From: Sphingobacterium sp. ML3W
GTDB lineage: Bacteria; Bacteroidota; Bacteroidia; Sphingobacteriales; Sphingobacteriaceae
Direction of reading: 5' to 3'
Length of the DNA stretch: 64,000 bases
Assembly (NCBI RefSeq): GCF_000747525.1
Contig: NZ_CP009278.1
Span: 62,001-126,000, forward strand
The notes below the pieces were generated by a model. It was given only the letters and a program-made list of their open reading frames with translations. It did not search any database and had not been told where the DNA came from. Numbering within the stretch: the stretch's first letter is position 1; every line of letters starts with the position of its first letter. Below, in pieces: positions 1 through 64,000 of the stretch. The position numbers were made by a program, and so were the translations under genes.

Positions 1-1
1 T

Positions 2-40
2 GACCAGGGGACAATCGTGAAATTGAAGATTCCGATATGA
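2..40 (+). CDS. C-terminal tail of an upstream gene, possibly a sensor histidine kinase (partial)
   Basis: The frame beginning at base 2 reads DQGTIVKLKIPI and then stops with TGA. A 'G-T-x-V-x-L-x-I-P' ending is typical of the last strand of the HATPase domain of sensor kinases. Only 12 residues are inside the window, so the family call is a guess from the shape of the C-terminus. Confidence 0.3.
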   Translation, partial: DQGTIVKLKIPI

Positions 41-113
41 AAGCTTAGCTGAGATTGAAAATTTAAATATAACTAAATTAAAAAGCTACTATTTTAAAAA
101 AAAAAAATAAACA

Positions 114-1352
114 ATGAAAAATCTATTTTTAATATTTGTACTTCCAACATTACTATTTTCCGGTATAAAACAAACCGGAACCGATGAAACAAGCGAAAAA
201 AATAGTACTGCAATAGCAATAAATGACACACTAACTAAAAACTTAAAAGGAGCTTACAAAAAAGGAGCGATAATTGGATTTTCAGTTTCGATGGTAAATG
301 AAAAGGAATTGATTTACAATAAAGGATTTGGATTTACAGATTTTAAGCAAAATAATGCATACACCTCAAATACAATTCAAAACATCGCATCAATATCCAA
401 AACACTCATAGGTATATCCTTATTTAAAGCACAGGAATTGGGTAAATTAAATATAAATGACCCTATCAATAAATATCTCACTTTCAGGATTGTCAATCCA
501 AATCATCCTGAAGTTCCAATCCTGATCAAACATTTGGCTTATCATACCTCTTCAATTACTGACCTTGATGAAATTTATGCAAAATCATATGTTCTGACAA
601 AAAACGAACACGAGGATAATGAAGGTGTTTACGACTATTTTAACAAAGCCGAAACTAATATTCCATTATCAGACTTCATCCAAAATAGTCTCACTGAAAA
701 TGGAAAATGGTATATAAAAAACTCGTTTTCAAATGCAAAACCAGGAGAAAAACGTGAATACTCCAATATAGCAGCTGCTCTTTGTGCTTTAGTAATAGAA
801 TCTGCAACTGGACAAGACTATCGTTCGTTTACTAAAGAAAATATCCTAAAACCATTAAAAATGAATTTCTCAGGCTGGTCCTCAAAAGATATTGACATTA
901 CAATGCGTTCCAGATTGTTCGCAAACAAGGAAAAGATGATTGCCGATTATTCGCTTATAACCTATGCTGATGGCGGATTTTTAACATCGAGTAGCGATTT
1001 AGGATTATTTTTATCAGAATTAATAAAAGGTTATGGTGGAAATGGACTACTATTAAACAAAGAGAGTTATAAGAAACTTTTTGAAAAATATAACCTTTCG
1101 GATGACGAAAAAAGTGGAGATTATGGGGTTTTTGTCGAATTTCGTAATGGTTTTTTAAATATTAAAAGTGATATAATAGGCCATAATGGTTCGGACCCGG
1201 GCGTATTTACAGCTATGTATTTTAATCCTAAAACCAAAATTGGCAAAATCGTACTAGTTAATACAGATACGGATTTTAGTGATGATGTTTGGCCCGAAAT
1301 AGAAGAGATTTGGAAATCATTATCAGACTACGAAAATACATTGAATAAATAA
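114..1352 (+). CDS. Serine hydrolase, beta-lactamase/class C PBP-like, secreted
   Basis: This 412-residue protein has a hydrophobic N-terminal signal-like segment and the serine beta-lactamase/DD-peptidase fold motifs. The nucleophile motif S-I-S-K lies near residues 93-96, the Y-S-N motif near 216-218, and an H-N-G motif near 357-359 stands in for the usual KTG box. The family (PF00144) includes periplasmic peptidases and esterases, and the substrate cannot be told. It lies in the accessory part of the ICE with about 170 bp of non-coding DNA behind it, so it is probably its own transcript. The start is the first ATG after an A-rich leader. Confidence 0.85.
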   Translation: MKNLFLIFVLPTLLFSGIKQTGTDETSEKNSTAIAINDTLTKNLKGAYKKGAIIGFSVSMVNEKELIYNKGFGFTDFKQNNAYTSNTIQNIASISKTLIGISLFKAQELGKLNINDPINKYLTFRIVNPNHPEVPILIKHLAYHTSSITDLDEIYAKSYVLTKNEHEDNEGVYDYFNKAETNIPLSDFIQNSLTENGKWYIKNSFSNAKPGEKREYSNIAAALCALVIESATGQDYRSFTKENILKPLKMNFSGWSSKDIDITMRSRLFANKEKMIADYSLITYADGGFLTSSSDLGLFLSELIKGYGGNGLLLNKESYKKLFEKYNLSDDEKSGDYGVFVEFRNGFLNIKSDIIGHNGSDPGVFTAMYFNPKTKIGKIVLVNTDTDFSDDVWPEIEEIWKSLSDYENTLNK

Positions 1353-1520
1353 AAGCAGGGATTCAATTTAGTATGCTAGTTTTATCCTATCAAGACGCTA
1401 ATCAATGCATTTAATTAGTGAAGCGTTGTATTCATTAATCGAACATACGTATTGCTTTATTTGTATTCCTTAAACCAAATCTATTTACTTTATTTGTTAT
1501 ATCGTGTAGCATTATAGGAA

Positions 1521-2282
1521 ATGAGAATATATTTATATTTAGTGTTGTTTGCTTTGGTTTGGAGTGCGATCTTCTCTACAGATGTATTGGCGCAGTGGAG
1601 GCCGACTAAAATAAGTGAAGCAAAATTGGTAACACAAATAATGAAATTAAATGAAGCAAAATCTGAAACTGAAATCGATTTTGCGGATTCGGTTTTTGTA
1701 CATTCTCTACGAAAAGAATTGATCTGCTTCCCTGAAACTTTTTCTTTTTCATTTCCAAGATTGTCTGAATATGTGAAGATAGTATCCTCTAGCGATGGAC
1801 AAATCAAATTTTACAGTTGGCAACTTCCTATTGATGGTAATCGACGCCGAATCCAGGTCATGGCTCAATTCAAAACTATGGAGGACGAGAAAGTTGTTCA
1901 ACAGCTACAGTATTCAGAGAAAGTAGAACAAAATTCTTCATTCGAGAATGGAATTTATGCTGTCTATCCAATTGAATATGGTAATGCAACGGTTTACCTT
2001 ACTTTTGGATGGGGAACTTACGGTGAAGGAATGCAACATAATGTAATCAGTTTATATCGCATTGAAAAGGACAGCTTGGTCAAGGCGCTGGAGATGCTGC
2101 CTCAAAAGCAGGAGATTATCATCCAATACCCCAGAACTGCAAAGTGTGAGCTGCAATATGATGTAATCTCTAAGGAAATATCCTATAGTTCGTATAGCCA
2201 ACGCAAAGACATGGGGTATTATTACCCAGATGGAAATAGGATTAGACTTAGATTAATGGAAACGGGTTTTGTTAAACAATAA
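1521..2282 (+). CDS. Secreted hypothetical protein
   Basis: The 253-residue product begins with a clear signal peptide (MRIYLYLVLFALVWSAIFS, then a probable cut after VLAQ). The mature part is mixed alpha/beta with many Tyr and Phe residues and no motif I recognise. It starts a tight rightward run of secreted, lipo- and membrane proteins (1,521-5,443), with 13 bp to the next gene, so co-transcription is likely. Function unknown. Confidence 0.6.
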   Translation: MRIYLYLVLFALVWSAIFSTDVLAQWRPTKISEAKLVTQIMKLNEAKSETEIDFADSVFVHSLRKELICFPETFSFSFPRLSEYVKIVSSSDGQIKFYSWQLPIDGNRRRIQVMAQFKTMEDEKVVQQLQYSEKVEQNSSFENGIYAVYPIEYGNATVYLTFGWGTYGEGMQHNVISLYRIEKDSLVKALEMLPQKQEIIIQYPRTAKCELQYDVISKEISYSSYSQRKDMGYYYPDGNRIRLRLMETGFVKQ

Positions 2283-2295
2283 ATATTAGTTAATA

Positions 2296-2895
2296 ATGAA
2301 TAAGTGGATATACCTTTGCTCTTTTTTCTTAGTTTTTTCAAGTTGTGAACTACTTCGAAATCGCAGTAATAAGACTAAACCAAAAGAAGCATATACATAT
2401 TATGCTAAGGATTTTGTATTACCCGCAGAAAGTCCGTTAAGAACAGATGGAATCTATTATAGGGTAAGCAAGGAGAAATTTGTTTATAAAAGTAAAAATT
2501 ACGATAAATACTACAAGCAACGTCCTCATCCTGTGATTGGTGACAATAGACCGAAGAATGATACTACAATCTACTTCAACCGATGGTATTATTATCAGTT
2601 TTCACGAAATGGCGATTGGATTAGCTCGGGTGGATATTACAGTAAAGAAGAAATGTTAGCGAAAGCTTCGCCCTTTAATGCCACTGGAGATTACCCTGTT
2701 TATAAAATTGAGAAAGCAGATACAAACGTTATGATTTTAGATTTGGAAACGTACAATTGGTATAGAAATGATTTCATCTATCTGAAAGGAAAAGCAGAAG
2801 CCGATAGCTTGTGGATATCCGGCCAGGCTAAAATGGATAAAAAGCCTGAATTTGATAGAAGACCTTATGTTTTTCATCCTTTTACAATTAAATAA
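2296..2895 (+). CDS. Hypothetical lipoprotein
   Basis: This 199-residue protein has a lipoprotein signal with a lipobox (LVFSSC, Cys near residue 17). The mature region is rich in Tyr and Trp and begins with a basic stretch. No known domain is recognised. It is the second gene of the 1.5-5.4 kb run and probably sits in the inner or outer membrane. Function unknown. Confidence 0.6.
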   Translation: MNKWIYLCSFFLVFSSCELLRNRSNKTKPKEAYTYYAKDFVLPAESPLRTDGIYYRVSKEKFVYKSKNYDKYYKQRPHPVIGDNRPKNDTTIYFNRWYYYQFSRNGDWISSGGYYSKEEMLAKASPFNATGDYPVYKIEKADTNVMILDLETYNWYRNDFIYLKGKAEADSLWISGQAKMDKKPEFDRRPYVFHPFTIK

Positions 2896-2905
2896 CAGTT
2901 CATTC

Positions 2906-3136
2906 ATGAAATGGATTATTATTCTTATAAAAATTGGTATTGCGCTGCTGTCGGTTTATATGATTTACCTTTTGGCCATTACGCTACCTGATTTTATGAC
3001 TGATCTTAGGGCGGGTCGCGAAGGAGACGAAGCAGGACTGAATAATATGGTAGTTACTTATTTGGTGCCAATATTATTAGTGCTGGGTTTAGGATTGATA
3101 GTATTACTGATCTGTTTAAAAAAAAACAATAAATGA
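2906..3136 (+). CDS. Small two-helix membrane protein
   Basis: I use the ATG at 2,906, giving 76 residues beginning MKWIIILIKIGIALL. An earlier in-frame ATG at 2,852 would overlap the previous gene by 44 bp and add a poor N-terminus. Two hydrophobic helices (about residues 4-26 and 48-70) flank a short charged loop. The stop overlaps the next start by 4 bp, so translation is probably coupled. Function unknown. Confidence 0.55.
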   Translation: MKWIIILIKIGIALLSVYMIYLLAITLPDFMTDLRAGREGDEAGLNNMVVTYLVPILLVLGLGLIVLLICLKKNNK

Positions 3137-4290
3137 AATTTACTCCGGGTAAAATAATTACGTTACTCCTGCTAATGCTTGCTTCTATCTGCATGTATGG
3201 ACAACAGGGAAATAGTCCAACATTGAAGGGTATTTTAGAGAAACAACTTCGGGAAGGGACCTCCTGGAATCCTGCTTCAACGACTTATGATGAACAAGAT
3301 TTAACGGTGACACTACCCATAATCAAAACATATTTAATTGAAGAAGGCTTTGAATTTCCAAATCGAGAAGAATTTGCAACCAGAATAAAACAGGTATTTG
3401 GGCGTACGATAGATTATGGTTCTGTGAATCAATATGTAAGGGTAGACTTGTTGGATCAATGTAATCGTTCCTTGTCTTTTTCGCTAGATGGCGAGTATGT
3501 GAAAGATTTATTCGCCATAAAAAAGGAAGCCTTTATTACACCTTTGGTAGCATTACCAGCACTTATTGACTATCAAAAGGAATATCCCCAATTGGCAAAA
3601 ATTGAGGATAAGACCGTACATGGAGGTGATAAAGAAATTGAGGTATGGCGAAATTTAAATTTTCCAACATTGTTAGAGCAACGTCAATTTAATGTTGCAA
3701 GGATAATTGCCATCAATATGTATTTGTTTCAGGGTAGCAAACGACATAAACAGTGGCTTTTGGAGTATGACAAAGCTTTCGTTAATTCGTTGGTCATTAC
3801 ACATGGGTATACCAAAGATGATGATTTTAATCGGTTTGTATTACAAGGATATTTGGACCATACCCAAGCAAATCATATTGTCGCTCAAGGGAGCGTGGGA
3901 GATATTGTGGTCACTAGAAATTGTAAGGGAAAGTTAGAAATCAAAACCGAACTTCTTCGTATGATAGTAAAGATGACATCCAAAGAAGATAGTCGTCTTA
4001 CCAGTGGCTTATTACAATTTATAATCAAGCAAGGGCATGGAGAAAAACTTACTTTATCTTCGAATGAACGCCGCGAAACCTATGCATACCTTTCCAACGA
4101 ATACGACAACCTGTATATCCAAAATGAAAAACAAGGCTTAGGAATTGATTTTTATCCGAATACACTGATGGCAATGCTATTGGCACATGATAAAGGAGCT
4201 GAGGTTTATTTGAAATCTAAAAATTATTTTGGCTTATCTCATTTGAAGGAAATCGTTACCTATGCAAAAAATGAAACCATCTATGAATAG
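3133..4290 (+). CDS. Secreted hypothetical protein
   Basis: The 385-residue product has a signal peptide (MKFTPGKIITLLLLMLAS, cut near MYGQ). The rest is soluble and largely helical, without a motif I can name. Its start overlaps the preceding stop (ATGA), and its end overlaps the longest form of the next gene, which is tight operon packing. Function unknown. Confidence 0.6.
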   Translation: MKFTPGKIITLLLLMLASICMYGQQGNSPTLKGILEKQLREGTSWNPASTTYDEQDLTVTLPIIKTYLIEEGFEFPNREEFATRIKQVFGRTIDYGSVNQYVRVDLLDQCNRSLSFSLDGEYVKDLFAIKKEAFITPLVALPALIDYQKEYPQLAKIEDKTVHGGDKEIEVWRNLNFPTLLEQRQFNVARIIAINMYLFQGSKRHKQWLLEYDKAFVNSLVITHGYTKDDDFNRFVLQGYLDHTQANHIVAQGSVGDIVVTRNCKGKLEIKTELLRMIVKMTSKEDSRLTSGLLQFIIKQGHGEKLTLSSNERRETYAYLSNEYDNLYIQNEKQGLGIDFYPNTLMAMLLAHDKGAEVYLKSKNYFGLSHLKEIVTYAKNETIYE

Positions 4291-4672
4291 CTTCAAATTG
4301 ATCATCCTGATGAGTCTGATGATCGGTTGTTCACCAAGGGTCTATACGGTACGACAATCTATTGTGGGCTATGTTTATGACCAACAACACCGCCCTTTGA
4401 AAGATGTGCAGATTAGTTTTGCAGGTAATCATCCTTTTTCACACCTGCCAATGAAAACCAATGAAAATGGACAGTTTATAATTCCCGCCCTTCAATTCAA
4501 AAGGTATAAAGATGTTATAGCAGTTCAAAATGGTATTTCCAGAGAAATTATTTTGTTTAAAGAAGGTTTTGTAATCGACACTGTTTCATTAGAAAGCACA
4601 GCTTACTACCGCAATGTGCGGATAGCGGATACCATACAACGGGAACTTGTGAAAATTAAAAATATAAATTAA
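4283..4672 (+). CDS. Lipoprotein with a carboxypeptidase-regulatory-like domain
   Basis: From ATG 4,283 the product is about 129 residues. Upstream in-frame ATGs at 4,262 and 4,271 are possible but put charged residues before the signal. It has a lipobox (LMIGC) followed by a single CarboxypepD_reg-like beta-sandwich repeat: the pattern GYVYDQQHRPLKDVQISF followed by TNENGQFIIPA is the usual 'G-x-V-x-D-x-x-x-x-P-L-x-x-V' and 'T-d-x-x-G-x-F' signature. Such domains occur in surface proteins and TonB-dependent receptors of Bacteroidota. It belongs to the same run as its neighbours. Confidence 0.6.
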   Translation: MNSFKLIILMSLMIGCSPRVYTVRQSIVGYVYDQQHRPLKDVQISFAGNHPFSHLPMKTNENGQFIIPALQFKRYKDVIAVQNGISREIILFKEGFVIDTVSLESTAYYRNVRIADTIQRELVKIKNIN

Positions 4673-4682
4673 CATAATTAGT

Positions 4683-5243
4683 ATGTACAAAAGATTCCTT
4701 TTTGAAAAAAACATATATGTGATTATATATATAGTGATCACAATGTTGTTACTGGCAGATTTTTTTGCTATTCAGAAATGGAAAGTAAGCCTTGCCGGCT
4801 ATTGGAGTGATAGGGTGTTGTTTTGGGTATGGATTTGTTCTACACTAGGTTTTTTGATTTTTTTCTGGAAATCTCTAATTACAAAAATTTACTTCTTTGT
4901 TTTATTGCTTGGACTTCTTCTTAGTATTATAGCTATGATGATCCCTTTTTATGCTATTTTATTTTCGAGTACAGGTATAGAAAGAGTATCTTCTTATACC
5001 CCTGATGACGGAAAATATCGACTGCAGTTGATAGGAAGTGTCATGGCTCGTCCTCGTCTGCAAATTATAGAAAATCAATGGATTCTTGAGAAAGTTGTTG
5101 TAGATACAGATACTGAATTTTTAAAAAATGATCTTAGTATAGCAAATGAAAGAAGTTTTAGGATTGATATTTTAAAAGATACCCTCATACTAAAGGTTCA
5201 GAGCCATTCAGAGATAATAGTAAAACGTTTTATACTAAAATAA
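4683..5243 (+). CDS. Hypothetical membrane protein
   Basis: This 186-residue protein has three hydrophobic helices in its first 105 residues and a soluble C-terminal half containing YTPDDGKYRLQL-like beta structure. It follows the lipoprotein by 10 bp and is probably in the same operon. No recognised family. Confidence 0.5.
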   Translation: MYKRFLFEKNIYVIIYIVITMLLLADFFAIQKWKVSLAGYWSDRVLFWVWICSTLGFLIFFWKSLITKIYFFVLLLGLLLSIIAMMIPFYAILFSSTGIERVSSYTPDDGKYRLQLIGSVMARPRLQIIENQWILEKVVVDTDTEFLKNDLSIANERSFRIDILKDTLILKVQSHSEIIVKRFILK

Positions 5244-5260
5244 AGATATTTTAATAAAAT

Positions 5261-5443
5261 ATGAATAGGAAAACTAGCAATAGTTTTTCTAATATCAAAT
5301 GTAAGTTTATGAAAAAACAGAAGATGAGAAAGTTAATAATATTGGGAATGTTATTTTGCTCATTATTTACATACTGTCAAATGAAACAGGAAAAATTGGC
5401 TCCCATAAGTCTAAAAAAAGCTTTAATAACACTTCCGTCCTAA
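5261..5443 (+). pseudogene. Secreted-protein gene cut short at the IS4 insertion
   Basis: The frame encodes 60 residues with a signal-like segment near residues 24-40 (KLIILGMLFCSLFTYCQ) and then ends inside the left terminal repeat of the IS element. The last codons are therefore IS sequence. The in-frame ATG at 5,309 (MKKQKMRK) is the better start. It looks like the 5' end of a broken gene. The sequence right of the IS does not obviously continue it. Confidence 0.5.
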
Positions 5444-6773
5444 ATAAATTTTAGGCGCGTGTTTCCCTTGAAACAGTATCTATTTTTAGATAATTTCAAT
5501 TTTGACCCTATTTTTTAGTCTGAGAATATCTGTAGCTGTCCATTTTTACCCTTAACTGGTGGCCTGATAAAAGGATCATCTATCCATTGCCATATATTTA
5601 TTTTCACGAATATATTCATCCTGATAAACCCGACCAAGTTAGACAGATTCCAATCGTATTTAGCCTTCTTCTGAAGGTATTTGAGCAGTAATATTCCAAT
5701 CAACGAAGTCCATATTTGGATCATGACCGCATTTTCAGAAGTACCCACAAAAGATGATATTTTTAAGCGTTGCTTCAGATGCTTGAAGAAAATCTCGATC
5801 TGCCATCGCTGTTTATAAATGTTAGCTACTAGTGATGCCTTCCATTGGATATTATTTGTCAGAAAGTGGTACTGGTTGTCTGTGCTGCTGTCCCAAAAGT
5901 GAATCAAGCGTAATGGTTTAGAGTTGTATCTATCTGCTGATGGACCAGAAAGCTCAATGATCTCATCTTTAATGATTCCCTTTTCAAGGAGTGCTTCACT
6001 CTGGTATGACTTGATAACGTTGTACTTCATGTTAGTTTTACTCCTGGTAACAAAATAACAACCTCTGCTGTCCAAATCCCCGAGCCAGTTGTAATCCACA
6101 TAACCTCTATCCACCACTACAACGCTTCCTTTGGAAAAACTATAGCTACCCGCACGCTGGCTTTCATGAACTTTCCCGTCTGTAATCTGCATGAAAACAG
6201 GAAGACATCCATCATAATCCAGCACAGTGTGCAGTTTTACAGCACCTTTGGTGCTTCTAAATTTAGCCCAGTCAAATACAGATAAACATAAAGGGATGAT
6301 ACTGGCATCCATCAGATAAACCTTGCGCTTTAATTGCGTTAGATCTTTGCGCAAATGGGTATCCTTTTGCCATAGCTTATCTAATAGCGAAAAGTACAGA
6401 TCTTTAAAGAGTTCATGGGTGCGGTGCTTGTTGATATAGGAAATATTGGACTTGCTGGGTGCTCTACCAACACCTAAATGGTTCAAATTACCAGTCGTAC
6501 TACGTAAGCCATTACTGATATCACGAACTGAATCTGCAGAAGAAAAATGGCAAAACAACATGCTAGCAAGATGCGTCCAGCTGTTGATCCCTTTACAATG
6601 TTTGTCACTCTTGTGCTTAGCAACCAAAACCTTGAATAATTCGCGGTCGATAAGTGATAAAATCTGACTAAAAACGTTTAAATTTACCATGGCGGTGTGT
6701 TAAAATTTGACGATTTAAATATAGCAACTTTGCTATAGCAAAACACCGCCACTTTTTTCAACGTTTAGGACGC
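5435..6773 (-). mobile_element. IS4-family insertion sequence (DUF4372 type), about 1.34 kb
   Basis: Imperfect 10-bp terminal inverted repeats are visible: CCGTCCTAAA at the left (5,435-5,444) against TTTAGGACGC at the right (6,764-6,773). They flank one complete transposase gene. The immediate flanks (AACACTT on the left, TACTGAT on the right) show no clear target duplication. That suggests a rearrangement or adjacent deletion after insertion, or that my ends are off by a few bases. Confidence 0.75.
5515..6690 (-). CDS. IS4-family transposase
   Basis: This intact 391-residue DDE transposase has the short N-terminal DUF4372 helical domain. Catalytic Asp residues are seen in LMDASIIPL and VVDRGYVDY, and the YREK-type block in YKQRWQIEIFFKHLKQ supplies the Glu. 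Length and motifs fit the active family, so the element may still be mobile. It is transcribed away from mobB's side of the ICE. Confidence 0.9.
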   Translation of the reverse strand: MVNLNVFSQILSLIDRELFKVLVAKHKSDKHCKGINSWTHLASMLFCHFSSADSVRDISNGLRSTTGNLNHLGVGRAPSKSNISYINKHRTHELFKDLYFSLLDKLWQKDTHLRKDLTQLKRKVYLMDASIIPLCLSVFDWAKFRSTKGAVKLHTVLDYDGCLPVFMQITDGKVHESQRAGSYSFSKGSVVVVDRGYVDYNWLGDLDSRGCYFVTRSKTNMKYNVIKSYQSEALLEKGIIKDEIIELSGPSADRYNSKPLRLIHFWDSSTDNQYHFLTNNIQWKASLVANIYKQRWQIEIFFKHLKQRLKISSFVGTSENAVMIQIWTSLIGILLLKYLQKKAKYDWNLSNLVGFIRMNIFVKINIWQWIDDPFIRPPVKGKNGQLQIFSD

Positions 6774-6785
6774 TACTGATATTTT

Positions 6786-7079
6786 ATGGAAGAATTCGAT
6801 GAAAATGATTTAGTTAATAAAGATTATGAAAATACAACCACTCAAGGTGATAATCCGAAGTATACAGCAATTCGTGATAGGGAACGTGTAAATAAAAAAG
6901 AACGTTACGAAGTTGTCTATTTTTGTAATGCTTTTGTAAAAGGATATCAAGTGCCGAAAACAAAAGCGAGTTTTCAGAAGGTTGAGAAGTTAATTAGACT
7001 TTCTCAAGCAAGTAATATAGTAATGCGTGATGAACTGAATAAGTTTGTTGCTCAAAATTGGAATAAAAGTTTAGTATAG
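6786..7079 (+). CDS. Small hypothetical protein, possibly DUF3606-like
   Basis: The 97-residue product has an acidic N-terminus and then the block RERVNKKERYEVVYFCNAF, which resembles DUF3606 proteins (D-R-x-x-I-N-V-N-x-x-Y-E-V-x-Y-W). The resemblance is from memory and weak. A TGA lies three codons upstream, so it is not read through from the IS. It begins 13 bp from the IS right end, so its promoter may be lost or supplied by the IS. Confidence 0.4.
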   Translation: MEEFDENDLVNKDYENTTTQGDNPKYTAIRDRERVNKKERYEVVYFCNAFVKGYQVPKTKASFQKVEKLIRLSQASNIVMRDELNKFVAQNWNKSLV

Positions 7080-7095
7080 ATACTTTAAAAACCAC

Positions 7096-7142
7096 AAAGA
7101 AACTAACCTAAAATCTTTTTTACTACTATAGTTAGTTTCTTT
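7096..7142. terminator. Bidirectional intrinsic terminator
   Basis: Perfect 12-bp arms AAAGAAACTAAC and GTTAGTTTCTTT enclose a 23-nt T-rich loop between two convergent genes (the 6,786 gene and mobB). Confidence 0.6.
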
Positions 7143-7151
7143 CTGGTTGAA

Positions 7152-8435
7152 TTATTTGGATTGGCGTTTCCGTTTTTTCTTCATCTTATTAGCAAAATCT
7201 TGCTCCTCGTAATCTTCGCCCTGTGCATCGGGCAGTAAACCACCCAATGCTTCAATCAGTCCATCTTCGTGTTTTTCAGTATTTAAGAAATCGAATAATT
7301 GATGAGGTTTTTCTACGGGTAAATCCTCTTCATCGTCTGACTGTGATACTTTTTGTTGAGCTTGGTCAGGTTCTTTAAATTCGGGTTTAATATTATTATT
7401 CCAATAATCATTAAAGATATTGGCAGAAAGCTCCTTCCCCAAACGGGAACCATTCCAAACCGTTTTCGAATTTTGGTCAATAAAAGTTATTCCGTAAATA
7501 CGTCCTGAGTCGTTCCGCCGAACCATAACATTAATACCCTGTTCGGCTAATTGCTTTTTAAAAGACTGTTCAACATTTGTAGCTTGCAGAGCTATTACAA
7601 CAGCAGCTTTGATTATTGGTTTTGAGGTGTGATTTTTTAAGGTTTCTTTCGATTTTTCAAGATGTAATTCCAATGCCGAAATTCCAGTATCTTTTCCAAA
7701 TAAGGAAGCTTTGAAAGGATGACTTACTTTTTCACCTTTATTGTTCAATGCGAAATATAATAGACCTTGTTGGAGTTTACCTTGTAGTTCGCCTGTCACT
7801 TTTTCCGTAGTAATATTGAACAGCGATAGCAAAGCATTGTATTCACCTAAAGTTTGAAATTGATAATATTTAGGTAGATGCCGAATAACCGAGGCGATTT
7901 GACTTTTTATATCGCCAGCTTTATAATCCACAGGATGAAAGATTTTGTCATTCTGCTGTCGCTCCTTATCTGTTGCTGGGGTTAAATGGTGTTTCCTTTC
8001 GAGTTCACGACACACATTCATAGACCTTCTTTTCTCAAATTTATCTGAAATCTTTTTGCCTTCTTCATCCACACAAACCGATACAATATGAATATGGGTA
8101 CGATCTATATCAGTATGTTTAAAGACAATAAAAGGCTGTTCGCCGTAACCCATTTCACGCATATATTCCTCCGCCATTTCCCTAAACTTCTCATCACTCA
8201 CCACATCTTTCGGGTCGGGATTGAGTGAAATATGTAACGTATGCTTTTCGGTATTTCGATTTGCGATGAGATAAGGTTCAAAAGATTGGGTTAATTGTGC
8301 TACAGAATACAGTCCACTGGGTGTTTCAATCATCTTATTGGCAAACAAAATCAGTCCGTTTTCATTCTCCACTTTGAGTTGATTGTATGCTAATGCACCG
8401 TATAAATTGCTACTTTTACCGATCTTTGCTATCAT
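7152..8435 (-). CDS. mobB: Relaxase/mobilisation nuclease MobB
   Basis: This 427-residue protein is the relaxase of CTnDOT-type elements. The N-terminus MIAKIGKSSNLYGALAYN and the histidine-rich metal motif DRTHIHIVS (about residues 109-117) are the family marks, and the tail is very basic (KKKRKRQ). It should nick oriT and stay on the DNA 5' end as the single strand is exported. It overlaps mobA by 4 bp. In related elements mobC, the VirD4-like coupling protein, follows directly. Here a terminator and an IS follow instead. Confidence 0.9.
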   Translation of the reverse strand: MIAKIGKSSNLYGALAYNQLKVENENGLILFANKMIETPSGLYSVAQLTQSFEPYLIANRNTEKHTLHISLNPDPKDVVSDEKFREMAEEYMREMGYGEQPFIVFKHTDIDRTHIHIVSVCVDEEGKKISDKFEKRRSMNVCRELERKHHLTPATDKERQQNDKIFHPVDYKAGDIKSQIASVIRHLPKYYQFQTLGEYNALLSLFNITTEKVTGELQGKLQQGLLYFALNNKGEKVSHPFKASLFGKDTGISALELHLEKSKETLKNHTSKPIIKAAVVIALQATNVEQSFKKQLAEQGINVMVRRNDSGRIYGITFIDQNSKTVWNGSRLGKELSANIFNDYWNNNIKPEFKEPDQAQQKVSQSDDEEDLPVEKPHQLFDFLNTEKHEDGLIEALGGLLPDAQGEDYEEQDFANKMKKKRKRQSK

Positions 8436-8878
8436 TTCTCAGGTTGTTTTTTCAAGTATTTTGCTTCAAATTCCTCCGTGATCTGAATGATTTTTTGACA
8501 TAATACCGCCATTTCAACCGTTTGTTTTTCTAATTTGTAGAGATAAGCCGCTGCCTTTTTCTCCGAAAAATTCTTGTACAATAGCTTTACGACCTGGTTA
8601 TAATTCACGCCAACGGAACGAAATTGACTGTGAAACGAAGTCAATCGCATATAGAAATCAACCGTTCCTTTGTCTATTTGTATCGTCTTTACCGTCTTTT
8701 CAAAGATACAGGATGTGATAAAATGTGCTTTTATCAGCATAGCTGATTGGTCAAATAAGGTAAGAAACTGTGCGTGTTCTTCCTCGTTAAAGGAAATTGA
8801 ATATCGAATTTTCGCTGGATTCATCTTAGGAGGTCTTCCTCCTGATTTTTTTAACTGTCTTTTATTTTTCTCAATCAT
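8432..8878 (-). CDS. mobA: Mobilisation protein MobA (relaxosome accessory)
   Basis: The 148-residue product has the usual MobA features: a basic start (KNKRQLKKSGGRPPKMNPAKIRY), then a ribbon-helix-helix-like DNA-binding part (YSISFNEEEHAQFL) and a helical C-terminus. It probably binds the adjacent oriT and helps MobB. Its stop overlaps the mobB start, so the two are co-translated. The leader upstream contains the oriT candidate. Confidence 0.85.
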   Translation of the reverse strand: MIEKNKRQLKKSGGRPPKMNPAKIRYSISFNEEEHAQFLTLFDQSAMLIKAHFITSCIFEKTVKTIQIDKGTVDFYMRLTSFHSQFRSVGVNYNQVVKLLYKNFSEKKAAAYLYKLEKQTVEMAVLCQKIIQITEEFEAKYLKKQPEK

Positions 8879-8969
8879 AATAATCCATTTTTAATCAAGC
8901 TTCAGCGAGCTCATCTTTAAATAATCCATACAAAAAAACATCGACTTCGGAGCATGTTTTCCAGCCCCT

Positions 8970-9110
8970 GCAAGGGCAAGTAGTTTTGAGCATCGGAAAT
9001 CTTTTTGAGATGCTCAAAACACAACTTGCCGTGTTCTGGTGAACACAAAAATCCGCCCTTCGGGACGGATTAAATGTAGCAGGGAAAAACGGCTTGATGC
9101 CGTTCTGCTT
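8970..9110. other. Candidate origin of transfer (oriT), hairpin cluster upstream of mobA
   Basis: Four hairpins stand in a row. The first pairs GGCAAG...TTTTGAGCATC (8,975-8,994) with GATGCTCAAAA...CTTGCC (9,009-9,030). The second is GTGTTC-TGGT-GAACAC (9,031-9,046). The third is ATCCGCCC-TTCG-GGACGGAT (9,051-9,070, one mismatch). The fourth is ACGGC-TTGAT-GCCGT (9,089-9,103). oriT of this ICE family lies just upstream of mobA, and relaxases recognise such inverted repeats. An 88-codon frame (8,895-9,161, minus) crosses it but is probably not a gene. Confidence 0.65.
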
Positions 9111-9161
9111 CGTGTCCATTTTGTCAAGATGCTTTTGCATAAATCGGTTAATAAAAATCAT

Positions 9162-9581
9162 TTTACAAAGTAAAGCTCTACCCGTAAGAGTATTACAATG
9201 AGATACCTAGACAAACTCTGCCTTTTAGTGCCAAACACTGCCACATTGCTAGAACCGTTTGTTTATCTCTTTTTATTTGTACCAACAAAAGGATGTAAGT
9301 GTGTAGATAGCTATAGAGGTAACAACATAGGCACTTAACTACCGAGGTGAGTAAATAAAGAAATAGCTATATCGGAAAGTATCTATTCAGATACCTGAAC
9401 AAGTAGTTCTGTACACACAAATGCAGGTACATAATTAAATAGGTCTGCTTAGACAAAGCTACTTATCTACATACCGATATAGGTTTGTATTCAAGTGCAT
9501 AGACAATCTAGTACCTAGCTATCTAACTACTGAAATAAGCACATAGGTGATTGAGTATATAACAATTAAAATAAATGAAAG
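9162..9581. other. Gene-free, repeat-like spacer between oriT candidate and traA
   Basis: No credible coding frame is present. From about 9,290 to 9,560 short words such as TAGG, TACC, TAGCTA and GATA recur at close intervals, with one clear palindrome GTATCT-ATTC-AGATAC (9,387-9,402). Lying immediately before a ParA gene, it could be a centromere-like or operator region bound by TraA/TraB, and it must also hold the traA promoter. Confidence 0.4.
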
Positions 9582-10349
9582 ATGAATGCAAAACACAAGA
9601 CAGTATTTATCGCCTTTTCTTCCCAAAAAGGCGGTGTTGGTAAAAGTACATTTACAACGCTTGTTGCAAGTACGATGCACTATCGTTTAGGCTACAATGT
9701 AGCTGTATTCGATGCAGATTTTCCACAGTACAGCCTCATGAAAATGAAAACAAGAGATTTGGCAATGGTAATGGAAAATGAGCTTTTGAAAAAGCTGGCA
9801 TACAAACAATTTACCACGATCAATAAAAAAGCCTATCCAATTATGCAACACAAAGCGGATAGCGTATTGGAAGCTGCTCACGAATTTTTAAACACGTCTT
9901 CCGTTCCTATTGATTTGGTATTTTTTGACTTGCCCGGAACAGTGAACACGCCTGGGATCCTAAAAGCCTTGGCAGGAATGCACCACATTTTTTCGCCCAT
10001 TACAGCAGACCGTTTAGTAATGGAAAGTACGCTCATCTTCACTCAGCTTTTGCAGGATGTGATTATGAAAAAAGGGGAAACATCCATAGAAACCATTAAC
10101 CTGTTTTGGAACCAAGTGGATGGAAGGGAAAGTACACCATTATATAGTGTCTATAACCAACTCATTGAACAATTAGGGTTAAGCCTGATGCAAAGTCAAA
10201 TCAAGAACAGCACTCGTTTTCGCAAAGAAAGCGAAGTGGACAGCAAAGCCATTTTCCGTTCTACCATAATGCCTCCAGATGAACGTTTGATGAAAGCTTG
10301 TCATTTGGATCTCTTTATGAACGAATTTCTAAAAATCATTCAATTATAG
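9582..10349 (+). CDS. traA: ParA-family ATPase TraA
   Basis: The 255-residue product has a deviant Walker A motif KGGVGKST (residues 16-23), an A' motif (VAVFDADFPQ) and Walker B (LVFFDLPG), as in ParA/MinD ATPases. It is the first gene of the CTnDOT-type transfer module. Its role in transfer is not settled; ParA-like partition or placement of the element is inferred from the family. Confidence 0.9.
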   Translation: MNAKHKTVFIAFSSQKGGVGKSTFTTLVASTMHYRLGYNVAVFDADFPQYSLMKMKTRDLAMVMENELLKKLAYKQFTTINKKAYPIMQHKADSVLEAAHEFLNTSSVPIDLVFFDLPGTVNTPGILKALAGMHHIFSPITADRLVMESTLIFTQLLQDVIMKKGETSIETINLFWNQVDGRESTPLYSVYNQLIEQLGLSLMQSQIKNSTRFRKESEVDSKAIFRSTIMPPDERLMKACHLDLFMNEFLKIIQL

Positions 10350-10353
10350 TCTT

Positions 10354-10779
10354 ATGGAAAAAGGAAATAAGAAAAAAATCACTCCTGATATTAACGAGGA
10401 TCTGATGATGAACCTTATGGTTGATGGCGTTAAGAAAGAAGGGTTACAGCTTCCGCAGGAACCAACGCCCGAAACTCTGGAAAAGGAAGAAGATCCCTTA
10501 CCTGAAAAACCTGTGGTTAGAGAAAAGAGCCGGACAAAGAGAACCACCGAAGCTGAATACGAAAGTACATTTTTCAAAAAGTCAGATACTAATGCCCGTG
10601 ATGGGAAAACGGTTTACATCAGACCGGAATTTCATGAAAAGCTAACACGTATTATTCAGGTGATTGGCCAAGATAAGATTAGTATTTATGCTTATCTGGA
10701 TAATTTGTTGGATTACCATTTTCAGGAATTTGGCGAACAGATTACCAAGAGTTATAATGACAAGTACAAACCCATTTAA
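10354..10779 (+). CDS. traB: DUF3408 protein TraB
   Basis: This 141-residue protein has a charged, Pro/Glu-rich N-terminus and a C-terminal DUF3408 domain (KTVYIRPEFHEKLTRI ... HFQEFGEQI). It sits 4 bp after traA. The C-terminal domain is closely similar to the whole of the next protein, so the two are paralogues. DUF3408 may be a small DNA-binding or partition partner of TraA; that is inference. Confidence 0.8.
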   Translation: MEKGNKKKITPDINEDLMMNLMVDGVKKEGLQLPQEPTPETLEKEEDPLPEKPVVREKSRTKRTTEAEYESTFFKKSDTNARDGKTVYIRPEFHEKLTRIIQVIGQDKISIYAYLDNLLDYHFQEFGEQITKSYNDKYKPI

Positions 10780-10792
10780 ATAATAAAAAGTT

Positions 10793-11065
10793 ATGAGTAA
10801 AAAACAAAAAAAACTGAAACAGGTAGAAGAAAAGAAACAGTATTCCTATATGTTTCTGGTCAATCGGTTTCCTTCAGGTCGAAACGGTAAGGTCGTTTAT
10901 ATACGTCCCGAATACCACGAAAGGTTAATCCGCATTGTGCAATTAACAAGAGAAGAAAAGACGACACTCTATTCTTATATCGACAACATCCTTGAACATC
11001 ATTTTAGGGAGTTTGGGGATGATATTACTGATTATTTCAACGAACGTTTTAAACCCATTTTATAA
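10793..11065 (+). CDS. traC: DUF3408 protein TraC
   Basis: The 90-residue DUF3408 protein has the block GKVVYIRPEYHERLIRIVQ and ends HHFREFGDDITDYFNERF, colinear with the C-terminal half of TraB. The N-terminus is strongly basic (KKQKKLKQVEEKKQ). It lies between traB and traD in one operon. Confidence 0.75.
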   Translation: MSKKQKKLKQVEEKKQYSYMFLVNRFPSGRNGKVVYIRPEYHERLIRIVQLTREEKTTLYSYIDNILEHHFREFGDDITDYFNERFKPIL

Positions 11066-11068
11066 GTT

Positions 11069-11701
11069 ATGGAAATAGTAATTGTGATTTGCCTGCTGAT
11101 AATCATTGTCCTGCTCGTTCAGGACAAGATTATCAGCAAAAAGAGAGAAAAAAAGCCGACAGAGAAAAAAAGTAATCTGAACCTGCCCGATATTATGGGA
11201 CAGCCCAGGCCTGTAAGAAGCCTTTTGGTGCCAAACACTGCCAACGAACGTCAAATACAGGAACCAGAGGTAAATCCCGATAATTTAGACATAGAATACG
11301 ACGAAAATGAAAACGTAGGTATTCAAATTCCGCAGGAAGAACTGGATGAAGTTTTCAGAAATATGCCTGATTTTGAAGATGAGGAAGAAGAATGGAACAG
11401 GTACGGAATATCCAGTGGCGATAACGGTTTTGCCCAAGGGGTTACCTTTGAAGAACTAAGCTCCGTGGGGATGCTGCTCCAAAAAGAAAAATTGGAACCA
11501 TCCCAAAAGGAAACAGCGATAGCTATTGTTCAGAAAATACAAGGAACCGAATTATTCAGCCTACTGGAAAATTCTATGGAAGGTGCTTCCCGAAAAATAG
11601 CCGAGCTATTAGACAGCACATTCTCATCTGAAACAGAAACCAGTTCTTCCACTTTGCGGAATAATGATTTGGAAGATTTTGATATTGGGGAGTTTGTGTA
11701 A
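11069..11701 (+). CDS. traD: Conjugal transfer protein TraD
   Basis: This 210-residue protein has a single N-terminal membrane anchor (IVIVICLLIIIVLLVQ) and a long acidic cytoplasmic part (EDEEEEWNRYG near residue 110). Position and pattern match TraD of this ICE family. The gap to traC is 3 bp. Confidence 0.7.
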   Translation: MEIVIVICLLIIIVLLVQDKIISKKREKKPTEKKSNLNLPDIMGQPRPVRSLLVPNTANERQIQEPEVNPDNLDIEYDENENVGIQIPQEELDEVFRNMPDFEDEEEEWNRYGISSGDNGFAQGVTFEELSSVGMLLQKEKLEPSQKETAIAIVQKIQGTELFSLLENSMEGASRKIAELLDSTFSSETETSSSTLRNNDLEDFDIGEFV

Positions 11702-11732
11702 GCTCCCCTTTGTCTTTTAAAATTAAAGAACT

Positions 11733-12263
11733 ATGGAAAATGAAATTTATCAAGAAGCCTTTGATTTGCGTGTAAACAAAGGTATGTTGCCAACCATAGA
11801 TATTGCAGGTCATACATTCTATGTGGATATTCGTATAGATATGCTCCGACCAAAAGATGATTTCCTTTCTAATGGTATTGTGTTTTCGGATATAGAAAAC
11901 TACTATGATGAAAATAAAAAAACCTATACCATTCCATACAATCCGAAGACACACCAATTTCAGGAACCTGACTATCGGAGTATAAAAGAACTTCCCAAAG
12001 ATATAATCGCTGTGAAATTTCCATCTGAAAAATTGCTTGACAGGATTGGCTGGAACAGAAAACACGGATTTGAACTTACACACGCATTGGCAAAGAATGG
12101 TTTAAAATTACAGTTTACTGCAAAGTATATTCCGTGGGAAAAAACCTTTCTTGTTGATTTGATTAAAAGCAACATTAAAATAGAAGAAAAGCTAAAAAAA
12201 GTTACCGAACAACAACAACCAAGCCAACCAAATAAAAGCAAGCTTAAAGGTCGAAAAATGTAA
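11733..12263 (+). CDS. Hypothetical ICE protein between traD and traE
   Basis: The 176-residue product is soluble, with an N-terminal beta-rich part (GHTFYVDIRIDMLRPKDDF) and a Gln/Lys-rich C-terminus. I recognise it only as something often seen at this place in Bacteroidota elements. It is the last gene before a strong terminator. Confidence 0.6.
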   Translation: MENEIYQEAFDLRVNKGMLPTIDIAGHTFYVDIRIDMLRPKDDFLSNGIVFSDIENYYDENKKTYTIPYNPKTHQFQEPDYRSIKELPKDIIAVKFPSEKLLDRIGWNRKHGFELTHALAKNGLKLQFTAKYIPWEKTFLVDLIKSNIKIEEKLKKVTEQQQPSQPNKSKLKGRKM

Positions 12264-12267
12264 ATCG

Positions 12268-12302
12268 AAACGCCAAACAGTAAAAAAGTTTGGCGTTTTT
12301 TT
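12268..12302 (+). terminator. Intrinsic terminator after the traA-traD block
   Basis: Arms AAACGCCAAAC and GTTTGGCGTTT with a 9-nt loop are followed by a T run. It separates the regulatory/partition genes from the secretion genes traE onwards. Confidence 0.8.
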
Positions 12303-12447
12303 ATGCTTAAATTTTAATTACAGCGCCATTCCCAGCCAAACAATTCCTTTGACTGCCACTTTGTTATAACGCCTTTCTTTCTGAAACACCTTTGTCACGA
12401 AGCCCGCAAGAAGCGGGAAGACAATAACAATTTAATGTGTTTCAATT

Positions 12448-12753
12448 ATGAAAAGACAAAGAAAAAAAGTTTTGCTGATGGCAATGATCTTGCTGTCAGG
12501 AATTGGTGCATTCGCACAAGGAAATGGTACTGCTGGCATCACCGAAGCGACCCAAATGGTAACCTCTTATTTCGATCCCGCAACCAAATTAATTTACGCT
12601 ATTGGAGCCGTAGTCGGACTCATTGGAGGTGTTAAGGTGTATAACAAATTTAGTTCGGGCGATCCCGATACAAGTAAAACTGCAGCGAGCTGGTTTGGTG
12701 CGTGTATCTTCCTAATCGTAGCTGCTACCATTCTACGTTCCTTCTTCCTGTAA
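12448..12753 (+). CDS. traE: TraE (DUF4134), small inner-membrane protein
   Basis: The 101-residue protein has a signal-like first helix (LLMAMILLSGIGAFAQG) and two further helices. The sequence TKLIYAIGAVVGLIGGVKVYNKF is characteristic of DUF4134, a VirB2-like pilin candidate. It opens the secretion operon. About 180 bp upstream is non-coding and should hold the promoter. Confidence 0.85.
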   Translation: MKRQRKKVLLMAMILLSGIGAFAQGNGTAGITEATQMVTSYFDPATKLIYAIGAVVGLIGGVKVYNKFSSGDPDTSKTAASWFGACIFLIVAATILRSFFL

Positions 12754-12764
12754 ACCTTTGTCTT

Positions 12765-13097
12765 ATGAATAGTTATAATATTAACAAAGGCATCGGAAGA
12801 ACGGTAGAATTTAAAGGATTGAAAGCACAATACCTGTTCATTTTTGCAGGTGGATTACTGGGCACATTCATTTTCGTGATGATATTGTATATGGCAGGCG
12901 TAAACTCTTACGTCTGCCTGCTACTCGGAGCAGGCGGGGCTTCGCTGATTGTATGGCAGACCTTTTCACTGAATAGAAAATACGGCGAACACGGACTAAT
13001 GAAAGTGGGCGCAAGAAAAAGACACCCCCGTTACATCATCTGTCGCAAGCCCATACACCGCTATTTAAAATTCACTCCTAAATCGAATGCCGTATGA
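12765..13097 (+). CDS. traF: TraF (DUF4133), VirB3-like membrane protein
   Basis: From ATG 12,765 the product is 110 residues. A longer frame from 12,702 would overlap traE by 52 bp and is unlikely. Two helices (about 23-45 and 49-67) precede a basic tail (GARKRHPRYIICRKP). VirB3 proteins have this two-helix plan and precede VirB4, as here. It overlaps traG by 4 bp. Confidence 0.85.
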   Translation: MNSYNINKGIGRTVEFKGLKAQYLFIFAGGLLGTFIFVMILYMAGVNSYVCLLLGAGGASLIVWQTFSLNRKYGEHGLMKVGARKRHPRYIICRKPIHRYLKFTPKSNAV

Positions 13098-15598
13098 GAA
13101 ATGTATCAAAGACGACCACATTGGAAAACAAATTTCCTTTACTGGCAGTAGAAAACAATTGCATTCTTTCCAAAGATGCAGATATTACCGCCTGTTTTGA
13201 AGTGCGTTTGCCCGAACTGTTCACGGTAGCTTCTGCGGAATATGAAGCCATCCATTCCGCTTGGCACAAAGCGATCAAGACGTTACCAGATTTTACGGTT
13301 GTTCATAAACAGGACTGGTATATCAAGGAAAATTATGCTCCAGATTTGGCAAAGGAAGACCAAAGTTTTTTGGCTAAATCCTACCAACGTCATTTCAACG
13401 AGCGACCCTTTCTGAACCATTACTGCTATCTATTCCTGACCAAAACGACCAAAGATCGGATGCGGATGCAAAGCAACTTTAGTTCGCTTTGCAAAGGTGC
13501 GCTTATCCCGAAAGAAATAAGGGACAAAGAAGCCATCCACCGATTTATGGAAGTCGTAACACAGTTTGAGCGTATCGTCAACGATAGCGGTTTTGTAAAC
13601 CTAAAACGCCTTACCGAAGATGATATCATTGGTACGGATGAAAAACAGGGATTGTTGGAACAATATCTTACGCTTTCGAGGGAAACCGGAACACCGATGC
13701 AGGATATCGCACTCGGAGCTGAAGAAGTCCGTATCGGAAACAAAAGGTTGAGCCTGCATACCTTGTCCGATACAGATGACTTGCCTACAGCAGTCTCGGC
13801 AGATACCCGTTTTGAAAAACTATCGACCGACCGAAGCGATTGCCGTTTGTCTTTCGCTGCACCTGTGGGATTATTGTTAAGCTGTAATCACATTTACAAT
13901 CAATATTTGTTTTTGGATAACAGCGAAGCTAATCTCCAAAAGTTTGAGAAGACTGCAAGGAATATGCACTCTTTGGCTCGGTACAGTCGTGCCAATCAAA
14001 TCAATAAAGAGTGGATCGAAAAATACCTGAACGAAGCACATTCGTTCGGACTTTCTTCTATCAGAGCTCATTTTAATATCATGGCGTGGTCGGAAGATCC
14101 AGCAGAACTCAAACAATTGAAAAACGATTGCGGTAGCGCCTTGGCATTGATGGAATGCAAACCCCGTCATAACACGACTGATGTCGCTACACTGTATTGG
14201 GCAGGAATGCCTGGTAATGCCGGTGATTTCCCGAGTGAAGAAAGCTTTTATACGTTTATAGAACCTGCTTTATGTTTGTTTACTGAGGAAACCAATTACC
14301 ACAATTCGCCCTCACCATTTGGGATCAAGATGGCGGATCGTTTGACTGGAAAACCCATCCATTTGGATATTTCGGATTTACCGATGAAACGTGGGATTAT
14401 CACCAATCGGAACAAATTTATTTTGGGTCCCTCGGGTTCGGGAAAATCCTTTTTTACCAACCACATGGTACGTCAATATTACGAGCAAGGCGCTCACGTT
14501 TTGCTTGTTGATACAGGTAATTCTTATCAAGGATTATGTGAACTCATTAAAGGAAAAACCAAAGGAGAAGACGGTGTGTATTTCACTTATACCGAAGACA
14601 ACCCAATTGCCTTTAATCCATTTTATACCGATGATGGCGTGTTCGACATCGAGAAAAGAGAAAGTATCAAAACTTTGGTATTGACCCTTTGGAAACGTGA
14701 CGATGAACCACCAACTCGTTCAGAAGAAGTGGCGTTGTCCAATGCCGTAAGTGGTTATATCGACCGTATTAAACAGTACAGTGAATTCCCTTCTTTCAAT
14801 GGTTTTTATGACTATGTAAAAGGAGATTACCGCAAGGTATTGGAAGAAAAACAAGTTCGTGAAAAAGACTTTGATATCGCCAATTTCCTCAACGTACTCG
14901 AACCTTATTACAAAGGTGGTGAATATGATTACCTACTGAATTCCGACAAACAACTGGATCTACTTTCTAAACGCTTCATTGTCTTTGAGATTGATGCGAT
15001 AAAAGACCACAAAATTCTATTTCCCATCGTGACCATCATTATTATGGAGGTCTTCATCAACAAGATGAGAAGACTAAAGGGTATTCGTAAACTCATCCTG
15101 ATTGAAGAAGCTTGGAAAGCCATTGCCAAAGAAGGAATGGCGGAATACATAAAGTACCTTTTTAAAACCGTTCGAAAGTTTTTCGGTGAAGCCATTGTGG
15201 TAACACAGGAAGTGGATGACATCATCCAATCGCCCATTGTGAAAGAAAGTATCATCAATAATTCCGATTGTAAAATCCTGCTTGACCAACGTAAGTACAT
15301 GAACAAGTTCGATGATATACAGGCAATGTTGGGGCTAACCGACAAAGAGAAAGCACAGGTACTTTCCATCAATATGAACAATGATCCTTCACGGCTTTAC
15401 AAAGAAGTTTGGATAGGCTTAGGTGGTACACACTCGGCAGTCTATGCTACCGAAGTTAGTATGGAGGAATATCTCGCATACACCACCGAAGAAACCGAAA
15501 AAATGGAAGTGATGCAATTAGCTTCCGAATTGGACGGCAATGTAGAACTCGCCATTAAGCATATCGCGATCGAGCGACGTGATAAATCAAATCAGTAA
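13094..15598 (+). CDS. traG: TraG, VirB4-type conjugation ATPase
   Basis: This 834-residue ATPase powers the type IV secretion channel. The Walker A motif GPSGSGKS is near residues 445-452 and Walker B (KLILIEEAW) near 665-673, followed by the VTQEVDDI motif. Length and layout match the CTnDOT TraG family. It overlaps traF, which implies coupled translation. Confidence 0.93.
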   Translation: MRNVSKTTTLENKFPLLAVENNCILSKDADITACFEVRLPELFTVASAEYEAIHSAWHKAIKTLPDFTVVHKQDWYIKENYAPDLAKEDQSFLAKSYQRHFNERPFLNHYCYLFLTKTTKDRMRMQSNFSSLCKGALIPKEIRDKEAIHRFMEVVTQFERIVNDSGFVNLKRLTEDDIIGTDEKQGLLEQYLTLSRETGTPMQDIALGAEEVRIGNKRLSLHTLSDTDDLPTAVSADTRFEKLSTDRSDCRLSFAAPVGLLLSCNHIYNQYLFLDNSEANLQKFEKTARNMHSLARYSRANQINKEWIEKYLNEAHSFGLSSIRAHFNIMAWSEDPAELKQLKNDCGSALALMECKPRHNTTDVATLYWAGMPGNAGDFPSEESFYTFIEPALCLFTEETNYHNSPSPFGIKMADRLTGKPIHLDISDLPMKRGIITNRNKFILGPSGSGKSFFTNHMVRQYYEQGAHVLLVDTGNSYQGLCELIKGKTKGEDGVYFTYTEDNPIAFNPFYTDDGVFDIEKRESIKTLVLTLWKRDDEPPTRSEEVALSNAVSGYIDRIKQYSEFPSFNGFYDYVKGDYRKVLEEKQVREKDFDIANFLNVLEPYYKGGEYDYLLNSDKQLDLLSKRFIVFEIDAIKDHKILFPIVTIIIMEVFINKMRRLKGIRKLILIEEAWKAIAKEGMAEYIKYLFKTVRKFFGEAIVVTQEVDDIIQSPIVKESIINNSDCKILLDQRKYMNKFDDIQAMLGLTDKEKAQVLSINMNNDPSRLYKEVWIGLGGTHSAVYATEVSMEEYLAYTTEETEKMEVMQLASELDGNVELAIKHIAIERRDKSNQ

Positions 15599-15618
15599 CA
15601 ATTTCAAATTTTAAAACA

Positions 15619-16251
15619 ATGAAAAAAATCATGTATCTGGTGTGTACGGCACTTATGCTTGCCGTAGCACCATCAGCGAAAGCGCAATTTGTAGTCACCG
15701 ATCCAGCAAATCTGGCATCGGGTATTCTTAACAGTGCCAATGAAATCATACAGACTTCATCCACCGTATCCAATGTCGTTAAAAACTTCAAAGAAGTGGA
15801 AAAGATGTACAATCAGGGTAAAGAATATTACGACAAACTACAGGCGGTAAACAATCTGGTAAAAGATGCTCGTAAGGTACAACAGACCGTACTCCTAGTG
15901 GGCAACGTGTCCGAAATGTACGTTCAGAATTTCGGTAAAATGATGAACGACCCGAACTTTTCTCCGCAGGAGTTGGCAGCTATCGCCAACGGCTATTCCG
16001 CATTGCTGAATGAAAGTACCGAGCTATTGAAAGAGCTCAAACAAATCGTATCGTCATCAAGCCTGTCGCTAAATGACAAAGAGCGTATGGATATTATTGA
16101 TAAAGTGTATAAAGAAGTAAAAGAATATCACAGTCTGGTACGCTACTACACCAATAAAAATATCTCCGTAAGTTTTTTAAGAGCGAAAAAACAGAACAAT
16201 ACCAAAAGAGTATTGGAGCTGTACGGAACTTCAAATCAAAAATACTGGTAG
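15619..16251 (+). CDS. traI: TraI (DUF4141), VirB5-like secreted protein
   Basis: The 210-residue product has a signal peptide (IMYLVCTALMLAVAPSAKAQ) and a long helical mature region, as expected for the periplasmic VirB5-like part of the channel. traG ends 20 bp before it and traJ starts 2 bp after it. Confidence 0.85.
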   Translation: MKKIMYLVCTALMLAVAPSAKAQFVVTDPANLASGILNSANEIIQTSSTVSNVVKNFKEVEKMYNQGKEYYDKLQAVNNLVKDARKVQQTVLLVGNVSEMYVQNFGKMMNDPNFSPQELAAIANGYSALLNESTELLKELKQIVSSSSLSLNDKERMDIIDKVYKEVKEYHSLVRYYTNKNISVSFLRAKKQNNTKRVLELYGTSNQKYW

Positions 16252-16253
16252 TT

Positions 16254-17249
16254 ATGGAATTCAATAATCTTCACGAAGTCCTACGTTCCTTGTATGATGA
16301 GATGATGCCATTATCCGCCGATATGGCGGCAGTAGCCAAAGGCGTAGCCGGCTTGGGAGCTTTGTTCTATGTTGCCATAAAAGTATGGCAGGCACTTAGC
16401 CGAGCAGAACCAATCGACATGTATCCGTTGTTACGCCCGTTTGCTTTGGGACTTTGCATTATGTTTTTTCCAACGATGGTTCTGGGAACCATTAATGCCG
16501 TGCTAAGCCCGGTCGTTACGGGAACCCATGCCATTCTTGAAAATCAGGTGCTTGACCTTAATGATTTACAGACTAAAAAAGACCTATTGGAACGGGAAGC
16601 GATGTTGCGAAATCCAGAAACCGCTTACCTCGTAAGCGATGAGGAGTTCGATAAAAAACTCGAAGAATTGGGTTGGTCGCCTTCCGATTTGGCTACGATG
16701 TCGGGAATGTACATCGAACGTGGTATGCACAGTATGGAACAAAGCGTAAAGGATTGGTTTCGTAACCTGCTCGAAGTGCTGTTTCAGGCGGCAGCATTGG
16801 TCATTGACACCATACGGACGTTTTTTCTGATCGTCCTGTCCATTCTCGGACCCATAGCATTTGCTATTTCCGTGTGGGATGGTTTTCAAAGTACGCTCAC
16901 CCAGTGGCTCACCCGATATGTGAGTGTTTATCTCTGGCTTCCAGTAGCTGACTTGTTCAGCTCCATGCTTGCCAAAATACAATCACTTATTATCGAAAAA
17001 GATATCGCAATGCTTGCCGACCCGACGTACATACCTGACACGAGCAATACGGTATATATCATCTTTATGATCATTGGTATCGTAGGATACTTTACCATTC
17101 CAACGGTAACAGGTTGGGTTATCCAAGCTGGAGGCGCAGGAAACTATACCCGTAATGTAAACCAAGCGACGATGAAAGCCGGAAATATTGCTGGAGCTGG
17201 AGTGGGTTCAGCAACAGGAAATATCGGTGGTAAGTTAATGGGCAAATAA
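16254..17249 (+). CDS. traJ: TraJ, VirB6-like polytopic membrane protein
   Basis: This 331-residue protein has several hydrophobic helices, clustered at about 60-90, 170-225 and 262-295, and a Gly-rich tail (AGVGSATGNIGGKLMGK). It is the inner-membrane channel component of the ICE secretion system by position and pattern. Confidence 0.85.
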   Translation: MEFNNLHEVLRSLYDEMMPLSADMAAVAKGVAGLGALFYVAIKVWQALSRAEPIDMYPLLRPFALGLCIMFFPTMVLGTINAVLSPVVTGTHAILENQVLDLNDLQTKKDLLEREAMLRNPETAYLVSDEEFDKKLEELGWSPSDLATMSGMYIERGMHSMEQSVKDWFRNLLEVLFQAAALVIDTIRTFFLIVLSILGPIAFAISVWDGFQSTLTQWLTRYVSVYLWLPVADLFSSMLAKIQSLIIEKDIAMLADPTYIPDTSNTVYIIFMIIGIVGYFTIPTVTGWVIQAGGAGNYTRNVNQATMKAGNIAGAGVGSATGNIGGKLMGK

Positions 17250-17272
17250 AAACAATTTAATCATTCAAGAAA

Positions 17273-17896
17273 ATGGAATTTAAAACCTTAAGAAATATTG
17301 AAAACAGTTTTCGCCAAATCAGGCTGTACGCCATTGTATTTGCCGTACTCTGCATAAGTATTGTAGGATATGCCGTGTGGCAATCCTACCGCTTTGCGGA
17401 GCTGCAACGTCAAAAAGTATATGTCTTAGACAATGGCAAATCATTGATGTTGGCTTTAGCACAAGATGCAAGTATCAACCGCCCTGTGGAAGCAAGGGAA
17501 CACGTCAAACGATTTCACGAATTGTTTTACACTTTGGCGCCTGATAAGAATGCCATCGAAAGTAACATGAGCCGAGCTTTTAATCTTGCCGACAAAAGTG
17601 CCTTTGATTATTACAAAGACTTGTCGGAGAAAGGTTATTACAGCCGTATTATATCGGGAAATGTGCAACAGAGTATTGAAGTGGATAGTGTGGTGTGCAA
17701 TTTTGATACCTATCCGTACTCGGTGCGTACCTATGCCAAACAATTCATTATCCGTTCGAGCAATGTAACTAAACGCAATCTGATTACTTCCTGCTATCTG
17801 GTCAATTCTGTCCGTTCGGACAACAATCCACAAGGCTTTAATATCGAAAAATTTGCGGTGGTAGAAAACAAAGATATAGAAGTCATTGAACGCTAA
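17273..17896 (+). CDS. traK: TraK, VirB8-like assembly protein
   Basis: The 207-residue product has one N-terminal helix (IVFAVLCISIVGYAVW) and a periplasmic NTF2-like region, the VirB8 plan. It is highly typical of TraK in Bacteroidota elements and lies in the expected slot. Confidence 0.88.
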   Translation: MEFKTLRNIENSFRQIRLYAIVFAVLCISIVGYAVWQSYRFAELQRQKVYVLDNGKSLMLALAQDASINRPVEAREHVKRFHELFYTLAPDKNAIESNMSRAFNLADKSAFDYYKDLSEKGYYSRIISGNVQQSIEVDSVVCNFDTYPYSVRTYAKQFIIRSSNVTKRNLITSCYLVNSVRSDNNPQGFNIEKFAVVENKDIEVIER

Positions 17897-17907
17897 AAAT
17901 AAGAGAT

Positions 17908-18195
17908 ATGAAAAAAATCAGGAAAAATATGGGCCGGTATTTTGACAAGCTGGACGACCGTTGGCGGGCATTACCGCTACGAAAACAGCACCTATACATC
18001 TTATATTTCTTTGTGGGGTATTTATTGCTTACCGCAGGTGTCATTTTCAAAGTCTGGTACGATACGGCAAAGTCCGGTAACGATATGGTCATTGAGCATA
18101 TTGAAAATCCTATCCTTAAAAAAAATGAAAGCCCTGCAAAATGGCAGGACACGATATCAACAATTCTAAAAAATAAGTTTTATGAAAGAAAATGA
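17908..18195 (+). CDS. traL: TraL (DUF3989), small membrane protein
   Basis: The 95-residue protein has a basic N-terminus and one helix (LYILYFFVGYLLLTAGVIF), matching the DUF3989 family. Its last 14 bases overlap traM, again showing tight coupling. Confidence 0.8.
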   Translation: MKKIRKNMGRYFDKLDDRWRALPLRKQHLYILYFFVGYLLLTAGVIFKVWYDTAKSGNDMVIEHIENPILKKNESPAKWQDTISTILKNKFYERK

Positions 18196-19516
18196 GAACA
18201 AAAAATCGGTTGTTCGGGTAACGGAAGGAAACCCAACAGCAACCGCTGATGTACCGCAAGTTGGTACACAGAACAAAATGGATAAGCTTAAAAAACCGCT
18301 CATCTTTGGTTTGATGAGTGTGGTTTTCGTGGGGTGTATGTACCTCATATTTAAGCCGTCTTCTGATAAAAAGGAAATTGAAAACATTGGATTGAACGAT
18401 GCTGTCCCCCAAGCAACTGGAGCAGGAATGCCTACCGATAAAGGGAAGGCTTACGAAATGGAAATGTTGGAACGTAAAAAACAGGAAAAACGCAACACGT
18501 TAGCAACCCTTTCAGACTACTGGAACACAGACAGCTCACCCGATAATGAAGACGAAATATCCGAAGACGACGAAAGTTACGGTTCTGGTGGTGGCAAAAA
18601 TTCGGGTAAACCAGGCAATCCTGCATTAAGTAGTTACCGTAATATGCAAAGTACCTTAGGTTCATTTTATCAGAATGAAAATTCCGAAACAATGGAGCTC
18701 CGCAAACAGTTGGACGAGATGAAAGAAAAGCTGGCTGAAAAAGATGTGCCAGCTGTTGCAACCGTAGATGACCAGCTTGCCCTAATGGAGAAATCCTATC
18801 AAATGGCAGCAAAGTATCTGCCAACGGGAGCAAATTCGACAGAAGCCACACCTACTAAAAGTACTGCTCCAGCAACAAGGGCTTCAACACAAAAGGAACA
18901 ATTTGTATCCTTTACCTCATCAAGAAAGAACACCGTTTCTGCTTTGTATCGTGAGCCTACCGACAGCGCTTTTCTAGCCAATTGGAACGAAACCAGAAAC
19001 CGTGGCTTTTATACTGCAGGTCTGTCGGAGCAAGCCGTACAACCAAAAAACAGTATCAAAGCCTGTGTACACGAAACACAAACCGTGATTGGCGAAACAG
19101 GAGTACGTTTGCGCTTGTTGGAATCTGCCCAAACACCTAATCATACGATTCCGAAGGGAACGATTGTTACTGCTAACACCAAGTTTCAGGGAGGTCGGTT
19201 AGAACTGAAAATTACTTCTATAGAATTGGAAGGCAACATCATTCCAGTAGAAATCACCATTTACGATTTGGATGGACAGCAAGGTTTGTATGTGCCGTAT
19301 TCACCAGAAATGAATGCCCTTACCGAGATGGCTGGCAATATGAGCCAAACTTCGGGAACAAGCGTAATGCTTACGCAATCGGCAGGACAGCAGGCAGCGG
19401 CAGACCTTAGTCGTGGTGTGGTACAGGGAATTTCCGGTTATTTCGCCAAGAAAGTAAAAACACCAAAAGTTACCCTAAAAGCAGGGCATCAAGTATTTCT
19501 TGTTACTAAAAAATAA
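18182..19516 (+). CDS. traM: TraM, VirB10-like channel protein
   Basis: This 444-residue protein has a cytoplasmic N-terminus, one helix (FGLMSVVFVGCMYLIF), a disordered Gly/Ser/Glu linker with a Met/Gln-rich coil, and a C-terminal beta-barrel-like domain (GVRLRLLESAQTPNHTIPKG). This is the VirB10 plan, spanning inner to outer membrane. Confidence 0.9.
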   Translation: MKENENKKSVVRVTEGNPTATADVPQVGTQNKMDKLKKPLIFGLMSVVFVGCMYLIFKPSSDKKEIENIGLNDAVPQATGAGMPTDKGKAYEMEMLERKKQEKRNTLATLSDYWNTDSSPDNEDEISEDDESYGSGGGKNSGKPGNPALSSYRNMQSTLGSFYQNENSETMELRKQLDEMKEKLAEKDVPAVATVDDQLALMEKSYQMAAKYLPTGANSTEATPTKSTAPATRASTQKEQFVSFTSSRKNTVSALYREPTDSAFLANWNETRNRGFYTAGLSEQAVQPKNSIKACVHETQTVIGETGVRLRLLESAQTPNHTIPKGTIVTANTKFQGGRLELKITSIELEGNIIPVEITIYDLDGQQGLYVPYSPEMNALTEMAGNMSQTSGTSVMLTQSAGQQAAADLSRGVVQGISGYFAKKVKTPKVTLKAGHQVFLVTKK

Positions 19517-19540
19517 TGTTGAATATAAATTAATTAAACA

Positions 19541-20434
19541 ATGAAAAATCAATTAAAAACTTTTTGGGCAATGGTCCTGATGATCGGCTTTGCCGTACAA
19601 ACTTATGCACAGGATAGTATCAAAACTCCGCTTGCATTGGGAAAGATAGAACCTTATAAAATGGAAGTTACCTACGACAAAACTTCTCATCTGATTTTCC
19701 CGACTGGCATCAGATACGTTGATTTGGGAAGTGAATATTTAATTGCAGGAAAGGCAGAAGATGCCGAAAACGTGTTGCGTGTAAAAGCTTCGGTAAGGGA
19801 TTTTGAAACCGAAACCAATTTTTCGGTGATTACCAATGATGGTCGTTTTTACAGTTTCAATGTGTATTACAGTTCCTATCCCGATGTGTTGAGCTATGAC
19901 CTTTTGACGATGCAAAAAGCAGTGGACAAAGCCAATGGAAATGATGTGCTTTTTGAAGAATTGGGTAACAACTCGCCATCTTTGGCAAGTTTACTTTTGG
20001 AAACAATTTACAAGAACGATAAACGCATTGTAAAACATATCGGAGCTAAGAGTTTCGGCATTCAGTTTATCTTGAAAGGCATTTACATACACAACGGTAA
20101 ATACTATTTTCATACAGAACTCGGGAACCGTACCAATGTGCCTTTTCAGATTGATTTTATCAATTTCAAAGTAGTGGACAAAAAGATAGCCAAACGTACC
20201 GTGGTGCAGGAACGTCTGATGATACCGCTAAGAACTTATAAGCCATTGGACGGTATTAACGGAAAATCGACCGAACAAAACGTATTTCTTTTAGACCAGT
20301 TTACCATTGCCGATGACAAGATACTACTGATTGAAATCTTCGAGAAAAACGGTGGCAGACATCAAACACTTCAGATAGAAAATTCGGATTTAATAAAAGC
20401 TCGTTTGATTGACGATATGCACCTAAAATTTTAA
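19541..20434 (+). CDS. traN: TraN (DUF4138), VirB9-like protein
   Basis: The 297-residue product has a signal peptide ending at TYAQD. It shows the family pattern KTSHLIFPTGIRYVDLGS near residues 46-63. VirB9-like proteins pair with VirB10 (TraM, just upstream) in the outer-membrane complex. Confidence 0.9.
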   Translation: MKNQLKTFWAMVLMIGFAVQTYAQDSIKTPLALGKIEPYKMEVTYDKTSHLIFPTGIRYVDLGSEYLIAGKAEDAENVLRVKASVRDFETETNFSVITNDGRFYSFNVYYSSYPDVLSYDLLTMQKAVDKANGNDVLFEELGNNSPSLASLLLETIYKNDKRIVKHIGAKSFGIQFILKGIYIHNGKYYFHTELGNRTNVPFQIDFINFKVVDKKIAKRTVVQERLMIPLRTYKPLDGINGKSTEQNVFLLDQFTIADDKILLIEIFEKNGGRHQTLQIENSDLIKARLIDDMHLKF

Positions 20435-20454
20435 TAATCCTTTAAAGTAATTAT

Positions 20455-21015
20455 ATGAAAAAGTATATCTATACCGTGATGCTCGTTTTAATGGGCATCA
20501 CCGCAAGCCAGGCGCAGCGAATGTTGCCCAAACAGAAAGGATTGGAAATTAATACAGGCGTATTATCCAATGATAAAATCGGTAATGATTATTACCTCAA
20601 TATTGGAATGACCGTGAACGGTAAAAATGGCAATTACCAGCTTTGGGCATTGGAATATACGCACCAATACCACGATTATAAAGACCTCCGTATACCGCAG
20701 GAAACTTATACTGCCGAGGGTGGTTATAGCTTCTTCCTGTTGGGCGATACCCGTAAGAACATTGCGCTGAATGCCGGAATAACAGCTGTAGTCGGTTATG
20801 AAAACATCAACCGTAGCGAAGCGATGTTATATGACGGAGCGAAAATATTGAGTGAAGACAATTTCATCTATGGAGCTGGCGGACGATTGACTTTTGAAAC
20901 GTACTTATCTGATCGATTTGTATTCGTCTTGCAAGGGCGTACCAAAGTATTTTGGGGGACGGATCTGCAACAGTTCCGACCGTCAGCAGGTGTAGGATTA
21001 AGGTTTAACTTTTAA
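20455..21015 (+). CDS. traO: TraO, outer-membrane conjugation protein
   Basis: The 186-residue product has a signal peptide (VMLVLMGITASQAQ) and alternating beta strands ending in an aromatic residue (VGLRFNF), the mark of a small outer-membrane barrel. In CTnDOT a primase gene, traP, follows. Here traQ follows 11 bp later, so traP is absent from this slot. Confidence 0.85.
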   Translation: MKKYIYTVMLVLMGITASQAQRMLPKQKGLEINTGVLSNDKIGNDYYLNIGMTVNGKNGNYQLWALEYTHQYHDYKDLRIPQETYTAEGGYSFFLLGDTRKNIALNAGITAVVGYENINRSEAMLYDGAKILSEDNFIYGAGGRLTFETYLSDRFVFVLQGRTKVFWGTDLQQFRPSAGVGLRFNF

Positions 21016-21026
21016 AACGTAAAATA

Positions 21027-21476
21027 ATGATAGCAATATTCAATAAATCCAGAATAGGATTAAGTTCAATATATGTACTCTTGGCAATCCTCTCAGCTTC
21101 AGTTACGTTAGTGTCTTGTAGCAAAGACGATGAACTGGAAATACAGAACGATTTTCCTTTTGAGGTAAATATGATGCCCGTTCCGAAAGAAATAACCAAT
21201 GGGCAGACCGTAGAAATTAGGTTAACCATACAGCGAACGGGTAATTATAATAACACGCAATACTATCTTCGTTACTTTCAGTTTAACGGACAAGGTACAC
21301 TTCGCTATTACGATGAAACTCCGTACCTGCCGAACGATTTGTACCCCTTGCCAGTGGAACAATTCAGGTTGTATTACACTTCAAATTCCACCGTATCACA
21401 ATCTTTTGAGGTTTGGATTTCGGATAGTTTTGGAAACGAAAAGCAACTAAGCTTTGACTTTAACAGTAGTAATTAG
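21027..21476 (+). CDS. traQ: TraQ (DUF3872), secreted lipoprotein-like
   Basis: The 149-residue protein has a signal with a lipobox-like Cys (ASVTLVSC) and the DUF3872 domain (NGQTVEIRLTIQRTGNYNNTQYYLRYFQ). It is the last clear tra gene in the operon, before a terminator. Confidence 0.85.
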   Translation: MIAIFNKSRIGLSSIYVLLAILSASVTLVSCSKDDELEIQNDFPFEVNMMPVPKEITNGQTVEIRLTIQRTGNYNNTQYYLRYFQFNGQGTLRYYDETPYLPNDLYPLPVEQFRLYYTSNSTVSQSFEVWISDSFGNEKQLSFDFNSSN

Positions 21477-21496
21477 AACATTATAAGATAAAAACA

Positions 21497-21538
21497 AAAC
21501 CGACCTGTACGCAATTTTACAGGTCGGTTTTTGCTTTT
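21497..21538 (+). terminator. Intrinsic terminator of the tra operon
   Basis: Perfect 13-bp arms AAACCGACCTGTA and TACAGGTCGGTTT are followed by TTGCTTTT. It closes the 9-kb secretion operon. Confidence 0.85.
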
Positions 21539-21596
21539 CAACTCTCAGTGTATGAATGATTTTGTTTAAATTTACTTGAATCATAATTTTACAGGT

Positions 21597-21887
21597 ATGG
21601 ATACAGTTACTTCTCAATTGGTATTAGGGATTATTCCTCTTGTTGTTGGAATAGGGCTTGTCTATTGGATAAACCGCAGGAAATTTTACAGACGTAATGC
21701 TGTAGGTGCTGAAGGTTTTTCAAGCTTTGAGTCATCCGTATTTATACGTTTTATAGAGCGTATGGGCAAGTGGATTGCCTACGCTTTGATTATTATCGGT
21801 ATTCTTTTCATTTGGTCGTATTCACAAATGAAGAAAAATAAGGAAAAACAACAGCAGAAAGTAAAAATAGAAAAAAGCATTTTATAA
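21597..21887 (+). CDS. Small two-helix membrane protein
   Basis: From ATG 21,597 (a TTG 21 bp earlier is less likely) the product is 96 residues, with helices at about 8-27 and 58-77 and a basic Gln/Lys tail. Unknown function. It follows the tra terminator and so has its own promoter or depends on read-through. Confidence 0.5.
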   Translation: MDTVTSQLVLGIIPLVVGIGLVYWINRRKFYRRNAVGAEGFSSFESSVFIRFIERMGKWIAYALIIIGILFIWSYSQMKKNKEKQQQKVKIEKSIL

Positions 21888-22304
21888 CAATAACTGAAGA
21901 TAGACGTTTGTAGTCAAATTTAATTACGGTTACTTGTTTCTTAGATATCCTAGAGAGTATTACTATACCATTACCGCTAACGGCATTTTTCATAGTAGCT
22001 CAATATTAGCAATATTTGTCGGATTGCCGCGTAATTGAATTTATTACGTTTTCAAAGGCTTTCCCAAAATATAATTCATCCCCATTTAGTTCAATTTAAT
22101 CCAAATATGGTGTTTAAACTACGTTTGGTAATTTACGAAACTCAAAATTTTTGTTGTAGATTGGCTTATCCAATAATACCAACTATATATAACCAGTTTT
22201 TATTCAGATTGTATTTTCGTATCGGAACGACTTTAGTATCCCTGTTTTTGAAAATAGAAAACATTAAAAGTATTTGAGTGTGGGAGGCCTTATCCTCTTA
22301 TGAG
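21888..22304. other. Gene-free spacer, about 415 bp
   Basis: The only frame of any length here (80 codons, 22,035-22,277) has no family features and unlikely composition. The tract is AT-rich with no repeat I can define. Confidence 0.4.
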
Positions 22305-22982
22305 TTACTCCGCTAAATCCATCTCTATTTTACCTATAATAGTTTGATTAGTGTCTTCGAACAATGTACAAGTGAATCCAAACGATTCATAAAAAGGCAC
22401 TAATCGATTGAAACCACCTTTATCCATATATGATAAATCTCCATATACTCGTTTAAATTTACTTCTCTTCGCTTTGTTAAAGGTAAAATTTAATAAGGTT
22501 TTCCCATATCCGAATCCAGGTCTATAAGAGGAAAAATCTACTATCTTTAAATCATTACCAAAAGTGTGTAAAGCGACTTGACAATCATAATATGGATGAT
22601 TACTATTTTCACCAAAAATCTTTATATAATCAAACACATTGTTTCTATCATAAGTTATTACAACAATTTCGCCTTTTTCCGTAAGTGATATTTCACAAGT
22701 TTTGTCTTTATTTTGTGTAATGATATATTTGATTCTATCAAGCCTACGATTGAATTCTATCACATCCTCTTTAAGTTGTTCATTCTCTCCATGCAACCTA
22801 CTCTTTAATTGGCGAGTTTGCTCTAATAATTCTTTGTCATATTTGATTTCATTTCTCAAAATAAATCTTGCCAAAGGTTTCAAAATAAAATAAGACAAAA
22901 CGTAATATGGAAGCAAGAGAATATAAAGAACTATCATAGTAATTAGAAATTTATGTTCTGTAAATTTAATAATATTACTCAA
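22305..22982 (-). CDS. Membrane-anchored GNAT-like acetyltransferase
   Basis: This 225-residue protein has an N-terminal helix (LITMIVLYILLLPYYVLSYF) and a coiled coil (about 45-90: EQTRQLKSRLHGENEQLKEDV). Its C-terminal GNAT-like domain has the acetyl-CoA motif RPGFGYGKTLLNF and a typical ending VPFYESFGFTC. A GNAT domain tethered to the membrane by a coiled coil is unusual. The substrate is unknown. It is separated by 240 bp from the PRTRC genes. Confidence 0.55.
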   Translation of the reverse strand: MSNIIKFTEHKFLITMIVLYILLLPYYVLSYFILKPLARFILRNEIKYDKELLEQTRQLKSRLHGENEQLKEDVIEFNRRLDRIKYIITQNKDKTCEISLTEKGEIVVITYDRNNVFDYIKIFGENSNHPYYDCQVALHTFGNDLKIVDFSSYRPGFGYGKTLLNFTFNKAKRSKFKRVYGDLSYMDKGGFNRLVPFYESFGFTCTLFEDTNQTIIGKIEMDLAE

Positions 22983-23225
22983 CCAAGCGACGTTCTTTTG
23001 CTTCTTTTCTTTGGTCGCAGATCTGGAAAGAAAAGAAGTCGGTCCAGAACTAAATATTGGGATACTGAATATCCCACGAAAAAATCTCGCAATCTGTTTG
23101 ATAAAATGTAAGGGAAGGAAGTGTGGAGCGGATATTTTATCAAAATTGGTTGCACCTTGGTTAATCGCAAAAATGCGTTTCCGACTGAAGGAAGGAATTG
23201 CATTTTTGCCACCCGATTTTTCGGG

Positions 23226-24035
23226 TCAGGCGACTTTTATCGGGTGGGTAGTAAAATCTTTCAAATTGTGAAAAAAGCCTCTGTATGGGGTCATTCCCTT
23301 GCGGAATAAGCTCCATAATAACGAACATCCCATTTGAGTTAATGAGGAATTAATAAACAAATCTTGTTTTTCCAATGCTTCGGCAAGTGAGCAACTTGGT
23401 GTGTTGTCCTGTTGTTCGGATTGCTTCAACAAATCGCCAAATTCATCCGTAATCATTGGCAGGCTTGCCACGGTTTCGTACTTTTCAGAATTAGGTTGTT
23501 TTATATCTCCGATAGTGGATAATAGTACTTGTCCTGTATGTTGGCTGTTGCCAAAGTCCAACCAATATTTGGGTTCGTCCCGATGGTGTCTGCGGTTGCT
23601 TAATTCCTTTAGTATTTCAGCAACACCGAATCTCGCTTTTACGTTATCTACACAAGTAATGTAAATAGTTGCCTGTGCATATTCGGGTAATCTTGCTAAA
23701 CTGTCTTTTTCAAATTTTAGGGTTTCCGCTTTCCAATTCGTCCCCGAAAAGCGGTTCACACGGTTTATGAGTGCAACGGACTTGTACAATCCTGTTTCAC
23801 ATTCTGCAAAACGCTGTCTGCCCAAATTAGCATTGGTTACAATATCATCGTCCCAAAGACGAATTTGCAAACCTGCGTGTCCTAATTCAATTAAACTATG
23901 GTTCATTTCCATTAAAGCAGTCAATACTTTTGAACCTGTGCCACCTGCACCAATAAGATTTACAGCAATCGGATTGGTGGGACTCATAAGATAATTATCC
24001 GTAAAATGTATTTTTGTTTTCTCGGTGTTCATCAT
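23226..24035 (-). CDS. PRTRC system ThiF-family (E1-like) protein
   Basis: This 269-residue E1-like adenylyltransferase has the nucleotide loop NLIGAGGTGSKVL (about 25-37), the NANLGRQRF motif with its Arg, and ITCVDNVKARF with the Mg-binding Asp. A Cys in PSCSLAEAL is a candidate thiol carrier. PRTRC stands for ParB-related, ThiF-related cassette. The start overlaps the stop of the protein B gene. It would activate the ubiquitin-like protein C. Confidence 0.88.
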   Translation of the reverse strand: MMNTEKTKIHFTDNYLMSPTNPIAVNLIGAGGTGSKVLTALMEMNHSLIELGHAGLQIRLWDDDIVTNANLGRQRFAECETGLYKSVALINRVNRFSGTNWKAETLKFEKDSLARLPEYAQATIYITCVDNVKARFGVAEILKELSNRRHHRDEPKYWLDFGNSQHTGQVLLSTIGDIKQPNSEKYETVASLPMITDEFGDLLKQSEQQDNTPSCSLAEALEKQDLFINSSLTQMGCSLLWSLFRKGMTPYRGFFHNLKDFTTHPIKVA

Positions 24036-24754
24036 AATAGATTTTTAAATATTTTGTTATTCTTTTTTAATACTTCTTTGGGAAATGGTTTGCCTGTTTG
24101 GATTAGGTCTCTCCAAAGGGTTACACAATTTCCATTAATTGGGCTGTTACTTCCCAATAAATGGCTGAAATAACTATTGAAAAAATAGTCTTCCCAAGCC
24201 TTGGTAAATTCCTCTACCGAAACAGAGTTTTTAATATTGATATTGACCGAACCCATACATACTTTGCCATCTTCATAGATATTAAAAAAAGGTGCATAAT
24301 ACAGTTTTGTGCTTTCGGTTGGTCTTCTATCGCTTGTTAGTGCAAATACCGAAAGACTGTTTTTGTTGGCATACCAAATCATAGGCGGTACATACACCAT
24401 TCCGTTGGGGATGTCCAAACCGTTCACAAAATACAGTTGTCGCCTTTGTGCTTTGGTGTACCATAATACCGAACCTTTTTCAATCGGATTGATATGCAAA
24501 ATGTTAGTCGGTAAAATCCCATTGGATTTTAAAAAAGCGTTGTCCTTGTCTTTTTCCATCTGTAAAGACTTTGCCAATACTTTTGCTTCCTTTACTGTTA
24601 AAGGGTGTGCATTAATCGGATTACCGTTCTTATCCATATCAAAATGCTCCACATACACATCGGTATTCCCTCCTTTGGTTTCGTAGAAAACTAAAGCGGA
24701 TTTCGGGTGGTACAATGTTCCGAAACTTGCGGTTATGTCGTTCGTATAATTCAT
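24032..24754 (-). CDS. PRTRC system protein B (E2-like)
   Basis: The 240-residue protein matches PRTRC protein B, which has been assigned an E2-like fold (Prok-E2 group). The block YAPFFNIYEDGKVCMGSVNI holds a Cys in the position expected for the E2 catalytic residue. It overlaps its neighbours by 4 bp on each side, so B, ThiF and the 390-residue gene are translationally coupled. Confidence 0.85.
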   Translation of the reverse strand: MNYTNDITASFGTLYHPKSALVFYETKGGNTDVYVEHFDMDKNGNPINAHPLTVKEAKVLAKSLQMEKDKDNAFLKSNGILPTNILHINPIEKGSVLWYTKAQRRQLYFVNGLDIPNGMVYVPPMIWYANKNSLSVFALTSDRRPTESTKLYYAPFFNIYEDGKVCMGSVNINIKNSVSVEEFTKAWEDYFFNSYFSHLLGSNSPINGNCVTLWRDLIQTGKPFPKEVLKKNNKIFKNLL

Positions 24755-25923
24755 TTTCTTGTGGTTTCGTAGTTATACAATAGGTTACAGATATCGTTCA
24801 AAAGGGCAAACAATCTGTTCTCAAAATCGAGGTTGGTTGTTATTATTTTGTTTCCGTCAAAGCGTTTGCAAATGGTCGGTTCTTGCATTGCTCCGTATTC
24901 GTTAAACTCGTTGTTGATACTGTCTGCAATGCTCTCGTATAACCATCCTTTAGTGTGTGCTATAAAAGAAATGTATTTTTCCATACCAATGACTTCGTTT
25001 TCTTCGTCCTCACTTTCGGGGTTTTCATTTATTGGTGCGTTTCGGAAAATGCTTGCGGTTGGATATTCTGTATATAAAGCAAAAGCATTACAAGCCATCT
25101 GCCAACAATCCTGATCAAATGTATCACGGCTTTTGAAAGCGTTTAAACGCTGTTCGAATAGCTGTAAATTCATACGGTTAAAAAGTTTTTGTTCTATGCT
25201 GTCGCCAATCAATTCCGCTTTTATAAACTCCCGTTTGTACACTTCGGTTTCTTCCGTTTCATCGTCCTGTTCCACCCAATCTTTGTGCATTTCGTACATC
25301 CAATACAAATAGCTTTCTTCCTGTCTGAAAAAGGGTATATCCGCAATGTGGTACAGATAAGAGCAAACAGAAATGAGCAATTGCGCATTCCTTTTCCGTT
25401 TGGGGTCGTATAACATTTGATAAAGCGGTTCAATCGGAATATAATAAAGCGTTGTGTCTGTGTTGTATTTTTCCTCGCTAATAAAGTAGGTTTTCTTACT
25501 ATCCTGTACCAAACGTATTTCTTCCCAATTCTGAACACGTTGCTTTAGTTTTTCTTTCATATCCCATACTGCCAATGCCATACTGTAGGGATATTCAAAT
25601 TGATTGGTCTGCATTGGTTCTATTTTGTAATGCTCGGCAAGTTGTGAAAGGGAGGTATAAAAATCCCTTTCCATCTTTACTGTTTTCTTACAAGCCTGTA
25701 CCGTTTTAGTTTCTTTCAGTTTAGGCAGGAAAGAAGTCTTTAGAAAACCATTGGCAACATTCCCGTTGGTACTGATTTCCGTTTGTCTTTCTGAATTTCG
25801 TTTGCGTCCTTTGGTTTTTGCATCCAATGGGCGAACTCGTTCAACTTTTGGAACAACTGCTTTTGTTGTTTTTGTTCGGGTGGTCTGATTGTTCCCGATA
25901 TGATATGTTTGTGCATAATTCAT
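24751..25923 (-). CDS. PRTRC-associated hypothetical protein (slot of protein F)
   Basis: This 390-residue protein has a basic N-terminus with TKTTKAVVPK, and the rest is helical with an acidic stretch (NENPESEDEENE). Between PRTRC C and B one expects protein F or a lineage-specific substitute; I cannot confirm homology. It overlaps the protein B gene by 4 bp, so it is part of the cassette. Confidence 0.6.
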   Translation of the reverse strand: MNYAQTYHIGNNQTTRTKTTKAVVPKVERVRPLDAKTKGRKRNSERQTEISTNGNVANGFLKTSFLPKLKETKTVQACKKTVKMERDFYTSLSQLAEHYKIEPMQTNQFEYPYSMALAVWDMKEKLKQRVQNWEEIRLVQDSKKTYFISEEKYNTDTTLYYIPIEPLYQMLYDPKRKRNAQLLISVCSYLYHIADIPFFRQEESYLYWMYEMHKDWVEQDDETEETEVYKREFIKAELIGDSIEQKLFNRMNLQLFEQRLNAFKSRDTFDQDCWQMACNAFALYTEYPTASIFRNAPINENPESEDEENEVIGMEKYISFIAHTKGWLYESIADSINNEFNEYGAMQEPTICKRFDGNKIITTNLDFENRLFALLNDICNLLYNYETTRK

Positions 25924-25940
25924 CGTTTTAAAAATTTGGT

Positions 25941-26159
25941 TTAACCTTTAGTACCCATTACGCTCTCAAATTTGTATTCTACTGCATCATCTTTGATTTG
26001 TGGTGCAGATATTTTGGCGGTGGTCAGTATCGGATATGTATTGGCATAAAAATTCAATACGCTTTCCACGCTCCAACGTGGTTCGGGGTCGGTCAATCGG
26101 ATTTCCTGTCCTTTATCTTTGAGTATAAATACTCGTTCTAACTGCGTTGCTAATAACAT
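25941..26159 (-). CDS. PRTRC system protein C (ubiquitin-like)
   Basis: The 72-residue protein has the family sequence LERVFILKDKGQEIRLTDPEP and ends VMGTKG. PRTRC C has been described as a ubiquitin-like beta-grasp protein. A C-terminal Gly is consistent with being adenylated by the ThiF partner. It is located directly between the E and 390-residue genes. Confidence 0.85.
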   Translation of the reverse strand: MLLATQLERVFILKDKGQEIRLTDPEPRWSVESVLNFYANTYPILTTAKISAPQIKDDAVEYKFESVMGTKG

Positions 26160-26177
26160 AATTTCTAATTTTTTAGA

Positions 26178-26780
26178 TTAATATTCTTGTTCTTTTTCTG
26201 CTTCATCTATCGGATAATCGGACAAAGTTTCCTCTTGTAATGGCTCGGTTTTTTCTTCCTCTGTTCCAAAAAGGCTCGGTGTTGCAAACTTGTCGGACAA
26301 TGCTGTTTTGCGTTTGCGTATCTCGTCAGCTTTTTCGGGAAACTCCGTTATCTCGGGTACTTTCATCCACGCTTCACGGAATTTGCCCTCTTTTTCGAGT
26401 TCGTCCGCCTTTGCCATTCCGTCTTTGAATTTCTTGTCTTTAGCTTCTTGTTCTTTCTTCTGCTTGTCGGCTTTTTCTTTTTCCATTGCCGATTGCTTTT
26501 TGGCTTCTTCCAATTGCTTCATAAAAGCTTCCATATTGACCATTAAACCCGAAGCGGTCTGAATGGGTGCAGTTATCTGTTGAAAAAATCCCTCGTCCAA
26601 TTCTTCCGCTGTTCCCCTTAAATTAAGTGGGGGTATCAGTTGCTTTGCGTTATCTCCACATTGCTCATTCTGTATCATTAGCGAAACAATAAGATTGTTT
26701 TCTACTCCTTTGGCTATGGTAAGTTGAAGATTACCTGCAAAATTCAACTGCGTTATCTGATTGAAAAAATTCGTGTTCAT
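26178..26780 (-). CDS. PRTRC system protein E
   Basis: The 200-residue product has a conserved N-terminal half (NFFNQITQLNFAGNLQLTIAKG), then a Lys/Glu-rich coiled coil (about 80-130) and an acidic tail. This is the usual layout of PRTRC E. Its role in the cassette is not known. Confidence 0.85.
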   Translation of the reverse strand: MNTNFFNQITQLNFAGNLQLTIAKGVENNLIVSLMIQNEQCGDNAKQLIPPLNLRGTAEELDEGFFQQITAPIQTASGLMVNMEAFMKQLEEAKKQSAMEKEKADKQKKEQEAKDKKFKDGMAKADELEKEGKFREAWMKVPEITEFPEKADEIRKRKTALSDKFATPSLFGTEEEKTEPLQEETLSDYPIDEAEKEQEY

Positions 26781-26792
26781 CGTTCTAAAATT

Positions 26793-26987
26793 TTAATGGT
26801 TGTTTACTTGTGCTTTTATTGCTGTTAGCTTCTCGTACATATCCGTCCAATATGCGTTCTGTCGTTTATCAAAATCGGTATAACTTTTGTCTTCGTGTCT
26901 GTATTTGGTGTAACGCTTGGTTATGCGGATTGCTTCCTTTAGGTCGGTTACTTCGATTGGATAACCGTTTAAATCTGTTACTTTCAT
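26793..26987 (-). CDS. Small hypothetical protein in the PRTRC operon
   Basis: This 64-residue protein (MKVTDLNGYPIEVTDLKEAI...) is charged, helical and lacks a signal. The gap to protein E is 12 bp. Function unknown, but it is commonly seen in such cassettes of Bacteroidota elements (from memory). Confidence 0.55.
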   Translation of the reverse strand: MKVTDLNGYPIEVTDLKEAIRITKRYTKYRHEDKSYTDFDKRQNAYWTDMYEKLTAIKAQVNNH

Positions 26988-27039
26988 AATATATTAACAT
27001 ATAAGGCTACCACGTTTTAAGGCAGTAGCCTATGATTAT

Positions 27040-28113
27040 TTAATTAAGGCTTAGGATTTCCGCACCATCCGTTGCAAAAGAGGTACACAAGTCAAATGCT
27101 TTCTGTGATTTAAGTTGAGCAGTACCACCCAATACAATACTCTGCAACTTGGCTTCATTATCCTTGTAACTTCTTACATTCTGATAGTAGCCTGTAACGG
27201 CATTGTATGCACCAAACAAAGTGCCTTTTGTCGTGTCCATTTGCTGTGTATCGCTTATCATTGCATAAGCAAAAGCATCTTCAACGGTGTTTTTAAACAC
27301 GGTAGAAATTTCATCTTCCGCACCTTTTTTGAGTAAATCCAATGTTTCTTTATTCGGGCAAAGTGCCAATTGAATTAACTTTTTGACCTCTTGGTCTGTT
27401 ACTTTTACCTTTGCCCACTCATTGAAAATCCCCTCTAATTGATTGCTCAATGTGTCGGCAAGTCCCATAATCTTGTGAGCGTTCTCAATACGTTGTTTTG
27501 CTCCCGAAGTATGTTTGATACGGACTACATTAGTCATACTCCGCAATGAAGCGTTCAACGTATTTTGACAAACGATACGGATAGGTGTAAATGCGGCTGT
27601 GATACTTCCGCTACCATCGTGCGAAGTGGTCAAGAAAATGTACTTTTCTGTTACATCATCGCCCTTACCTACACGGATATAGTCGGGTAATTTGGCTGTG
27701 ATAAATATGCGTTCTCCGTTGCCTAATGCTCCAGCGGTTTCATACAGAATACCCTCGCCACCGCCTACAATAGCATCAAAGAAATTGAAAGCTTCACGGT
27801 TTTGTACAATGTGGTAATCTTTGCCTACCACACCCAATACTGCATTGTTATCGGTGCGTATGTTGGCGAAATAGTTAGGAACTTCCAATTCGGAATCTCC
27901 AATTTCGATGCCGTTTGCTGTTTCGATAATGCCCGAACCTTTGGTAAATAGTGGAGATTTTACGACTTCGTAATCTAACCCTGCATGTCTGATAGCTTCT
28001 TCGCTTGTTGGGTATTGCTCCACAATTTGCCCCAAACCGTGCCACGCTTTTTGTTGAACGCTAAAGAATGAATAACGCCCTGTTCTCTCGTTGAAATTGA
28101 TATTATGTGCCAT
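27040..28113 (-). CDS. DUF932 phage/plasmid-like protein
   Basis: The 357-residue DUF932 protein has NFNERTGRYSFFSVQQKAWHGLG at the start and the conserved TSHDGSGSITAAFTPIRIVCQNTL block. DUF932 proteins are frequent on plasmids, phages and ICEs and are usually next to ssb, as here. Molecular role not established. Confidence 0.85.
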   Translation of the reverse strand: MAHNINFNERTGRYSFFSVQQKAWHGLGQIVEQYPTSEEAIRHAGLDYEVVKSPLFTKGSGIIETANGIEIGDSELEVPNYFANIRTDNNAVLGVVGKDYHIVQNREAFNFFDAIVGGGEGILYETAGALGNGERIFITAKLPDYIRVGKGDDVTEKYIFLTTSHDGSGSITAAFTPIRIVCQNTLNASLRSMTNVVRIKHTSGAKQRIENAHKIMGLADTLSNQLEGIFNEWAKVKVTDQEVKKLIQLALCPNKETLDLLKKGAEDEISTVFKNTVEDAFAYAMISDTQQMDTTKGTLFGAYNAVTGYYQNVRSYKDNEAKLQSIVLGGTAQLKSQKAFDLCTSFATDGAEILSLN

Positions 28114-28157
28114 AATGCTTAAAATTTATAGTTTAAAAAATGATTAAATACTCGTTG

Positions 28158-28550
28158 TTAAAATGGGAGGTCGTCGGCTGTTTCCTGTGCTGTAACCTTG
28201 TTACTTTTGGCTTGTGTAGGAGCTTGTACGGTTTCTGCTCGCTTACTACTTCCGTGCAGTTTGATTTGCGAGGTATGAAAATTCAATCCTGCTCTTAATT
28301 CTCCGTCATTACCTGCCCACGCTCTTGTGCTTACTCTTCCCGATAGTTCTACCAAAGTACCTTTTGTCAGTAGCTTGGCTACGTTTGGGGTTATCCAATA
28401 AGAGCAGTCGAAATAGGTTGTTTGCTCGATGCGTTCGCCCTGTTTGTTACGGTAGCTGTCATTGGTCGCTACTGAAAAATTCACTACTTGTTTGTCCTGT
28501 GACGTTGTGCGTACTTCTGCATTTCTTGTTAGTCTTCCTGTGATGTTCAT
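28158..28550 (-). CDS. ssb: Single-stranded DNA-binding protein
   Basis: The 130-residue product has an OB fold (MNITGRLTRNAEVRTT ... VNFSVATNDSYRNKQGE) and the Ssb acidic tip ending DDLPF. It protects transferred single strands. It is the first gene of the leftward PRTRC operon. About 150 bp upstream is non-coding and holds the probable promoter. Confidence 0.9.
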   Translation of the reverse strand: MNITGRLTRNAEVRTTSQDKQVVNFSVATNDSYRNKQGERIEQTTYFDCSYWITPNVAKLLTKGTLVELSGRVSTRAWAGNDGELRAGLNFHTSQIKLHGSSKRAETVQAPTQAKSNKVTAQETADDLPF

Positions 28551-29279
28551 GATTTCTACTTTTTACGTTATTAAATTTGTTCTGATTTTGATTTTTTAAA
28601 ATTTATTCGGTAATGAGAGGTGGTGCTGAAGTTTCGTTTCTCTTTTTTACCATTTCCAATGTTTATATTTTCCATTTCTGACATTTTTTTTATTCGTCTA
28701 AAGAGCCGGAGTATGCTTTGTTTCGTTTCACGAGCATAAAAGGTTCGGGTTTAGCAGCAACAAGGTTTTGACAAAAAAATACGACCCGAATGGGTGGAGA
28801 TTATTTTGCAAACCCAAAGGGCATGACCTTTTTGCTGTGTTAAGAACACGGAAATACCTTTGCTCTTGAAATGGGACAAATCAGCATACTGGCTCTTGAA
28901 TAAAAAAAAATGAATTGGAAGTAATGAAAATGACTTTGTGTAAATGGTCTATATGATTAAAAAACTTGCATTTATGCAACAGAACAGACATATCTATAGA
29001 TAATTGTCAGCAGAAAAGAGATCTCGAATTAAATTTAGTTCGATGAACAACTGCAGCGAGAATAATGAACAGCAAAGCTCGGCCAGTTTTTTACGGAGAT
29101 CTTTAAAGATCAAATTCCTGACTTGAAGCAGAAAAAAGTCCGCCAGGAATATAATATAGCCTATAACACTATGCTACTGGTATTTAATCAATAAATGGGT
29201 TGTTTTCTTCGCTGAATCACACATAAACATCACTTAAACACCTTGTATCTGGAGTTGCAACAATAAAGTGAACATTCAG
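28551..29279. other. ICE regulatory spacer with a truncated gene remnant
   Basis: The first part (28,690-28,900) has a GC-richer block containing CGGGTTTAGCAGC, the pair CGGGT.../...ACCCG and a -7-like TACCTTTG near 28,853. It resembles the conserved spacer before the topoisomerase gene of such elements (from memory). At 29,069-29,194 (+) a 41-codon frame ending IAYNTMLLVFNQ looks like the C-terminal relic of a gene. What lies beyond has been replaced by IS fragments. Confidence 0.35.
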
Positions 29280-29665
29280 TTAAGCTGCAATCTTTCGTTT
29301 TATTAATTTTTTTCCAAATTCTTCTGGGGACATGTCTCCCAGCGCTGAATGTAATCTTTTGCGGTTATACCAAGTCTCTATATATTCAAAAACGATAAGT
29401 GCGGCCTGCTCTTTATCAGTAAATATATAATGGTATACACACTCGATTTTCAATGTTTTAAAAAAGCTTTCTGCAACACTATTATCCCAGCAATTTCCTT
29501 TCCTGCTCATACTTCTAATTATCATCGGGTTTCTATCCAATAGACATTTGAATTCATCGCATGCGTATTGTACTCCGCGATCAGAATGAAAGATTAGTTC
29601 TTGTATGATCGGACGATTTCTTTGTGCCATCTTAAAAGCAGGGATTACGGATGCAGGATTATAAC
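29280..29665 (-). pseudogene. IS3-family transposase OrfB, C-terminal fragment
   Basis: About 125 residues of the integrase core remain: FHSDRGVQYACDEF (second Asp), then SRKGNCWDNSVAESFFKTLK with the catalytic Glu, and YIETWYNRKRLHSALG. The first Asp and the whole N-terminus are missing. The frame runs on into the neighbouring fragment and gives a spurious start (MAFCHSTLH). The copy cannot be active. Confidence 0.85.
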
Positions 29666-29671
29666 TACTGC

Positions 29672-29743
29672 AGACCACATGAAGCGTTGAATGGCAAAAC
29701 GCCAATGGAGTATAAAGCCCTGCCGGCAGCGTGTTCCAATTAA
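29672..29743 (+). pseudogene. Second IS3-family OrfB relic, C-terminal tip only
   Basis: The plus strand encodes RPHEALNGKTPMEYKA and then a stop. This is the classical end of an IS3/IS150-type OrfB and is from a different copy and orientation than the adjacent fragment. It is joined head-on to the minus-strand fragment. Confidence 0.75.
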
Positions 29744-29776
29744 TCCAACTTGAAAAAAGTTGGATTAATTGGAACA
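29732..29776. repeat. Perfect 19-bp inverted repeat at the IS relic junction
   Basis: The arms at 29,732-29,750 and 29,758-29,776 (TGTTCCAATTAATCCAACT and its complement) flank a 7-nt loop TGAAAAA. The stop codon of the IS3 relic lies in the left arm. It may be an IS terminator or paired IS ends. Confidence 0.8.
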
Positions 29777-30137
29777 GATATTATAAATTTGAATTCTCGT
29801 CAGCAGACCGGTTCGAAATCCGGGAGGGGTACACTCTGCTTCTAATGCAGAGTCTAAAAAGCTTTTTAGTAAAGGAGCGAAGGCACCATCTTTACCATAC
29901 AGTGATTTGCCCGAACGCAATTGCTCTAGGGCTTTTTGCTTCATTTGCTCGTAATCGAGCTGCTCATCTTTTCTCATTTTATAAACTGTGTCTCTAAGTT
30001 AATAATTAACCAGTTGACACAGTTTATTTTACACCCTCTTTTCCGTACTGATCTAATATTTGCTTTCATAAAGAGTTTTAAAGAATAACCCAAGTCATTT
30101 TTAACTACTTACACAGTTTTTCGGACAGTGCCTATTT
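29765..30137 (-). pseudogene. IS256-family element, 5' end with truncated transposase
   Basis: The minus frame 29,977-29,765 starts MRKDEQLDYEQMKQKALEQL and continues to FLDSALEAE, the conserved IS256/Mutator N-terminus, then breaks into unrelated sequence near residue 48. Upstream lie CACAGTTT-type ends (30,017-30,024 and the TTACACAGTTTTTCGGA block at 30,109-30,125) that look like the terminal repeat. Only the start of the element remains. Confidence 0.75.
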
Positions 30138-30150
30138 ATAATTCTTGAAG

Positions 30151-30186
30151 TAAAAAAAAAGGCCAGTTTTTTATAAAACTGACCTT
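30151..30186 (-). terminator. Intrinsic terminator
   Basis: On the minus strand AAGGTCAGTTTT-ATA-AAAAACTGGCCTT is followed by an unbroken T run. It ends the two-gene leftward locus above it. Confidence 0.75.
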
Positions 30187-30228
30187 AACTAATTGTGGTA
30201 ATTGGCAATCATATTTATAGCTTAACTA

Positions 30229-30780
30229 TTATTTCTTCGTTAAATTAATATCCGTAGGTATTGAAAATGATCGATCTAACATTTTACCTCCTCTACCATC
30301 GTCTCCATTGATTACAATAGTTTCTGGATTCTCTAATTTCCATCGAAGGTTACCATTATTTAGCAATTCAATGTTTAATATTCCATATTTATCTTTCGTA
30401 ATATCATAAAACCTACCAAAACTCGCCTTATCAGGCTTTTCAGAGCTTACATTTCCAGTACTATACTTTGTTGTATCACAACTAATCTCTATTCCATTCT
30501 TCTCATAACAGTAATAAACATGCAACATATCCAAATATACATCTGGTCCCTTTAAAAAAGCTTTCCCATATTCGATTTTGATTTCAAAAAAATCGACTCC
30601 ATTTTTATAAACCCACGTCCCTATAAAAGACTTTGATCGTTCTTTAGTTTCTTTACTTTTATAATAAGCTCCTTTTTCTAATTTACCGATGTCTTTACCT
30701 TTTTTATACTCAATTACCTTTTGAGCATATATAAAATTACCACTTAGAACTACTAATATAATAACGAGTATATTTTTCAT
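30229..30780 (-). CDS. Secreted hypothetical protein (perhaps DUF6705)
   Basis: The 183-residue product has a signal peptide (NILVIILVVLSGNFIYAQ). The mature part has the lipocalin-like phrase FIGTWVYKNGVDFFEIKI and ends with strands. I associate it weakly with DUF6705. It lies 11 bp downstream of the JAMM-like lipoprotein gene and is probably co-transcribed with it. Confidence 0.5.
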   Translation of the reverse strand: MKNILVIILVVLSGNFIYAQKVIEYKKGKDIGKLEKGAYYKSKETKERSKSFIGTWVYKNGVDFFEIKIEYGKAFLKGPDVYLDMLHVYYCYEKNGIEISCDTTKYSTGNVSSEKPDKASFGRFYDITKDKYGILNIELLNNGNLRWKLENPETIVINGDDGRGGKMLDRSFSIPTDINLTKK

Positions 30781-30791
30781 TTTTTTGTATT

Positions 30792-32159
30792 TTAATTACA
30801 ATTACTTAATTGAATATTACCATTAACCTCCTTAATGTTTGTCCAAGTACTAAAATCACTACTTCCTTTCATTAATTTTAATCCTGAATTTTCTAATGCT
30901 TTTAACAAAGCTAACTCTCGAGCTTCTATTTCTGATTTTTGAAATGTTATTTTATTTATATCATAATAATTATTATAATAATTCTCTAAGTCTTTAATAC
31001 CTAAAGTAGAGTTAAGGTTTGTACTACCAAAAGTATTAAAAGCTGTTGTATTTTCAATCATTAATACATACGAAGTTCCATGACTGGAGACAACTCCTGC
31101 AGTAAATGTCGATAAGTTCTGGATATTACCACCTTGATACAATTGGTAAATAGCTTGCATATCCGCAATTGAAAATGTAGAAAAACCAATTCCAACATGA
31201 GTGTGCAAATACCCACTAATAGGGTTCGGTGGTGTAAAGTCTATAAAATGAGTATTCGAATCTCCTTGTATTGCTGTGTAGGTGGTCGAAGTTCCATTAG
31301 CAGTCATTAAAAAGCCTTTTTCGTAATCTACATTTAGGCTTGCTTTTAATTCATTGAGTTTTCCTTTGAATTCGGGATCGTTAGCTTTCTTTTTCATTTC
31401 TTTACACGGATTGGTTGCTGCTTCCTCAGGATTGTTATTCCCAGCTCCGCCACTGCCACCACCATAATGCCAGCTTCCAGAATTAGAAGGGTTTGCACCA
31501 CTTCCAGTTTGTGGTCCATAACCTAACCATACATCTATAATACCTCCATGTCCACCAGGAGGAGATGAACTCCCATCCACCTTTACAGGGTCTAATATGC
31601 CCCCATCAATTGGATCATCAGGTATAAACCCAATAACACCTTTATTGTTTTGTTCTCTTGATTTATAAACTAAGTAATGCGTGATACTACCATCTTTTAC
31701 ATTATAACCACTAGAAAAATTCCCTTGTAAATCTGTAATAAGAATTACCCCTGTAAAGTTTTCATCGGAACTGTTCTGATCGCGTTTCATACTAAAAACT
31801 CGTGCAATAATTCGATCTTCCAATTTAAATAATACTACTCTACTATAATATTTTGGATATGCAATAACGGCAGGAATTACGGTTATCTTCTGATCGCTAT
31901 TAATCAATGGTTCATAAGTAATTTGGCCTTGAAATAATGTTACAAAATCTGTAGATAGTGGAACTGTTTCATCTTTGCCTTTTTCACCTGTTTTGAAAAG
32001 TTCATTATTATAAAGATAAGCTTTGGCTTCCTCTAGAGTTACTGTAGCAATACCTTTAGAATTTGGTTTATTGAGTTCTTCCAATCCGTTGTCGTAGTGG
32101 CTACAACTATAAATAATACACAGAAACATCAATAAGTAGTAGTAAATTTTTATTCTCAT
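30792..32159 (-). CDS. Lipoprotein with a JAMM-like metalloprotease motif
   Basis: The 455-residue protein has a lipobox (CIIYSC), an N-terminal region of about 170 residues and a Gly/Ser/Pro-rich linker (about 190-240). Its C-terminal domain contains GYLHTHVGIGFSTFSIADMQ (about 314-333), and the H-T-H plus S-I-A-D spacing fits the JAMM/MPN signature H-x-H...S-x-x-D. A candidate upstream Glu lies in DYEKGFLM. It is surface or periplasmic by its lipobox. The domain call rests on the motif alone. Confidence 0.55.
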   Translation of the reverse strand: MRIKIYYYLLMFLCIIYSCSHYDNGLEELNKPNSKGIATVTLEEAKAYLYNNELFKTGEKGKDETVPLSTDFVTLFQGQITYEPLINSDQKITVIPAVIAYPKYYSRVVLFKLEDRIIARVFSMKRDQNSSDENFTGVILITDLQGNFSSGYNVKDGSITHYLVYKSREQNNKGVIGFIPDDPIDGGILDPVKVDGSSSPPGGHGGIIDVWLGYGPQTGSGANPSNSGSWHYGGGSGGAGNNNPEEAATNPCKEMKKKANDPEFKGKLNELKASLNVDYEKGFLMTANGTSTTYTAIQGDSNTHFIDFTPPNPISGYLHTHVGIGFSTFSIADMQAIYQLYQGGNIQNLSTFTAGVVSSHGTSYVLMIENTTAFNTFGSTNLNSTLGIKDLENYYNNYYDINKITFQKSEIEARELALLKALENSGLKLMKGSSDFSTWTNIKEVNGNIQLSNCN

Positions 32160-32479
32160 AATAATATTTAATTATTCATATCATTATGCATAAGTATAAC
32201 AAAAAAATAAAAAAACAAAGACATTACAGCTCAAATACTATTTGTAATCAAGCATTTACGGTTTTACCGTAATTTCTATTAGGCTCAGGGGATATTTGGG
32301 CAGCTGGGTAAAATTTCCTGCTAAGGGTAATAACAATTTGTATATTTGCTATAGAGCTAATGGAACCATGTTGAAATACAAAGCAGTAAGAACCATTACC
32401 AAATCGTTACCTAACCTCTTTGATAATCTCCATAAAAGCTTAGTATTTAAGCGATACGGTTTTTCTCTGAAAACTTTAC

Positions 32480-32510
32480 AAAAAAAAAGCAGGATAGTTA
32501 AATCCTGCTT
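32480..32510 (-). terminator. Intrinsic terminator after the excisionase-like gene
   Basis: On the minus strand AAGCAGGAT and ATCCTGCTT arms are followed by nine T residues. It lies 17 bp past the HTH gene stop. Confidence 0.75.
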
Positions 32511-32526
32511 AGTTCAATTCATTTTT

Positions 32527-32808
32527 CTAACTTCCGTCAACTCCGTTCAGCAATTTACGAAGATCTTCGTAACGATAGTACATCAATCCACCAATTTTAG
32601 TATAGGCTAGTGTACCATTTAACCGGAGGTTTTGAAGTGTACCTGCCGAAATTCCTAATAATTTACGTACCTCATAGCTTTTCAACCATTCCTTTGGTTC
32701 TTGTGCCGATTTTCTCATATAAGGTGAATGTCTTTTGATTTCTTCAAAAAGTTCTTTTTTAAAACTTTCAAGGTCCTCTCGGGTGATAAGTTCTACTTTC
32801 ATTTGCAT
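32527..32808 (-). CDS. Excisionase-like helix-turn-helix protein
   Basis: This 93-residue protein has a coiled N-terminus and a MerR/Xis-type winged HTH (WLKSYEVRKLLGISAGTLQNLRLNG ... KIGGLMYYRYEDL). Such HTH_17 proteins serve as recombination directionality factors or regulators beside ICE integrases. The gene is 220 bp downstream of the integrase on the same strand. Confidence 0.7.
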   Translation of the reverse strand: MQMKVELITREDLESFKKELFEEIKRHSPYMRKSAQEPKEWLKSYEVRKLLGISAGTLQNLRLNGTLAYTKIGGLMYYRYEDLRKLLNGVDGS

Positions 32809-33027
32809 TTCATTTTTAAAATAATTTTATGAAGGACAGAATAGTCTTCAGCTATCAATTCTGCCACTATGAATACAAATGAACTGAAAGTAACTAAAGG
32901 CTTTAATAAACTGGTATCCAAAGGCACCATTTGGCTAGAAAAGGCATATCTTACCTGATGCATCCTTTATAATATATTCTATTAAGGAAAGTGATCTTAG
33001 TAAGATAGCCCAATCCATTGCATAGGA

Positions 33028-34269
33028 CTATCCCTTTACAGCCATTCGCTCCCTTAGATTCTGCATATCCTCGCTAAGCTTGTGTTCTACAACTTTTGCA
33101 TAGATCTGTGTAGTACGTATTGAAGTATGTCCAAGCATCTTGCTGACAGATTCGATCGGAACACCGTTACTCAAAGTTACAGTGGTAGCAAATGTGTGTC
33201 TCGCAAGGTGAAACGTAAAGTTCTTATTGATTCCACAGATTTCAGCAATTTCCTTTAAGTAACCGTTCATTCGCTGGTTGGAAACAACTGGAAAAAGGGT
33301 ACCCTTTGCTAAAGCTATGGGGTGGTCTTTATATTTCTTAATCAATTGTACCGCTTCCGGTAAAAGGGGAACCCTAACCGTTGTGTTCGTTTTCTGTCGG
33401 TTGGTCATTAACCAGTCCCGACCGTCGATTCCTTTAACGATGTTCTCTTGGGTTAGGTTGAATATATCAATGTAAGCAAGCCCCGTGTGACAACTAAAGA
33501 GGAACATATCAAGTACAGATTGCAATCGTTCTATTTTAAAGTTTTTCTTGCTTAGTACCTTTAATTCCTCTTTTGTAAGATGACCTCGTTCTACTTTGTC
33601 GAAGTGTAGTTTATATTTGGAAAAGGGATCCTTCTCCAGTAAGTCCATCATAACAGCCATATTTACGATTTTCCGCAAACGCTCCATATGTTTCATCACT
33701 CCATTATTATTAAGAGCTTTATGATGATCAACAGATTCATAATTAATAAGGAAGTTTTCAAAATCCAAAATGAATCTATAGTTGAGTTCATCCAGTGATA
33801 TATCGCTTTTGTTATATTGATGTTTAACAAACTTTTTGAGATAGTTTTCTGTCGTGTAATAGTTCTTCATGGTACCTGGTGCAAGTTTTCCAATAGCTAC
33901 TTGCTTATGATACTCAATCATCTTTAACAAGGTCATCGCTTCTTCTATATCCTCACCAAGGTATTTAGCTTTAACGGCATCCACCGAAACTGGTTTGTTT
34001 TGCTGTATCAATTCTTGATAGCAATCAAAAATCAATGAACGCACCTGTTCCATGTGACTGTTCAATTTTACGATTTCTTGCCGTTTACCTTTTGCTCTTC
34101 CTTTTGCTTCGTCCCAATTGTTAATCGATACTTTGCTTTTTAAGGAAATTTCAGTTCTGCGACCGTTTACTGTAATCCTTGCATAAACAGTGGCCATCTC
34201 ATCTTTCTTGTTCTTGGGTAAACGTAACACGAATTGAATCCCAAAGGTGTTTTTACTCTTCATATCCAT
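33028..34269 (-). CDS. Tyrosine integrase of the ICE
   Basis: The 413-residue tyrosine recombinase has an arm-binding N-terminus (DUF-type RITVNGRRTEISLK), a SAM-like core-binding domain and the catalytic domain with HLARHTFAT (HxxR), LGHTS and the nucleophile in TTQIYAKV (Tyr near 389). The usual first Arg is replaced: the motif reads CHTGLAYID rather than TGLR. IntDOT also lacks this Arg, so activity is likely retained. It sits 290 bp from tRNA-Pro, the probable integration target. Confidence 0.9.
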   Translation of the reverse strand: MDMKSKNTFGIQFVLRLPKNKKDEMATVYARITVNGRRTEISLKSKVSINNWDEAKGRAKGKRQEIVKLNSHMEQVRSLIFDCYQELIQQNKPVSVDAVKAKYLGEDIEEAMTLLKMIEYHKQVAIGKLAPGTMKNYYTTENYLKKFVKHQYNKSDISLDELNYRFILDFENFLINYESVDHHKALNNNGVMKHMERLRKIVNMAVMMDLLEKDPFSKYKLHFDKVERGHLTKEELKVLSKKNFKIERLQSVLDMFLFSCHTGLAYIDIFNLTQENIVKGIDGRDWLMTNRQKTNTTVRVPLLPEAVQLIKKYKDHPIALAKGTLFPVVSNQRMNGYLKEIAEICGINKNFTFHLARHTFATTVTLSNGVPIESVSKMLGHTSIRTTQIYAKVVEHKLSEDMQNLRERMAVKG

Positions 34270-34503
34270 TTATTTTATGTTCAACTCATACTCTTTGGAG
34301 CAGTTCTCTCATTCCAACCGTTGGATGGAATGCAGTAAAGAAGTCAAACAATCATAAATAGCATCAAAATAAATGTTATAAATATATGATTTACAGTTAT
34401 TTATAAGCTATTCGGTGAGTAAATATAAAACTTAAAAAGACTCACCGTTTAACTCACATTTAGATTGATATTGATTGGGGTTTCTTGATATGATATAAAA
34501 CAA

Positions 34504-34536
34504 AAAACCCGCAAATTCATAGAATTTGCGGGTTTT
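34504..34536 (-). terminator. Terminator downstream of tRNA-Pro
   Basis: Perfect 15-bp arms around the 3-nt loop ATA are followed by T residues on the minus strand. It sits 24 bp beyond the tRNA 3' end. Whether it is host or ICE sequence depends on the exact att site. Confidence 0.8.
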
Positions 34537-34560
34537 CGACCTTACTTAGTGTAAGTGTTG

Positions 34561-34634
34561 TCGGGGTGGCAGGATTCGAACCTACGACCTCCTGCTCCCA
34601 AAGCAGGCGCGATACCGGGCTACGCTACACCCCG
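34561..34634 (-). tRNA. tRNA-Pro (anticodon TGG)
   Basis: The minus strand folds as a standard cloverleaf: CGGGGTG acceptor, TTTGGGA anticodon loop (TGG), GTTCGAATC T-loop and a 74-nt length without encoded CCA. Its 3' end faces the ICE integrase, as expected for a tRNA-targeted integration site. A TTTG-N19-TATATTTG promoter lies just upstream. Confidence 0.95.
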
Positions 34635-34664
34635 AAAAGGTATCTCCTTTTGTTTATTGTGTTG

Positions 34665-34695
34665 CAAATATACAACGATATTTAGTAATGTCAAA
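34665..34695 (-). promoter_or_regulatory. Promoter of tRNA-Pro
   Basis: On the minus strand TTTG (34,695-34,692), 19 bp, then TATATTTG (34,672-34,665) match the Bacteroidota -33/-7 consensus exactly. Confidence 0.75.
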
Positions 34696-35942
34696 TTTAA
34701 TTTCACCCCTTTTAAATAAAGCGCTGGTTATCTGACAAATAAATTTTATTTAATAAAATTTATAATCCGTTTTATTGCAAAAACAGTCCTTATTCTCGAT
34801 TAATTATGATATCATACAAGTATTTAATAACATCTAAATCCAACTTAAATCTGAATTATAGGTATAATTCAACAGTATAATACCCGCCAATACAAATGCA
34901 TTGTTAGAAAAATGCACATAATATAATGCCGAAATTATGAATAAAATACCATAACAACTCAAAAATGACGGTACAATTGAAATCACTATCCATCAGAAAA
35001 CATTAAGCAAGCGGAAAAGAAGGAAGATCCGACTCAGTCATTCTTTCATCTTAAATATAAAATGAGGCATTCCTATCTCAAAAGAATACGCTTACTGCAG
35101 TAAAAGCAAAAGATAATATGCGGGTAAGAAATATACGCGAGGCTATGCCTTATTAGGTATAACCTCTCGTATAAAATCGATTAAACAAACAAGAAACGCG
35201 CATACATTTAAATTTTTAAGTAGCCAAATAGTCTACGTTAATCGATATGGATGCAAAACTTAGCCAAAACAGCAGATATCATTCCGAACAGAGATCTCCA
35301 TGAGATAAACTGCTCTCATAGAGACGCATGCTCCTAGGCTTTAGGAGCATGTAGATGCATTTTAATATATCGCATTTGGTCTATCCTTGAAAAATTATTC
35401 AGAAATTTTTATAACAACACCATAACACATAATCGTTAACACTATGGAAATCAGCAATACTCTAAATTTTATTCAGGCACGTATCGACTGACTTAGCATT
35501 TAATAGATAAAATTTCCTTTGTCACTCACATTCATTCGACAACTAAAGTCAACCGTTATAAACTACTTCCGACAATCATCACTCAAGCATAGTTTGGCTA
35601 ACGCACATTGTGTGTATGATTATCCTTGAAATTTTTTTGATACTAATTTTGAACATATAATCTCCTGAAGTTACACTCATTTTATCCGGATCTATGTAAA
35701 ACATCTCCCATTTCATGCACCGTAATCATATTTTGAGAATCTAAAATCGACCTTAGTAATATATAAAAGACAGAGATATCGGATAATGTGTCCAAGAGAA
35801 CGTGACCCTGGGATGGTCACCGATAACTGCCAGGAAATGGTACCGACCTAATTTCCAGTCCATTGCAGTGTTTTGAGGCAAGGCCATCGGTTGCTGGGTG
35901 ATGTCCGGTCCGGCCGTGCTCTCCCCCAGAAAATACGGAACA
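34696..35942. other. Gene-free spacer before the rRNA operon, with a 5S-like remnant
   Basis: This AT-rich 1.25 kb has no plausible gene. Two features stand out: a perfect hairpin CATGCTCCT-AGGCTTT-AGGAGCATG (35,327-35,351), and a GC-rich block at 35,800-35,935. That block starts with hairpin GTGACC/GGTCAC (35,802-35,820) and contains ACCGACCTA and GGCAAGGCCATCGG, which resemble the 3' half of the adjacent 5S gene. Confidence 0.45.
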
Positions 35943-35973
35943 CAAAAAAGCCCTTGCTATCCTGCAAGGGCTT
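35943..35973 (-). terminator. rRNA operon terminator
   Basis: On the minus strand AAGCCCTTGC-AGGATA-GCAAGGGCTT is followed by TTTTTTG, a few bases beyond the 5S 3' end. Confidence 0.85.
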
Positions 35974-35984
35974 CTGTATAAAAA

Positions 35985-36094
35985 AAGGCACCGACCTACT
36001 CTCCCACCTGTTACGGCAATACCATCGGCTCTGGCGGGCTTGACTTCTCTGTTCGGAATGGGAAGAGGTAGACACCGCCGATATAGGCGCCTAA
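35985..36094 (-). rRNA. rrf: 5S ribosomal RNA
   Basis: The minus strand has terminal pairing GGCGCC/GGTGCC, and the internal CCCATTCCGAACAGAGAAGTCAAGC block is diagnostic of 5S rRNA. It is about 110 nt long. Ends are placed by the terminal helix and may be off by 2-3 bases. Confidence 0.92.
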
Positions 36095-36204
36095 AATAAG
36101 GTTATCAGAATATAGCAACACTATCCATTATGGATAAAGTGACCATCTGATCTATAGACAATTGAAAGAAAAACTAAAAGAGGAAGACAACAGTGTCTGC
36201 GTTG

Positions 36205-39093
<2,889 letters not shown>

Positions 39094-39317
39094 ACCTCAT
39101 AGCCCTTTTGCTACTATGGGTTGCTTTTTGATATATATAACCATGATGCTACGCATTAATCCGTTCGGCCTTGACCGAGGGTCTTCATAATACATCGAAC
39201 ACATCACAGTATTGTCTCTACTGTTGTCTTCTCTTGTAATTTTTTTCTTTCAATATGTCAAAGAACTCTTTGTCGCCCTTATAATGAACACAATATCTTG
39301 GTGTTCGGGCAGACCTG

Positions 39318-39391
39318 TGGAGAATATCGGAGTCGAACCGATGACCCCCTGCGTGCAAGGCAGGTGCTCTAGCCAGCTGAGCTAATTCCCC
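39318..39391 (-). tRNA. tRNA-Ala (anticodon TGC)
   Basis: The minus strand gives GGGGAAT acceptor, TTGCACG-type anticodon loop (TGC), GTTCGACTC T-loop, 74 nt. It lies in the 16S-23S spacer, the standard place. Confidence 0.95.
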
Positions 39392-39405
39392 GTATCGTTT
39401 TATGG

Positions 39406-39479
39406 TAGTCCCGAGCAGATTTGAACTGCTGACCCCTACATTATCAGTGTAGTGCTCTAACCAACTGAGCTACGGGACT
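39406..39479 (-). tRNA. tRNA-Ile (anticodon GAT)
   Basis: The minus strand gives AGTCCCG acceptor, CTGATAA anticodon loop (GAT), GTTCAAATC T-loop, 74 nt. It precedes tRNA-Ala in the spacer by 14 bp. Confidence 0.95.
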
Positions 39480-39598
39480 AGCTTATCATTCTCTCTCTGG
39501 ACCATCCTACAGGGATGGGCACATTTCTTCAAATGTTTCTTTTTGTTTCTTAATATAAATCATGTGTATACGTAACGAGCTTCAATCTTGAATGCTCT

Positions 39599-41128
<1,530 letters not shown>

Positions 41129-41374
41129 GTAAAATGAAGTGTAAGATCAAGACTATTTATAATAAATAGAATTGTCTTGTATTTTATTTCTGATTCTAAA
41201 ATTGAACAGGTTGATTTTTTTTAACTTTCGTCGTTTCTCAACACTACTCGTTACGTTACATGATTATATTTTTAAAGAACTTTTTCCGCTTCCGCATCTC
41301 GCTTCGGCTATATGATGTCGGCATTGCGCCGTTATCGATCTTGTTTTTGATTCCCTTCGTTTCCGTTGGGACTG

Positions 41375-41405
41375 CAAAGGTAGAGATCTTTTTGGTATAT
41401 CCAAA
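41375..41405 (-). promoter_or_regulatory. rRNA operon promoter, proximal
   Basis: On the minus strand TTTG (41,405-41,402), 19 bp, TACCTTTG (41,382-41,375). This is an exact -33/-7 match about 250 bp before 16S. Confidence 0.75.
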
Positions 41406-41523
41406 ATAAATGTGAAAATTTATTTTTGGAGACCTTTTCGATTTCTGCGTCTAAATAACATAGACCCTCTTTTTTTCATTGTCAGCTCTTTCGAACCGAC
41501 CGTTCCTCCCTTGCGGAGTGGTG

Positions 41524-41556
41524 CAAAGATAGACCATTTTTATATTCACTTCCAAA
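41524..41556 (-). promoter_or_regulatory. rRNA operon promoter, distal
   Basis: On the minus strand TTTG (41,556-41,553), 21 bp, TATCTTTG (41,531-41,524). It forms a tandem pair with the proximal promoter 149 bp downstream. Confidence 0.65.
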
Positions 41557-42791
41557 CGTTTTCTTGCTTATTTATTGAGGAAGAGGTTAACTTGCTGTAT
41601 CATTGGATGATTTATTTTTTGAAGGAACCGCATAGAGGCCCATTATCAGGGAATATGATGTCTTTAAGGCCGATTCTGCATGTCGGATACGATGAATCAA
41701 TACTTTACTATTATTCGGTAGGCTCTTTTTTTCAATACTGGCCAAATCTTTGATTGTATCGAATCCACGGGCTATCCATTCTACGAACACATACTGAATG
41801 TACTGGGGTATATCGTAAATGTTTTACTCCCTTTATATATACGGGTACTTATATATAGGTGCACTTATATACTTGCTATTAATAACCTACTATAGGCGTT
41901 ATCAATAATTGGCTCTTTTTGGCTCTAGATTAAAACCATTAGATTAAAAGGTTCGACAATTGGGTGTAAAACGAAATGACACCCACCGATTCAACAGTTG
42001 AAAACACTTTTTGCTGCTTATCCATTATGAATGGCAGCCTCGCCCATTAGATTACAGAACATGATCCATCGTCCGGCTATTGTAAATGGAACCCACTGGT
42101 GCTCCTATGTGATGGGGATTTCACGAGGATGCATACTAATAACGACAAAGAATAAACAGATAAGGGACCAACAGAGTTTCGGAAAGAAAATGGACGCTAG
42201 TAATGACAAAGCAATTAAATAGGAAGAATAGGCTCTAAGTAAATATCGGGTAGATCAATGGATTGGTACATCTTGATATAATCTTCGCTATTAACCCGAT
42301 TATTGGAGAGCTTTAATAGAGTAATTCTAGAGGTTTACCTCTAGGAACCCTCTATAAACCCTCTATTAAAGCTCTAGTGTTCCTGTATTAATTACCTATA
42401 TGTATATAAGATGCTACCTGCTTACTAAGCTCCCTTAGACAGTAACAATAAACGTAATACGGATCAGCTTGAAATATACAGGTCCATAAGCAAGAAAATG
42501 AATACCTTGCTATGGACAATGCAACGTCTTCATGCCAACTTAGGCACTTATCCGCTCTTTCAGCATGATGAGTCTACCTTTCATATGCTCCAACTGAGAT
42601 AAAACGGCTTTCTTACCTTCAGGTTCAACAACCATAAAGTCAATCCATACAATATAAATTATAAGATCCAAATTTACCATAAGATATACCGCAGTACCTT
42701 AATATGGCGATAGACAGTATTGTCGCGATATAAAGAGTTTAGTTATAATGGGTGTCTAAATGCGCATAGTTAAATCTTTTACAAAAAATGA
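41557..42791. other. Gene-free spacer upstream of the rRNA operon, with a nested inverted repeat
   Basis: I see no convincing gene; short frames here have no family features. At 42,308-42,374 perfect 14-bp arms (GAGCTTTAATAGAG and its complement) enclose a second perfect hairpin CTAGAGG-TTTA-CCTCTAG (42,327-42,344). Confidence 0.5.
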
Positions 42792-42799
42792 TATCTTTG
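42792..42799 (+). promoter_or_regulatory. -7 element for the TRIC-type channel gene
   Basis: TATCTTTG fits the Bacteroidota -7 box 34 bp before the ATG. No good -33 box is seen. Confidence 0.4.
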
Positions 42800-42832
42800 C
42801 ATGCATACTGCAAAATCAATCAATAGGCATAA

Positions 42833-43444
42833 ATGACGGCAACCAATTATATATACTTCAGTGATTTATTAGGAACCATGCTTTTTGCTATTTCAGGAGC
42901 AATGGCGGCCAACCGTCGTAAAATTGACATATTTGGGGCAACATTCACCGGATTTGTAACCGCAATAGGTGGGGGATCATTACGTGACTTCTGTTTAAAT
43001 TTACGTCCTATATGGGTGGATGATGGCAACTACTTAATCGCTATCTTAATAGGTGTGTTTCTCGCTGCTATCCTCAACGATCAGTTAGACAAGTTCTCTA
43101 GGACACTGACTCTCTTTGACGCCATGGGAATTGCCTTTTTCACGATAGTTGGACTACAAAAGTCACTTATGTACGAAAGTTCCATTATAGCGGCAGTCAT
43201 TTTAGGCATGTTTTCAGCTGTAATGGGAGGGGTTATACGTGACACGCTAATGAATGAGACTCCCTTGATCTTCAGAAAAGAAATATATGCAACAGCCTGC
43301 TTGTCCGGAGCTATTCTATTTGTCTGTTTAGCCTATTTTGGTGTCGACGAAGGCATAAATGCATTTATCAGCGCACTCTTAGTATTCATGGTAAGAATCT
43401 TAGCCGTGAAATATAGATTTTCACTGCCCATAATAGGTGGATAA
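42833..43444 (+). CDS. Trimeric intracellular cation channel family protein (UPF0126)
   Basis: This 203-residue, seven-helix membrane protein has two homologous halves, each with the family glycine/Arg-Asp motif: IGGGSLRDF (about 47-55) and MGGVIRDTL (about 131-139). Bacterial TRIC channels conduct K+ or other cations; the physiological role is not established. Confidence 0.88.
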   Translation: MTATNYIYFSDLLGTMLFAISGAMAANRRKIDIFGATFTGFVTAIGGGSLRDFCLNLRPIWVDDGNYLIAILIGVFLAAILNDQLDKFSRTLTLFDAMGIAFFTIVGLQKSLMYESSIIAAVILGMFSAVMGGVIRDTLMNETPLIFRKEIYATACLSGAILFVCLAYFGVDEGINAFISALLVFMVRILAVKYRFSLPIIGG

Positions 43445-43448
43445 AATA

Positions 43449-43482
43449 GAAAAAGCGTTAATTGTAATTAGCGCTTTTTCTT
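43449..43482. terminator. Bidirectional terminator between channel gene and def
   Basis: GAAAAAGCG...CGCTTTTTC arms lie between two convergent genes, with A and T runs on either side. Confidence 0.7.
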
Positions 43483-44049
43483 TAGAAATGGAAATTTCAT
43501 TTTATACCCAACACGAACCATACCCTTAGAAATGGTATCCAATTTGTTTTTCAACATGGTTTTCTTCAAAGAAGATAACTTATCAGTAAATAACTTACCT
43601 TCGATATGATCGTACTCATGTTGCACGACGCGAGCTGCTAACCCCGTCAAATCAATCTCATGTTCTTCGAAGTTTTCATCCAAATAATTAATTTTAATAT
43701 TGGGATGTCTCATTACGTCTTCATTAATATCCGGAATACTTAAACATCCTTCACTAAAAGCCCACTTATCTCCTGATTCTTCAACCATAATGGGATTAAT
43801 AAATACTTTTTTGAAATTTTTCAAAACTTCTTTTTCATCTTCAGAATCTTCAGCAAACGGAGTCGCATCGATTACAAAAAGACGAATGGGTAAACCAACT
43901 TGCGGTGCTGCAATTCCAACACCATTTGCCGCATACATCGTCTCAAACATATCAGCAATCAATTGCTTCAAGTTTGGATAATCCTTATCTATTTCATCTG
44001 CTACCTTACGCAATACTGGATCGCCGTAAGCCACAATTGGAAGTTTCAT
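43468..44049 (-). CDS. def: Peptide deformylase
   Basis: From ATG 44,049 the protein is 193 residues and starts MKLPIVAYGDPVLRKVA. All three motifs are present: GIAAPQVGL, EGCLSIPD (metal Cys) and QHEYDHIEG (HEXXH). It removes the formyl group from nascent proteins. A longer frame begins at 44,082, but a -7 box (TACCTTTG, 44,077-44,070) lies inside that extension, so transcription would start too late for it. Confidence 0.95.
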   Translation of the reverse strand: MKLPIVAYGDPVLRKVADEIDKDYPNLKQLIADMFETMYAANGVGIAAPQVGLPIRLFVIDATPFAEDSEDEKEVLKNFKKVFINPIMVEESGDKWAFSEGCLSIPDINEDVMRHPNIKINYLDENFEEHEIDLTGLAARVVQHEYDHIEGKLFTDKLSSLKKTMLKNKLDTISKGMVRVGYKMKFPFLKKKR

Positions 44050-44069
44050 ACTTTTTATTTTTAGAAGGA

Positions 44070-44077
44070 CAAAGGTA
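44070..44077 (-). promoter_or_regulatory. -7 element of def
   Basis: TACCTTTG on the minus strand, 20 bp before the chosen ATG, decides the start of def. Confidence 0.5.
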
Positions 44078-44140
44078 AGCATTAAAATTCATTCGAAAAC
44101 CAGACATTGTATGTAATAAATCATATTTTTGTTGATTGCT

Positions 44141-44929
44141 ATGACGGACTCTTACAATCAAATACAACAGCGCTTTTTTGATCAATTAGTGCAGGCTCTC
44201 CATCCAGAGGTTCTTATTGTCGAAAAAAAACCTTTTTTCACAATTATAACAAGTGCTATTTTACCGTTTAAAATTCATCTTTACGGACACAATATCCAGG
44301 AAAGAATAAAAAGCGGAATGCAAAAGACCGTCCATATCGATGAAGACGTCTTAATGAGCAAATATGATATTATCTTAAAAAGAATACTTGCAATAGCCCT
44401 TCATCAAAAGAAAGCATACGCAAGAAATACGGTTGTTGCTCGTGTAGATAAGAAAAACACCATACTTTTTTTAGAGGAAAATCATTTACAAGGGGCGATG
44501 CCTGGAAAATACCGATATGGTTTATTTTTAGATGGGGAGCTCATTTCACTTGCAGTATTTAGCGGAGGGAGGAAAATGCCCGAACTAAACATCGAAAACT
44601 ACCGGTCATTTGAATTGATTCGATTTTGCAACAAACTAGGTTATAATGTAGTAGGGGGGATAAGTAAATTGTTAAAGGCTTTTGTTTCAGATTTTCAACC
44701 CAATGACATCATGACCTATACGGACAAAGACTGGAGCCAAGAGTCCACGCTAGAAAAAATAGGTTTTGTCAAGAAATCAGAAATTCCACCACTCAAATTT
44801 TGGGTCAATGGAACGACAAGAACACTCATAAAAGATGAGATACAATATGCAGCACTACAAAAAGAATTTCCAAATGGTTATTTAAAGGAAAATTTAGGTA
44901 GTCTAAAACTGATTCAATCTATAAAATAA
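44141..44929 (+). CDS. Conserved hypothetical protein
   Basis: From ATG 44,141 the product is 262 residues (a TTG 12 bp upstream is less likely). The middle (VARVDKKNTILFLEENHLQG ... YGLFLDGELISLAVFSGGRKM ... SFELIRFCNKLGYNVVGG) resembles the GNAT-like proteins encoded by some large phages, found beside endonucleases; this is memory only. The lack of a signal peptide suggests a cytoplasmic protein. It stands alone. Confidence 0.55.
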   Translation: MTDSYNQIQQRFFDQLVQALHPEVLIVEKKPFFTIITSAILPFKIHLYGHNIQERIKSGMQKTVHIDEDVLMSKYDIILKRILAIALHQKKAYARNTVVARVDKKNTILFLEENHLQGAMPGKYRYGLFLDGELISLAVFSGGRKMPELNIENYRSFELIRFCNKLGYNVVGGISKLLKAFVSDFQPNDIMTYTDKDWSQESTLEKIGFVKKSEIPPLKFWVNGTTRTLIKDEIQYAALQKEFPNGYLKENLGSLKLIQSIK

Positions 44930-44985
44930 AATCATTTTTTGTATCTTGTCATTAATCTAAATCATAAAATATTAAATATATCATC

Positions 44986-46158
44986 ATGAAGAGAAAACTA
45001 CGAATGGGTATGGTCGGAGGTGGCAACGATGCTTTCATTGGAGCCGTACACCGTATCGCAGCAAATATGGATGGCAAAATCGAACTCGTATGTGGTTCAT
45101 TTAGTATCAATCCTGAAATTAACAAACAGTCAGCTGAAGATTTATTCATTCCTGAAAATCGCTGTTATGCCAACTATGAAGAGATGATTTTAAAGGAAAG
45201 TCAACTTCCTGAAGATGAGCGCATGGATTTTCTAACGATTGTTACACCCAATTTCATGCATTATCCTCCCGCGAAGATGGCGTTAGAAAATGGATTTAAT
45301 GTTGTCATTGAAAAACCAATGACCTTAACATTAGAGGAAGCTAAATCATTGGAAGAAATAGTTAAAAGTACAAATAAAACACTATGCCTAACGCACACAT
45401 ACTCGGGTTATCCCATGGTAAAACAGGCAAAAGCAATGGTGAAGGCTGGTCATTTCGGAAAAATCCGCAAAATTGTTGTGGAATACCCTCAGGGATGGTT
45501 GAGTAAATTAACAGAGCGCGAAGGAAACGCAGGTGCAGCATGGCGTGCCGACCCAACTAAATCTGGTAAGTCATTAGCAATGGGTGATATTGGTGTTCAT
45601 GCGGCTCACCTTGCCGAGTATATCTCTGGTCTTAAAATCACTGAAGTAAATGCAGACTTAACCTCATTTGTAGAAGGAAGATACCTAGACGACGATGGTT
45701 CTGTTTTATTACGCTTTGAAGAAGGTGCAAAAGGAATGCTTTGGGCTTCACAAATAGCTGCAGGTGAAGAAAATGCATTGCGAATCCGAATCTATGGTGA
45801 GCATGGTGGATTCGAATGGGCTAACGAAGACCCTAACAATCTAATTGTCAAAATGTTGGGAGAACCACGTCAAACATTACGTACTGGAAATGCATACAGT
45901 GATCCAAATCAATTAAGTTCATTCGCTACGCATAATACACGTATTCCTGCGGGACATCCTGAAGGATTACTAGAATCATTCGGTAATATATACCGCAATT
46001 TTGCACAAACAGTATCTGCAAAATTGGAAGGTAGAACACCAACAGCAGAAATGCAAGATTTCCCTCAGGTACACGAAGGGGTAAGGGGCATGGCTTTTAT
46101 AGAAAATGTTGTAAATAACAATAATGGTTCTGAAAAATGGACTAAATTTGTTGTGTGA
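44986..46158 (+). CDS. Gfo/Idh/MocA-family oxidoreductase
   Basis: This 390-residue NAD(P)-dependent dehydrogenase has an N-terminal Rossmann fold (GMVGGGNDAFIGAVHR) and the conserved EKPMTLT motif (about 108-114), followed by the alpha/beta substrate domain with GDIGVHAAHLAEY. Substrates of the family are sugars or inositol derivatives. The specific one cannot be told. Its stop overlaps the GTG used for miaA. Confidence 0.88.
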   Translation: MKRKLRMGMVGGGNDAFIGAVHRIAANMDGKIELVCGSFSINPEINKQSAEDLFIPENRCYANYEEMILKESQLPEDERMDFLTIVTPNFMHYPPAKMALENGFNVVIEKPMTLTLEEAKSLEEIVKSTNKTLCLTHTYSGYPMVKQAKAMVKAGHFGKIRKIVVEYPQGWLSKLTEREGNAGAAWRADPTKSGKSLAMGDIGVHAAHLAEYISGLKITEVNADLTSFVEGRYLDDDGSVLLRFEEGAKGMLWASQIAAGEENALRIRIYGEHGGFEWANEDPNNLIVKMLGEPRQTLRTGNAYSDPNQLSSFATHNTRIPAGHPEGLLESFGNIYRNFAQTVSAKLEGRTPTAEMQDFPQVHEGVRGMAFIENVVNNNNGSEKWTKFVV

Positions 46159-47057
46159 TAAATAAACAACAACTATTCCTTTCTCCTTTGGCATTGTCAG
46201 AACTGCCAAAGGAGAAAGTTATTGTTATTCTAGGGCCAACTGCCTCTGGGAAAACAGCATTAGCAGTCAAAATAGCAAAAGAAATAAAAGCCGAGATCAT
46301 TAGTGCTGACTCCCGTCAGGTATATCGAGATATGAACATCGGCACAGGCAAAGATCTATGCGAATACGGCGATGTTCCATACCATCTTATCAATATTTGC
46401 GAACCAGGTGAAAAATATCATTTAGGTCAGTTCATAGCAGACTTTCAACAGATCTATCAATCCCTATTGCTTCAGAAAAAACGAATCATATTGTGTGGTG
46501 GCACTGGCCTATACATTCAAAGCGTTATTCAAGGGAATAAATACGCTCAGATTCCAAGTCTACCTGGTTTTAAAGAGGGGCTTTACGGTTTCGAAATGGA
46601 CCAACTCCTAAACCGTCTATCCCAATATGATAAGCCTCATGATTTTTTTATTGATCTATCGACAAAGAAAAGAATCATCCGTGGGATAGAAATCTTAGAA
46701 TGGCTCAAAACAAATACCATCCCATTGAGCACCAACGAAAATCTTGACTCCATTGTAATCGGTTTAAATCCAGAGGTATCACTAAGAAGACAAAAAATAT
46801 CAAATCGATTGGACCAACGATTACAGGACGGTCTTATACAAGAAGTACAAACACTTATCAAAAAAGGGATAAGCCATGCTGAACTTCAATACTATGGTTT
46901 AGAATATAAATATGTTTCCAAATATCTTTTAGGTGAATTGACATATGATGATTTTCACAAAAAACTAGAAACTGAAATACATCGCTATGCAAAAAGACAG
47001 ATGACCTATTTTCGTAAAATGGAAAAAGACGGAATAAAGATTAATTGGATTGACTAG
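46155..47057 (+). CDS. miaA: tRNA dimethylallyltransferase MiaA
   Basis: The 300-residue enzyme adds a dimethylallyl group to A37 of tRNAs reading UNN codons. It has the P-loop GPTASGKT (about 27-34) and DSRQVYRDMNIGTGK. No ATG fits; the start used is GTG at 46,155, overlapping the upstream stop. That gives about 20 extra residues before the P-loop compared with typical homologues, and this stretch is encoded by a perfect 15-bp hairpin. TTG at 46,188 or 46,194 are alternative starts. Confidence 0.92.
   Translation: MINKQQLFLSPLALSELPKEKVIVILGPTASGKTALAVKIAKEIKAEIISADSRQVYRDMNIGTGKDLCEYGDVPYHLINICEPGEKYHLGQFIADFQQIYQSLLLQKKRIILCGGTGLYIQSVIQGNKYAQIPSLPGFKEGLYGFEMDQLLNRLSQYDKPHDFFIDLSTKKRIIRGIEILEWLKTNTIPLSTNENLDSIVIGLNPEVSLRRQKISNRLDQRLQDGLIQEVQTLIKKGISHAELQYYGLEYKYVSKYLLGELTYDDFHKKLETEIHRYAKRQMTYFRKMEKDGIKINWID
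46179..46218. promoter_or_regulatory. 15-bp perfect stem-loop at the start of miaA
   Basis: CTTTCTCCTTTGGCA (46,179-46,193) and its exact complement (46,204-46,218) flank the 10-nt loop TTGTCAGAAC. It could be a terminator of the oxidoreductase gene or a control of miaA translation. Confidence 0.6.
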
Positions 47058-47077
47058 AGTCGACACTCTTATAAACA

Positions 47078-47112
47078 GAAAAAGGGTTGACCGTATGGAT
47101 CAACCCTTTTTA
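47078..47112. terminator. Bidirectional terminator between miaA and rng
   Basis: AAAAGGGTTGA and TCAACCCTTTT arms between convergent genes, with A/T runs on both sides. Confidence 0.85.
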
Positions 47113-47123
47113 ATTTCTTTCGA

Positions 47124-48677
47124 TTATAACTTAATTTCCTCGTCTTTAGTATTAAAGAAATGAAATTCAGTTAAATAATATGAAGTAACTGGAACAACCT
47201 TGATCCATTTTTGAAACTTCAAAAACCATTTTATTCTTTTAGAAATAAAGCCTGACTTAATGAAAGCGGCAATATAAGGATGCACACATAGTGATATTCC
47301 TTTTTCATTTTGTTCTTGAAGAATAAAACTTAAATTATTTTCTATATCATCCATTAGGACAATACTCGACCGGATTTCACCAGTACCATCACAAGCGGGA
47401 CATTTCTCATTTGTAACGATATTCATTTCTGGCCTAACACGTTGACGCGTTATCTGCACTAATCCAAATTTACTTGGCGGCAATATTGTGTGTCTCGCGC
47501 GATCCGTCGCCATACATTCTTTCAAAAAGTTGTATAGCTCTTTTCGATGGGTTGGTTTATGCATATCGATAAAATCGACCACAACTATACCTCCCATATC
47601 TCTTAAGCGCAATTGACGCGCAATTTCTTTTGCTGCTTCCATATTAACCAGGAGTGCATTATCCTCTTGGTTCTCTTTATTAGCAGAACGATTACCACTA
47701 TTTACATCGACAACGTGAAGTGCCTCAGTGTGCTCGATTACGAGATAGGCACCACCTTGCAATGTAACAGTTTTTCCAAAAGCAGCTTTGATTTGTTTCT
47801 CAACCCCAAAGTGGTCAAAAATTGGTTCTTTATGTTTATAAAGTTTTACAATTTTTTCTAAATCAGGAGAGATGTCTTGGACATAGGATTTTGTCTCTTC
47901 ATATATAACCGGGTCATTTACATGAATATGTGTAAATTCATCGGTTAATAAATCACGTAGAATGGTAGAAGCTCTATCCATTTCACCTAATACTTTTTGA
48001 GGAGGTTCCGCTGTCCGCAGTCGCTTGGTAAATAGTTCCCACTTAGAGATTAGATCCAATAAATCTTTTTGCAGTTCGTCTACGCCCTTTCCTTCCGAAA
48101 CCGTACGAATAATCACTCCAAAATTAGGAGGTTTTATCCCTTCGACAATCTTCTTAAGGCGAGTACGTTCATTACTTCCTTTGATTCGTTTGGATATGGA
48201 AACCGCACTTGAAAAAGGTACCAGTACGACAAATCTACCTGCAATAGATAGATCGGAGCTCAAACGAGGTCCTTTTGTTGATATTGGTTCTTTTGCGATT
48301 TGAACTGGTAAAAGCATGTTTTTGCTTAAGATATCAGATATCTTACCGGCCTTATCGATGTCTTTTTCAAGTTTTAAACTATTGAGCAGTTTCTCTTGAT
48401 AACTGCCATTCTTTACTATTCGAGTAAGTTTAAGCAAAGATTGAACCTGAGGACCTAAGTCCAAATAGTGGAGAAAAGCATCTTTTTCGTATCCAACGTC
48501 TACGAATGCTGCATTTAATCCCGGCATTATTTTTTTTATCCGTCCAAGATAGATATCTCCAACTGAAAAATTATTGTTAACCGTTTCCCTATTTAGTTCA
48601 ACAAGCTGCTTATCTTGTAGCAAAGCAATAGTAACTCCTTTTTCAGGAGTAGAATCGATAATTAATTCCTTTACCAA
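47124..48677 (-). CDS. rng: Ribonuclease E/G family protein
   Basis: The 517-residue endoribonuclease has an N-terminal S1 domain (NFSVGDIYLGRIKKIMPGLNAAFVD), catalytic Asp in HVVDVNSGN and VVVDFIDMHK, and the Zn-link motif CPACDGTG. It processes rRNA and turns over mRNA. The only in-frame starts after the upstream TAG are CTG 48,680 and TTG 48,677; TTG GTA AAG gives the expected MVKELIIDS beginning, so a TTG start is chosen. Confidence 0.93.
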   Translation of the reverse strand: MVKELIIDSTPEKGVTIALLQDKQLVELNRETVNNNFSVGDIYLGRIKKIMPGLNAAFVDVGYEKDAFLHYLDLGPQVQSLLKLTRIVKNGSYQEKLLNSLKLEKDIDKAGKISDILSKNMLLPVQIAKEPISTKGPRLSSDLSIAGRFVVLVPFSSAVSISKRIKGSNERTRLKKIVEGIKPPNFGVIIRTVSEGKGVDELQKDLLDLISKWELFTKRLRTAEPPQKVLGEMDRASTILRDLLTDEFTHIHVNDPVIYEETKSYVQDISPDLEKIVKLYKHKEPIFDHFGVEKQIKAAFGKTVTLQGGAYLVIEHTEALHVVDVNSGNRSANKENQEDNALLVNMEAAKEIARQLRLRDMGGIVVVDFIDMHKPTHRKELYNFLKECMATDRARHTILPPSKFGLVQITRQRVRPEMNIVTNEKCPACDGTGEIRSSIVLMDDIENNLSFILQEQNEKGISLCVHPYIAAFIKSGFISKRIKWFLKFQKWIKVVPVTSYYLTEFHFFNTKDEEIKL

Positions 48678-48758
48678 CAGCTACATATTTACGATACAAA
48701 TTAACATACGCTGCTAATCCTAATGTATCTGATTAAACACTTAAAGAACGTTTTTTAT

Positions 48759-48798
48759 AAAAAAAAACAATCTACACGCAATAAATTACGTGTAGATT
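48759..48798 (-). terminator. Terminator after the 29-residue basic protein gene
   Basis: On the minus strand AATCTACACG and CGTGTAGATT arms are followed by TGTTTTTTTTT. Confidence 0.85.
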
Positions 48799-48869
48799 AT
48801 CAAACTTCAATACAATTATTGTGTCATTTTCATACAGCAATAATCTACTGGAGCCTTATACAAGAAAGA

Positions 48870-48959
48870 CTATTTTTTCTTGTGTCTATTTTTTCTTAAA
48901 CGTTTTTTACGTTTGTGAGTAGCCATTTTGTGTCTTTTTCTTTTTTTTCCGCTTGGCAT
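48870..48959 (-). CDS. Tiny very basic protein, probable ribosomal protein
   Basis: This 29-codon frame encodes MPSGKKRKRHKMATHKRK and continues KRLRKNRHKKK. It has 20 Lys, Arg or His residues and no acidic ones. It has its own terminator and stands between rng and a TPR gene. Sequences like this are widespread in Bacteroidota (from memory) and fit a small ribosomal protein of the kind named bL38 or bTHX; I cannot tell which. It is below normal gene-finder length cut-offs. Confidence 0.75.
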   Translation of the reverse strand: MPSGKKRKRHKMATHKRKKRLRKNRHKKK

Positions 48960-48995
48960 AGCTAATTTTTTTTAAATGATTATAAACTAAATTAA

Positions 48996-49826
48996 TTACT
49001 TACTCAATTCTTCGATCTTGCGATCGATAAATTGTGAAAGGGAAGGGTCAGCAGCCAATTGCTTACTTTGTTTGAAAGCAGCAACCGCGTCACTTTTCAT
49101 CCCGATATTTTCATAGCCTGTGGCTAAATAAAAGTAAGATTCCGCATCTGGTTTCAATTCAATAACTGTTTTGAAACGTTCAATCGCTTTATCAAACTGG
49201 CGAGATTGTAACGAAAACAATCCCAAAGTTTTGTTTGCTTCTACATTTTTTGGATCTGCTTGAACCACTTCACGAAGTAAAGCAATCCCTGCCATTGGGT
49301 TATTTGTACCCGATACCATTGCAGCTCCTAATCCTGTTTTCGCTTCTAAACTAGCAGCATTTAATTTCAAAGCTGCTTCGTAAGAACGAATTGCATTTTG
49401 AGTTAAAACGTTTGCTAAAGTAGAGTCTTGTAAGTTTGTGTAGGCAGTACGATAAAACTCTCCTGCTTTCAACCAGTACTCATATTTTGGAGAAATTTTA
49501 GCCATTTCTTCATAAATGAATCCTTGAGGAATAGGTTTTGCTAAATCATCCCACTTACCCGCCAACTTTTGAAGTAAAGAAATCTTTTCTTCTCCAGATG
49601 ACTTTGTAATTTGGGTCTCAATATCGGAAATATCTTTGATTAAATTTGCATCTAATCCCTGTTTTGTCATTAACGATACGTTTTCCAAATTAATTTCAGA
49701 AGAAGATTGCTCTGTTTCACTCGTTTCTTCCTTGTCGTTCACCAAACCCTTAATAGGTTGTGCCAATAAAACTGCAACTAATGCTACAGCCACGCCTACT
49801 ACTATAATTTGTTTGGTTTTTGCCAT
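48996..49826 (-). CDS. Tetratricopeptide repeat protein, membrane-anchored
   Basis: The 276-residue protein has an N-terminal helix (IIVVGVAVALVAVLLAQP), an acidic linker and TPR repeats from about residue 105 (for example NVEANKTLGLFSLQSRQFDKAIERFKTVIEL). TPRs bind other proteins; the partner is unknown. It lies 18 bp downstream of the HU gene, likely in one transcript. Confidence 0.8.
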   Translation of the reverse strand: MAKTKQIIVVGVAVALVAVLLAQPIKGLVNDKEETSETEQSSSEINLENVSLMTKQGLDANLIKDISDIETQITKSSGEEKISLLQKLAGKWDDLAKPIPQGFIYEEMAKISPKYEYWLKAGEFYRTAYTNLQDSTLANVLTQNAIRSYEAALKLNAASLEAKTGLGAAMVSGTNNPMAGIALLREVVQADPKNVEANKTLGLFSLQSRQFDKAIERFKTVIELKPDAESYFYLATGYENIGMKSDAVAAFKQSKQLAADPSLSQFIDRKIEELSK

Positions 49827-49844
49827 TTTAATCTGTTTTTAAGA

Positions 49845-50129
49845 TTACTTATTGCCGTTTTTTACTTTCTCAACAAATACTTTTGCTGGTTTGAAGCTTG
49901 GAACGAAATGTTCAGGAATGATAATCGCTGTGTTTTTAGAAATGTTTCTAGCAGTTTTTTCAGCTCTTTTTTTAACAACAAAGCTACCAAAACCTCTCAC
50001 GTATACATTTTCTCCACCCACCATTGCGTTTTTAACAACTTTGAAGAACGCCTCTACGGTCTCTTGAACATCTACCTTCTCTAAGCCAGTTTTGTTAGAG
50101 ATTTCTGCAATAATTTCTGCTTTAGTCAT
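49845..50129 (-). CDS. HU-family DNA-binding protein
   Basis: The 94-residue histone-like protein starts MTKAEIIAEISNKTGLEKVDV and has the arm motif VYVRGFGSFVVKKRAEKTARNI. It bends and compacts DNA as a dimer. A -7 box TACTTTTG (50,195-50,188, minus) precedes it. Confidence 0.92.
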   Translation of the reverse strand: MTKAEIIAEISNKTGLEKVDVQETVEAFFKVVKNAMVGGENVYVRGFGSFVVKKRAEKTARNISKNTAIIIPEHFVPSFKPAKVFVEKVKNGNK

Positions 50130-50392
50130 ATCAATTTTACTGTAATTATTTATTTCTCAACCTTTAACCAAATATACTTTGGGGTTGCAAAAGTATCTCT
50201 TTAAAATGACGTTTGGAAATAATTTTACCATTTTTTTTATTTTAAATTTATTCCAAAGGAGATCATTTACAACCGCTTAGCCGAAATATAGGGCTAAATC
50301 CATTTTTCAAAGAAGCACAAAAATACACTTTATTACTGAATATCAAACCTTTAATTTCATTTTTATCATTCCACGTGAAACAAATGATAAGA

Positions 50393-51451
50393 CTATGACT
50401 TAACTATTTCGGCACTTATTATACCTGCTATTTTTTTTAAATCGTCATCAACGTGCAGGCTTGTTACGACAATTCTATTCAAAAGTGGGTCGGTTTCCAA
50501 TGGATAGGGAAAACTTGAAATTAGAAAGCCACTTTGCACCAATTTCTGGTACAATTCTGGTTCTTCAGAACTAAAAACTGGAAAATGATGGATATGATTC
50601 AAGCTCTTACCCCCCAAACTTGCGAAAAGTTGAATATTGTTCTGAAGCTTTTCGAACGCGGCTAAATAAATTTCTTGTGAATGAATAAACGCATATAAAG
50701 ACGCCGGAGAAGCAGGGGAGGCACCCGTGTAAAATGGTGATTTTCGAAATTGCGTGATCCGTTTTGTTGAAGACAAAATTATACCTGCATCCGTTCCCAA
50801 ACCTTTGGCCAAGGATGCCACGACGACAACCTCAATGGTAGATTGGTCAAATATGGACAAATCAATAGAAACATTATTCTGACGAACCACACCGATCTCA
50901 TGTGAATCATCGATTAACAAAATCACCTTTTTCCTTGGATCAACCTGCAGTAAGGGGCTAAAATCATAATACGCAGGCCCCATATTATCCAATGCATTGC
51001 TCACGATAACGAATGTGTCTTCATCTGAGTGATTGATTTTTTTAACGATGTTTTCCATCCATACATGCATTTCTCCGATTACATTCGGATTGGTGCCATA
51101 CCACAAAGCAGGATGTGTATGAGGAGCATATAGAAGTTCTCCAAAAGAAAAAAGAGATTTCACCGCTAATTGTGTAGCAAGATAGCCGCTAGACAACATC
51201 ACCGCATCCTCAAAACCAAATCGCATAGCCGCCACTTCTTCTGCTTGATTAAAAATACCTAGCTGAATATTGTTATTTCGAGAAGTTCCATTATTCAGTC
51301 CATATATCGACAATCCCTGTTTATATAAATCGATATAGTCTTCATTGACCAACAGCCCTAGGTAGGCTGTACCACCAAAGAAAAGGTAGTCTTGGCCGCT
51401 TTCAGTAATCACCCGACCAGTTGGTTGGTGCAGGTTCGTAAAGTCTTTCAT
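50393..51451 (-). CDS. PLP-dependent alpha-oxoamine-synthase-like enzyme
   Basis: This 352-residue fold-type I aminotransferase resembles 8-amino-7-oxononanoate synthase and serine palmitoyltransferase. It has GLNNGTSRNNN near the start, LIDDSHEIGVV (PLP-ring Asp) and VVASLAKGLGTDAG with the Schiff-base Lys. It is some 40 residues shorter than BioF. bioB is 9 kb away, so a biotin role is possible but unproven. Confidence 0.7.
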   Translation of the reverse strand: MKDFTNLHQPTGRVITESGQDYLFFGGTAYLGLLVNEDYIDLYKQGLSIYGLNNGTSRNNNIQLGIFNQAEEVAAMRFGFEDAVMLSSGYLATQLAVKSLFSFGELLYAPHTHPALWYGTNPNVIGEMHVWMENIVKKINHSDEDTFVIVSNALDNMGPAYYDFSPLLQVDPRKKVILLIDDSHEIGVVRQNNVSIDLSIFDQSTIEVVVVASLAKGLGTDAGIILSSTKRITQFRKSPFYTGASPASPASLYAFIHSQEIYLAAFEKLQNNIQLFASLGGKSLNHIHHFPVFSSEEPELYQKLVQSGFLISSFPYPLETDPLLNRIVVTSLHVDDDLKKIAGIISAEIVKS

Positions 51452-51542
51452 TATTTAAATCTCACCATAAAATTAAACGGTTATTACTATTTGCTATTCA
51501 AAACATATTGCTCTTACTGCAACTCAAGAGCAGAGATTTTCA

Positions 51543-52004
51543 TTAAAGGTTGAGTTTATAGTTGAGCGGAATATTAAATCGTAGAGCAGCTGAAAAGCCC
51601 TTTAATGGCAGGTAATCTTGTTTATCAGCAATTGAAAAGCCATATCCAAAATCGAGGTCTACCAGTGTCACCAAGGTAACACCCACTTTAGGAGTAAACG
51701 TATAGGGGGTAATTTCGGTTCTCACAAATGGCGCTATTACCCATGATTCGGGATAAAATGAGAGTGCCAATTCCGGAATGACGGCAAATTTTTTCTGTGT
51801 CCATGTGAAATTTGCGGTAACATCTGTTTTCAAAATATTTTCGCCTAAAATAGCAACTGCAAGATATCCACCTGTTTTTATGCTACTTCCTTTTTGGTAT
51901 TGATAGCTTACCGTAGGGCCATACAAAATTTCCTGTGCTTTTGTTGGATTAGAGATACTGATAAATGAAATCAAAAACAGTGTATTAACTATAAAACTCT
52001 TCAT
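51543..52004 (-). CDS. Small outer-membrane beta-barrel-like protein (paralogue A)
   Basis: The 153-residue product has a signal peptide ending near PTKAQ. The sequence has GPTVSYQYQKGSS, then ANFTWTQKKFAVIPELALSFY and PYTFTPKVGVTLVTL, and ends FNIPLNYKLNL. The alternating strands suggest an outer-membrane barrel. It is plainly a tandem duplicate of the next gene, 8 bp away. Confidence 0.6.
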   Translation of the reverse strand: MKSFIVNTLFLISFISISNPTKAQEILYGPTVSYQYQKGSSIKTGGYLAVAILGENILKTDVTANFTWTQKKFAVIPELALSFYPESWVIAPFVRTEITPYTFTPKVGVTLVTLVDLDFGYGFSIADKQDYLPLKGFSAALRFNIPLNYKLNL

Positions 52005-52012
52005 ATTAAAAA

Positions 52013-52489
52013 CTAATATAGATGATAGTTTAATGGAATATTGACACCTAAAGAAAGATTAACACCCTTGATCTGCTTAAAATTATTCTTGGTATTGATA
52101 TCAAATCCATAACCTACGCCAAAATCAATAAGGGAGAAAATACTAAGGCCAACCTTTGGCGTTACGGTATAGGGTGTCAATTCAGCTTTCACAAAAGGAA
52201 GTAGAATAAAGTCATTGACGTAATATGTAAATCCGACCTCAGGAATAACTGTTGTCTTTCCTTGCATCCAGGTGAAGTTAGCTCCAGCATCGATTTTCAT
52301 ATACTGCGATTCATTCGGTGCAAATAAGCCCCAAGCAGAAGCTTTCAGGAAACTGCCGCTTTGATATTGGTATCCTATCGATGGACCAAATATCCAATTA
52401 TTATGTGCGGGTAAAGGATTGTTTTGCGCTACTAAATTCAGGCAAGACAACAACCCTATAAAAATGAAAGTAAATCCTTTTATATTCAT
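52013..52489 (-). CDS. Small outer-membrane beta-barrel-like protein (paralogue B)
   Basis: The 158-residue product has a signal peptide ending near NLVAQ. It shares GPSIGYQYQSGS, ANFTWMQGKTTVIPEVGFTYY, PYTVTPKVGLSIFSL and the ending NIPLNYHLY with paralogue A. Function unknown. The pair forms one leftward operon. Confidence 0.6.
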   Translation of the reverse strand: MNIKGFTFIFIGLLSCLNLVAQNNPLPAHNNWIFGPSIGYQYQSGSFLKASAWGLFAPNESQYMKIDAGANFTWMQGKTTVIPEVGFTYYVNDFILLPFVKAELTPYTVTPKVGLSIFSLIDFGVGYGFDINTKNNFKQIKGVNLSLGVNIPLNYHLY

Positions 52490-52567
52490 CTAGCTAAAAT
52501 ACGAACTATAACCATTAATCATTATCTCCAAAACAATTAATGTCTAAAAACGTTTGGTTGAGCATGT

Positions 52568-52610
52568 AAAAAAGAACGGGGTTACTGACCTAATATGTCA
52601 ATAACCCCAT
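52568..52610 (-). terminator. Terminator of the fimbrillin-nuclease gene
   Basis: On the minus strand GGGGTTATTGAC pairs with GTCAGTAACCCC (one mismatch), followed by GTTCTTTTTT. Confidence 0.75.
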
Positions 52611-52714
52611 TCCACACTTGCTTAAAAAACTCTTCACAAGATGAATCAATATCGGAGAATCATTCGAATGAACATGGGTAAGCTCCATATCACGAGCAGT
52701 ACCCTTGTGGTTTA

Positions 52715-54313
52715 TTATTTCCAGATTTTAGCATCGATACTTTCTTTCTGTGTAGCTTTCAAGTCAGGGAAGAAGGTAAAACCAGTAATTTGCTCCAATT
52801 CATTTACTGTCATTTGATAGGCTTCAAATTTGGTTGAACTCGGCACTTCATTATCCATCTTATAAGCAATGGTATAATAGTTACTTCCTTTCTTCATTGC
52901 TAATGCCTTAAAGTAATATTTAGGTTTCGCTATATCGGCCTTATTATTATCCAGTATGTAATCAATTGCTGGATTGGTCGACGTAGTGGGCATAGCTCCA
53001 GTAACCACATACATAGTATCGCATTGTGCTGTCCAAGTTCTCACCTTGGTCTCCAAGTTTGCCCATATTCCTTGATTTAACCGAGAGACCTGTGCCGTAA
53101 TATTAGAAAAGTAAAACGTGGTTTTATTTTGAGCCGTACTGAAATTACGATCTGCGCTCGGCAATTGATGCCCTCTATCATAACCCGCTGAAGAACCAAA
53201 GCCTTTAAATAAACTCGGTTGAAAAGCTGAGGAAATTTCGGGATCATATTGCCAGCTATCGGTACGCTTCGCATTTCCCAAATAACTTTTATGCATCGGA
53301 TATGCTACCCAATAGGCCATTTTTTTAGTTTTATCATAGAGCATCGCATAATTACGACGTTTTTGATCATCAGGCAAAAAATGTTGGATGAAAACCTCGC
53401 CCTTATTCAATGATTCCATTTTTGGAATCTCCAGAAAGGGCTGCGACAACACAACACCATCACCGGCTGAACCATTATCGATATGAGCTTCGTAAAAGTA
53501 ACGTTTACCTTTTCCTAAGACAGGTACTTTAGGTAACTTCCACGTGAAACGATCACCATGTTGTGTCAAAAACTGGATTTTTTTATCACTCAGCTTTTCA
53601 CCAGGCAATAAGGTAAAGCCTATCGTCACCGTACCATCATTATTATCCGTTACATTTCCTTTGATTGCTTTTTTACTTGTACTGTTTACTGTCAATTTAC
53701 CATTCGCCAAATCAAATCCACCTTGTGTATGCACATTTGGCATCATCACCTCCAACTCATCGTACTGTGACTTTTCTCCATTTGTAAACATCAATTTAAT
53801 GTAAACTTGACTCAATTGACGCTCAAACCTTAACGAAATATTCGTCTCTCCCATAACCACAGCCTTCGCGTTGTTGGCATACATCAGGTCCAATGCAGCA
53901 GGATTGGATTGATCGGTCACATCAACAGCATATTGGTCATCTGTGATAGTGCCATGGGGATAATAAGCTATAAAATCCACCGCTTGTGCAGGTAGATAGG
54001 TATTGGCCTTACTTTTAAAGCGATCTCCATAGAAGGTGAACACCTGATTATATACTTGGTTGACTATGGTATTCGACTGAAGCTTCTTTCCAGACTCGAA
54101 CATAAACACGCCAATTTTATCAGCTTCTTCCCAAGTCGTACCTGAGGCTCGGTCATCAACATGCGCAACAATGGTAGCGGTAAATTGCACAGCGGCCTCA
54201 TCCGTGATAAATGGATTTTTTCGACAGGCGTTAAAAGCAAAAAATAAAAATAATAAAACGTAGATAACAGCAGATAAGCGATTAAAGAAAACGCGAATAA
54301 TTTTTTTGAGCAT
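52715..54313 (-). CDS. Fimbrillin-like domain fused to a DNA/RNA non-specific endonuclease
   Basis: This 532-residue lipoprotein-like protein has an N-terminal helix and Cys (FAFNAC). A fimbrillin-family domain follows (about 35-290; TWEEADKIGVFMFESGK, FIAYYPHGTI, LRFERQLSQVYIKLMF). The C-terminus is a NUC-type beta-beta-alpha metal endonuclease with the catalytic motif AGYDRGHQLPSADR (His near 379) and YFSNITAQ. The fusion suggests a surface-anchored nuclease that binds and digests external nucleic acid. Confidence 0.85.
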   Translation of the reverse strand: MLKKIIRVFFNRLSAVIYVLLFLFFAFNACRKNPFITDEAAVQFTATIVAHVDDRASGTTWEEADKIGVFMFESGKKLQSNTIVNQVYNQVFTFYGDRFKSKANTYLPAQAVDFIAYYPHGTITDDQYAVDVTDQSNPAALDLMYANNAKAVVMGETNISLRFERQLSQVYIKLMFTNGEKSQYDELEVMMPNVHTQGGFDLANGKLTVNSTSKKAIKGNVTDNNDGTVTIGFTLLPGEKLSDKKIQFLTQHGDRFTWKLPKVPVLGKGKRYFYEAHIDNGSAGDGVVLSQPFLEIPKMESLNKGEVFIQHFLPDDQKRRNYAMLYDKTKKMAYWVAYPMHKSYLGNAKRTDSWQYDPEISSAFQPSLFKGFGSSAGYDRGHQLPSADRNFSTAQNKTTFYFSNITAQVSRLNQGIWANLETKVRTWTAQCDTMYVVTGAMPTTSTNPAIDYILDNNKADIAKPKYYFKALAMKKGSNYYTIAYKMDNEVPSSTKFEAYQMTVNELEQITGFTFFPDLKATQKESIDAKIWK

Positions 54314-54587
54314 AGTTATTTAAGATAGTGTCGTGTGTTAAAATGTGGGGTAAAATTAGTTAAGAAATATCGGTTTAAAGCTGTTTTTTTAAGGTTACAC
54401 AGCCGCTTATACATCAAACACTTACGTCTTCGGTTTACAAAAAACAGCAAGATAGCACCCTAGATTAAGACCTATACAGCAGCAGCCCAAGCTGAATTAT
54501 CGACTACGAAGAAAATTTTCATCACTTAAAACACCAGCAAACCAAAATCAATACCTATTGTTTAATAAAAATCATCGTAACAACAAT

Positions 54588-56159
54588 ATGATAGAAAATT
54601 TACCCTTTTATCTCAGTTTAGTTATTGCCATTGTCTTATTGATTATGTTGGCAAACAAGATCAAGGTTGCCTATCCGGTTGTCCTTGTTATCGCTGGTTT
54701 ATTGATGAGTTTCATCCCCGAATTACCCGTCCTGCATATAGACCCTGAAATCATTTTCTATATCTTCCTGCCACCCTTACTTTACGAGGCCGCTTGGTCT
54801 ATTTCATGGAAGGAGTTATGGCGATGGAGACGCATCATTAGTAGTTTCGCTTTTGTCGTAGTCTTTCTAACTGCGTTATCTGTGGCTTTTTTTGCCAATT
54901 ATTTTATTCCTGGATTTTCTCTTGCTTTAGGATTTTTATTAGGTGGAATTGTTTCACCTCCTGATGCCGTAAGTGCAAATGCCATCTTAAAATTTGTGAA
55001 AGTACCCAAGAGCATGTCTTCCATATTAGAAGGAGAGAGCTTGTTAAATGATGCTTCCTCTCTTATTATTGTTCAATTTGCCTTACTAGCTGTAGGTACG
55101 GGTCAGTTTATCTGGTACGATGCTGCTACAAGCTTCGGCTGGATGCTCATAGGCGGTGTTGGTATTGGCTTATTGGTAGGTTACATCTTTATGAAAGCTC
55201 ATAAATACCTTCCAACAGATACGAATATGGATATTATCCTAACGCTGGTAGCACCGTTCATGATGTATATCGCTGCAGAGGAGGTCCACAGCTCTGGCGT
55301 ATTGGCAGTTGTCAGCGGTGGACTACTGCTCTCTAACAAGCGTCATTCATTTTTAAGCAGCTCCTCCCGATTACGGGGCATCAATGTTTGGCAGAGCCTC
55401 GTATTTTTACTCAATGGTCTTGTCTTTCTATTGATAGGTCTAGACTTACCCGAGATTACATCAGGTCTTGAAGGCGTCAGTATTTCGGTCGCTATTGGTT
55501 ATGGTTTACTGGTGACAGCTGTACTTATCCTAGTCCGCATTTTAGCAGCCTATGGCGCCATTCTTGTTACTCTTGTCATGCGAAACTTTATTCAAGTTGC
55601 GCAATATGAAAATCCAGGTTATAAAACCCCACTTATCATGGGCTGGTCGGGCATGCGTGGCGTGGTGTCTTTGGCTGCAGCTTTACTGATACCTGTTTCT
55701 ATTAATGGACATCCTTTTCCGCAGCGCAATTTGATTCTTTTTATCACCTTTATCGTCATATTAACGACACTACTTTTACAGGGACTGACCTTGCCTTACT
55801 TAATCAAAAAGATGAAAATCAAGAGTTTTATAACTTATCTACCAGACGAAGAGGCCAACCAGCATATTCGAACAGGATTGGCAAAACACACGATACAACA
55901 CCTCAATGAGCATTATAGCACCCAATTCCAACAGAATAAAGTCCTACAACAAATTGCCGTAAAATGGGATGAAAATATGGCCTCAGATGCAGACTTAGAA
56001 ATCCCTCATGATATCAAATTTATTTATCTGGAATTGCTCAACGAACAACGACAATGGTTACTTGCAAAAAACAAGGAAGATCAAAATTTTGATGAAGATA
56101 TCATTCGAAAGCATCTCTATAAAATTGATTTGGAGGAAGAGAAATTACGCTTTTTCTAG
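54588..56159 (+). CDS. Na+/H+ antiporter, CPA1/NhaP type
   Basis: From ATG 54,588 (a TTG 30 bp upstream is less likely) the protein is 523 residues with about 12 helices. It has the antiporter core motifs GGIVSPPDAVSANAI and GESLLNDASSLI (the two Asp of the ion site), and a cytoplasmic C-terminal region. It exchanges sodium or potassium for protons to keep cytoplasmic pH. Confidence 0.9.
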   Translation: MIENLPFYLSLVIAIVLLIMLANKIKVAYPVVLVIAGLLMSFIPELPVLHIDPEIIFYIFLPPLLYEAAWSISWKELWRWRRIISSFAFVVVFLTALSVAFFANYFIPGFSLALGFLLGGIVSPPDAVSANAILKFVKVPKSMSSILEGESLLNDASSLIIVQFALLAVGTGQFIWYDAATSFGWMLIGGVGIGLLVGYIFMKAHKYLPTDTNMDIILTLVAPFMMYIAAEEVHSSGVLAVVSGGLLLSNKRHSFLSSSSRLRGINVWQSLVFLLNGLVFLLIGLDLPEITSGLEGVSISVAIGYGLLVTAVLILVRILAAYGAILVTLVMRNFIQVAQYENPGYKTPLIMGWSGMRGVVSLAAALLIPVSINGHPFPQRNLILFITFIVILTTLLLQGLTLPYLIKKMKIKSFITYLPDEEANQHIRTGLAKHTIQHLNEHYSTQFQQNKVLQQIAVKWDENMASDADLEIPHDIKFIYLELLNEQRQWLLAKNKEDQNFDEDIIRKHLYKIDLEEEKLRFF

Positions 56160-56161
56160 AC

Positions 56162-56638
56162 TTATTTACTTTTCTTCTTATACCGTTTATAATTACCGAC
56201 TTTTTCGTACTCCAATACGTCCTCTTGGCAGTATCCTGTGAGGTAAACAGAGAACTTATTACTATCGTTTTGATCTGATTTTAGTTCCGTAATTACATCC
56301 GAAACCCGTCTTGGCGTATCAAAAAAAGTAGAGTTATTCACCAGTTTATCTAACCTTTGTGTGACTTCGATTCGATGTTTCGAGTCCGGATTAAGCGCAT
56401 TCAGAGGCGTAAGGTCGATATCGTATTCAAATAATGTTCTCGGTTGCAAATTCAGCGCACGGCATATTAACAAAAAGTTATGCAAAGTCGTACCTTTTCC
56501 CTTTTCAATACGCGCAATGGTATTAATAGTAAGTCCAGTCATATACGCTACATCCTTTTGGGAATACAAGAGGCTTTCCCTACTCAAACGCAACTCTAGG
56601 CCTAATTTTACTATAATCTTTTCATTTATTCTTGACAC
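56162..56638 (-). CDS. XRE-family HTH regulator
   Basis: The 158-residue protein has an N-terminal Cro/C1 HTH (LRLSRESLLYSQKDVAYMTGLTINTIARIEKGKG, about 17-50) and a C-terminal part of unknown type. It is convergent with the antiporter and divergent from the guide-array promoter, so it could regulate that promoter; this is only a positional inference. Confidence 0.8.
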   Translation of the reverse strand: MSRINEKIIVKLGLELRLSRESLLYSQKDVAYMTGLTINTIARIEKGKGTTLHNFLLICRALNLQPRTLFEYDIDLTPLNALNPDSKHRIEVTQRLDKLVNNSTFFDTPRRVSDVITELKSDQNDSNKFSVYLTGYCQEDVLEYEKVGNYKRYKKKSK

Positions 56639-56695
56639 GAAACAAATAAAATAATTATTTGCGCAAAATAATCACAAATAAAAGTGTAAATATAT

Positions 56696-56726
56696 TTGCA
56701 TGAATGATTTCCAACTATTATATTTG
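56696..56726 (+). promoter_or_regulatory. Strong vegetative promoter reading into the guide-RNA tract
   Basis: TTTG (56,696-56,699), exactly 19 bp, TATATTTG (56,719-56,726) is identical in form to the tRNA-Pro promoter in this window. A second TATATTTG at 56,692-56,699 supplies the -33. No gene follows for 2 kb, so it should make a non-coding RNA. Confidence 0.7.
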
Positions 56727-56732
56727 TATGAC

Positions 56733-56870
56733 CAAGGCTAATCATTCTGGTCCTTCAGGGATCAAACCAGAATTAAGCAATCAGTCTATAGCTCCATGAT
56801 TGGAGCTATAGCTACTGAAACAACCAACTTGGACAAGAATACGCATAGATTAAAAAATTATGATAAATAA
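56733..56870 (+). ncRNA. Candidate structured non-coding RNA or array leader
   Basis: Right after the promoter are two hairpins: ATTCTGGT/ACCAGAAT (56,744-56,773) and a perfect 9-bp stem TATAGCTCC-ATGATT-GGAGCTATA (56,787-56,810). No open frame follows. It might be the leader of the guide transcript, a tracr-like partner or an sRNA. I found no anti-repeat to the downstream scaffold. The 3' end is arbitrary. Confidence 0.35.
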
Positions 56871-57071
56871 CAATTAGTTTGATAACCATTTTATCCTACG
56901 GCTAAATTAACCAATTATAATCCGCCGGAGTATTCCGTCAGAGCCGAGGATTCACGAGAATTAAAATTACTGGACTGTATTGCTAAGCATTATTTGAGAT
57001 CATTTATGTAGGTCCATTAGCATAACATCCTCAATAATTTGCTCTTTGACATATTGGTATTGATAAAAATC

Positions 57072-57121
57072 GAGGCTTCTTGTGAAGCCGTAAGGTGAGG
57101 GGCATACCACTCACTAAATAC
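57072..57121 (+). ncRNA. Guide-RNA scaffold copy 1, with guide at 57,122 onward
   Basis: 50 nt. Hairpin 1 is GGCTTC-TTGT-GAAGCC. Hairpin 2 is closed by GTGAG/CTCAC. The copy ends CTAAATAC. The following sequence (TTTAAATTTTCTCGTC...) is unique to this copy. It is the first of four scaffolds upstream of the sigma/dead-Cas12f operon. The guide role is inferred from layout. Confidence 0.7.
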
Positions 57122-57528
57122 TTTAAATTTTCTCGTCATCCATTTTTACTTCGCTTTAGTATTTGCATACGCATACATTAGCGGACCTAAATTGGAACAT
57201 TTATTCATAAAAAGATCATCTGTAATACCGTGTTATATGTATGTCAAAAGTATATCGGCAAACACATAATTAGGGTCTACTCATATTGGTCTTGTTTAAG
57301 ACGCCTAATTTTAAAGCGATACACAATTATGTTTATGTTTATTCTTAGCCATAAACAGCCATCATCTTTAACTGAAATTGAACGCGTACAAATTGTAGTT
57401 CAATAGATCAAAAAACTAGGACACGCATTTAACACGAGCTTATTCGAAAGACCCTTCACTATTTTCGCTTCCATCTAAAATGGAAATAATCCACCCATGT
57501 CTAGCAATCTCCCGCCACATGGGACAAT

Positions 57529-57579
57529 GAGGCTTCTTGTGGAGCCGTAGGATGAGCGCAACTGCTGCTCATTAAATAC
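57529..57579 (+). ncRNA. Guide-RNA scaffold copy 2, with guide at 57,580 onward
   Basis: 51 nt. Hairpin 1 is GGCTTC-TTGT-GGAGCC (one G-T pair). Hairpin 2 is closed by ATGAGC/GCTCAT, changed on both sides relative to copy 1. The copy ends TTAAATAC, then unique sequence CTTCTGTATGGTGTGG. Confidence 0.7.
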
Positions 57580-57868
57580 CTTCTGTATGGTGTGGCATAT
57601 AATAGGCCATTATTTGTCACCTTTATATATGAAATAGTATATACAACAAAGGACTTCGTACATATTACATTGACCTAGTAATTTTCGCTGCTTATAATTA
57701 TTCTAGCTTCGTTTTTATATACGGCAATGCTAAGTAATAATGAAAATTGCTAAATGAGGAGCAAATGAAGGGTAATATACAACTAGGTTCTTACTGGATA
57801 ATAAACCTTTTTACAGTAGCGACTATCACATTAAAGGAGTAACATATTAGCACATAATATCAAACAGG

Positions 57869-57919
57869 GAGGCTTCTTGTAGAGCCGCAGGGTGAGGGCA
57901 CTAGCCACTCATTAAATAC
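57869..57919 (+). ncRNA. Guide-RNA scaffold copy 3, with guide at 57,920 onward
   Basis: 51 nt. Hairpin 1 is GGCT...AGCC. Hairpin 2 is GTGAG-GGC-ACTA-GCC-A-CTCAT (outer G-T pair). The copy ends TTAAATAC, then unique sequence TTTTCAAGGCCATCTT. Confidence 0.7.
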
Positions 57920-58357
57920 TTTTCAAGGCCATCTTTATATGGCACACGATGTTCATAATTGCAGCAAGTCATCCATAGAACTTAACTTGACTAATTGGTT
58001 CTGCATGAGACGTATCCTTTTTCGAAAGTGTTACGCAAAAGTTGGCTCCTACATCGCGAACTTCTCATGGTGTTGATGAGCAAGGTAGATAGGAGGGGCA
58101 ACAGCACACGCCCCTTCCTGCTACCGCAATACTTATCTGCGACTGAACAAAAAGGAATTTACACCTTTGAAAAGTCAATAAACGAGATTTATAACTTATG
58201 AGCTTATTGGCCAAGTATAATCAATAAGCTGGGTTAACGAGATATGCTCATGTCTCTCCAGTTACAGTATATACAATCATGCACTATTTATTATTAAAAG
58301 GTTAGCTAGTTAGCGGGTTAGATTTTTCCACTCTTATTAAATATATAAATAAATAAC

Positions 58358-58408
58358 GAGGCTTCTTGTAAAGCCGTAGGGTGAGGGCATTTGCCACTCG
58401 CTAAATAC
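58358..58408 (+). ncRNA. Guide-RNA scaffold copy 4, with guide at 58,409 onward
   Basis: 51 nt. Hairpin 1 is GGCT...AGCC. Hairpin 2 is GTGAG-GGC-ATTT-GCC-A-CTCGC (one G-T pair). The copy ends CTAAATAC, then unique sequence CTGCCAAGACTTAAAA. It lies about 400 bp before the sigma gene. Confidence 0.7.
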
Positions 58409-58806
58409 CTGCCAAGACTTAAAATATTATCGTAAGTTTTATAACAAAGCTACATGTTGAAAGGGATATACAATGATCAAGTACAAGCTATCTCCAAAAG
58501 AATAGGTACTAAGCAAATGCTACAAAGTACACTTAAAAGAACATGCTTATTTCCTAAAGCTTGGATGGCATATACAACATTGAATTTTGAGTTAAAAAAT
58601 TGACTGCATCATGCATAACCACAACATTAAAAGGACTCTATATCAAAAATATCCTGAAAACATCAAAAAATAAATGCTAAATACGCTCAATACCAATACG
58701 TTTATTCATAAAGCAGATCACACTTAGGCAGCTTAAGCTCTCTGTAACACCTGATGCCGAAACTGTTCTAAGTGTTATTGATTTTCAACGCTATATAAAT
58801 CGAAAT

Positions 58807-59619
58807 ATGAACAACATTTACGTAAAGAAAAGTATTAAAAATCAAGTGATATTACTCAATCAGGGAATAGAAAAAGGTTTGTCTTTTTTCTATACGCGCT
58901 ATTTCTCGTATTTCTACCTACGCGCTACACGCGCTACCCAAGATCCATGCGCCTCGAAATCAATCACTCAGGAAGCTTTTCTTCGACTATGGCTATTCCG
59001 CGAAAATGTTTATTCAGATAATGATATCTTTCTTTTTCTAAAAACGCAAGTCAAGTCAGCTATTCACATTTTCTTTAGCAAAAGTAGAAATCGCTTTCAC
59101 CGCAGTCTCCTTCAACTGGATGCCGTAGATAATTACCAAGAGTTTCTTGCTGGCTATGAACTGGAAGAGGAAGAAGAGGAGAATTTGATCTACCTCGACC
59201 AGCTGGAAGATGAAAAAAAGGAAAAGTTGGACAAACTCAACAAATTGATTCCTTTTTTAAACATCGAGCAGCAACTATTTATTAAACTCTGCCTACAATA
59301 TAGCTTCAACTATGAACGTATCGCTTATTATCTTGGTGGTATATCGGATTATGAGGTGAGTCTACAAGTAGAAAAAACTATTAATACCTTAAGGGCGATC
59401 TTTAAAAATGCCGATAAGATGGACAGGATAACGCGATCTCGTAAAGTTGTACTGGAAGGAAAACTGAGTCCTGAACAATCCGAAATATTCCACATGCGCT
59501 ATGAGCTGCAACTGTCATTCGATCAGATAGCACAAGAATTAAAGTTAAACTCTACGACTGTAAGAAAACTTTTTATCGAAGCGCATAGCAGGATAAAACC
59601 GTCTAAACAAATCGCTTAA
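58807..59619 (+). CDS. Sigma-70-family (ECF-like) factor with two region-4-like modules
   Basis: The 270-residue protein has a sigma region 2 (about 18-98; SITQEAFLRLWLFRENV is the usual core) and an acidic linker (ELEEEEEEN, about 118-127). Two HTH blocks resembling region 4 follow: LIPFLNIEQQLFIKLCLQYSFNYERIAYYLGG and LSPEQSEIFHMRYELQLSFDQIAQELKLNSTTVRKL. Typical ECF factors are about 180-200 residues with one region 4. It lies 11 bp before the dead Cas12f gene, so the two are one operon. No anti-sigma gene is present. Confidence 0.85.
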   Translation: MNNIYVKKSIKNQVILLNQGIEKGLSFFYTRYFSYFYLRATRATQDPCASKSITQEAFLRLWLFRENVYSDNDIFLFLKTQVKSAIHIFFSKSRNRFHRSLLQLDAVDNYQEFLAGYELEEEEEENLIYLDQLEDEKKEKLDKLNKLIPFLNIEQQLFIKLCLQYSFNYERIAYYLGGISDYEVSLQVEKTINTLRAIFKNADKMDRITRSRKVVLEGKLSPEQSEIFHMRYELQLSFDQIAQELKLNSTTVRKLFIEAHSRIKPSKQIA

Positions 59620-59630
59620 AACAATGCATT

Positions 59631-60725
59631 ATGGCTAATGATACGACTATACTAACGCGTAAGATCCAAATTTTCATCGATTGTGATGATAAGGAAAAAA
59701 GGATAGCGTATTTTAAAAAGCTGTTCGAATGGCAAGACATTGTTTTTCGAGGGGCAAATCTGGTATTGACCCATCAGTATGTACAGGAAAACCTAAAAGA
59801 TCTTATCTACCTCCAAACAGAAGTTAAAGTAAAACTAGCGGACAATGATACCGACAAAGAGGGCATCTTGAACACCTCTCGTATGAATACGACTTATCGC
59901 TTGCTCTCCAGCTATTTCAAAGGCCTGATTCCAACCGATATCCTATCCAAAGTCAATACAGCATTGATTAAAAACTTTCAATCTGACCGTCTGGAATATT
60001 GGAAAGGCACAAGGTCTCTTCGCAATTATAAGAAAGATATGCCTATTCCATTCTCTTCAAAAGCTGTTAAATTAAGTAATGACGAGCATGGACGCGATTT
60101 TAAACTTGATTTATTTAAAATTCCTTTTCGCACCTATCTTGGCAAAGACCGTTCTGATAAGCGTGTACTGCTACAGCGTGCATTAGTAGGTCAAATCAAG
60201 GTATGTGCCAGTTCCGTCAAAATTGTGAAAGGGAAGATATTTTTACTCTTAGCATTAGAAATCCCTACAAAAGAACATATGCTTCAGGAGCATATTATTG
60301 CCGAGGCCTCACTATCCGTGGAGCACCCTATTTCTGTAATGATCGAAAAAGACAATTATCAGATCGGTACCAAAGAAGAATTTCTATACCGTCGTATAGC
60401 GATACAAGCAGCACGGCACCGCCTCCAAAAGGCATCTTCCTATAACAAAGGGGGAAAGGGAAGGAAGAGAAAACTCAAAAGCTTAGATCATTACAATCAA
60501 AAGGAGAAAAATTATGTTGACAGTAGGCTTCACCTCTACAGCCGTAAACTTATTGATATCTGCATCAAATCTCAAGCAGGCACGCTCCTATTAGTCAATC
60601 AATCCAACAAAGAAGAAATGGCAAAAGAGGACGAGTTCTTACTTCGGAACTGGAGCTATTATGGTCTCATCGAAAAGATTAAATATAAAGCCAAAATGGC
60701 AGGAATCAATGTTATTATCGAATAA
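59631..60725 (+). CDS. Nuclease-dead Cas12f/TnpB-like RNA-guided protein
   Basis: The 364-residue protein shows the Cas12f/TnpB order: a beta-barrel N-terminus, the helical REC part, then KGTRSLRNYKKDMPIPF (about 124-140, a typical Cas12f block). RuvC-I is degraded to ASLSVEHP where active enzymes have V-D-L-G. The bridge/helix part is KGRKRKLKSLDHYNQKEKNY. RuvC-II reads GTLLLVNQS where active enzymes have M-E-D-L-S. The chain ends KAKMAGINVIIE, just before the zinc ribbon and RuvC-III Asp. It should bind guide RNA and DNA without cutting and tether the sigma factor. Confidence 0.85.
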   Translation: MANDTTILTRKIQIFIDCDDKEKRIAYFKKLFEWQDIVFRGANLVLTHQYVQENLKDLIYLQTEVKVKLADNDTDKEGILNTSRMNTTYRLLSSYFKGLIPTDILSKVNTALIKNFQSDRLEYWKGTRSLRNYKKDMPIPFSSKAVKLSNDEHGRDFKLDLFKIPFRTYLGKDRSDKRVLLQRALVGQIKVCASSVKIVKGKIFLLLALEIPTKEHMLQEHIIAEASLSVEHPISVMIEKDNYQIGTKEEFLYRRIAIQAARHRLQKASSYNKGGKGRKRKLKSLDHYNQKEKNYVDSRLHLYSRKLIDICIKSQAGTLLLVNQSNKEEMAKEDEFLLRNWSYYGLIEKIKYKAKMAGINVIIE

Positions 60726-60855
60726 TTACGCTACTGATTATCAATAGAGTGGAAATGTATTTAGACTTTAGGGTAGTGTGAGAATATATTCGCAGTACGC
60801 AGCCGGACTATATACAATATTAAAACTGGCTCATGATGAGTTTATATGCGGACAA

Positions 60856-60863
60856 TACCTTTG
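60856..60863 (+). promoter_or_regulatory. -7 element of bioB
   Basis: TACCTTTG lies 70 bp before the bioB ATG. No clear -33 TTTG at the proper distance. The 205 bp between the Cas12f-like gene and bioB otherwise hold no gene. Confidence 0.4.
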
Positions 60864-60932
60864 TGTCCATACCATGATATCCACTAGGGTATCTGGTAGA
60901 CGCATTTGATTATGACACTCTAATAGTAAAAC

Positions 60933-61934
60933 ATGAAGACAGCAATTCGAAACAATTGGACGAAGGAAGAAATTCAACACATATATGATAGTCCCCTCTT
61001 AGAACTTGTATTTCAAGCCGCTACCATCCATCGTGAATATCATGATCCTAACGCGGTTCAAGTATGCACGTTGTTATCAGTCAAAACTGGGGGCTGCCCC
61101 GAAGATTGTTCCTACTGTGGGCAAGCTGCACGCTACCATACCGATATCACTGTTCAAGCGCTATTACCGACCGAAACTGTTATGGCTCATGCTCAAAAAG
61201 CAAAAGATAACGGTTCTACACGATTTTGCATGGCGGCAGCCTGGAGAGAAGTACGTGATAACCGCGATTTTGACCGCCTCATAGATATGGTAAAGGGTGT
61301 GAATGACTTAGGTCTGGAAGTGTGCTGTACACTAGGTATGCTGAGCGAACAACAAGCTATTAGGCTCCAAGAGGCTGGCTTATATGCTTACAACCACAAT
61401 CTAGATACTTCAGAACAGTATTATGATGAGATTATTTCTACCCGTACGTTTGATAACCGCATCAACACCATCAATCATGTGCGAAAAGCTGGAATTACCG
61501 TTTGTTCTGGCGGTATTATTGGATTAGGAGAGTCCCATAAGGACCGTATATCGATGCTTTTGACCTTAGCTACGATGTCGAAGCATCCCGAATCTGTTCC
61601 TGTAAACGCGCTCGCACGTGTAAAAGGAACGCCACTTGAAAATAATCCAAAAGTCGAGATCTGGGATATGGTCAGAATGATTGCAACAGCCCGTATTGTG
61701 ATGCCTAAAGCCATGGTGAGACTAAGCGCAGGTCGTATAGAAATGAACGAAACAGAACAGGCATGGTGCTTTATGGCCGGAGCCAATTCCATCTTTACGG
61801 GTGAACAGGAGACACTATTGGTCACCCCCAATCCAAGTGTATCCGAGGACATGAAGATGTTCCAGACGCTAGGCTTGAAGCCTATGATAAAAGAAGTGAA
61901 GGAGAAATCATGCACAAGCCTTAAAACAGGATAA
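60933..61934 (+). CDS. bioB: Biotin synthase
   Basis: The 333-residue radical-SAM enzyme converts dethiobiotin to biotin. The 4Fe-4S Cys triad is in [10 protein letters not shown] (about 56-65). [13 protein letters not shown] and [12 protein letters not shown] are also typical. The other bio genes are not adjacent. It has its own -7 box and is probably independent of the sigma/Cas12f operon. Confidence 0.95.
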
Positions 61935-62531
61935 TAACGTTAATTGACCCCCTATACACAGCTAAAAGGGGTGGCGGTATACTAATGAGACCGTTGGGAA
62001 ATATTATTTATCTCGTTCCTCCTTACTGTATAAGCGATGTAGATCTAGATTATATATACGAGGTAATTACGGTCGCTTTACACCTATAATAAGGGTGTAT
62101 TTAATAAATAAGAGGGTGTTTATTCTCCTTCTTATTTATTAAATACCATCTCAAAATAATGCTTTTAAAGCAGCGCTAGACGCATCCCAAGCGAAATATT
62201 TGCCTTTAGAAACTATAAACAATAGCACATATCTTCTTCCTAATAGCGCTACTCCATTATCATCTGACGATAAAAGAGCAGAACGTTTCAATTAACTTGA
62301 AGGCTGTTTAAGGGATGTTTCCATCGATATTTGAAGCTTCAAAAATATGTAAATCTGATAATTTTGACATAAAAAACAGTCAAAAACCTAAATTGGAACT
62401 CACAAGTTAAAATAAGTAATAATATTTCATACTATTATAAACTTAAAAATGTATGTTTGCACACATACAAAAGAGCGATAGTATGAGTTTGTCATCTATC
62501 ACGTAATTATAGTAAAAACAATCCAAACAAG
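61935..62531. other. Gene-free spacer with long inverted repeats
   Basis: No coding frame. Perfect 16-bp arms GTATTTAATAAATAAG (62,097-62,112) and its complement (62,131-62,146) flank an 18-nt loop. Just before is TACACC...GGTGTA (62,080-62,098). Near the end TATGTTTG (62,452-62,459) is the likely -7 box of the next gene. Confidence 0.5.
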
Positions 62532-62912
62532 ATGTCTATTACATACAACGAACGTTTCTTTCTCCTGTTTGAGGATTTAAAGAAAAAAGGCGAATTAAAA
62601 ACATATGTAGAACTCGGTAAATTAATCAACGAATCGAAAGCTGGAATCAATGATTTAAAAACTGAGCGAAAAAAAGTGAGTATCCAACACATTCATGATA
62701 TGAAAATATCATACAATTCCATCAATACGGACTATCTAATAGGCGCTAGTAATCAGTTGTATTTGTCGGCAAACGAAATTCCTCAATTAACCACGACGAC
62801 AATTTCAGATAACTCGGGACAGCAAGAAACGATACTCGCGCTCAAAGAAACCATCGAGGCAAAAAACGAAACCATCGCCGTGCTAAAAGCGCTCTTAGCT
62901 CACAAGAAATAA
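62532..62912 (+). CDS. Small helix-turn-helix-like protein with coiled-coil tail
   Basis: The 126-residue product has an N-terminal region that looks like a phage-repressor-type HTH (LKTYVELGKLINESKAGINDLKTERKKVSIQHIHDM). The C-terminal heptads (ETILALKETIEAKNETIAVLKALLAH) predict a coiled coil for dimerisation. Regulated genes are unknown. Confidence 0.6.
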   Translation: MSITYNERFFLLFEDLKKKGELKTYVELGKLINESKAGINDLKTERKKVSIQHIHDMKISYNSINTDYLIGASNQLYLSANEIPQLTTTTISDNSGQQETILALKETIEAKNETIAVLKALLAHKK

Positions 62913-62934
62913 AGTGCTAAAAATATTAGCTAAA

Positions 62935-62985
62935 AAAAGAGCTGTTTTTCAAAGAATAAAAAAACAGCTCTTTTGAACTTTTTTT
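62935..62985 (+). terminator. Intrinsic terminator
   Basis: Perfect 15-bp arms AAAAGAGCTGTTTTT and AAAAACAGCTCTTTT are followed by GAACTTTTTTT, just after the HTH gene. Confidence 0.85.
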
Positions 62986-63209
62986 AATCTGCACCGATAC
63001 CCTCCATCAACTTCGACTGTTAAATTTTCTTACCCCTGAAGTCAGCTTTTATTTGGACGATTAGATTCAAAGATCATATGTCATCTTTCAAATACCTATT
63101 CTTCAAAATCCCAACAGTTTTCGTAATTTTATTTATCAGGACATGATAGTTAAGAACGGTATTTTCAAAATTTGTTCGTAAACTTAGGGCATCAATCTAA
63201 ATCAATAAT

Positions 63210-63953
63210 ATGCGTGTAGGATTATTTATCCCTTGTTATATCGACGCCATTTATCCGGAAGTGGGTGTCGCTACACTAGAACTTCTGGAACGCTTAGGAG
63301 TGGAGGTCGTCGTACCCTTAAATCAGACGTGCTGCGGACAGCCCATGGGTAACGAGGGTGACCAAAAAAATGCTGCTTCTTCGGAACAACTTTTCTGTGA
63401 CAACTTTGAAAGCTTTGATTACATCGTAGGACCAGCAGGAAGCTGTGTCAAGCATGTGCGCATGCACTTTGATGCCATTCCACAAACTGACAAAGTACAG
63501 CATGTGCGGAAAAGCACCTATGAACTGGTCGAGTTTCTAACCGATGTTTTAAAGGTGAAATCATTCCCTTGGGCTACATACAACCACACAGTGGCCATCC
63601 ATAATAGTTGTAGTGCTATCCGTGGTCTACATATACAATCCCGCTCAGAATGGCAAGAACCTTATTTCAATAAAACGGAACAGTTGCTGAGCATGGTAGA
63701 AGGGGTGACCATCAAACAGATTAGCCGTCCAGATGAATGCTGTGGCTTTGGTGGCACATTCTGCGTCACAGATGAGGCCGTAAGTGTCAAGATGGGACAA
63801 GACAAGGTTGCGGATTATATGAATCATCAAGTAGAATGCATCGTTTCGCCCGATATGTCTTGTCTCATGCACCAAGAAGGCATCGCTAAACGCGGAAAAG
63901 CTCCTCTGCAATTTGTACATATAGCGCAGGTATTGAATAATGGTCCCTTTTAA
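63210..63953 (+). CDS. lutA: Lactate utilisation Fe-S protein LutA (YkgE-like)
   Basis: The 247-residue protein has two CCG domains, QTCCGQPMGNEG (about 39-50) and DECCGFGGTFCV (about 174-185), which bind Fe-S clusters or the heterodisulfide-type centre. It works with LutB and LutC to oxidise L-lactate to pyruvate. The next gene starts 12 bp later. Confidence 0.9.
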   Translation: MRVGLFIPCYIDAIYPEVGVATLELLERLGVEVVVPLNQTCCGQPMGNEGDQKNAASSEQLFCDNFESFDYIVGPAGSCVKHVRMHFDAIPQTDKVQHVRKSTYELVEFLTDVLKVKSFPWATYNHTVAIHNSCSAIRGLHIQSRSEWQEPYFNKTEQLLSMVEGVTIKQISRPDECCGFGGTFCVTDEAVSVKMGQDKVADYMNHQVECIVSPDMSCLMHQEGIAKRGKAPLQFVHIAQVLNNGPF

Positions 63954-63965
63954 AAGAACGTTAAA

Positions 63966-64000
63966 ATGAGTAAAGTTAGAGTTGACCAAAATGCGGCTGA
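63966..64000 (+). CDS. lutB: Start of lutB-like gene (partial)
   Basis: ATG at 63,966 opens a frame MSKVRVDQNAA that runs off the window. Position directly after lutA suggests the ferredoxin-domain protein LutB. The sequence alone is too short to prove it. Confidence 0.5.
   Translation, partial: MSKVRVDQNAA

Follow-up and report, generated by a model that had tools for sequence, protein, structure and literature searches.

The closest described systems are the dCas12f-sigmaE RNA-guided transcription systems of Bacteroidota, reportedly characterized by Hoffmann et al. in 2025 and represented by PDB entries 9n9c, 9n9m, 9n9o and 9n9q. Their targets are said to lie upstream of SusC-type genes and to carry a 5'-G target-adjacent motif. 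A further point of reference is TldR, described as a phage-encoded, TnpB-like, nuclease-dead repressor that swaps one surface structure (flagellin) for another (PMC13418256).

The locus analysed here, in Sphingobacterium sp. ML3W, comprises a sigma-factor gene and a dead-Cas12f-like gene located 3' of a worn CRISPR-like array, and lies within a window of 64,000 nucleotides, the whole stretch of DNA that was analysed (Table 1). In common with dCas12f-sigmaE systems, both proteins match PDB chains nearly full length, a structured guide RNA lies upstream, and guides match upstream of host operons, to which the window contributes one such site, that of guide e. Possible differences from the published system are CRISPR-type arrays that carry several guides for each tracr-like unit, guides kept across species and antisense start-codon sites, together with a 5' context that appears to be TR where a 5'-G motif is described for that system. 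In common with TldR, a predicted catalytically dead TnpB/Cas12-type protein is proposed here as an RNA-guided transcription factor, and the flagellin swap resembles the transporter switch proposed below; TldR is, however, described as a phage-encoded repressor (PMC13418256), whereas the present locus has arrays, numerous targets on the chromosome and a sigma gene beside dCas12f. Similarly, type V-F CRISPR-Cas12f shares protein similarity, a tracr-like unit, a 36-nt repeat and a spacer of about 30 nt, but differs in that here catalytic residues appear lost, the scanned neighbours lack Cas1/Cas2, spacers are host-directed, and each array has several tracr-like units. Cas12m is likewise a Cas12 effector that binds DNA without cleavage, as is predicted for the present locus, but its role is in defence and the part of the source available names no sigma partner.

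It is likely that the predicted dead Cas12f, probably with its sigma partner, is an RNA-guided gene regulator that would be led by crRNA-like guides of the worn array to SusC/TonB-receptor genes of its own host and to a related leader-gene family. Several features that bear on this reading are seen directly: a gene pair matching solved dCas12f and RpoE, tracr-like units with repeat 3' ends behind them, CRISPR-type periodicity in relatives, and above-control host matches directly after the repeat, with their position and orientation.

Table 1. Features of the locus, with positions counted from the first nucleotide of the window
Feature	Position	Strand	Remarks
Divergent XRE-type helix-turn-helix gene	56162..56638	-	158 aa; Pfam HTH_3 E 2e-8
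Left inverted-repeat element, ends TATTGGTATTGA	57049..57063	+	just 5' of unit 1; 93% complementary to 58687-58701
Tracr-like unit 1	57072..57120	+	structured repeat; two hairpins, ends TAAATA; fold z -4.4
Guide a, from 57328, with worn repeat end CGATACACAAT	57317..57345	+	guide common to 6 loci
Tracr-like unit 2	57529..57578	+	structured repeat; fold z -3.7
Guide b, from 57648, with repeat end GTATATACAAC	57637..57665	+	anchor
Guide c, from 57784, with repeat end TAATATACAAC	57773..57801	+	own SusC match
Tracr-like unit 3	57869..57918	+	structured repeat; fold z -2.2
Guide d, from 58226, with worn repeat end GTATAATCAAT	58215..58243	+	anchor; similar guide in L042/L043
Guide e, from 58278, with repeat end GTATATACAAT	58267..58295	+	exact 14-mer target in own genome
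Tracr-like unit 4	58358..58407	+	structured repeat; fold z -2.7
Guide f, from 58475, with repeat end GGATATACAAT	58464..58492	+	anchor
Guide g, from 58579, with repeat end GCATATACAAC	58568..58596	+	exact off-array 17-mer
Right inverted-repeat element	58687..58701	-	about 120 bp 5' of sigma
ECF-type sigma factor	58807..59619	+	270 aa; profile and PDB-chain matches
Predicted nuclease-dead Cas12f-like protein	59631..60725	+	364 aa; starts 11 bp 3' of sigma gene

Protein genes and the non-coding region

A reading made from the sequence alone (the sequence-only reading) had described a sigma gene followed, 11 bp later, by a Cas12f-like gene without RuvC residues, and this is borne out by the ORFs, the profiles and an alignment with PDB 9nzo. 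The sigma ORF matches TIGR02937 (E 7.5e-12) and sigma-70 region 4 (E 6e-8), and its product matches the 'RpoE' chain of PDB 9n9q (9n9q_C) over nearly its whole length (E 7e-34). Residues 4-363 of the 364-aa protein match PDB 9n9c, 'Nuclease-deactivated Cas12f' (E 2e-125); the 9n9c and 9n9q matches uphold the pairing of a dead-Cas12f-like protein with a sigma factor. Additionally, the 364-aa protein is similar to type V-F Cas12f structures (9nzo, 8hr5 and others) and to NCBIfam guided_TnpB (E 2.7e-15, under that model's own cut-off), while a Pfam profile search gave no match for it and the Pfam Cas12f1-like TNB domain had no match in the own genome. In the alignment with the active Cas12f 9nzo, Ser and Val occupy what we take to be the positions of the RuvC-I Asp and the RuvC-II Glu; the sequence stops before RuvC-III and the zinc ribbon. 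Read in this way, the catalytic residues of the protein appear to have been lost. A structure prediction made with an alignment of 12 close relatives had a pLDDT of 43, which is too low for use.

Within the genus, 55 of the 93 genomes carry dCas12f matches, and nearly all of the long matches are without stops; S. faecium DSM 11690 is among the strains with a related locus, and the own genome has a second dCas12f locus, which is broken. An unlinked sigma gene had been named beforehand as evidence against the sequence-only reading. The sigma gene adjoins dCas12f in 35 of 40 relatives' loci and was not found in a minority of five, which retain units and guides and include one locus (L065) carrying window guides a and e. 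A homologue of the helix-turn-helix gene adjoins dCas12f in 23 of 40 other loci, among them all five without sigma. The absence of Cas1, Cas2 and TnpA, also claimed earlier, holds for the neighbouring proteins that the scan covered.

The 2.2 kb before the sigma gene (56639-58806) contain no gene-like ORF, a single 68-aa ORF being present, and both pattern and fold z-scores agree with the earlier description of about 2 kb of non-coding DNA with four structured repeats. A pattern built from these four repeats recovers three of them where none is expected, the first copy being one base shorter. Consensus folding of 11 unit-repeat stretches gave two hairpins, plus a short helix between unit and repeat, and the complementarity between unit tail and repeat was 6.36 pairs out of 10 versus 5.93 (0 of 5000 permutations, with the relatedness of the loci left in). 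The left inverted-repeat element is possibly a leader or regulator site. An inverting array was also considered and rejected, as a minus-strand search for units gave few loose matches and no clear inverted array.

Array architecture and guide start

The sequence-only reading had placed the guides directly after TAAATAC. The sequence found there complements the repeat, and own-genome searches with two of the four post-TAAATAC stretches gave 1 and 6 off-locus matches, all with 3 mismatches, compared with 2 and 6 for the reversed stretches. Therefore, this placement was rejected. Host-gene matches instead begin directly after GTATACACAAC, a second motif that forms the 3' end of the repeat. For instance, among 68 exact 15-mer stretches common to array regions and SusC-type loci, 16 start at distance 0 from an anchor, and every other distance is represented at most three times.

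Anchors were called with the GTATACACAAC pattern (at most 2 substitutions, with a filter on the last bases) in 39 of the 58 near-full-length relatives' loci, the own second locus and the locus of the window; two of these 41 loci, L042 and L043, are near-identical, and three are without anchors. Anchors numbered 308 in one count and 309 in another, the latter against 46.9 in first-order shuffles, and 147 of 271 anchor gaps measure 60-70 nt, against 0.65 expected. The repeat 3' ends recur with a period of 66 nt, and the relatives have a 36-nt repeat and a spacer of about 30 nt. The arrays of the relatives are CRISPR-type and headed by tracr-like units. This periodicity runs counter to the statement that no classical CRISPR array is present; the window copy, with four units, is worn to seven irregular, aperiodic anchors and hence to seven worn guides rather than the four first claimed. 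Across the set, 207 of 308 guides were found once only, and there are guides common to different species.

Guide matches in host genomes

The most trustworthy target count comes from 104 SusC-type loci chosen without a guide, guide-selected loci being left out. Distinct exact sites in this set numbered 21 versus 7 for reversed guides as 14-mers, 15 versus 4 as 15-mers, and 10 versus 0 as 16-mers, which bears out the earlier suggestion of several natural guides with susC-type targets. In the 5' context of the 21 sites, position -1 is A in 10, G in 7, T in 3 and C in 1 (A/G in 17), and position -2 is T in 14. Loci L092/L093 (and L181/L183), L231-L255, L280-L324 and the P0001 loci were selected by guide, so that their guide match is by construction. 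Other site tallies include guide-chosen loci and overlapping copies (own-SusC, 14 rows for 9 guide-site pairs; 10 of 43 sites; 6 of 16 leader-ORF rows).

Many target sites are in sense orientation and far upstream, within long non-coding stretches. At leader-ORF loci, most sites lie upstream and in sense orientation (15 of 16 rows; 9 of 10 once guide e, by which two of the loci were selected, is set aside). Antisense rows near an ATG number five, compared with none for reversed guides. In the sequence downstream of 33 sites of sense or mixed orientation, no promoter-like motif was found at a fixed distance. The own genome has 56 SusC-family matches, and in these regions all guides pooled are barely above control. 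When the seven window guides, an uncertain eighth one around 57145 and the guides of L079 were compared with 16 SusC-type loci from five genomes, no window guide was clearly above control regions.

Own-genome sites were found for four of the seven window guides (a, c, e and g), beside transporter genes or a related gene, and the locus is therefore likely to be an RNA-guided switch that would turn some genes up and others down. Guide a has an exact 16-mer, antisense, at SusC start codons in genomes G005, G024 and G067, and matches two own SusC genes at 15 of 16 nt; it is AT-rich, and further matches with one mismatch exist. Guide c matches an own SusC gene at 15 of 16 nt, antisense, 12 nt 5' of an ATG. 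Guide g has an exact off-array 17-mer in four of four genomes, antisense, 8-9 nt 5' of the start of an orthologous TonB-receptor gene, which lies behind a TPP element. Such sites are few in the window set, being those of these three guides, for which repression fits better than activation.

The exact 14-mer target of guide e is in sense orientation, 406 bp upstream of the SusC-leader relative P0001 in the own genome, and is kept in G067 and G005. Guide and target occur together in each of the three guide-bearing genomes checked, out of four, and both are absent in two other genomes. The 14-mer is short, four of five genomes having no excess of matches over the reversed pattern, and one longer own-genome match of guide e falls within an ordinary coding gene (L243). 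A part of the genome-wide matches of guides a, e and g was inspected. A target for guide b was rejected, as its five off-locus matches all have 3 mismatches, against 11 matches for the reversed guide, and the two inspected lie in a terminator-like hairpin and in a coding gene. For guides d and f, no target was found in the 16 SusC-type loci of the five genomes.

Proposed mechanism and alternative readings

Unit, repeat and guide would act as one guide RNA, through which the complex would bind DNA by about 14-18 nt of pairing beside a 5'-TR motif. Where a site lies upstream of an operon and in sense, sigma would recruit RNA polymerase and transcription would start in the direction of the operon; where a site lies antisense over a start codon, expression could be lowered by the bound complex itself or by antisense transcription that starts from it. 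One RNA-guided factor may in this manner activate from upstream sites and repress at start codons, with a switch in the outer-membrane nutrient transporter set as the outcome. The antisense start-codon sites suggest TldR-like repression of host genes by the dead protein and its guide. More tentatively, the CRISPR array may have been turned into a standing multi-guide programme, by which one dCas12f-sigma complex would read conserved spacers directed at the host, activate a part of the SusC-type operons from distant upstream sites and, at start codons, silence further SusC/TonB-receptor genes, the outer-membrane transporters being rewired via spacers and not promoters. Overall, the earlier observation is partly confirmed and the earlier interpretation partly supported.

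If true, this would be a natural CRISPR array serving multi-gene regulation, for which the start of the guide, the length of pairing, the 5' context and specific targets are available, and its multi-guide layout could serve as a natural template for multiplexed gene activation. It would open to test how CRISPR immunity turned into gene control, whether one RNA-guided complex raises and lowers expression, and how Bacteroidota select among dozens of SusC transporters.

Alternatively, as the sequence-only reading proposed, dCas12f, guide and sigma could start transcription at every true target, the antisense start-codon matches arising by chance or giving rise to antisense or divergent transcripts. 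The frequent adjacency of sigma, the RpoE chain among the solved relatives and the upstream sense sites at leader-ORF loci are consistent with such an activator, which is nevertheless unlikely given the start-codon sites of guides a, c and g, that of g in four of four genomes, and the units and guides kept in loci without sigma. Those sigma-less loci and the start-codon sites would be explained if dCas12f, like TldR, blocked transcription wherever bound and sigma had a different role, for example in transcription of the array or of its own operon; the retention of sigma beside dCas12f in most loci and the many sense sites far upstream in long non-coding stretches make this rather improbable. 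It is very improbable that the locus is a decaying type V-F CRISPR-Cas relic without present function and with spacers as self-targeting leftovers, as the apparent loss of catalytic residues, the worn window array and the broken second locus might suggest, because dCas12f is widespread in the genus and nearly always stop-free when long, guides are common to different species, matches to one gene class exceed control, and the one array compared with a phage collection (L052, of the 41) had no match at E 0.1. A separate search of a plasmid collection returned four distant matches, annotated as transposase or TnpB.

The sigma factor and Cas12f-like genes and their relatives

The sequence-only reading had proposed a sigma factor gene closely followed by a Cas12f-like gene, with four structured repeats upstream. 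This layout was confirmed (see table), and the four repeats (tracr-like units) are present in the 2.2 kb ahead of the sigma gene. ECF-type profiles match the sigma protein (TIGR02937, E 7.5e-12; region 4, E 6e-8), as does 9n9q_C 'RpoE' in the PDB (E 7.2e-34). The Cas12f-like protein had no match among the Pfam profiles searched, and its TnpB hit (E 2.7e-15) was weak, under the cut-off of that model, while its residues 4-363 match 9n9c_A 'Nuclease-deactivated Cas12f' (E 2e-125). By our reading of an alignment with active Cas12f (9nzo), Ser and Val occupy what are presumably the RuvC-I Asp and RuvC-II Glu positions, and the chain ends ahead of RuvC-III.

A dCas12f match is present in 55 of the 93 genomes of the genus. 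All but one of the 27 named relatives are from Sphingobacterium; the remaining one (75% identity) is on a 7.4-kb contig (L338) of a MAG labelled Neobacillus, where its presence is likely to be a binning error. The loci compared comprise the window, 39 of 58 other near-full-length loci (our count) and a degraded locus in the strain's own genome, L079 (n = 41). Each contains 1-6 units, the window included, for a total of 97 after filtering. The sigma gene adjoins dCas12f in 35 of the 40 other loci and was not found beside it in five (L065, L073, L074, L075, and L077). These five retain dCas12f, units, and the divergent XRE gene, which is present in 23 of the 40, and all but L065 have a single unit. 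In L079, dCas12f persists as fragments around C1:1174136-1174653, and the sigma alignment spans 257 residues. Three L079 guides resemble sites at SusC loci of the same genome (L211 and L218) with 1-2 mismatches.

Features of the system and guide matches (window positions unless a contig, C1, is named; G-numbers are genomes of the genus, G000 being the strain's own)
Feature	Position	Match or content	Orientation	Place
Sigma gene	58807-59619			11 bp before Cas12f-like gene
Cas12f-like gene	59631-60725			11 bp after sigma gene
Guide a	from 57328	exact 16-mer in G005, G024, G067	antisense	abutting ATG of SusC genes
Guide c	from 57784	15/16 at own SusC gene	antisense	12 nt before an ATG
Guide e	from 58278	exact 14-mer at own C1:1463019	sense	406 bp upstream of P0001
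Guide g	from 58579	exact 17-mer off-array in 4/4 genomes	antisense	8-9 nt before gene start
L079	G000:C1:1168000-1178000	three units		second, broken copy of the system in own genome

Array architecture and the start of guides

The units are followed downstream by another motif, GTATACACAAC, in this or a variant form. It was counted 309 times in the 41 loci versus 46.9 in shuffled sequence, and is absent from three of the 41 (L072, L076, and L078). Neighbouring motifs are regularly spaced, with 147 of 271 gaps at 60-70 nt (0.65 expected) and 69 at exactly 66 nt. This series is a CRISPR-type array in which spacers of roughly 30 nt separate copies of a 36-nt repeat (gaTgTTaatgatcacAAttTgaAaGGTATACACAAC). 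The window array is worn, and has four units and seven irregular anchors (repeat 3' ends) with guides a-g. Inverted copies of TATTGGTATTGA flank it (window 57049-57063 and 58687-58701); the left and right elements are each found in 24 of the 41 loci (our count), with the right element some 120 bp ahead of the sigma gene.

The unit tail (ATACC...) is complementary to GGTAT of the repeat, and the consensus fold contains the same short helix. Across 27 loci, 6.36 of 10 positions form Watson-Crick pairs within a locus versus 5.93 between loci, the within-locus value being reached in none of 5000 permutations, with the relatedness of loci still in the data.

The sequence-only reading had placed guides directly after TAAATAC, which was not borne out: two of the four such stretches, searched in the strain's own genome, gave 1 and 6 off-locus matches, each with 3 mismatches, and the reversed patterns gave 2 and 6. 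In a motif-free comparison, array regions and SusC-type loci have 68 exact 15-mer stretches in common, of which 16 start at distance 0 from the anchor and at most three at any other distance; therefore, the guide starts after the repeat. Guides are common to different species: 101 of 308 fall into clusters of similar sequence (207 are singletons), the largest with members from six loci, although some clusters unite near-identical loci or copies within one locus.

Sites matched by guides

In all four genomes the guide g site adjoins the start of the same TonB-receptor gene (Plug, E 3.6e-11), which is preceded by a TPP-riboswitch match (E 1.9e-7) under Rfam's gathering score. A 1-mismatch match to its 17-mer lies inside a conserved coding gene (window 49390-49406; own C1:111390), with near matches at the corresponding place in G005 and G024, and is probably due to chance. 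Guide a matches two own SusC genes at 15/16, also antisense and abutting the ATG, and has further 1-mismatch matches elsewhere. Targets of guides b, d, and f were looked for and none were found. A search of 56 own SusC regions, in 54 of which the ATG was placed, with guides of the 41 loci at up to 1 mismatch gave 12 matches versus 5 with reversed guides. Near the ATG there were 6 versus 0, five of them antisense; four of these five represent guide a from four arrays.

The guide e site lies ahead of P0001, a 192-aa ORF. Across 169 residues, P0001 shares 48% identity with P0002, which serves as leader ORF in a SusC operon. A leader ORF precedes each of the eight own SusC genes of the subfamily. 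The family (190-235 aa; L211-L218, and P0001 at L238:1907-2485) has 14 matches in the genome overall and none in Pfam or NCBIfam. G067 and G005, both of which have guide e in their arrays, also conserve the site; G024 and G054 have neither guide nor site. Guide e has 11 own-genome matches (array included) versus 3 reversed, and 18 versus 20 in the four other genomes, most inspected matches being at ordinary places.

In relatives, guide TTGCTCTATTCAAGCG..., present in several arrays, has off-array matches upstream of a SusC-type gene in G069 and G075. Comparison of the 308 guides with these two loci and with the upstream regions of 56 own SusC genes gave 14 exact 16-mer matches (9 guide-site pairs) versus 0 reversed, all in the G069/G075 loci and in one orientation; with 1 mismatch there were 41 versus 20, and with 2 mismatches 273 versus 283. 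Beyond the finder guide, these loci have exact matches to two other guides and 1-mismatch matches to a further two; therefore, several guides converge on one region. When 50 loci from the same SusC subfamily were used, there were 55 exact 14-mers versus 7 reversed (overlapping loci counted). The excess is also seen in a strict set of 104 loci, with every guide-found locus left out and repeats merged (distinct sites versus reversed: 14-mers, 21 versus 7; 15-mers, 15 versus 4; 16-mers, 10 versus 0). The base before the guide is A/G in 17 of these 21 sites, with T at -2 in 14 (30 and 26, respectively, in a 43-site set), and pairing mostly ends after 14-18 nt. A P0001/P0002-family leader ORF was placed at 37 of 76 loci, which have 16 exact 14-mer matches versus 1. 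The 16 lie 114-1226 bp upstream, and 15 of them are sense; when guide e is left out, 10 remain, 9 of them sense.

Candidate modes of action

Solved dCas12f-sigma relatives reportedly act by sigma recruitment, leading to activation. The window pair belongs to this kind (PDB 9n9c and 9n9q, and the published account). Beyond the observed parts, periodicity, guide start, site excess, and site place and orientation, the unit, repeat, and guide would act as one RNA, and the complex would bind DNA. At sense upstream sites, sigma recruitment could then lead to activation, by analogy with the solved relatives, and antisense start-codon sites may lower expression. Simple activation is disfavoured both by the antisense site class and by the sigma-less loci, among which L065 has guides a and e in common with the window. 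The five sigma-less loci are perhaps repressor-only forms.

The nearest described repressor is TldR (PMC13418256). The loci compared here seem to differ from known systems in having two site classes and multi-guide CRISPR-type arrays, whose guides recur across species and are directed at host genes; part of this may be in print.
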